DNA of 30,292 bases, taken from a virus. The DNA lies in IMG/VR virus record IMGVR_UViG_3300021964_000321, positions 1 to 30,292 of that record, one strand, 5' to 3'. Positions 1 to 30,292 of this stretch are shown here, in pieces (position 1 is the stretch's first letter; every line of letters starts with the position of its first letter). The translations under genes and the position numbers were made by a program. The notes under the pieces were generated by a model, which searched no databases, was not told where the DNA came from, and saw only the letters and a list, made by a program, of their open reading frames with translations.

Positions 1-807
1 ACAGAAAGACGCCAGAAATACGTAGTTGAGGAAATTGTTTTCCTTAATTCCGTAGACTTCGTTACTTACCCATCAGCAGGCGGTGGAGTTGTTGAAATAC
101 AAGCTAGTGAAGAAATTCAAAAAGCTTATCAAGAACTAGACCAAATTCTGGAAAATTGGGGTTCCGGAGTCGCTAAACTCGTTACTAACCAATCTGAGGA
201 GAAATCTTCAGATTTAACTACGGAGGACTCTGAAATGAGCGATAACAGCAAAACTGTTGAGTTTACAAAAGAATCCTTTTCAGCTCAGTATCCAAACCTT
301 TTTGAAGAAATTCGTTTAGAAGCTCAAAAAGAAATGGAACAACAAAAAGCTAATGCAGAAGAACAAGCAGCTAAAGTTGCCGAAGAAGAAGCAAAAGTTA
401 GTAAGTTGGAAGCTAAGCTAGAAGAGGCTTCAAAAGAAGCTGACGAACTCCGCGCTAAGGTCGATGAATTCGAACTTAAGGAGCAAGTGGCTAGCAAACG
501 TAGAGAAGTCCAAAAGGCTATCGAGGATAGCGGTTTGGAAAAATCATACGTTTCAGAAGTCTTTGTTGAAGATCTTATGAAGGTTGACAGCGAAGACGAA
601 GTTGCAAAACGTATCGCAGATCGTAAGCAACTTGTTGAATCAGTTTCAGGTGATGTCACAGAAAATGGGGCAAGACTTGAAGAAGGTGAAAACGAAGAAG
701 TACAACCAGAAGCAGATGATGTTAAAGAAGAAGAAGCACCAGCTTCTCCTGAAGTTAACTTAGATGATCTGGTCAAGTCCATGAAATCATATACCCCAAT
801 TAGATAA
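1..807 (+). CDS. Prohead protease C-terminus fused in frame to scaffold (5' partial)
   Basis: The reading frame is open from the first base to the TAA at 805-807, so the window starts inside this gene and no start is visible. The first ~35 residues contain EEIVFLNSVDFVTYPSAGGG, which resembles the last conserved strand of phage prohead maturation proteases (a hydrophobic-VD-x-V-T-x-P-S-A-x-G pattern). The protease catalytic residues must lie to the left. After about residue 40 the protein becomes highly charged and Glu/Lys/Ala-rich with predicted long helices, as in scaffold domains. Protease-scaffold fusions are common in tailed phages: the scaffold part fills the procapsid and is degraded by the protease part. 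Its position directly before decoration and capsid genes fits. Protease assignment rests on a short segment and is moderate; the fusion itself is read directly. Confidence 0.65.
   Translation, partial: TERRQKYVVEEIVFLNSVDFVTYPSAGGGVVEIQASEEIQKAYQELDQILENWGSGVAKLVTNQSEEKSSDLTTEDSEMSDNSKTVEFTKESFSAQYPNLFEEIRLEAQKEMEQQKANAEEQAAKVAEEEAKVSKLEAKLEEASKEADELRAKVDEFELKEQVASKRREVQKAIEDSGLEKSYVSEVFVEDLMKVDSEDEVAKRIADRKQLVESVSGDVTENGARLEEGENEEVQPEADDVKEEEAPASPEVNLDDLVKSMKSYTPIR
222..226 (+). promoter_or_regulatory. Internal Shine-Dalgarno site of the nested scaffold
   Basis: GGAGG sits eight bases ahead of the ATG at 235 while lying inside the upstream protease frame. It is what supports a separately translated scaffold product. 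Confidence 0.7.
235..807 (+). CDS. Nested capsid scaffold protein (internal start of the protease gene)
   Basis: A 190-residue product begins at an ATG in the same frame as the protease tail and shares its stop. A GGAGG lies eight bases before this ATG, far better than chance inside a coding region, so separate initiation is likely, as in the lambda C/Nu3 arrangement. Residues ~25-95 are a heptad-like coiled coil rich in Glu, Lys and Ala (EEQAAKVAEEEAKVSKLEAK and similar). Residues ~140-170 are strongly acidic, and the C-terminus is basic and short (VKSMKSYTPIR), the usual place for a capsid-binding helix in scaffolds. It would form the internal core of the procapsid. The protein composition and gene order support scaffold; sequence identity to a named family is not claimed. 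Confidence 0.72.
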   Translation: MSDNSKTVEFTKESFSAQYPNLFEEIRLEAQKEMEQQKANAEEQAAKVAEEEAKVSKLEAKLEEASKEADELRAKVDEFELKEQVASKRREVQKAIEDSGLEKSYVSEVFVEDLMKVDSEDEVAKRIADRKQLVESVSGDVTENGARLEEGENEEVQPEADDVKEEEAPASPEVNLDDLVKSMKSYTPIR

Positions 808-814
808 TTAGGGT
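793..814 (+). other. Short hairpin straddling the scaffold stop codon
   Basis: ACCCCAATTA (793-802) faces TAATTAGGGT (805-814), pairing at nine of ten positions with one C-A mismatch. The loop is only a few bases. There is no T-run after it, so it is more likely an RNA-processing or stability element than a terminator, if it is functional at all. Confidence 0.3.
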
Positions 815-862
815 AGATTCTGGAATAATTAATGAAAATCAAAATCGTAAAAGGAGATTAAC

Positions 863-1300
863 ATGGCTGACTTAAAAGCTAGTGCTATATTACAATATGG
901 CGATCCTATCTTTGGAAGACTTGTTCTTGCAAAGAAAACAGCGGCTGATGACCTACAAATTGGTGACTTTTTAAACTTTGACACCTCAGGCGTAGAGAAA
1001 ATGAGCGCTGCTACTGATGATGCGACTTTCATTGGTGTTTGTGGAACTCTTTCCGAAGACGCAGACGGACCAGATCAGATTATGGTTTACCTTAAAACTA
1101 TTGTTGAGGTACCAACCGAATCTGCTACATACATACCTGGTCAAAGTCTTTCTATGAATGCTTCAAACGGCACTCTAGAAACAGCTTCACCGGATGCAAA
1201 CACAATTGCGCATTCATTAGAATACAAAACTTCTGCAACCTCTTTGAAGGTCTTGGTCGATGTAGTAAGTTTACAGAAACTATTTGGCGTTGCAGCTTAA
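863..1300 (+). CDS. Capsid decoration / cement-like protein
   Basis: This 145-residue protein lies between scaffold and major capsid genes, the classical place of a decoration protein. It is a predicted all-beta protein: alternating short hydrophobic strands with Gly/Asp turns (LQIGDFLNFDTSGVEKMSAA, then FIGVCGTLSEDADGPDQIMV). A G-D-L/F-x followed by a variable-residue and GV pattern is typical of capsid cement proteins of the DUF2190 or gpD-like type, which trimerise on the outer shell and stabilise it. No signal peptide or membrane segment is seen. AAAGGAG precedes the ATG at good spacing. Function is inferred from fold pattern and position; a head fibre or an unrelated small head protein remains possible. 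Confidence 0.6.
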   Translation: MADLKASAILQYGDPIFGRLVLAKKTAADDLQIGDFLNFDTSGVEKMSAATDDATFIGVCGTLSEDADGPDQIMVYLKTIVEVPTESATYIPGQSLSMNASNGTLETASPDANTIAHSLEYKTSATSLKVLVDVVSLQKLFGVAA

Positions 1301-1324
1301 TAAAATAACAGGAGAAAATAAATC

Positions 1325-2497
1325 ATGAAAAACGGATTAATTAAAAACCTTGTTGAAGCTAAAGTTGAAGAACACGGCGGTAACCTTTATGAAGGTGCTA
1401 ACGCTGCAGCTGATCAGATCGGCGATTTAATTACTGAAGGTAAACTAAATACTAAAGATATTTCTTTAAGACAAGTTTATGAAGAATTAGTTGATTGCCC
1501 GATTTCAGAATCAGCAGCAAGAGTTTCTGAAGCTTTAAATTCATCAGCGTTTCCAAACGTTGCACAAAAAATCATCCACTCAGATATTATCAACGAGTAT
1601 GAACTAGCAGTTGGATCAGCACAAAACCTTATCACTGAAGCACAAGCTTCAAGAACTGATGAGGAATTAGTTGTTGGTTTTACAGCTGGAGACACTACTC
1701 CGTTGTTAAGAAGACAGGGGATGGCATACGAAGAAACTTCAATGGGAGAGAAAAACTGGACTATCAAGATGGCAGATTTTGGTAGAATGATTTCTCTAAC
1801 AAGAGAAGTAATCTTCGAAGATCGTACAGGCGAAGTACTTGCCAGAGCTAGAGACATCGGTAGAGCCGCTGGTCATCATAAACAAAAGATGATCATCGAA
1901 TCTGTTGAAGTTGCTGCTAGAACAGCATTTGAAGAAACAGCTTCTTCAGCTGCTATCTACAAAGGCTCAGCACAAAACGCTGCTGCGATGTATTCAAACG
2001 ATCACTCTGCATTAGACGGACAAGTTAATGATAACTTGATTGCTTCTAATGCACTTGCAGACTTCACAGATCTTGATAACGTCTATCAAGCATTCGCCGC
2101 TATGGTTGATGAAGCTGGAAACAAAGTAGATATTGTTCCTAATACTCTACTTGTTCCTTCAGCATTGAAAGCAAAAGCTTTCCAAATCATGAATAGCCAA
2201 ATGCTTGGTGGTGGACAACAAGACGTTGTGTCACCAACCTATAACCCAGTTAATGACCTTGCACAAGGCGGATTGAACATTGCTTCATCTGTATTCTTGT
2301 CAAGTGCTTCTGACTGGTACATGGGTGATTTTAGCAAACAGCTTAAATGGTTAAACGTTTATGCTCCAGCTACTGAATCACAAGGTGCTAACAGCGAACT
2401 AGCGTTCACTAATCAGATTGTTTCAAGATTCCGTTTCTCTTATCATGCTGGCATTGGCCACACTGATTGGAGATACATTGTTAAGTGTACTGCTTAA
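1325..2497 (+). CDS. Major capsid protein, HK97-like fold
   Basis: This 390-residue protein has the features of HK97-fold capsid proteins. The N-terminal ~120 residues are helical and charged. The middle part carries an E-loop-like and spine region (MGEKNWTIKMADFGRMISLT and TREVIFEDRTGEV). An A-domain follows with VDIVPNTLLVPSALKAKAFQ and the closing strand WYMGDFSKQLKWLNVYAP, a pattern well known from phage major capsid proteins. It forms the icosahedral shell around the scaffold. AGGAG precedes the ATG. A long hairpin follows directly after the gene, which fits a highly expressed structural transcript. No separate delta-domain cleavage site can be identified by eye. Confidence 0.9.
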   Translation: MKNGLIKNLVEAKVEEHGGNLYEGANAAADQIGDLITEGKLNTKDISLRQVYEELVDCPISESAARVSEALNSSAFPNVAQKIIHSDIINEYELAVGSAQNLITEAQASRTDEELVVGFTAGDTTPLLRRQGMAYEETSMGEKNWTIKMADFGRMISLTREVIFEDRTGEVLARARDIGRAAGHHKQKMIIESVEVAARTAFEETASSAAIYKGSAQNAAAMYSNDHSALDGQVNDNLIASNALADFTDLDNVYQAFAAMVDEAGNKVDIVPNTLLVPSALKAKAFQIMNSQMLGGGQQDVVSPTYNPVNDLAQGGLNIASSVFLSSASDWYMGDFSKQLKWLNVYAPATESQGANSELAFTNQIVSRFRFSYHAGIGHTDWRYIVKCTA

Positions 2498-2524
2498 TAA
2501 GACTGATCTAGAACATAACTCTTG

Positions 2525-2553
2525 AATAGGGGCCTGATATTCCGGTCCCTATT
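2525..2553 (+). terminator. Hairpin after the major capsid gene
   Basis: AATAGGGGCC (2525-2534) pairs with GGTCCCTATT (2544-2553), ten pairs including one G-U, around a nine-base loop. The following T-run is weak (TTTC overlapping the stem end), so it may be a partial terminator, or may protect the 3' end of the capsid message. Confidence 0.5.
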
Positions 2554-2575
2554 TCAGAGGAGGAGAAAACTTACT

Positions 2576-2701
2576 ATGAAAACTAAAAGAATATTCGAAT
2601 TGAAGTCAGATCGTAGGGGCCTTTACAATAATGGTAAAAAGGTTGAAGTTGTTAAAAAAGCTAAAAAATCTGCTCCAGCGAAAAAAGACAAAAAGAAATA
2701 A
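2576..2701 (+). CDS. 41-residue very basic peptide
   Basis: This small gene has one of the strongest ribosome binding sites of the window (GAGGAGGAG shortly before the ATG). It encodes 41 residues starting MKTKRIFELKSDRRGLYNNG and ending in a Lys/Ala tail (KKAKKSAPAKKDKKK). About 17 residues are Lys or Arg. The N-terminal half could form a small folded unit; the tail looks disordered and nucleic-acid-binding, like histone H1-type or HU-type tails. It stands alone between two hairpins, so it may have its own transcript level. It could be a small head protein that contacts packaged DNA or a head-tail joining peptide. The family is not recognised; the reading frame is believable because of the SD and context. 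Confidence 0.6.
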   Translation: MKTKRIFELKSDRRGLYNNGKKVEVVKKAKKSAPAKKDKKK

Positions 2702-2708
2702 CTTTTAA

Positions 2709-2741
2709 GAGAAACCGATTGTTTTATATGATTGGTTTCTC
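2709..2741 (+). terminator. Hairpin after the basic peptide gene
   Basis: GAGAAACCGAT (2709-2719) pairs with ATTGGTTTCTC (2731-2741), eleven pairs with one G-U, around an eleven-base loop. It is followed by AGTGTTTATTTATA, a moderately T-rich tail. This is a plausible rho-independent or attenuating terminator ending the capsid transcript. Confidence 0.5.
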
Positions 2742-2832
2742 AGTGTTTATTTATATCTGTAATTAATCCTAGAAAACTATAGAGGAGATACAGAATAATT
2801 ATTTAAATTATAGAGACATCACAGGTGTACTT

Positions 2833-3606
2833 ATGGCAGTTACTAACGACAACATAGCAAATTTTTTAGATATAGTTGATTTAATACCTCAATTATATGA
2901 TGCCGAAGAGAGTTCATTTAATGTTTTGTCTGAGATTGAATTAAGAAGTTTGATTACAAGAACTGATGCTAGGTTAAGAATGGAGTTAAAGCCTTACTAT
3001 GGAGGCAGTTTAACTACTTCTACTCCTTATGCAACATCACCAATTCCAAGATTTGGTAATACTCAATCGGGTAATTTATTATTACAAAACCCAGCGGGTA
3101 GTTCAACTTTAACTGTATCAGCTTCATTAACTGCTACTCAAGTTTATACTATTACGTTTTCAAGTGGTACTGCTTTTTCAGTAAGCAGCGACTTGACCGG
3201 AGCAAACGGGTCAGGTTCCACGGGCTCTAATTTTACTACTACTGATACATTTTTAACAATTCCTTCCGCATTATGGAATGGAACATTTTTTAATGGGGAT
3301 GTACACTATATTAAAGTTTACACTCATGAATCAGCCTTGGTTCAACTAAGTACTTTGCTGGCTGCAAACCAAGTGCTAAATACAATTTATACTGAGGAAG
3401 TACCAGATGCTTCCGCTTCAGCAGAAAAATATATGGAGCAATATCTTAGACAGATGAGAGCTCTACAACGCGGAGAAGCCTTTCTTGAAAAAGGTCTTAG
3501 CACAAGGGATATTAATCCCATACAGCTCGATTATGAAATCGATGAATATGGCACAGATGCCACAAATTATGCCGACAAGGATTACAATCCTCGTACTGGC
3601 TATTAA
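2833..3606 (+). CDS. Head-tail connector/adaptor protein with inserted beta domain
   Basis: The 257-residue protein has a helical N-terminus (residues 1-55, with IVDLIPQLYDAEE and ITRTDARLRMEL) and a helical C-terminus (about 165-215, ALVQLSTLLAANQVLNTIYT, AEKYMEQYLRQMRALQRGEA). This is the split alpha-helical pattern of gp6/DUF1320-type head-completion adaptors, which form the ring below the portal. Between them, residues ~65-160 are Ser/Thr/Gly-rich and beta (QVYTITFSSGTAFSVSSDLT, then TIPSALWNGTFFNGD), a domain insertion. The order capsid, connector, terminator-like protein supports this role. The ATG at 2833 has only a modest SD (AGGTG). A better GAGGAG at 2782-2787 has no ATG at proper distance, so the true start is not fully certain. 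Confidence 0.65.
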   Translation: MAVTNDNIANFLDIVDLIPQLYDAEESSFNVLSEIELRSLITRTDARLRMELKPYYGGSLTTSTPYATSPIPRFGNTQSGNLLLQNPAGSSTLTVSASLTATQVYTITFSSGTAFSVSSDLTGANGSGSTGSNFTTTDTFLTIPSALWNGTFFNGDVHYIKVYTHESALVQLSTLLAANQVLNTIYTEEVPDASASAEKYMEQYLRQMRALQRGEAFLEKGLSTRDINPIQLDYEIDEYGTDATNYADKDYNPRTGY

Positions 3607-3642
3607 GTATTATTTGAAAATACTGTAACATAGGAAATAACA

Positions 3643-4605
3643 ATGGCGACTTTTCAGTCAACAACGACGAAAGAGCTTATCGCAGATATAGCACAGCATA
3701 TCAAAGATGAGGTCAAATCAACGGGTAAACTACCTAGTATTAGGAAGGTAGCTACTGAACCTGTACCTAATCCCTCAATGTTCCCTATTATTACAGTTAT
3801 ACCGATTGCTGAAAACCCACAAGGCTACCGCGGAAGTAAGCTTTATAATGTAAGAAGAATTCGTATTGAAGTATTAACTCAAAAGAGAGATAGTAAATCA
3901 GCCCTAAGACAAAACTTGGGTATTGTTGAACAATTAAAAGATATCTTTAAAGTGAATGCTACAGACTATCAAATCCCCGCTAGAGAAACTTTATCTATTA
4001 CTACAGTAGCTGATTTAGAAATCGTTGATGTAGAAACAGGTGGCCAGACTACTGCTTTTAAAAATGGATTTTTACAAGTAGGGGCAATAGAAGTAGAGGC
4101 TCACAGTTACGATGCAGTAATTAATGATGATGATGCTCCAAGTACTATTAGAAGTTTAACAGTTTCAGAAACTGATACTAAAACATTAGTTGATAAAATT
4201 ACTGGATTTTTAAAAACGGCAAAATTAACTTCTGCTATTTTAAGTAGTGTTAGAAGTTTAAAAAGTTTTACTTTACCACCACAGCCTGTGTACCCGGTTG
4301 TGTTTGTTGCTATTGAAGAAGAAAGAAGAGACCATAAGTTTGCGGGTCAAGATAGTGTTGATAGGACAGTTAGTATAAACGTCCTTACAAAAGTAAAAGC
4401 AAGATCTAAATCATTAGACCGTAATATTGATTTAGCTGATAAATGTAGACAAATTATTATGGCTTATCCTGATATAGATGGAGCATGTTATGATGTAGAA
4501 TACGTAGGTACAAGTTACGGACAATTAACTGCAAGAGGAGATTTATTATTTGGAACTCAAGTTTTATTTAATACCTCTAGCTATGAAGGATTACCAACAG
4601 GCTAA
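3643..4605 (+). CDS. Tandemly duplicated tail-terminator/tail-completion-like protein
   Basis: The 320 residues consist of two similar halves 170 residues apart. TK at 9-10 matches TK at 179-180, MFPIITVIPI (46-55) matches VYPVVFVAIE (216-225), RRIRIEVLTQ (71-80) matches RTVSINVLTK (241-250), and RQNLGIVEQLKDIF (89-102) matches DRNIDLADKCRQII (259-272), all without gaps. Each half has a helix, then strands around a YP/FP pair, a central IxVLT strand and a helix. That order recalls tail-terminator or minor tail proteins (lambda gpU / SPP1 gp17 type) that cap the tail tube. Position between the connector and the major tail protein agrees. No single copy equal to one half is present nearby. Duplication is seen directly; terminator function is inferred. 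Confidence 0.6.
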   Translation: MATFQSTTTKELIADIAQHIKDEVKSTGKLPSIRKVATEPVPNPSMFPIITVIPIAENPQGYRGSKLYNVRRIRIEVLTQKRDSKSALRQNLGIVEQLKDIFKVNATDYQIPARETLSITTVADLEIVDVETGGQTTAFKNGFLQVGAIEVEAHSYDAVINDDDAPSTIRSLTVSETDTKTLVDKITGFLKTAKLTSAILSSVRSLKSFTLPPQPVYPVVFVAIEEERRDHKFAGQDSVDRTVSINVLTKVKARSKSLDRNIDLADKCRQIIMAYPDIDGACYDVEYVGTSYGQLTARGDLLFGTQVLFNTSSYEGLPTG

Positions 4606-4619
4606 AAAAGGAGATAAAA

Positions 4620-4895
4620 ATGGCTTATATTAAAAATAAAGGTATTCAAATGGCAACAAGCATTCCTTCAGACTGTAGAGAAGAAGTTATGCTTTTAGTA
4701 AAGGGAAAAGGGGAAGGTAATGTTTCTGATGAAACTTTATCTTATCTTGTAGCCGGTTTTGAAATTATTGAAGAACCAGCAAAAGGACCTGCTATTGAAG
4801 AACCAGTAGTAAAAGAAGAAAAATTTGAAGAAGGTAAGGTTGATGAACAGCCAAAGCCAAAAAATAAAAAGAAAAACAAAATCGAATTATCATAA
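4620..4895 (+). CDS. Small protein with charged C-terminal tail, unknown
   Basis: 91 residues, preceded by AAAAAAGGAGAT at ideal spacing. The first ~55 residues look like a small folded domain (IPSDCREEVMLLVKGKGEGN, then LSYLVAGFEIIEE). The rest is a low-complexity segment alternating Glu/Pro/Lys and ending KPKNKKKNKIELS. An internal Met at residue 11 could be an alternative start but has no SD. No membrane segment or signal is seen. It lies between the terminator-like and major tail genes, so a minor head-tail or tail-assembly role is likely. The family is not recognised. Confidence 0.55.
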   Translation: MAYIKNKGIQMATSIPSDCREEVMLLVKGKGEGNVSDETLSYLVAGFEIIEEPAKGPAIEEPVVKEEKFEEGKVDEQPKPKNKKKNKIELS

Positions 4896-4943
4896 GGATC
4901 CAGCGAAGACCAATGATATTCAAAATTAGCTTAGGAGAATAAT

Positions 4944-6467
4944 ATGGCTACACGTACAGTATGGCAAGATCTATACACGGTATTAGTAGATAAGACTTCT
5001 ATGGGTTCAAGAACACTAGCCCAGCATATTGCTGAGGGTACAGTTGACTATAATGCTTCAACAAATAGTCAAATCGGTATCCAGGGCTTGGGAACTAATA
5101 ATAACCCAGGATACTTTTCTATGCCGTTAAATGATCACCCAAACTTTAAAGCCCCTAGTGGTACGCTCGAAACAGAGCAAGCTACTGGATTGGCTACAAG
5201 ACGTAAATCCGAATATAATATTGTTCAAACAGGCGAAGCTGTTCAATTTAATCTTCCTCAGAACGGGGATGCTTACAACACTTCACTGTTTTTTCAATTA
5301 ATGTTTCAAACAGGATTTACACAACTATCACACTCAGATATGGCAACTGCAGGGATGAATATATATAAGGCATCACCTTATACTCTAGCAGATACAACAT
5401 ATTTTGCACAGTTTACTCGTCACATGCAACCAAGTTCTGGTAGTGATACCATTGACTTAGTTGTTAGAGGCGGTATCTGTCACACAATGGTTGTTTCAGC
5501 CGAAACTGGTGGGGTATTAACTATTGAACCAACTATCTATGGTGCTAAATGGGCACAAGAAGATAGATCAGGTCAATTATCAGGTAGTACTAGAACAAAT
5601 CCAGAAAATTCATTTGCGAACATTGTTCCTTTGAAATTCCAAGATTCAACATTCGCTATCTTAGATATTGATTATGATAACACTCAAACTATTTCTGCAA
5701 CCTTTGGAGCAACAGTATCTTCACCTTATGCAGGTGGAACTATTGGAGATGCCGATACAGGTGGATCTATCTTTACATCCGGTAACGGATTTGTAGATGC
5801 TACAGTAGGCGGTGCAGGTATGGTAATAGTAGAAGGCTCAGAAGCCGGAAACGATGGACTATACAGAGCGGATGTAACTGATGCAGATACATTAACTTTA
5901 ACTGAAATAAATGACGGTGAAAATACAACTTTTGCTGCTGAAACTGCTACAGCAGGTGTTAAAGTAACACCAGCATCTTGGAGAACCATTAACTCACCTT
6001 CTGTAAGTTTAACCTACACTAATAATTGTCAATTCAATTATTACAACGATGACGTAGCATCAAACGCTATTGTTGGTAGATTAAATGTTGAAGGTACATT
6101 CTCTATGCCATTTGGTACAGACAATGTAGGTAATAACTATTTCATTGACAGATTCCTTGCAGGTCAAGAATTTATGATTGCATGGTATTGGGGTCAATCA
6201 GGAGCAGCAGCTAATGTTGCCGCTGACTATAGATTACAACCTGAAACAGGAACTGCAATAGATAGACAGAAAAATGATTCTGCTGCAAACGATGTAAAGA
6301 ACTATGCTTCTTTTGTTGTTTGTGCTAGAGCAACTGACTACGAAGTATCAGGTGACAACGAAATGATGATCGATGTTACATTCCAAGGCGTTAAGACCCT
6401 ATGGGCTCCTTCCGCAATGGACGCTTACTTTGCAGTAGATAATACACTATTAGATAGAATTGTATAA
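4944..6467 (+). CDS. Major tail (tube) protein with inserted beta domain
   Basis: The 507-residue protein is beta-rich throughout and lies just before the two tail-assembly chaperone frames, where siphoviruses and myoviruses carry the tube protein. Residues 1-250 (SEYNIVQTGEAVQFNLPQNG, VVRGGICHTMVVSAETGGVL, LTIEPTIYGAKW) and 345-507 (SPSVSLTYTNNCQFNYYN, YEVSGDNEMMIDVTFQGVKT) look like a tail-tube fold. Residues ~253-348 are a separate Gly/Thr/Asp-rich beta domain (VIVEGSEAGNDGLYRADVT and neighbours) of a kind often inserted in phage virion proteins, probably displayed on the outside of the tail. AGGAG precedes the ATG. A perfect 10-bp hairpin follows. Length is greater than that of simple tube proteins because of the insertion. 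Confidence 0.72.
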   Translation: MATRTVWQDLYTVLVDKTSMGSRTLAQHIAEGTVDYNASTNSQIGIQGLGTNNNPGYFSMPLNDHPNFKAPSGTLETEQATGLATRRKSEYNIVQTGEAVQFNLPQNGDAYNTSLFFQLMFQTGFTQLSHSDMATAGMNIYKASPYTLADTTYFAQFTRHMQPSSGSDTIDLVVRGGICHTMVVSAETGGVLTIEPTIYGAKWAQEDRSGQLSGSTRTNPENSFANIVPLKFQDSTFAILDIDYDNTQTISATFGATVSSPYAGGTIGDADTGGSIFTSGNGFVDATVGGAGMVIVEGSEAGNDGLYRADVTDADTLTLTEINDGENTTFAAETATAGVKVTPASWRTINSPSVSLTYTNNCQFNYYNDDVASNAIVGRLNVEGTFSMPFGTDNVGNNYFIDRFLAGQEFMIAWYWGQSGAAANVAADYRLQPETGTAIDRQKNDSAANDVKNYASFVVCARATDYEVSGDNEMMIDVTFQGVKTLWAPSAMDAYFAVDNTLLDRIV

Positions 6468-6493
6468 TTCTATTTAGAAAAATGACAGTCACT

Positions 6494-6516
6494 CCGATAC
6501 CTTTTTAAGGTATCGG
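6494..6516 (+). terminator. Perfect hairpin after the major tail protein
   Basis: CCGATACCTT (6494-6503) is an exact inverted repeat of AAGGTATCGG (6507-6516) with a three-base loop. Outer GTC/GAC bases may extend it across a small bulge. No T-run follows (GGGGACGTC does), so it is likely a processing or attenuation hairpin that lets the tube protein be made in excess over the downstream chaperones. Confidence 0.5.
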
Positions 6517-6585
6517 GGGACGTCTTAAAAACGATAACAAAGCAAGATCCTACTAAGGACGAAGCTAAAAAAAAGGAGATGAAAC

Positions 6586-7053
6586 ATGGCAATTAAAGGT
6601 GTTTCAAAGAAAGCTGTTGCTTATATTCCTGAGGAAGAAAGAACAGTTAAAGAAAATCAAACAGTAGTATGGATTAAACCAAAGACGGGGCACCAAGCCA
6701 ACGTTACTATGGCTAGATATGCTGCTGCAGGTAAAGATGGCCGTAAAGGCTATAGGGAATTAAATGTAACTAAACTAGATAACGCTGATTTACAAGAGTT
6801 CCTAGATGTAGTTATGAAAATTGAGAATTTTTATTTCTCAGACCAATTTCCAGATTTAGAAAAACAAGGGTTGCACACAGTAGTGGAACAACCAGAGTTA
6901 TTAAAGAAAGTGGCTATGGATATTTCAGCTGATTTATTAGTTGAGATCATGGAAGCATCGAATAACTTAGCAGTCTTAAAACAGGGCGAAAAAAAAAGCT
7001 CCAACTTATCACCTACTTCAGCCTCTGGCGAAGTGAAAAAAGACAAAGACTAA
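6586..7053 (+). CDS. Tail assembly chaperone, short form (gpG-like)
   Basis: 155 residues with AAAAGGAGAT before the ATG. It has a beta N-terminus (QTVVWIKPKTGHQANVTMAR) and a helical middle and C-terminal part (LQEFLDVVMKIENFYFSD, LLVEIMEASNNLAVLKQ), ending in a hydrophilic tail (SPTSASGEVKKDKD). Such proteins coat the tape measure before the tube polymerises. The gene lies between the tube and tape-measure genes, exactly the lambda G/T position. Its last ~90 bases contain two A-runs from which ribosomes can slip -1 into the next frame, which is open there. Function is from position, size and the frameshift layout; sequence similarity to lambda gpG is not visible. Confidence 0.7.
   Translation: MAIKGVSKKAVAYIPEEERTVKENQTVVWIKPKTGHQANVTMARYAAAGKDGRKGYRELNVTKLDNADLQEFLDVVMKIENFYFSDQFPDLEKQGLHTVVEQPELLKKVAMDISADLLVEIMEASNNLAVLKQGEKKSSNLSPTSASGEVKKDKD
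6989..7041 (+). other. Probable -1 programmed frameshift region (G/GT type)
   Basis: The -1 frame becomes open at 6966 (TAA at 6963-6965) and the zero frame stops at 7051-7053, so a slip must occur between them. Exactly two slippery runs lie there: nine A (6989-6997, containing A-AAA-AAA in the correct phase) and G-AAA-AAA (7035-7041, also in phase). A slip at the second keeps the hydrophilic linker SASGEVKK and joins it to RQRLRSYDCETC; the first would read LQLITYFSLW, which looks out of frame. ACTTGC (7071-7076) and GCAAGT (7080-7085) form a small hairpin downstream. The second site is therefore favoured. Confidence 0.72.
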
Positions 7054-7142
7054 GAAGTTACGATTGCGAAACTTGCATAGCAAGTAAAACCTACAAAGGT
7101 AGGGCATGCTTCCTAGATAAATGGCCTGGACAGGAAAGTTAT

Positions 7143-7586
7143 ATGTTTAATGTACCAGTATTTGATGATCAGGCGTTGAACCAAACTCCGGTTAGGTACG
7201 AAAAAAAGCAGTTAACGCTAGAAAACCTGTTTGAAGAATTAGATAAGGTGGAAGACAATTTCCCAAGCATGCCTCCTTTTGAGGCATTAAGAATGTATTT
7301 TACTGAGACATGTCCTCAATCTATAATGGATAGTTATTATATGTTCTTATTAGAGACTGAACAATCAGCCAGAGAATACCATCAATTGCCTTTTGATGGC
7401 GGCTTATGGGATCAGCCTAGACAATTATTAGATATATTTACAACTATTAGATCAGAACGAAATCAATATGAACGAATTCGTTATGAACAAATGGAAAGAA
7501 AGAATAAGAAAGCACAGGCAACTAGTGATATGCCTGGGGCTAAGAATTTAACAATGAACGAGGATCTACCTCCAAGGCAAGGCTAA
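7143..7586 (+). CDS. Tail assembly chaperone, T domain (expressed mainly as frameshift fusion)
   Basis: An ATG-initiated reading would give 147 residues, but the frame is open back to 6966, and the extension from about 7044 reads like real protein: RSYDCETC, then about 14 residues to a third Cys, then FLDKWPGQESY. The likely main product is thus a ~333-residue fusion of the upstream chaperone with this domain, made by -1 frameshift. The ATG has a weak AGGA seven bases before it and might also be used. The domain is helical with VRYEKKQLTLENLFEELDKV, FEALRMYFTETCPQSIMDSY and YYMFLLETEQ, and a charged C-terminus. It should recruit the tube protein to the tape measure. The stop overlaps the next start (TAATG). 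Confidence 0.7.
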   Translation: MFNVPVFDDQALNQTPVRYEKKQLTLENLFEELDKVEDNFPSMPPFEALRMYFTETCPQSIMDSYYMFLLETEQSAREYHQLPFDGGLWDQPRQLLDIFTTIRSERNQYERIRYEQMERKNKKAQATSDMPGAKNLTMNEDLPPRQG

Positions 7587-8275
7587 TGGCAATAAAGTTT
7601 ACATACGGCGGAAGAAATTATGAAGAAGCTTTTGAAGCTTTCGGTAAAGTAGCAGAAACGCTTGATAAACTTAAAAAAGAAATGGGGGAACTAACCCCGC
7701 TCTTTAATAAGATAGCTGATCCTTTAGTTAGCACAGTAAAAGCTAGATTTGATACTGATGTATTAAATGAAATTCCTTATAATGAAGATGCACCTGGTGC
7801 TAAACGTTCAGTACATACAAAATTAGCCAGGGTTAATCCTGGTGGACCTACTCTAAAAGATTCAGGTAGGTTACAACGTAGTATTAGAAGATTAAAAAGC
7901 CCTACAAAAAGTAAATCAGGTGGACAAAGGGAAGTTAGTACACTAAGAATTGGTACAACAGGAGTACCGTATGCTGAAGATCATCTATATGGTGGTGAAT
8001 GGATTATTGAAGGCTGGGAAAAGAAATATGCTTATGGCGGAAAACAAAAAAGTAAATTCTTTACAGACTTTGATGCCATGAATTACCCTAATGGTAAAAC
8101 TAATGCTTCGGAGTATGGGGCAAACTTTGCTAAAATATCTAGTTATCCTCAAGCTCGAAGAAGAGTTGAAGTACCTATTAGGAATTTCTTAGCAATAGAT
8201 TTTGAAGTTGAAGATTTCATTAATGACAATGTAGTAGATTTTGCAAATAAGATGTTAGAAAAATATGGCAAGTAG
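7586..8275 (+). CDS. Tail completion / virion morphogenesis protein (Mu gpG-like)
   Basis: 229 residues. The segment GPTLKDSGRLQRSI (about residues 86-99), followed by LRIGTTGVPYAEDHLYGGEW and later SSYPQARRRVEVPIRNFLAI, matches the layout of the phage virion morphogenesis / tail completion family (Phage_tail_S type): a P-L-x-D-S/T-G-x-L-x-x-S motif, a YA-x-x-H turn with nearby Gly-Gly, and a P-x-R-x-F-L close to the C-terminus. Such proteins act at the head-tail joint or tail end. The start overlaps the upstream stop by one base, and the end overlaps the tape-measure start by 11 bases, suggesting translational coupling. Its place after the chaperones rather than before the tube protein is slightly unusual. 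Confidence 0.68.
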   Translation: MAIKFTYGGRNYEEAFEAFGKVAETLDKLKKEMGELTPLFNKIADPLVSTVKARFDTDVLNEIPYNEDAPGAKRSVHTKLARVNPGGPTLKDSGRLQRSIRRLKSPTKSKSGGQREVSTLRIGTTGVPYAEDHLYGGEWIIEGWEKKYAYGGKQKSKFFTDFDAMNYPNGKTNASEYGANFAKISSYPQARRRVEVPIRNFLAIDFEVEDFINDNVVDFANKMLEKYGK

Positions 8276-11200
8276 ACAAAGTAATAGATTAGAGATGTTA
8301 ATTAACATCACTTCCAAAGGTGGCCCAGAGCTATCTAAATTAGGGAGTGCTGCTAAAAAATTAGGTGCTATCTTTGACCATCTAGATAAAGCTATGGAAA
8401 AAGCTGAACTGACTACAAGAGAAGGCCGTGGAGAGTATAAGAGATTTGCGGGGAATATAAAAGGGTTAATGGCAGAAACCAATAAATATAGTCAAGCTAA
8501 ACAAAAATTAAATAAAGAGTTGCGGAAAGATCCTTCTAAACAAAATGCAGCAACTATTGATAAATTAAGATCAGCAACAGCAAAAGCTATGTCTGCTGCT
8601 AAAAGTTATGGTAAATCAGTAAATGAAATAGTTCCTGGACTAGTTAAATTGAATTTTACAAAGAAGGAAGTATTAAAGAATACTAAGTTATTGGCACAAG
8701 CTGAAGGTCAAGCCGCAGCTAAGGCAAAGAATTTTATAGGAGTAACAAAACAAAAAGACCGTGCAACCAATAGATCCAGTAGCGCTGTTAAAAAGAATAC
8801 TATCGATATTAAAAAGAATACAATTGAAGTTAAGAAGAACGAATTTGCAAACAACCAATTAAGGCAACGATTAGATACTACGGGTGGTGGAGCATTTGCT
8901 AGAATGAGAAGATCTGCTGGAGCTTTAAGAAATCAACTCCTACTTTTAACATTTGCTACTGCTGCATTAAGATCTGCATTTAATTCTTCTTTTGCTGCTG
9001 CTAATGAATTAGAAGCATCTTTAAAAGGCTTAGGAGCAGTTGCTATTAATACAGGAGCTAGCTTCGAAGGTGCTAAACAGGCTGCTTTAGATCTTAACAA
9101 GCAAGGATTATTAAGTATCCAAGATGCTGCAGCTGGTTTGAAAAATTTATTATCATCAGGATTTGGTTTACCAGAAGCTATTAAATTAATGAACACATTA
9201 ACTGATGCTGCTTCATTTAATAGACAGGGAACACTGGCTCTGGGGCAAGCGGTTGTAGGGGCTACACAAGGTATTAAAAATCAAAACTCAATCATGGTTG
9301 ATAATGCTGGTATTACTAAAAACTTATCAATTATGTATAAAGAATATGCAGCTAGTATTGGTACATCAGCAGGTAAATTAGATGAAGCTCAAAAACGTCA
9401 AGCTATATTCAACGGGATATTAAAAGAAGGTGCAGTATTTGCGGGTAATGCTGATGCAGTTATTAATACAATGGCTGGATCATTAACAGTATTAGGAGTA
9501 AATTCTCAATTAGCTGCTGCAGAAATGGGTAAATTAGTTCAACCTCTAGCTTCTGGATTTGTTAAAGCATTTGCTGACAGTTCAAAGGCTATTGAAACTT
9601 TTGCTAAAGGTATCCAAGACAGTGATACTCGAATGGTTGCTATGCTTGAAATAGGTTACAAGATTGAAGACTTTTTCTCTAGTGTTGCTTTGGTTGCAGG
9701 AAATGCTGGTAAAGCTATTTCGGGTTTAGTATTAAGTATAGTTAATTTTAGCATTGGCGGAGTTAGTGCAGCAGGATCACTTCTAAAATATATAGTTGTA
9801 ATGAAAGCGTTTTCAGCTATAACGGGTAGAGTGACAATGACTCAAGCTGCGGCAAATGAGCAATTGATGGCAGGTAATGCAATATATAAAATCAATACAA
9901 GACAAGTTTTATTCCAAGATGCTGCTTATAAAAATCTTAATGGTACATTAACAATGGTTAAACTCCAATATGCTAGTTTAAATGTAAATATGAAGGCAGT
10001 TTCATTCTCCCTTACTGGGATGTCAAACTTAATCAGTAATTTAGGCGCTAAGTTTATGGCCTTAGGAACTGCTATAAAAGTTACCACGGGAAGCAGCTCT
10101 GCATTTATTGGCGGAATGACCCTAGCGGTTAATACATTAGGAAGAGCATTTTTTTCATTATTCAAATTTGCTTTGAGATTTTCAGCAATTCTTTTTGCTT
10201 TTAATATTGTTAGTGGGATTATTGGTAAATTCACAGGCTGGAACGAAGCCTTAGAACAAACTGAAAAGAATGCTAATAGGAATACTACTGCCTTAGAAGC
10301 TTTAAGACAACAGATAGCAGGGTTAGACGGTCAAATAAATAGAACACTGGTAACTTCAAGGAAGTTTACTGACCAGTTATCTAATCAAAGTGCTTATTTA
10401 ATCCAGTCAAGTATAGTAAAAAGTGAACAACAAAAATTAGTTGCACTTAGATCCCAGTTTAATAAAGATATGTCTTTAAAAGAACAAGCTGCATTACAAG
10501 TTCAAATCGATAAACAGATAGAGGGATTAGAGAAAGAACAAGCTTTATTAACAGAATATCAGAAAAAGATTGAAGCTTTAAATGCTGAACATGAAGCTAG
10601 GATTGCTGGTGGAATTGTTCGCTTAAATGCTCAGAAAACTATTCTACAAAAAAGACAAGGCGTTGAAGATGTACTAACTGCATTTCAAACTCATTTAGAT
10701 ATCCTTGACCAGCAAGCTGATTTCCATAAAACTAAATTAGCAGCAGTGGACCAAAATAACTTTGAGATATTACAAGCTGAAAAAGATTATGCTCAAGCTT
10801 CTCTATTTGCAGAACAAGAAGTTAACTTTCAAAGAGCTGAATTATTAAAACAAGGCTTTAATAAAATGGAATCTATTAGAACACAGTATGATAAGAAAAT
10901 GATTGAGTCTGATTTAGATGAACTGGGTAGAATTAAAAAGAAATATGAAAACCTTAGACGGGTAGAAGTAGCGGGAATCAATGCAATTGCAGATAGTATG
11001 GTTGGTTCAGAAACAGCTGGAAATACAGCATTGGGTGCAAGCTATGCAGATGCAACTAGGTCAATGGGGGGAGTTGATGTTGGACAAAGCGTTCCAGGAG
11101 GGGGATATGGTACAGGTCAATTAAAAGAATTTATAGCTTTACAAGGTAAACTAAAAGAAACATTAGCTAATACTAATTTAACTGAAGCACAACGTAATGC

Positions 11201-12704
11201 TATCTTAACCGATTATAATAAAAAATTAGATATCCAAAAAGCTAACTTCCAATTAGTTATAGATACTTATAAACAAGCCGGAGATGGTAAAGAACAAATA
11301 GCTTATTTTAATGAAATTAATAAACAGATTGATACTCAAAAAGAAAGTATCGGTAAACTAGGAACTCAATATAGTGCTTATACTGATCAGCTTGATAAAT
11401 CTAAAACAAGGGTAGATGAAATTAATAAACAAAGAGAAGAAACTATCAATAAAGCTAAAGAACAATTAAATAATGAAGAGTTGATGATGTTGGGAGCTGC
11501 AATGTATAGGGAAGACCTAAGACAACTCGGTAATACTTATAAAGAATTAACCAATCAGGTAATGTTATATGGTGATGCTAATACAGGACTGTTAAGTCAA
11601 TTGGATAGAAACTTAATGTTCCAAAAAGATTTAAATAATGTAACTGAGCAATATAGAAATTCTGTTCAAGGGGCAAAATCTATGTTACTAGAATTCCTTA
11701 ATCCTATGCAAACCTCAGATGATCTAATTCGTAAACAAGCTGAGGCAACAGACAAACTTGCATTAAAACAAGCAGAAGCTCAAGCTAAGGCTAAAGATAA
11801 TGTAACGCTTGCAAAATTACAAGCAGAACAAGAACAAGCTCAACTTGACTACATGGAATCAAAACCTGCATTATTTGCTAAAGAAATAGGGCTCCAAAAA
11901 TTAAGAAGAGATGCTGCTGATGAAAAAGTAAGAGCTACAGAAAAAGAAATCGAAGTATTAGAAAAATTAAATGATATAGAGAAACAAGCCTTATTAGATA
12001 ATAACAGTGCTGAAAGGGTTCAACAGCAAATAGCAAACTTTCAAAAGTATGCTGAATTCTTTAGTGGGTTTATTGGGAAGATGCAAGATCTTGAAAGTAA
12101 CCGACTAATGGCTAATATGAAATATCAGAAGAGCCTAAACAAAGAAGTTATGAATGGAGTACTAAATCAGAAACAAGCTGATGCATTAGCTCTTGAAAAC
12201 ATGAAGGTAACCAGAGCAGAAAAAGCAAAACAAGAAAAGCTTGCACTTGCTGGATTGATTAGGGATGTAGGAAGACAAATTATGGTTTACGCTGCTAAGA
12301 AGGCAGCTGAAAGAGGCCAGATTGGTCAAGCACTTGGTTTACTTGCGGCAGGGGTTGCAGCTAACGCATTGATTAACAGTTATGCTAATAAGATAACTCG
12401 AGAAGCTGAATCTGATTACATGGATGCTCAAAATAGATTTGAAAGAAGAGAAGCTGAAATAAGAGGAGAAGGTGATAACCAGGCAGGATCAGCTAATCAA
12501 CAAAGATTTGGTGGATCTATTAAAGCTCAAAACTTATCGGTTGAAATAAATCCAACGGTGGTAATACAAGGGGAACAAGTCTTTATAGGACAAGGAAGTG
12601 TAAATGAATTTGGGGCTGAACTACAATCCCTATTATTAACAAGTGTTAACGATGCTATTGAAAATAGAGAAATTGACTTAAGCAATGTTTCGGACAGGGG
12701 ATAA
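8265..12704 (+). CDS. Tail tape measure protein
   Basis: 1479 residues, the second-longest gene. Residues 1-200 are Lys/Ala-rich helix with a short internal repeat (KKNTIDIKKNTIEVKKN near 175-192). Residues ~210-460 resemble the conserved tape-measure core (NELEASLKGLGAVAINTGAS, LGQAVVGATQGIKN). Hydrophobic stretches lie near 222-246, 485-513 and 628-656 (FFSLFKFALRFSAILFAFNI) and a weaker one near 1350-1375; such segments fit a role in membrane passage of DNA. Residues 690-1310 are long coiled coils. Tail length scales with tape-measure length at roughly 0.15 nm per residue, suggesting a tail of about 0.2 micrometre. It is translationally coupled to the upstream gene. No peptidoglycan hydrolase domain is evident by eye. 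Confidence 0.9.
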   Translation: MASRQSNRLEMLINITSKGGPELSKLGSAAKKLGAIFDHLDKAMEKAELTTREGRGEYKRFAGNIKGLMAETNKYSQAKQKLNKELRKDPSKQNAATIDKLRSATAKAMSAAKSYGKSVNEIVPGLVKLNFTKKEVLKNTKLLAQAEGQAAAKAKNFIGVTKQKDRATNRSSSAVKKNTIDIKKNTIEVKKNEFANNQLRQRLDTTGGGAFARMRRSAGALRNQLLLLTFATAALRSAFNSSFAAANELEASLKGLGAVAINTGASFEGAKQAALDLNKQGLLSIQDAAAGLKNLLSSGFGLPEAIKLMNTLTDAASFNRQGTLALGQAVVGATQGIKNQNSIMVDNAGITKNLSIMYKEYAASIGTSAGKLDEAQKRQAIFNGILKEGAVFAGNADAVINTMAGSLTVLGVNSQLAAAEMGKLVQPLASGFVKAFADSSKAIETFAKGIQDSDTRMVAMLEIGYKIEDFFSSVALVAGNAGKAISGLVLSIVNFSIGGVSAAGSLLKYIVVMKAFSAITGRVTMTQAAANEQLMAGNAIYKINTRQVLFQDAAYKNLNGTLTMVKLQYASLNVNMKAVSFSLTGMSNLISNLGAKFMALGTAIKVTTGSSSAFIGGMTLAVNTLGRAFFSLFKFALRFSAILFAFNIVSGIIGKFTGWNEALEQTEKNANRNTTALEALRQQIAGLDGQINRTLVTSRKFTDQLSNQSAYLIQSSIVKSEQQKLVALRSQFNKDMSLKEQAALQVQIDKQIEGLEKEQALLTEYQKKIEALNAEHEARIAGGIVRLNAQKTILQKRQGVEDVLTAFQTHLDILDQQADFHKTKLAAVDQNNFEILQAEKDYAQASLFAEQEVNFQRAELLKQGFNKMESIRTQYDKKMIESDLDELGRIKKKYENLRRVEVAGINAIADSMVGSETAGNTALGASYADATRSMGGVDVGQSVPGGGYGTGQLKEFIALQGKLKETLANTNLTEAQRNAILTDYNKKLDIQKANFQLVIDTYKQAGDGKEQIAYFNEINKQIDTQKESIGKLGTQYSAYTDQLDKSKTRVDEINKQREETINKAKEQLNNEELMMLGAAMYREDLRQLGNTYKELTNQVMLYGDANTGLLSQLDRNLMFQKDLNNVTEQYRNSVQGAKSMLLEFLNPMQTSDDLIRKQAEATDKLALKQAEAQAKAKDNVTLAKLQAEQEQAQLDYMESKPALFAKEIGLQKLRRDAADEKVRATEKEIEVLEKLNDIEKQALLDNNSAERVQQQIANFQKYAEFFSGFIGKMQDLESNRLMANMKYQKSLNKEVMNGVLNQKQADALALENMKVTRAEKAKQEKLALAGLIRDVGRQIMVYAAKKAAERGQIGQALGLLAAGVAANALINSYANKITREAESDYMDAQNRFERREAEIRGEGDNQAGSANQQRFGGSIKAQNLSVEINPTVVIQGEQVFIGQGSVNEFGAELQSLLLTSVNDAIENREIDLSNVSDRG

Positions 12705-12708
12705 TTAA

Positions 12709-14601
12709 ATGGCAAACGGACTTAAATATGATGTAGCACCAAGCTTAGGAACTCAATCAACTCCTAGTGCTGATGGCTCAAAATTTCAAATGGGTATTGC
12801 GATTGACTTAACTAATCGTAAATATGAATATGGACAAGTAATTAAATACTCATTAGCAGCCGATGATTTTGATGCTACAACTACTGCATTAAATACTCAT
12901 CAATTTGGGATAACACATACCACACGAGATGAAAATAGTTGTCCGTCCCAGTTTATTCAATATGGGGATAGAGCAGTATTTGGGCCTTCATCCGTTTCTG
13001 GATATGAAGGATATACAGAGCCAGTAAGATTAGCAGCTGCAGGACACCTTAACGATACTAATTCAACCAGTTGGACAGACGGCGTAATATACTCGCTTGA
13101 TAGAGCCAACAGATATAAATATCAACTTTCAGACTCAGTGAGCATATACGGTACAGGTAGAGCGGCTGGCTGGTATATGGAAAACATTCAAGGGCAAACA
13201 TGTGGTATAAGAAAAGGGTATATAAGTTTAAATCACATGGGACGCTATGTTCAAGTAGGTTCGGGCTTTCCTGGATTGACCGACCGTTGGGAAAATGATA
13301 ATGTGGGGCAAGGTATTGTAGGGATTAAAATTGACTTACCTGTTGCTCATACCGATACTGTTAATAATATAGTTCAAGGCTATAGTACAGGGCCATTACA
13401 TGCAAATGCTAAGGGTCACTCAAGAGAATTTAGTAAATACGGGTTAATGCCTTTTAGAACAAGTCTTCTAGCAAATTCCGCTACAGAATCAGAAATTGAT
13501 TATTATAATGATGCTGCTAATGGAAGTGATACTACTGGCGTATTTAGATATACTTATAAACACAATGATTCAAATTCTTATTTAGCACAGTTTAGTATTA
13601 ATAACACTTCAAGAGATGTTATTGCTGCTGATGAAACTGAGATGGCTTTACTTACAGGATTTGACCACCCAGGTGGGGAATTTAAAGATACCGCTCAAGC
13701 TTTACTTACTTCTCAAAATGGGTTATCAACTCTTGATAGTGGTCATTATGTAAGTACTGGTATATTTTATCAACCTCTAACACGCAGCATTCAAAATGAC
13801 AATGACGGTAGATATTCTAAATTAACTTCAGGTACAAATTATAGAATGGGTATTACTTATAGAGGTAATATGACTAACAATTCTTCAATAGAAGCACCTT
13901 CTTATTCTTATGCCTTTTTTCAATGGAGTCCAGGGATTGCTTCTGGGGATACAAATACTTATACAGATTTTTATATGTCAACAGATAAACTATTAGACGG
14001 TACCGATGCTAATAAAAAAGCTATTAATACTTATACAACTAAAATGGTTAGTGGTAATGTTGAATCTGCTAATATTGATTTAAGTAATGGGGTCAATTAC
14101 CAAGCTATGGGGGTTGTTCAAGTAAGTAAAAATACTACTGGTAATTCCTCTAGTAGATATTCGGGAGTTGAACAAATGATGTTTATTGATAATATGTGGC
14201 TTGAACATGAAGGTGATATTTCAAATGCTTCAGGGCAAGGCTATTGTATTATTGACCAAAGCCCCGAACAAGGAACATTACAGGTTAATAGGTTTCAAGC
14301 TAGTAAACCTACCAAGGTAACTTTATCTGATGGTTCAAGAAGAACAATGGATATTACGGGAAGTAACCAACGGTTCCTACATGAAATTAGTTGTGAGTTC
14401 TTATATTTACCACAAACAGAATATGATAAATTACAAGATTTATTGAGATGGCAAGATTTAGGGCATAAATTAACATTACACCCTCACTTGCCACAAGTAC
14501 CACATTGTTTAGTAGGAGAGATGGAAATAACAAATGTTAGAAAAAGCTTTTGGGATCTAACCAGGTTTTCAATAAGCTATAAATTTACTGAAACGGATTA
14601 G
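12709..14601 (+). CDS. Distal-tail-like structural protein
   Basis: The 630-residue protein follows the tape measure, the usual place of the distal tail protein (Dit). The N-terminal ~45 residues and C-terminal ~90 residues look like the conserved tail-ring part: FLYLPQTEYDKLQDLLRW (Y-x-x-L-x-x-L-L pattern), a turn, and FWDLTRFSISYKF as closing strands. The middle ~480 residues are beta-rich, with many Ser/Asn/Thr/Gly and aromatic residues (SSIEAPSYSYAFFQWSPGIA), consistent with one or more carbohydrate-binding-like (galectin/CBM) insertions, as found in evolved Dit proteins. The SD AGGGG lies close before the ATG. No signal or membrane segments. Alternative: a baseplate side protein. Dit is preferred from order and length. 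Confidence 0.55.
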   Translation: MANGLKYDVAPSLGTQSTPSADGSKFQMGIAIDLTNRKYEYGQVIKYSLAADDFDATTTALNTHQFGITHTTRDENSCPSQFIQYGDRAVFGPSSVSGYEGYTEPVRLAAAGHLNDTNSTSWTDGVIYSLDRANRYKYQLSDSVSIYGTGRAAGWYMENIQGQTCGIRKGYISLNHMGRYVQVGSGFPGLTDRWENDNVGQGIVGIKIDLPVAHTDTVNNIVQGYSTGPLHANAKGHSREFSKYGLMPFRTSLLANSATESEIDYYNDAANGSDTTGVFRYTYKHNDSNSYLAQFSINNTSRDVIAADETEMALLTGFDHPGGEFKDTAQALLTSQNGLSTLDSGHYVSTGIFYQPLTRSIQNDNDGRYSKLTSGTNYRMGITYRGNMTNNSSIEAPSYSYAFFQWSPGIASGDTNTYTDFYMSTDKLLDGTDANKKAINTYTTKMVSGNVESANIDLSNGVNYQAMGVVQVSKNTTGNSSSRYSGVEQMMFIDNMWLEHEGDISNASGQGYCIIDQSPEQGTLQVNRFQASKPTKVTLSDGSRRTMDITGSNQRFLHEISCEFLYLPQTEYDKLQDLLRWQDLGHKLTLHPHLPQVPHCLVGEMEITNVRKSFWDLTRFSISYKFTETD

Positions 14602-14604
14602 GGA

Positions 14605-15786
14605 ATGTCAGTTAAAAAGGGAAGCGCATCAAAAATTACAGGAGTAACCCCAAAGCTTTACATCAAAGACGACGGGACTACTTATACTACAGGAGAAGAC
14701 TATAATAGTTTATGGTCTGCCAATTCGGGTAGTGGAGATTTAGCCAATTCAACAGCTACAGGTTATGCTAATGTAGGGCATTGGAAATTCAATGAATTAG
14801 AAGGCAACACAGTATTTAATCAACGTCACCGTAATGCTAATAATTTAGCTATACGTGATATGTCAAGGGGTAAAGATGCTGTGGGTACTTTTGTTCAATT
14901 TACATTAGAAAATAATGATCAGCCTAGTGTTGCTAAACGTAAACAGTTTTGTATGATTGGGGACGGGGCACAAATAGTAGAAGCCTCAAATTTTAAAAAC
15001 TTTGTAAAATCAAATCCTATTGGTGGCACAAATTTAGGATCGGGTGGAAATTTCAATGGGAAATTACATTTTGACATGTGGGCTTTTTTTAGAGCTATTC
15101 CTACATCAGGCGAAGTACAAACTTTATTATGCTTTCATAACGAAGCAGATTCTAATAATTTTGATAGAGTATTAAGTTTTAATGTCGAAAACAGTGGTGG
15201 ATCACCACAAGTAAAATTAAATTATTTAAATACTGCAGAAACAGGTTCTGCTACCTATACCAGTACAACTGCTGGAAGTGCTTTATATCCTGATGGTATA
15301 TCTAGTGCAGGTGGATTACATCATATTAGTTTGGTATTTGATAGAGAAGAAACATTTGGATCAGGTGGTTCTACAGGAATTTATATTGACGGTGTTAAAT
15401 ATTCAGGTACAGCTAGTGGGACAATGGAACCCAACGCGGTTGATTGTAATACTAATGGATTTATTGGTTGTAGAATTGCAGAATCCAATACTGACTTTAC
15501 TGCAGACCAGTCTTCAGGGGCTCCAACCTTTGACCAACATTTTACAGGAAAGATTTATATGGCTCAATTATCAAATGATGCTTCAGGAGCAACATCTACC
15601 CGATTAACTGCTTTAACTGGTATGAGATTTGATGTCCCAAGGGGTCCAGCAAAAGTTGACTTTTCAGACCGCTTTGAAGTAAAAGGGCCAAATGTATTAC
15701 AAGAGATTGGATCTTTGGTTCAAAAAATGGAAACTCAAAAAGGTACCTTTACTGTTAACTTATCAAGTATAAAGGTTAAAAATTAA
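14605..15786 (+). CDS. Tail protein with LamG/concanavalin-like lectin domain
   Basis: 393 residues. The core shows the laminin-G/concanavalin A-like jelly-roll pattern: GHWKFNELEGNTVFNQ (~58-73) as opening strand, LHFDMWAFFRAIPTSGEVQT (~154-173), LHHISLVFDRE (~236-246) followed by GIYIDGVKYSGT (~259-270), and FTGKIYMAQLSNDAS as the closing strand. These domains bind sugars. The C-terminal ~45 residues (VDFSDRFEVKGPNVLQEIGS) are helical and could anchor it to the tail tip. Position between the distal-tail-like protein and the giant hub suggests a role in binding host surface glycans. Only three bases separate it from the upstream stop; it overlaps the next start (TAATG). Confidence 0.65.
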   Translation: MSVKKGSASKITGVTPKLYIKDDGTTYTTGEDYNSLWSANSGSGDLANSTATGYANVGHWKFNELEGNTVFNQRHRNANNLAIRDMSRGKDAVGTFVQFTLENNDQPSVAKRKQFCMIGDGAQIVEASNFKNFVKSNPIGGTNLGSGGNFNGKLHFDMWAFFRAIPTSGEVQTLLCFHNEADSNNFDRVLSFNVENSGGSPQVKLNYLNTAETGSATYTSTTAGSALYPDGISSAGGLHHISLVFDREETFGSGGSTGIYIDGVKYSGTASGTMEPNAVDCNTNGFIGCRIAESNTDFTADQSSGAPTFDQHFTGKIYMAQLSNDASGATSTRLTALTGMRFDVPRGPAKVDFSDRFEVKGPNVLQEIGSLVQKMETQKGTFTVNLSSIKVKN

Positions 15787-18700
15787 TGGCAGTAAATATT
15801 AAAAGAAGTAATAGAGATAATGATAGAATCTTTGACCGTTTTGTAGATAAGACCTTTACTACAGAAACTGGACACAAAGCTATATTCTCACCTACAAAAG
15901 GCGGGTCTAATACTAGTTGGCAAAACCATATACTTATTGTAGGATTAGAAGTTACTTATACTGATGGTAAAACAGAAAGTTACGACATCAGTGCGGGGAT
16001 TATTCAAGAAATAACAACAGAAAGAAAAAGTGCTATTGCTAGTATTACAGTTTCTTCACTTGATAAAGCATTATCAGATTTAAATGCTGAAAAAATAAAA
16101 GACGGTGACCAGTTCCATGAAAACCGAAAATTAAGTTTTTTATTAAATACTATATTACTTGAAGTATTTAAAGATAAGCAACAAAATTTATCAGATGAGA
16201 AAAGAGTTTCATCTGAATTATTAACGATTAAAACAATCGATAACAAATTAGGTTATTGGAGTTTAGATACTTATCCAGGCTTTGATGGTAGTAGTTTTAC
16301 ACCACAGCCAAATGGAGTACCAGCAACCCCGATGACTGCATTAACAACAAATGAGGATAGGAGCATAATATATGTAGCATGTGGTGGAGTAAATACAAAT
16401 AGCTCTACCGCAGGTTTAAGTGCTACTAATCAAGATAGAAGACCAGAATTGTGGCAATATGACATTGATGAAGATCTATGGACATACCTAGCAACCACAT
16501 CAGGTGAAGATATTTTTGCAAAAGCTCCTATCCACGAATTATTTTATAATACTTTTGACGAAAAGATATATGGGATTATATGGAAGGACTATGGGGATGT
16601 TCAATCTGATGTTGAAAATAAAGCCAATAAGTTAAACTGGATTTGTCCACCTGCTACAATATTTGAGTGGAGTCCTACTAACGATGATAGGGAAAGTGCA
16701 TTTTTAAATGATGATACTCATTCTACTGATATAACAAATTATTGGCCAGGAAAATGGGATTTTAGAATGATGTATCCTTTTGACCACTCAAGTAAAGCAG
16801 GGGCATCAAGATATACTAGTACACAAAAAAATAATGCTACTGTTAAAACTGGGGAATTAGAAACACACAAACTAACCTATGGTAGAGCAGGAGTAGGTAA
16901 CTTTACATCATATAGATATATTAATATGCCTTTTGGACCAGCGGGTCAACAAGGTTTTAGTAATAGCCACGAATCAAGAAGAGCAACACATTGGATGCAC
17001 CCTCAAGTTTCAGGATACGATGATACACAAAGACCAACAAATGATATCTTTGGAGCAACAACAGAATTGGTTCCTACAACATCCGCAACGGGAGTTACAG
17101 CATGGACAGGGGCTTCAGGTAGTACAGCTCCAACAGGATGGACAACGATAGGAACACCAAACTTTAGTTTAAGTAGTGGAGTATTAACTGTAGGTACTGA
17201 TGATGACAATGACGGCTTCAAATTTGTTTTATCCTCACCTGTTAATAATATGACAGTTTATAAATTAAGAATAACAGGTACTAATTTTAAAATTCAAATT
17301 ACTAATTCAGACGCATCTTCACCTCAACTACATTCACAAGTTTATGGGCCATTAGGTATGTCAAATACTGACGGCTATACTTCAACAGATCATGGAAATG
17401 GAGATTATTATTTTGCTGCATTAGATACAAATGCAATCCCAGGATGGCGCAGTGCTGATAAGTTAAGTGTATATGTAACTGCTGAAAATCATGGTAGTGA
17501 TTTGGTTATGACTAATCTTAGTTTAGCAATTGCTCATCATTGGGATAACTGGCATAACCTTTCCCGAATGGCTGCTGAAAATATTCCTATAACCCATTAT
17601 TCAAAAATTATAGGAGCAACTAGTATTCGTAGACCTACCCACCAATTCAAAGGTGAGTCTGCAGGATTTAATGACGGACAGGGAGAACCTGATATAGCTA
17701 CTGACCGACTTTTTGCTAATCACGTTGGACCTCATCAATGGTTTTATAATATGTTTGATGATTCAGTAACAACAGGTACAGTAACCTCGGCCCAGATAGA
17801 TACTAATCATAGAGATGATATTGAAGATAATTATACAGGTACTACTACAAAATTAAACGCCCAGGTTTTTCAGGCATCCGGTGAAGGTTTGACCGATACA
17901 AGCTTTACTGATATTGAAGACTTACAGCCTTCGCCTTGGAAAAATGACTCTGCAGCTTCACATCCGCAATATATAGGCTGGGGTAACCCTATACTCTCTT
18001 GGACAGGTCAAAGAAATGAAGAAATGGTAATGGAGTTTAATGGTATTGCACAAGATAGACGTAACTTATCACAAATCGGAAGTGATGGTATGCACCCGAT
18101 GTATGGTCCTAATGATTTAGAAGACGGTATACAACCAGATGTTTCAAAAAGAAATCAAGTAGGTTCAAGAAATATTGATTCTAATTCAGTTAATACTGAT
18201 CCCTGGGCTAGTACTACTTCTCAATTCAATAATCAATATGGGTTTAATGATGCTTTCTATGCTAATGAAGCTTACATAGCTGATATAGGCCCTCATCAAT
18301 CTACGGGACAAGAAGGATTTGGTAGTGGTATATCACCAATTGCTGGGATTCAAGGATTAAATGCTAGTGATGGAGATGCTCAAATAAGTAATCAAGGATT
18401 CGGTTATGGCTCAGTTATAGTTCAAGGATTAGGGGAAAGGGCATTTAGAGAGGGGGATGAAGAAGAAATATATGGTGCAGTAAGGTATACTAATGGGCAA
18501 AAAGGTTGTTTTGTATTTAATCAAGAAGCCGATTCAGGTAAAGGCGTTATTGTATTTCAACAATTCGATGGTACAGCACCAGGAGACGGTTCAAGATTTC
18601 GTTGGGATCCAGATGCAACATCAGGCCAAGCTGGCCACTTTAATTTAAAGTGGAGCTTTATCAAATGTGCTGATACTAGAGATACTTCACCTGCCGATAT

Positions 18701-21512
18701 TACAGCAACAAATGTTGCACCAGTTACACGAAGTGTATCAGCAGTAACACCTCATAGTTATACCGTAGTTCCAATTTATGGTACTGCTGCTTGTAGCGGA
18801 GAAGGCGGTAATATTTATATTGCTACACACGAAAGCAGAACTCACAGTGCTTTATATACCGGATCTAATGAAGATGATATTTTAAACCGTAGTTATATTC
18901 ATAGAGTTGATTTAGGTACAGGGGCTTTTTCAGCTGGGTCAGTTAGTACAACAAAAATTTATGATTCATCAAGTGATGCATCAGTTTATAATAGTGATAT
19001 GGATGGCAGTGCTGACAGTGGAAGATTTGCTAATTATTATGCCTCAAACAGCGGGGCTGATGCTGCTAATAAAACACGTAAGTTTTTAGATTTACATTAC
19101 AGTAGTGATTTAAGTACTAATACAAATGGTACCAATGGGGTATTCGGGACTTGTTTTAAAAGAGATTCAATATTAGCAGAATATGGAGATACGGGGGTTT
19201 ATGAACCTTGTCATGAAGTATTTGTATGGGCAGGGACCAATAATGCTTTAAAAGTTTTAGACCATGATATTCAAAATGGGGCAAGCTATGATGCAGTAGG
19301 TTTTACAGGGTTTACTAACACAGCAGGAAAATTTGGGGCAAGCGTACTATCAATAGGTAGTAATAAAGGGATTGCATATTTTAGATTACAAAAAGCTTCG
19401 CCTTCACCTGCTACAGTACGTGACCAAATAGGTATAGGACTTAAAGTTAATTATTTATATTCTCCTTCAGCAGGTACATTTAACGCAGGTAACTTTATTG
19501 ATGACTTAACTGTTGCCAATACTAAAAAATTATATAGTAATGAAGGTATGATTGCTCATGGTCAAGCAGTAACAGGATTAATTGATAAAGGGTCTGAGAA
19601 TGAAAGAGAAGGAGTATTTACAGCTTTTGATGACTATAGGGGCTGGTATCAAACTTCTCAAATAGCTAAAAATAAATTTGCTTTTGCTTCTATAAAACAC
19701 TTCTTCAAGGTTGATGATAGACTGGTAGACCCAAGGGTAGAACTAGCTGATTTTACAGGATTGAAGGGGTTTGATGCTATATCAAAATTAGCTACAGCAA
19801 ACAATATGGTATTTGGTTTTGATGTAGAACAATTCTTTTTAATTAATCGTGATACCCGAACAACTACCCATACAATTGAAGGCCTTGAAGGTGATATTAT
19901 AAATTTAAAGAAATCAATAGATAATGATATTAGGAATGTTATTTCAATCCAGCCTTTTAGACCTCAAGTAAAAGATATTGAGTGGGAAGTAACACATGTA
20001 GGAGGCGAAGAAGTATTAACCGATAATCAATTATTTAATGGAGAGTTTACAATAACTCCTAATACACATAGAGAAGCATCTATAAATTTAATCTGTACAA
20101 AACAGGGTAGATTAACCAAAGATAGTTTAACTGATTCAACAGCCAATGCAGTTGATTCGATTACTAATTTAGGAAGCAGACCGTTAATCCCATTATTTAA
20201 ATGGAGAACACATGCCCCAACAAAACAAGTTGTATTAATGAAAGATATGTCTGATACTGATGAAAGTTGTTTTGTAAATACTTTATTTGCGAGCGGAAAT
20301 AGAGTTATCAGAAAAGGAGAGATTGCTATATTTACAAATCCTACAACTTTTGAACAGGTAGGTAGGGTTATTGTAAGTGTTAATACTGCTCAAAATAAAA
20401 TAATTTTAGAAGATACACCGGGATTTGAGATATTAGCTAATACACCGATAAATATTGTTACTACCCATACGGGGTCTGATAAAACATCAACGGGTGGATC
20501 CAATATAACTAATTATGGTATTAGATATTCTGATGAGGGTGTATCAGTAATTACTGATGTTACTACTGAACATACCGCACACGGGGTTTGTAATCAGGGT
20601 AATTATTCACACTACGATGCTCAAAGTACTTGTGAGAGTGCAGGACATACTTGGACACCTGTTACACGATTAACCGTAAATAACATTAGGCCTTTTGCAG
20701 GTTCAAAGATTACAGCTTATTCACCGGAAAATTATAAGCATTATTCGTATCTGGTTACTACATTGCCTACTTCACAAATTCAATCAATAACTTTACCAGA
20801 CCAAGCAGACAGTTCTAATGCTACATCTATAGTAAATGCCGCAACTGAAATTGGTAGTAATTCACCAACTGCTTGGGTAAAAGCAATAGATGAAGAAAAT
20901 GCATATATTTATTTACATGGGTCTTATCCGTCATTTTCTGTAGGAGATATACTGAATGCACACTATGCTATGGCACCTGCTACTTTAATTATGCAAACAG
21001 CCGACGGGGCAATACAACCCCCACCTTATACATCAGTACAACAAGATTTACCCGAAGGATTAGGAACATGGTCATGGAAATGTGATAGTACTGCTGACAA
21101 ATTTAATATCAGAGATATTATAAATTTAAAATTTCAAGGTATCCGACTTGAAAAAGATTCAGGATCTATTTATACTGTAGCAGATTCAACCTCTATTGCC
21201 CGATACGGTCAACGTCCCTGGAATTTTCCAGACAATAGATTTATTAGACATGATAAGTCTGAATATTGGGGTTCAAAATATTTAAATGAATATGGAGACC
21301 CTAAATATGCTATAGACTTAACTATAACATTTGACCCTACACTAACATTTACAACACCGGCAGGTAATGCACTGAGGAAGATTAAAATTATTGATGAAGT
21401 TATGTTTCCGGGAATATCAGGCTTTTCAGTATCAGGTTATATAAGAGAATTAACAAATAATGTAAAATCATTAACTACTTCTATTAAACTTAGGACAGAT
21501 GAAAAATATTAA
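15786..21512 (+). CDS. Giant tail-tip hub protein with large propeller-like insertion
   Basis: 1908 residues, the longest gene. Residues 1-120 are a beta domain (YTDGKTESYDISAGIIQEIT, ERKSAIASITVSSLDKAL) like the first domain of gp27-type hub proteins. Residues ~1310-1400 hold the second typical part: FTGLKGFDAISKLATANNMV, then FGFDVEQFFLINR and LEGDIINLKKSIDNDIRNVI. Between them lies an insertion of about 1100 residues, rich in Gly/Ser/Asn/aromatics, starting with kelch-like strands (LWQYDIDEDLWTYLATT, IHELFYNTFDEKIYGIIW). A Cys-pair mini-motif (VCNQGNYSHYDAQSTCESAG) occurs near 1600-1620. The C-terminus (MFPGISGFSVSGYIRELTNN) returns to a tail-ring strand. It probably forms the tip that contacts the host. 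SD and overlap couple it to its neighbours. Confidence 0.68.
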   Translation: MAVNIKRSNRDNDRIFDRFVDKTFTTETGHKAIFSPTKGGSNTSWQNHILIVGLEVTYTDGKTESYDISAGIIQEITTERKSAIASITVSSLDKALSDLNAEKIKDGDQFHENRKLSFLLNTILLEVFKDKQQNLSDEKRVSSELLTIKTIDNKLGYWSLDTYPGFDGSSFTPQPNGVPATPMTALTTNEDRSIIYVACGGVNTNSSTAGLSATNQDRRPELWQYDIDEDLWTYLATTSGEDIFAKAPIHELFYNTFDEKIYGIIWKDYGDVQSDVENKANKLNWICPPATIFEWSPTNDDRESAFLNDDTHSTDITNYWPGKWDFRMMYPFDHSSKAGASRYTSTQKNNATVKTGELETHKLTYGRAGVGNFTSYRYINMPFGPAGQQGFSNSHESRRATHWMHPQVSGYDDTQRPTNDIFGATTELVPTTSATGVTAWTGASGSTAPTGWTTIGTPNFSLSSGVLTVGTDDDNDGFKFVLSSPVNNMTVYKLRITGTNFKIQITNSDASSPQLHSQVYGPLGMSNTDGYTSTDHGNGDYYFAALDTNAIPGWRSADKLSVYVTAENHGSDLVMTNLSLAIAHHWDNWHNLSRMAAENIPITHYSKIIGATSIRRPTHQFKGESAGFNDGQGEPDIATDRLFANHVGPHQWFYNMFDDSVTTGTVTSAQIDTNHRDDIEDNYTGTTTKLNAQVFQASGEGLTDTSFTDIEDLQPSPWKNDSAASHPQYIGWGNPILSWTGQRNEEMVMEFNGIAQDRRNLSQIGSDGMHPMYGPNDLEDGIQPDVSKRNQVGSRNIDSNSVNTDPWASTTSQFNNQYGFNDAFYANEAYIADIGPHQSTGQEGFGSGISPIAGIQGLNASDGDAQISNQGFGYGSVIVQGLGERAFREGDEEEIYGAVRYTNGQKGCFVFNQEADSGKGVIVFQQFDGTAPGDGSRFRWDPDATSGQAGHFNLKWSFIKCADTRDTSPADITATNVAPVTRSVSAVTPHSYTVVPIYGTAACSGEGGNIYIATHESRTHSALYTGSNEDDILNRSYIHRVDLGTGAFSAGSVSTTKIYDSSSDASVYNSDMDGSADSGRFANYYASNSGADAANKTRKFLDLHYSSDLSTNTNGTNGVFGTCFKRDSILAEYGDTGVYEPCHEVFVWAGTNNALKVLDHDIQNGASYDAVGFTGFTNTAGKFGASVLSIGSNKGIAYFRLQKASPSPATVRDQIGIGLKVNYLYSPSAGTFNAGNFIDDLTVANTKKLYSNEGMIAHGQAVTGLIDKGSENEREGVFTAFDDYRGWYQTSQIAKNKFAFASIKHFFKVDDRLVDPRVELADFTGLKGFDAISKLATANNMVFGFDVEQFFLINRDTRTTTHTIEGLEGDIINLKKSIDNDIRNVISIQPFRPQVKDIEWEVTHVGGEEVLTDNQLFNGEFTITPNTHREASINLICTKQGRLTKDSLTDSTANAVDSITNLGSRPLIPLFKWRTHAPTKQVVLMKDMSDTDESCFVNTLFASGNRVIRKGEIAIFTNPTTFEQVGRVIVSVNTAQNKIILEDTPGFEILANTPINIVTTHTGSDKTSTGGSNITNYGIRYSDEGVSVITDVTTEHTAHGVCNQGNYSHYDAQSTCESAGHTWTPVTRLTVNNIRPFAGSKITAYSPENYKHYSYLVTTLPTSQIQSITLPDQADSSNATSIVNAATEIGSNSPTAWVKAIDEENAYIYLHGSYPSFSVGDILNAHYAMAPATLIMQTADGAIQPPPYTSVQQDLPEGLGTWSWKCDSTADKFNIRDIINLKFQGIRLEKDSGSIYTVADSTSIARYGQRPWNFPDNRFIRHDKSEYWGSKYLNEYGDPKYAIDLTITFDPTLTFTTPAGNALRKIKIIDEVMFPGISGFSVSGYIRELTNNVKSLTTSIKLRTDEKY

Positions 21513-21762
21513 ACAAGCAGATGTAGTAAACCAGGGAGACGGATTACCTGATTGGATGCAATTTATAATTAGTTTATTAATGTTTGCTTTATTTAGTTGG
21601 GTGTTGTATTTATTATTTCATCCTACACTAGAATTAGATGAAAAACATAGAGATTTATTAAATATATTATTAGGCGGATTTATTGCCATGTTTGGTAAAG
21701 TCATAGACTTTTGGTTTAAACAAGGCAATAAAAAACAAGGAGAAACAAAAAATGAGAAGTAA
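21499..21762 (+). CDS. Two-helix membrane protein, holin-like
   Basis: 87 residues starting 14 bases before the end of the hub gene. There are two clear membrane segments: about 20-43 (MQFIISLLMFALFSWVLYLL) and about 54-73 (LLNILLGGFIAMFGKVIDFW), joined by a charged loop (HPTLELDEKHRD). The C-terminus is Lys-rich (KQGNKKQGETKNEK). Size, two helices and a positively charged tail fit class II holins, which open the inner membrane for endolysin. No endolysin gene is seen next to it, so the name remains tentative. AGGA is very close to the ATG (three bases), so expression may depend on coupling to upstream translation. Confidence 0.55.
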   Translation: MKNIKQADVVNQGDGLPDWMQFIISLLMFALFSWVLYLLFHPTLELDEKHRDLLNILLGGFIAMFGKVIDFWFKQGNKKQGETKNEK

Positions 21763-21955
21763 ATTATTACAAGCTAGTAAACTTCACTTTGAAGCACATG
21801 TTGAAAAGCATAGAATTAATATTGAAGCAATACTTGAAAACCCTACAGCTATTCCTGGGCACCCAGATATTATGGATGCTATTGAAAAGGAATTAGAAGA
21901 AGTAGAAAAATATGACAGTTTACTGGAAATGTTAGATAAATATTTTGAGGAATAA
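21752..21955 (+). CDS. Small helical acidic protein, unknown
   Basis: 67 residues with AAGGAG before the ATG, overlapping the holin-like gene by 11 bases. It appears to be helix-turn-helix in shape: LQASKLHFEAHVEKHRINIE, a Pro/Gly turn (NPTAIPGHPD), and a Glu/Leu-rich helix (AIEKELEEVEKYDSLLEMLD). No membrane segment. Such a small soluble partner after a holin could regulate lysis or be a tail chaperone; nothing in the sequence decides between these. The family is not recognised. Confidence 0.55.
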   Translation: MRSKLLQASKLHFEAHVEKHRINIEAILENPTAIPGHPDIMDAIEKELEEVEKYDSLLEMLDKYFEE

Positions 21956-23098
21956 ATGAGAGTATCCCATTGGACAGATTTTGCACCCAGTAGTTCACAA
22001 ATCGATAATTACTATGGTGGAGTAGTAGGATCACCTGAGGTAGGTTATAATGCTTTTGATACCCGAGACAGGGCTTTTATGTCAGTTGCATATCGACTAC
22101 ATGTAGCTGCAGCCCAAAATGGTTATCATCACTTTGTAGGAATGTACACATCATTACAAGGTGTAGCTTTTGAAAACGCTTGTGTTAAAAAAGATTGTCG
22201 TACGGGATACCATCATATCAATATAAATTTTTCAATGCCATCACCTGATTTTGATAATGGATTATCAGGAACCACATTAGAGGAATGGAATGAGCAAAGC
22301 TACAGAAGCTCATTTATGTATGCAGGTGAACTTGGATTGTATAATTATGAAGCTTCAGCTAAAAGCGGTACTTCTGCTGATAGTGAATTTATTGCTTATG
22401 GTGCTAACAGTACTTGGGCTGAAAACACAATTGGTATGGATAGTATTACTTATACAGGACGTATCAATGATTTATTTGTATTAAGGCCAACTCTTGTTAA
22501 ACCAGATGATCCTGATACTTGGTATGATCTTTGGAATCATGCACAATATGCTGGAACAAGTGGTGGACAACAAATGTTTTTTACCGGTATCCCAATGGCA
22601 CATCCAAGATTTGCTATAAATACTTTTACAACTAGTCCTAGCGGGACAGCATCTGGAGCAGGAGGAGGCGGAGGAGGCGCACCAAGTCCTTCAACTAGTT
22701 GGAGTGAAACAAGTTATCACCCAAGTACTCCTATTTTAAATCCAATTACCTATGAATCTTTTAGGACAAAAATATTCACTATTGCATTAACAGCGGGTAG
22801 TGGTAATACAACTATCACTTGGAACCAGCCGGGCGGTATAGGTGGAAGTTTAACAGGTACGGTTAAATTAAAGGCTAGTACAACAGGTTATCCAACAACT
22901 TCTGAAGTAACTGCAACCTCTGGTACAAGCCAGACTATTACCCATTCTTCCTCATTTACGGGTACTTATTATGTAAGACTAAACTATGAACCTGCAGTAA
23001 GTACAACTAGTGCAGAGACTATTACTATTCAGTTTTCAAATAACTCGCCTGCTGTAACTAAATCCGATACCGTGAGTGTAAAAACTCAAGAGAAATAG
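21956..23098 (+). CDS. Fibre-like protein with poly-glycine hinge
   Basis: 380 residues, the last + strand gene, starting directly after the upstream TAA with GAGGA in front. It has three parts. Residues 1-~228 are a mixed domain with many aromatic and His residues (HVAAAQNGYHHFVGMYTSLQ, GYHHININFSMPSP). Residues 234-250 are a flexible hinge (GAGGGGGGAPSPSTS). Residues ~265-380 are a Thr/Ser-rich beta domain resembling an immunoglobulin or fibronectin fold (FTIALTAGSGNTTITWNQP, GTYYVRLNYEP, ETITIQFSNN). A rigid head, a hinge and a beta sandwich suggest a virion fibre or receptor-binding component. No catalytic motif is seen. A terminator follows 40 bases later. Confidence 0.5.
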   Translation: MRVSHWTDFAPSSSQIDNYYGGVVGSPEVGYNAFDTRDRAFMSVAYRLHVAAAQNGYHHFVGMYTSLQGVAFENACVKKDCRTGYHHININFSMPSPDFDNGLSGTTLEEWNEQSYRSSFMYAGELGLYNYEASAKSGTSADSEFIAYGANSTWAENTIGMDSITYTGRINDLFVLRPTLVKPDDPDTWYDLWNHAQYAGTSGGQQMFFTGIPMAHPRFAINTFTTSPSGTASGAGGGGGGAPSPSTSWSETSYHPSTPILNPITYESFRTKIFTIALTAGSGNTTITWNQPGGIGGSLTGTVKLKASTTGYPTTSEVTATSGTSQTITHSSSFTGTYYVRLNYEPAVSTTSAETITIQFSNNSPAVTKSDTVSVKTQEK

Positions 23099-23103
23099 AT
23101 TTT

Positions 23104-23133
23104 ATACACGACCTCCCTTCCCTAACCGTGTAT
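23104..23133. repeat. Inverted repeat between convergent modules
   Basis: ATACACG (23104-23110) and CGTGTAT (23127-23133) are perfect inverted repeats around a 16-base pyrimidine-rich loop. They lie just before the main terminator and could form a further hairpin or bind a protein dimer; no T-run follows on either strand. Confidence 0.45.
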
Positions 23134-23138
23134 CACCA

Positions 23139-23175
23139 AGAAACCCCAACCGAAAGGCTGGGGTTTCTCTTTTTT
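23139..23175 (+). terminator. Rho-independent terminator of the structural operon
   Basis: AGAAACCCCAACC pairs with GGCTGGGGTTTCT around a GAAA tetraloop, followed by CTCTTTTTT-like T-rich tail. One internal A-C mismatch occurs in the + RNA; in the - RNA the same position is a G-U pair, so the stem is complete there, but no T-run follows on that side. It ends the late operon and stops it from running into the convergent early module, and may hinder read-through in the other direction. Confidence 0.88.
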
Positions 23176-23201
23176 ACAAACAAATAGGAGGTATGTTTGA
23201 A

Positions 23202-23405
23202 TTATTCTGCGGCTTCTTCGTCTTTGAAAAGTACTTCTTTCATAGCAGCTTCGATAGTTTCATATAAAGCTTCTAAGATCTTTTCTTCAGTTCCTTCGCC
23301 AATGATTGGAATGTCAACATTTTCATTAAGTTTAGTAATAATCTTATCTTTTGTTTCTTCGTTAAACATGTGATCTGCAATCATTTTTAATAGTACTTTG
23401 TTCAT
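23202..23405 (-). CDS. Small conserved-looking phage protein, unknown
   Basis: 67 residues with CCAGGAGATA before the ATG. The protein is helical; the central segment LNENVDIPIIGEGTEEKILE is a pattern that recurs in small phage proteins of unknown function (Leu-Asn-x-x-Val-Asp-Ile-Pro-hydrophobic, then a Thr-Glu-Glu-Lys helix). The end is acidic (FKDEEAAE). It is the last gene of the leftward module, 41 bases after its neighbour and next to the convergent terminator. No enzyme motif or membrane segment is seen. Confidence 0.65.
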   Translation of the reverse strand: MNKVLLKMIADHMFNEETKDKIITKLNENVDIPIIGEGTEEKILEALYETIEAAMKEVLFKDEEAAE

Positions 23406-23446
23406 GGGTATCTCCTGGTTTTTATAGATTAAAGTGACACCCTAAT

Positions 23447-23797
23447 TTAATCACAAAGATGAGAAGTTCGAGGATCTTCTAATAAAACTTGTTTTAAAGC
23501 ATGTCTATAAATTGCATGTCTTCCATCTGCTCGCAATCTACCCCAGACATTACTCATCATTCCTTGGTATATTACAGCTGATGAATCCTCTACTAATACT
23601 TTAACTCTACAACTTAATTTAGTTCCAGCTTCTGATCTTAGTACTTCTGAAACATCTAAACAAAGCTTGTTAAAGTCCTGCTGAGTTCCTGTTTCTTTTT
23701 TTACATCTATTTGCTCATCAGCTTTATCTAAAGTTCCATCCATCTGGACGGGAGTAATTTTAGTAGCTGTTACGGTCTTTTTATTTTTTGTTGCCAT
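23447..23797 (-). CDS. Small protein following the Rad50-like gene, unknown
   Basis: 116 residues with AAGGAG at good spacing. A disordered Lys/Thr-rich N-terminus (MATKNKKTVTATKITPVQMD, residues 1-45) is followed by a compact domain with LCLDVSEVLRSEAGTKLSCR, a strand VKVLVEDSSAVIYQGM and a helix HAIYRHALKQVLLEDPR. It starts nine bases after the end of the Rad50-like gene, so it belongs to the same operon and may serve recombination or replication. Three Cys are present but not arranged as a clear metal site. Family not recognised. Confidence 0.6.
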   Translation of the reverse strand: MATKNKKTVTATKITPVQMDGTLDKADEQIDVKKETGTQQDFNKLCLDVSEVLRSEAGTKLSCRVKVLVEDSSAVIYQGMMSNVWGRLRADGRHAIYRHALKQVLLEDPRTSHLCD

Positions 23798-23806
23798 GTT
23801 AGCTCC

Positions 23807-25915
23807 TTATTGTATGACGGTTGATACGCCGTCTTGTTTTCTAATGGTTATTGTATTTGCGAAACGGGTTTTTAAATCTGTATTATGCGTAATCAATAAT
23901 TTCATACCCGTAATACTTTGTAATAGATTGAAAAATTCCCCAATACCTGTTTCATCTAATGAGTCGATAACTTCGTCCATCATTAGGAAATTGAAATTAG
24001 AATATCCTTTAGTTAAAGTCAATTCTCTTAATGCAAACCCTACACAAACTCCAATTCTTTTGGTTTCTCCTGATGAATAAGTTTCAAGATCACGTTTTTC
24101 ATTGTTTTCATCAATAATTGATAAATCAAAAGCTTCTTTAAATTGACCTTTACCTGATTTCTTTTCGGTTAAGGTATCAAAGCGTGTTCTCATGCCAACT
24201 TCCATTTTATTTAAATATCCATTGGTTTGTTGTTCAAAAGTAGGTAAGAAAGCTTCAATCATCCATCTACGGATAGCAGGGAAGCCATCAATCCAGTAAG
24301 TATAATTAGCAATATTTTCTAAGGCCCCGTTCTCTTCTTCAATCATTTTATCTAGTTGGGATTGGTCTTGAGCTCTACTGTCTAGTTGAGCTTTTAATCT
24401 AGCCACTTCATCTGTAATATTAGATAACTGTTTATTAGCAGTTTCTATACCGCGTTCAAGGTCAAATGTACTTAAGTCTTCATCAATATTAAAAGTACGT
24501 ATTTTAAGTTCTAAACCAAGTTTCTTTTTTGATAATTCTTTTACTTCTACTGAAGTAGCTTTTTTCTTTGCTTCAATATTAGATTCTAACTCTTTTACCT
24601 GGTTTGGTATATCTTGAACACCTTCCAATAATTGGTAATTATATTTTATATCGTTTTGTGTTTGTAAAATAATATCTTGGTGTTTTTTTAACTCATTGTA
24701 CTCATGTTGTTTCTTTTCTAATAAAATATTAATATTATCTAATTCAACCGTTAATTTACTTTGTTGAGTTTTAATACCTTTACTATCGTATGATTTTATT
24801 TTTCCTTCTTCAACCATTAACTCCGTATTACAGTCAGGGCAATATTGAGGTTCTTGTAGTTGAGAATCCAAAGATTGTAACTGTAATAATAAATTATTCT
24901 TCTTTATCTTACCTTTTTCTAGCCATTCTATAAATTTGTCTAAATCTTTGTCTTTAAGAGCGTCAGCTTTTGCCATTGATTGTTCTTGTAGCTTTTCTAT
25001 CTTTTCTTTGATAGCGCTTGAATTAGACAGCTTATTTTGTAGACCTTCAATTTGTTTTGTGTATATTTCTACAATAGTATTTAATTCGTTATTATAATGC
25101 TCAATGTGGCCATCAACGTCAGCTATTTGAGTTTTAATGTCTTCATAATTAGTAGCAGCCTCGTGTTGAATTTTTAATTGCTTAATATCCGCTCGCAATT
25201 GTTTTTTGCTTACTTCATATTCTTGAATATCAGATTCTATTTGTTCTTTATTAAAACCTTCATTTAGTTTGTTTCTTAGAAACTCAATTTTACCTTGAAC
25301 AACTTTTAAGTCACTCTTTAAACGATTGGCATAAATTTTAGATTTTGAAGTAGCCTTTTCTAATACTTCTAAATTCAAAAATCGAGATATTAAATCCATT
25401 CTATCTTTTGAAGTTGATTTTTTACCTGCAAAAGCTTTTACGGCATCAACACTAAAGTATGTAGTATTTAAAAAATCAGAGAAATACTCTGTGTTATTTT
25501 CCAGTATACCAAAGTAGTTTAATAAAGTATGCTGAGTTTGTTTCATAGTCCGTTGAGTTTGACTTTCTCCTTCAATAAACCATTGAAGCTTGTGCTTTCC
25601 TTTTAACTGCCTTTCTCTGACTATTTGTATTTCTCTATTTTCTTCATCAAAGAGTCGTAAACAAACCCTAACCCTAGTAGTGCCCCTACGAATAACGTCG
25701 TCACTATCAACACTGCTAGGAGTGCGGCCGAAGATAGCCCAACTAATAGCGTTAAGAAAAGTACTTTTGCCCGCCCCATTACTATCTGCACCTGCTGCAT
25801 CATTGTTTTCTCCTATAATTAATATCTTATCATTTGGATCATAACGGTCAAAATCAATAGTAACGTCTTCACCGAATACACCAAAGTTTGTTATATTTAA
25901 ATCTTTTATTCTCAT
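23807..25915 (-). CDS. Rad50/SbcC-like ATPase (gp46-type recombination endonuclease subunit)
   Basis: 702 residues with the full layout of an SMC/Rad50 ATPase. The phosphate loop is GENNDAAGADSNGAGKST (35-52). Long coiled coils carry a central zinc hook CPDC at 359-362. The ABC signature YSSGETKRIG is near 612-621, Walker B FNFLMMDEVIDSLDETG near 639-655, and the switch histidine in LLITHNTDL near 672-680. It pairs with the adjacent Mre11-like nuclease to process double-strand ends, as T4 gp46-gp47 do. The start overlaps the nuclease stop (ATGA), giving 1:1 coupling. The phosphate loop is longer than the cellular GPNGSGKS form. All key motifs are present, so it should be active. It is shorter than SbcC because of short coiled coils. 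Confidence 0.95.
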   Translation of the reverse strand: MRIKDLNITNFGVFGEDVTIDFDRYDPNDKILIIGENNDAAGADSNGAGKSTFLNAISWAIFGRTPSSVDSDDVIRRGTTRVRVCLRLFDEENREIQIVRERQLKGKHKLQWFIEGESQTQRTMKQTQHTLLNYFGILENNTEYFSDFLNTTYFSVDAVKAFAGKKSTSKDRMDLISRFLNLEVLEKATSKSKIYANRLKSDLKVVQGKIEFLRNKLNEGFNKEQIESDIQEYEVSKKQLRADIKQLKIQHEAATNYEDIKTQIADVDGHIEHYNNELNTIVEIYTKQIEGLQNKLSNSSAIKEKIEKLQEQSMAKADALKDKDLDKFIEWLEKGKIKKNNLLLQLQSLDSQLQEPQYCPDCNTELMVEEGKIKSYDSKGIKTQQSKLTVELDNINILLEKKQHEYNELKKHQDIILQTQNDIKYNYQLLEGVQDIPNQVKELESNIEAKKKATSVEVKELSKKKLGLELKIRTFNIDEDLSTFDLERGIETANKQLSNITDEVARLKAQLDSRAQDQSQLDKMIEEENGALENIANYTYWIDGFPAIRRWMIEAFLPTFEQQTNGYLNKMEVGMRTRFDTLTEKKSGKGQFKEAFDLSIIDENNEKRDLETYSSGETKRIGVCVGFALRELTLTKGYSNFNFLMMDEVIDSLDETGIGEFFNLLQSITGMKLLITHNTDLKTRFANTITIRKQDGVSTVIQ

Positions 25916-26982
25916 AACACTTCTTTCAAAATATCTACCCCTAAGTCAACCATATCAGGTCGTTTTTGTTTTTTACAATAAACATCAATACCGTCTTGCC
26001 ATGAAGTTGTAGAATCAATCTCTGGTACTCTAATACGTGACTCATTTAAACTTCTATGTTCAAAAAATAACTTATGAGCTTCAAGCGACTTTAGTATTCT
26101 GCTCCTGACTTCGCCCATATTAAATCGTAAATACCAGTCTTCTTCGCCCACAAATATTAATTTAACTACATAATCCTTTAATGATTCCCATTTATATAAT
26201 TGAGCAAAGTCGGGGTCATCAGATTCATTAATAGTGTGCTGAAAGAATGGTCTATCGTTTACATCAATAAATTTATGTTCAATCTTTTCATTAGTAGCTT
26301 CTAGCCATAAGAAACCTTTCTTGTCATTGCGTTCACCAAAATCAACTTTATGTAAACTACCAATATACATCCATTTTTTAGTGGATTGAGGCTTATGATA
26401 GTGCCCTAAGTAAGTATAGCGGTGGTGATTAAATAATTTTGGATTTACCCCTAGACTTAATACAAATTCAGTACCTGATACAAGAGCTCCATCAACACCC
26501 CAATGTCCAAAAACAATTTTGTTTTTGGTTTTAGTTAACCATTCCGCAACAACCTCATCAGTTGTCCAGGGGATCATAACCGTGTCAACACCTTCTAATT
26601 GCATTTCACAAGGCTCACTTAAGACGGTTATGGCGTTGCTGTCCAGCATATTAAAGATTGAAGACTCGGTCATCAAGCTATATACTTTAGCGTCTGTATC
26701 GTGGTTACCTATTAATACAATTATTGGGATCTTGTGTTGGACAAGGGGTGCTAATACTTCAACAAAAGCATTTCTTAAGCTTTCAGCTGGATTAATCTTG
26801 TCGAATACGTCGCCCAGACATATCCAATGAGTCGCGTTGTGTTCTATTGCATAGTTTACACTCTTGGTCAAGTGATCCAGACAATCCTGTAGTCTTGAGC
26901 TCCTCCCGTTTGGTAGGATCTTCCCATACTTGTCCGTTGTTCTCAAATGTATATCCGTAGTTATTACTGCTCGTAAGCTCAT
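25912..26982 (-). CDS. Mre11/SbcD-like nuclease (gp47-type recombination endonuclease subunit)
   Basis: 356 residues with all metallophosphoesterase motifs of Mre11 nucleases: D-x-H at 10-12 (TTDIHLR), GDVFD at 57-61, GNHD at 92-95, GHWG at 159-162 and GHYH at 193-196. The C-terminal ~120 residues are the cap and Rad50-binding part. It works with the neighbouring ATPase on DNA ends in recombination-dependent replication. The start is supported by AGAGGA five bases ahead and by the need to keep D10/H12. Its first 191 bases overlap the preceding small gene in another frame. Complete motifs and normal length give high confidence. Confidence 0.94.
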   Translation of the reverse strand: MSLRAVITTDIHLRTTDKYGKILPNGRSSRLQDCLDHLTKSVNYAIEHNATHWICLGDVFDKINPAESLRNAFVEVLAPLVQHKIPIIVLIGNHDTDAKVYSLMTESSIFNMLDSNAITVLSEPCEMQLEGVDTVMIPWTTDEVVAEWLTKTKNKIVFGHWGVDGALVSGTEFVLSLGVNPKLFNHHRYTYLGHYHKPQSTKKWMYIGSLHKVDFGERNDKKGFLWLEATNEKIEHKFIDVNDRPFFQHTINESDDPDFAQLYKWESLKDYVVKLIFVGEEDWYLRFNMGEVRSRILKSLEAHKLFFEHRSLNESRIRVPEIDSTTSWQDGIDVYCKKQKRPDMVDLGVDILKEVL

Positions 26983-27154
26983 CTATTTCCTCTGTTTGTA
27001 TTTCTATTGTATTACCATTAGTTACAGATTCAAACATTATTGTTTGCCCTGTATCCCATATTAAATAAACATCACCATCAGTACTGGTAGCAATGTTACT
27101 TTGAGCGGTTAGTATACTTAGCATCATCCCCGCTATGTTCACAATCCTATTCAT
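26792..27154 (-). CDS. Small exported protein overlapping the Mre11-like gene
   Basis: 120 residues with a very strong SD (GGGAGG six bases before the ATG). Residues 1-~22 look like a signal peptide (MNRIVNIAGMMLSILTAQS: basic start, hydrophobic core, small residues at the end). The mature part begins with TDGDVYLIWDTGQTIMFES and NTIEIQTEEIDEL, likely a small beta domain. Residues ~58-120 are encoded in the 191 bases shared with the start of the nuclease gene; this half is charged and could be partly a by-product of the overlap. It sits 18 bases after the FkbM gene in the same operon. An exported early protein could act in the periplasm, for instance in superinfection exclusion, but function is unknown. 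Confidence 0.6.
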   Translation of the reverse strand: MNRIVNIAGMMLSILTAQSNIATSTDGDVYLIWDTGQTIMFESVTNGNTIEIQTEEIDELTSSNNYGYTFENNGQVWEDPTKREELKTTGLSGSLDQECKLCNRTQRDSLDMSGRRIRQD

Positions 27155-27172
27155 TATGATCCTCCCATTTAA

Positions 27173-27760
27173 TCATAAAATCCCATATAAGTTTGTAGCC
27201 TCAGTATAAACAAGATATCCTTTACTCTCTAAAAACTCTTTAGTATATATATCATTTATATGAGAGTGTTCTACTTTTATCATAAGGGGTTTAATATTCC
27301 ATGAATAACTTTCAAGTATATTTAACTCATGGCCTTCTGTATCAACTTTCAAATAAGTAATATATTTATATTTATACTTGGCAATAAGACTATCAAGAGT
27401 CATGCATTCTACGTCTATGACTTTTTCAAGAAGTGGTTTATTCTTGTCTAAATCAAACATTCTTTCACCTTTGTGGTTATCAGCAAGTACCGATGATATA
27501 CCTCGAATCCAACCATTTTTAGTCCCAGGTTCACCCATATCTTTAACACATCCAAAACTTATTTTTCCATCGTAATCGCTTATAGCAATATTTTCCAGAA
27601 ATAAGTTTTCTCTATTTTTTACGTCTTTAGCCTGATCACTTAGATTATTAAAATATTGAGGTGCGGGCTCACACATAATGCCTTCCCAACCCCCCTTGTC
27701 TATAAGTGATAGATTAGTATCAAAATCACAAGACCCAATCTCTATAAATGTTTTATTCAT
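27173..27760 (-). CDS. FkbM-family methyltransferase
   Basis: 195 residues. The S-adenosylmethionine-binding start FIEIGSCDFDTNL (5-17), the acidic turn CEPAPQYF (30-37), the AISDYDGKISFG segment (59-70), and LKVDTEGHELNIL (137-149) together are the signature of FkbM methyltransferases, which mostly O-methylate sugars of glycans or natural products. The glycine-rich loop is IGSCDFD rather than the more usual G-x-x-G, a small deviation. GAGGG lies before the ATG, and the start overlaps the glycosyltransferase stop by eight bases, so the two enzymes are probably co-translated and act on the same product. No membrane or signal part is seen, so it works in the cytoplasm. Confidence 0.85.
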   Translation of the reverse strand: MNKTFIEIGSCDFDTNLSLIDKGGWEGIMCEPAPQYFNNLSDQAKDVKNRENLFLENIAISDYDGKISFGCVKDMGEPGTKNGWIRGISSVLADNHKGERMFDLDKNKPLLEKVIDVECMTLDSLIAKYKYKYITYLKVDTEGHELNILESYSWNIKPLMIKVEHSHINDIYTKEFLESKGYLVYTEATNLYGIL

Positions 27761-28721
27761 TTTCCCTCTTTTCTATAAAATGCCTTGGGTTATCAAAATT
27801 TGACAAAAGTAGCTTTTGTAGAACTGGTCTATCAAACCATGAATAGATAGTATTACCCTCATGCCCTAATAACAAGTTCATATTTAAACAGGGGTCAAAC
27901 CCACATTGCTTAGCTCTCCAACCAAATGCATAATCCTCAGAGCGATAAAATTTAACTTCTTTATCTTGATAAGTTTCTTTAGTAACCAACGGGGTATAAT
28001 AAGCCATAGTTTCTTTATCGGGTACTACTGCTGGTAATGTATATGCTAGCTCTGGAAACTTTTTATCCATTGCTTCATAAACAGAACGGTGAGTCAATAG
28101 AAAACCCGTAGCAAGCCTGTCAGTTTCAATATAATTATCCGGGCGTAGTTTATATTCTATTTCCCATTTTTCTTCGTTGAGAGGGTCAAATAAAGAACCA
28201 GCCTCATTAAAATTTTTGTTACCACCTCGCCAAAAGTAATAACCGCCAACAACTTTTTTACCATCTTCAATACCACTTCTAAGTATTTCATCAATAGCGT
28301 TCATATTCAAAGCAAGCCTAAATACACCTTCATTTAAAAATAAATTAAAAGTATCAGTATCCATCCAGTTTGCATAGTATTGAGCCAAGTCTTGGCCAAT
28401 GCCATAAGGAAAGATTATATCACTATCAATTTGTAATTGCCATTCACAATCACTAGCTAAAAATGATGAAGCTAACTTATCCCTAGCCCTACAAACCAAA
28501 CTATCATTTGATAAGAAATTAAATTCAACTTTGAGTTTGTCTTTTAATATTGAATTTTGTAAAGCATATTTTAAAGCACTATCTTGATTTAGATTTAACT
28601 TTCCATCATAACTAGGCAAAGAGATATGAAGTTTTACATCTTCTTTTACTTTACCTTCCCACCAAGGGTAATCCCCTACGGGTTTATCAGCTCTCAGCTG
28701 TTTCAATTCTTCTTTTGCCAT
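27753..28721 (-). CDS. GT-A type glycosyltransferase
   Basis: 322 residues. The nucleotide-sugar fold begins with VKLHISLPSYDGKLN (29-43). A D-x-D metal motif is at 99-101 (LQIDSDIIFP) after RARDKLASSFLASDCEW. DRLATGFLLTHRSVY (201-215) and SEDYAFGWRAKQCGFDP (261-277) form the acceptor-side and E-D motif typical of GT-A enzymes; LGHEG (285-289) may supply the metal-binding His. A first segment of ~25 residues precedes the fold. The acceptor cannot be told: cell-surface glycan, virion protein or modified DNA base are possible. It overlaps genes on both sides (35 and eight bases) and has only a weak SD, so translation is likely coupled. Confidence 0.8.
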   Translation of the reverse strand: MAKEELKQLRADKPVGDYPWWEGKVKEDVKLHISLPSYDGKLNLNQDSALKYALQNSILKDKLKVEFNFLSNDSLVCRARDKLASSFLASDCEWQLQIDSDIIFPYGIGQDLAQYYANWMDTDTFNLFLNEGVFRLALNMNAIDEILRSGIEDGKKVVGGYYFWRGGNKNFNEAGSLFDPLNEEKWEIEYKLRPDNYIETDRLATGFLLTHRSVYEAMDKKFPELAYTLPAVVPDKETMAYYTPLVTKETYQDKEVKFYRSEDYAFGWRAKQCGFDPCLNMNLLLGHEGNTIYSWFDRPVLQKLLLSNFDNPRHFIEKRENE

Positions 28722-28938
28722 CTTTCTTTATACCTAATATGTTTAAAAGATTAATAATATGGCCTCTTATCAAACCAGCAATAGTGTCAAGGTTATCCTC
28801 AGCAATATCACCGTTTTGATAAGCAGCCAATTCAACACAACCATCAATTATTTTTTGGATGGACTCTTTTTGTTGAGCATCCAAATCATATTGATTAAAC
28901 ATTATATTAATAATATCTTTCTTTAGTTGTGGTTCCAT
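28687..28938 (-). CDS. Small helical protein after the recombinase, unknown
   Basis: 83 residues; its ATG overlaps the recombinase stop by one base (TAATG), and its 3' end overlaps the glycosyltransferase start by 35 bases. Mostly helical: MEPQLKKDIINIMFNQYDLD, ESIQKIIDGCVELAAYQ, LIRGHIINLLNILGI, then a charged end (KKDGKRRIETAES). No membrane segment of sufficient length. The tight coupling to the recombinase suggests a partner or regulator of it, but nothing in the sequence proves this. Family not recognised. Confidence 0.55.
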   Translation of the reverse strand: MEPQLKKDIINIMFNQYDLDAQQKESIQKIIDGCVELAAYQNGDIAEDNLDTIAGLIRGHIINLLNILGIKKDGKRRIETAES

Positions 28939-29903
28939 TATTCTCCAGTAGCTTTATCAATTTCTTCAAATATGTCAGCTTCTTCACCATAAGTCATTTC
29001 TTCCTCTAATGGTTCAATTCTACCATCTCTCCATAATTTTAGATCATATTCACAAAGAGGTGGAGCAAGCTTATTCTTTGGAGCTTTAACTCTAACCTGT
29101 TTAAATAATGGTTGTCCATTTTCATCTTTCTGTCTTGATTTTTTCATGTAACTCATACCAAGTCTAATTGATGAAGCAAAGTTAATTGCATCACCACCCG
29201 GTGTGTATGTTCTTTCACCAAACATAACCCCGATTTTATCCTTAGCATGATTGATGAAAATAACGGTGGCTTTTTTGTTATAGACTTTATGAACTTCATT
29301 TCCGTCCTTGTCTTTAACAAAGCCCTTCCCTTTGATTGGTGATTTGACTTTAAAGCCACCCATTAAATCATTAAAAAAGATAGTAAACATTTTTGCTCTT
29401 TCAAGCCTTTGGTTCATCTTCAATGAAACTGCTTCGGTTTGTTCACTCATCCCACCTGGTTGTAATGCGGGCATAGAGTCAACAATAATAATATCACAAG
29501 TATCAGAAGCTAATAATAGTTTTAATTTATATAAAGCATCTTCACCCAAATTAAATTCGGGTAAAATAAGTTTATCATTATCAATACCACAAGCGGCCCC
29601 ATAAGTTGGTAAGTAAGCACCCTCTCCATCAAAGAGAGCAGCTACCCCGCCTTGCTTTTGAACTTGTCCAGCAAACCAATAAGCTAAAGTAGATTTACCT
29701 ACTGAAGGCTTGGCGTACATTTCAATTATTCTTCCTCTTGGTAATCCACCACATCCTAATACAGAATCGTTCAATCCTTTAATATCAGTTGGAATTACAT
29801 CAAGATTTCTTGTCTCTGAAGCTACAATACCACTGCCGCCCAAGACATCAAGGGCAGCAGTTATATTATCTATAGGCTCAGATGATTTTGCCTTTTTTAC
29901 CAT
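28938..29903 (-). CDS. RecA/UvsX-like recombinase
   Basis: 321 residues with a clear RecA core: Walker A AKPSVGKST (64-72), the catalytic Glu in FDGEGAYL (E94), Walker B IIIVDSMPALQP (138-149), and INHAKDKIGVMFG (217-229) leading to TPGGDAINFASSIRLGM, the loop-2 region. It should form filaments on single-stranded DNA and catalyse strand exchange. Differences from bacterial RecA: the first Gly of the P-loop is Ala, the sensor Gln after IN is His (INH instead of INQ), a Lys/Gly-rich insertion lies at ~184-211, and the RecA C-terminal domain is absent. These are in line with phage-type recombinases. It overlaps the upstream gene by seven bases. An accessory Rad51-like ATPase is less likely. Confidence 0.9.
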   Translation of the reverse strand: MVKKAKSSEPIDNITAALDVLGGSGIVASETRNLDVIPTDIKGLNDSVLGCGGLPRGRIIEMYAKPSVGKSTLAYWFAGQVQKQGGVAALFDGEGAYLPTYGAACGIDNDKLILPEFNLGEDALYKLKLLLASDTCDIIIVDSMPALQPGGMSEQTEAVSLKMNQRLERAKMFTIFFNDLMGGFKVKSPIKGKGFVKDKDGNEVHKVYNKKATVIFINHAKDKIGVMFGERTYTPGGDAINFASSIRLGMSYMKKSRQKDENGQPLFKQVRVKAPKNKLAPPLCEYDLKLWRDGRIEPLEEEMTYGEEADIFEEIDKATGE

Positions 29904-30292
29904 TCAGGAAAATCCTCATCATCATCAGCTTTCTTTTCAGGTTGTTCGGGAGTTGCTGGAGTTTCCTCAACAACTTCAACTGGAGCTTCTTCAACAATTT
30001 CTGCAGCAACTGCTTCAGATTTTGTTGTTGGAATCTCAACCGGGTCAGTTGCTGGTTTACCAGAACTTAATTGTGGTTGAGTTGGCTCTCCTGATAGAAA
30101 GTCAATACCCATTTTTTCAAGCTGTTCTTGGAACTGCTCAACTGATGGAAATCTATAAGATCCATCGGGGTTTGTAGCACCTAAGTAGATCGGGAAATCA
30201 GTAAGAAGTTGTTTAACTTCTTCAGCGGTGTGTGGTGCACCTTCTTTTTCAAGATCTAATTCAGCTGCTTGAATTACGGCATATTCCTCAGG
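29897..30292 (-). CDS. Protein with SSB-like acidic C-terminal tail (5' partial)
   Basis: The frame is open to the right edge of the window, so only the last 131 residues are visible. An ATG at 30110-30112 is internal and not needed. The visible part starts with helices (EEYAVIQAAELDLEKEGAPH, EEVKQLLTDFPIYLG), continues with SYRFPSVEQFQEQLEKMGID, then a long Pro/Glu/Val/Thr-rich disordered linker and ends ADDDEDFPEW. An acidic tip with aromatic and Pro residues after a disordered linker is typical of single-stranded DNA-binding proteins (E. coli SSB ends in DDDIPF) and recruits partners. Its stop overlaps the recombinase start (seven bases), which fits a recombination-mediator or SSB role. 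The fold domain is outside the window, so identity is tentative. Confidence 0.55.
   Translation of the reverse strand, partial: PEEYAVIQAAELDLEKEGAPHTAEEVKQLLTDFPIYLGATNPDGSYRFPSVEQFQEQLEKMGIDFLSGEPTQPQLSSGKPATDPVEIPTTKSEAVAAEIVEEAPVEVVEETPATPEQPEKKADDDEDFPEW

Follow-up and report, generated by a model that had tools for sequence, protein, structure and literature searches.

Known tail assembly chaperones and the locus in the window

The closest described system is the G/GT pair of phage lambda, which lies before the tape measure gene in two overlapping frames, with a -1 shift near the end of G that yields one G product and one G-T product. ReqiDocB7 (Rhodococcus) and Hollow (Gordonia) also have chaperones before the tape measure gene, annotated in these two phages as joined frameshift coding sequences; their T part has a C-terminal GG.xDQ motif in the -1 frame and lacks a Cys motif.

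Here we analyzed a virus record of 30,292 bases (the window; all coordinates refer to the whole stretch). By layout and by its signals, one locus in it is a frameshift tail assembly chaperone pair. Its frames run in the same arrangement as in lambda and by layout give the same two products, and the T part has the same kind of C-terminal motif as in ReqiDocB7 and Hollow. The virus infects bacteria and very probably makes a second tail-building helper protein through a one-base ribosome slip, as lambda does. Such -1 frameshifting is of an already known kind; the new part is a T domain with four conserved cysteines (Cys4). We consider it very likely that the locus is an ordinary -1 frameshift chaperone pair that slips at A AAA AAA and whose T part carries a predicted zinc-binding Cys4 site. 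The features are as follows.

4944 to 6467, tail-protein-like gene (weak PHROG match, E 0.028)
6586 to 7053, plus strand, zero-frame chaperone (G-like), 155 aa, an ORF with relatives 29 to 97% identical, immediately preceding T and the tape measure gene
6990 to 6996, plus strand, slip site A AAA AAA, in phase, inside the A9 run at 6989 to 6997, with equivalent in-phase heptamers in relatives
6996 to 7586, plus strand, T-type domain in the -1 frame, 196 aa, fused to G residues 1 to 137, conserved over its full length, with a codon-position flip and an AlphaFold2 model
7035 to 7041, plus strand, G AAA AAA, in phase, probably not a slip site
7065 to 7067, plus strand, Cys 1, T residue 24, invariant
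7074 to 7076, plus strand, Cys 2, T residue 27, invariant
7107 to 7109, plus strand, Cys 3, T residue 38, invariant
7143 to 7145, plus strand, ATG, possible internal start only, AGGA upstream, clade-specific (window and L002 to L005)
7311 to 7313, plus strand, Cys 4, T residue 106, invariant, downstream of the ATG
7386 to 7418, plus strand, LPFDGGLWDQP motif, T residues 131 to 141, common to many frameshift T domains
7586 to 8275, Neck1/Phage_tail_S-like gene
8265 to 12704, tape measure gene

The gene order is thus tail protein, G, T, tail-completion-like protein, and tape measure, which places the G/T pair between major tail protein-like and tape measure genes, and a slippery in-phase sequence near the end of G leads into an open -1 frame that continues into T. 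The zero frame ends with TAA at 7051 to 7053. The open -1 frame spans 206 codons, 6966 to 7586, and overlaps the last ~19 codons of G; the open reading frames confirm the zero-frame stop and the open -1 frame given in a first-pass annotation made from the sequence alone. Stop-free stretches of 59 codons are rare in the -1 frame of the window's plus-strand genes (10 of 6351 windows, 0.16%); chance is therefore an unlikely source of the open frame even on this count, and its conservation decides the question.

Among cultured phages, the window's own G and T found no match, and Pfam and PHROGs searched with both gave no usable family; PHROG 9001 (tail assembly chaperone) was matched at E 0.014, by a single member of set A6. 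Elsewhere in the window, the minus strand from 23807 to 29903 holds recombination genes, including an SbcC/Rad50-like ATPase and a RecA-like protein, together with a calcineurin-like phosphoesterase that is SbcD/Mre11-like by pairing.

A T domain with four invariant cysteines

In the first-pass annotation, the ~30 residues, three of them Cys, that lead from the slip site to the ATG at 7143 suggested a small joint. The sequence elements that it listed (RSYDCETC, a third Cys, FLDKWPGQ) are present as described, but this segment forms the beginning of an entire folded T domain of ~196 residues, and four Cys are invariant, the fourth lying downstream of the ATG. An AlphaFold2 model of T residues 1 to 167, built from 24 sequences including distant ones, reached pLDDT 90 and pTM 0.81 (pLDDT was 55 with 15 sequences). 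It consists of N-terminal helices, a CxxC that starts a helix, a two-stranded part, and further helices. The sole isolated strand residues in the model, 37 and 105, adjoin Cys 38 and Cys 106, which suggests that these two cysteines may be neighbors in the predicted fold.

Searches of the PDB with T found no match by sequence profile and none of significance by fold (best E 0.19, best VIA Z 3.4), and this lack of a fold match is no demonstration of a new fold. The fold search matched viral proteins of unknown function. These included V9QJJ1 (85 aa, probability 1.0), which has the same length as L338C_032, and, in BFVD, a 147-aa protein of an uncultured virus that is 91% identical.

The window T has exactly four Cys. 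In 20 T sequences reaching down to 27% identity, C24, C27, C38, and C106 are invariant and account for 80 of all 93 Cys; R36, D112, L131, P132, G135, G136, D139, Q140, and P141 are invariant as well. An alignment of 12 sequences down to 15% identity still keeps the four Cys along with L131, P132, G135, and Q140. With four invariant cysteines that include a Cx2C, the T domain probably binds zinc, as judged from its residue pattern. No Pfam zinc family matches the window T above its curated cutoff; the T of one distant relative (L033) hits Prok-RING_2 at E 0.042, below the curated cutoff.

Alternatively, the frameshift fusion could be as described here while its four Cys form disulfides or a redox switch with no zinc site. 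The even number of invariant Cys would suit this, and CxxC occurs in thiol-redox proteins too. Assembly chaperones work in the reducing cytoplasm, however, and the four Cys are always retained together as Cx2C-xn-C-xn-C, which is the usual zinc pattern. We therefore consider the disulfide or redox account unlikely and favor a zinc site.

As the first-pass annotation had supposed, a metal-type Cys element is not a feature of lambda: lambda T has no Cys, against four in the window T, and no sequence similarity was found between the two. The window also differs from lambda in its slip sequence, A AAA AAA. The titles and abstracts searched on tail chaperones with Cys or zinc contained no description of a Cys4 T domain, which within that scope is apparently undescribed.

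Relatives among cultured phages

Six cultured phages, Rhizobium phages L338C, RHph_I4, and RHph_TM16, Agrobacterium phage JP1, and Rhodobacter phages RcTiptonus and RcZahn, encode a -1 frame T whose four Cys come in the same order as in the window and which shares its LPxxG...Q motif (Cx2C...C...CP...LPxxG). In each case this T follows an in-phase heptamer, and the gene pair lies a short way ahead of the tape measure gene. They differ from the window in their slip sites (G GGA AAC, A AAA AAC, and A AAA AAG), in a shorter middle part, and in a more stable downstream RNA. None of their records contains a joined frameshift coding sequence. Profile-profile alignment (hhalign) of the window-type T against the alphaproteobacterial T set gave 94% and E 9e-8 through the C-terminal part; the Cys part lies outside the aligned region, and its homology between the two sets rests on order and spacing.

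The C-terminal part of T also gave weak matches to the frameshift chaperones of Rhodococcus and Gordonia phages (E 5e-4, and 0.08 upward), the ReqiDocB7 match at E 5e-4 being obtained from the T of L024. Since the four-Cys motif is missing from the T parts of lambda, ReqiDocB7, Hollow, and Bacillus prophages, only a subset of T domains has the Cys4 part.

For RcZahn, its authors reported no clear frameshift evidence (PMC8601537). The four-Cys signature suggests a slip site there, A AAA AAC at 23927 to 23933 of MW677529.1 (L058:998-1004); this in-phase heptamer precedes the gene 27 stop by 19 nt, and the -1 frame relative to that gene encodes the T part. Slip heptamers and a -1 frame T with four Cys are also present in L338C (L055:1498-1504) and RHph_TM16 (L060:998-1004), whose records show just separate hypothetical proteins, the L338C T being annotated from an internal start. 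In Bacillus-type prophage chaperones (L032, L035, L037, and L038), G terminates with A AAA AAC TA, and T is short (a frame of 77 to 83 codons), comprising just the GGYLDQP part.

The slip site and the start of T

Searches of IMG/VR with the T and G sequences, and with alignments of either, supplied the relatives. All of those whose T lies in the -1 frame share an in-phase A AAA AAA or A AAA AAC, and the equivalent of 6990 to 6996 is such a heptamer in L002 to L006, L016 to L028, L030, L031, and L033. Relatives retrieved from G alone have T in the -1 frame too, except L049. These observations bear out the proposal of a lambda-like -1 fusion. Nor, in any relative with a -1 frame T, is the stretch from the slip site to the equivalent of the ATG interrupted by a stop, which the first-pass annotation had named as a sign that would speak against it.

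The same annotation had proposed to locate the slip by where conservation of the -1 frame begins in related phages, and this comparison points to the first of its two sites. T similarity starts at the first residue after the A-run, as (K)LQLxTYFSLWKSEKRERxxxYDCxxCIA, so that the conserved -1 protein begins at 6996, ~49 residues before the ATG, and not after 7041. Pairwise differences at the three zero-frame codon positions are 0.34/0.12/0.58 upstream of the slip (22 codons) and 0.16/0.35/0.24 in the overlap (17 codons); recast in the -1 frame, the latter become 0.24/0.16/0.35, the coding pattern of that frame. At the slip, the substitution pattern by codon position thus switches from that of the zero frame to that of the -1 frame, which is under purifying selection from there on. 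In L022, L023, L024, and L026, the -1 frame is open only from the heptamer itself. The conserved heptamer, the retention of the -1 protein from its first residue, the codon-position flip, and early zero-frame stops in some relatives together place the slip at 6990 to 6996.

The heptamer A AAA AAA slips less than A AAA AAG in Escherichia coli, and the lambda products are made at 30:1 (PMC5009743); a low shift efficiency would be enough if the ratio here were like that of lambda. In L031 and L033, both distant relatives, hairpins begin a few nucleotides 3' of the heptamer (z -4.6 and -4.3). We saw no clear stimulatory RNA structure downstream of the window's own site (z -0.3), and for the window clade we rejected such a structure as stimulator (z near 0). 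By eye, a GGAG...CTCC pair flanks the A-run in several relatives. The T frame itself contains a further in-phase heptamer at 7202 to 7208, A AAA AAG, which is very shift-prone in E. coli.

The same fusion could in principle arise by polymerase slippage on the A9 run, with a fraction of the mRNAs carrying one extra A and being read straight through. The window does have the run, and L049, with A9 and T in the +1/-2 frame, would be served by such slippage too. Yet the homologous sites are just A6 or A7 in L021, L030, and L033, the Rhizobium phage sites include G GGA AAC, the X XXY YYZ phase is always kept, and the hairpins of L031 and L033 are positioned as for ribosomal stimulation. The short A-runs and the heptamer phase favor the ribosome, and we regard polymerase slippage as improbable. 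As to L049 (L049:3395-3420; IMGVR 3300020171_000088), a C and no G follows its A-run; its odd frame may reflect an error in base count, a -2 shift, or polymerase slippage.

Less probable still, and very unlikely in our estimation, is translation of T alone from the ATG at 7143, instead of or besides the fusion. The ATG is preceded, 7 nt upstream, by an AGGA ribosome-binding site in the window and L002 to L005, and the 147 residues of the BFVD homologue are the exact length of the ORF that starts there. Against this, the ATG is present in no other relatives, the first 62 T codons of L006, L019, L020, L021, and L030 contain no ATG, GTG, or TTG, and strong conservation extends over the 49 residues that precede it, among them three of the four Cys. 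A second, internal product is possible in the window's own clade. The length of the homologue agrees with the earlier expectation that normal gene calling misses the fusion; calling from 7143 loses three of the four Cys.

Of the two slippery runs in the first-pass annotation, A9 and G AAA AAA, both are indeed in phase and the second recurs in L003, L004, L006, and L014, but a slip at 7035 to 7041 with a 30-residue Cys joint is scarcely credible, because G AAA AAA is not X XXY YYZ (with G in place of A at the first position, the P-site tRNA could not fully re-pair), is missing from L011, L012, L013, and L015, lies downstream of the conserved -1 protein LQLxTYFSLWKSEKRER, and sits 45 nt further on than the first site, where it cannot work in L025, L028, and L031, whose zero frame stops 10 to 19 nt after the start of that first site.

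Proposed function and implications

What is observed is an open frame, a slip heptamer kept in phase across relatives, constraint by purifying selection on the -1 frame beyond the slip, and four invariant Cys; the frameshift level, zinc, and the binding partners we infer. In a frameshift model of this locus, the gene at 6586 to 7053 would be translated mainly as a G-type tail assembly chaperone, and a minority of ribosomes would move one base back on A AAA AAA and read on to 7586, so that a ~333-residue G-T fusion results. If the comparison with lambda holds, the G part would coat the tape measure protein encoded at 8265, and the T part would recruit the major tail protein (likely encoded at 4944 to 6467). 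The T part is predicted to be a single folded domain whose N-terminal half would be pinned by the Cys4 site (Cx2C x10 C x67 C), most likely a structural zinc site.

It is conceivable, although we hold it somewhat short of an even chance, that these proteins represent a widespread, undescribed class of T domains built on a structural zinc site and confined to the frameshift product. If so, tail assembly in these phages would need metal binding and ribosome slippage together. T domains of frameshift chaperones diverge strongly and most are without annotation; a four-Cys signature kept at about 15% identity offers a handle for recognizing them, and may also serve to correct truncated gene calls and to test the role of metal binding in tail assembly.
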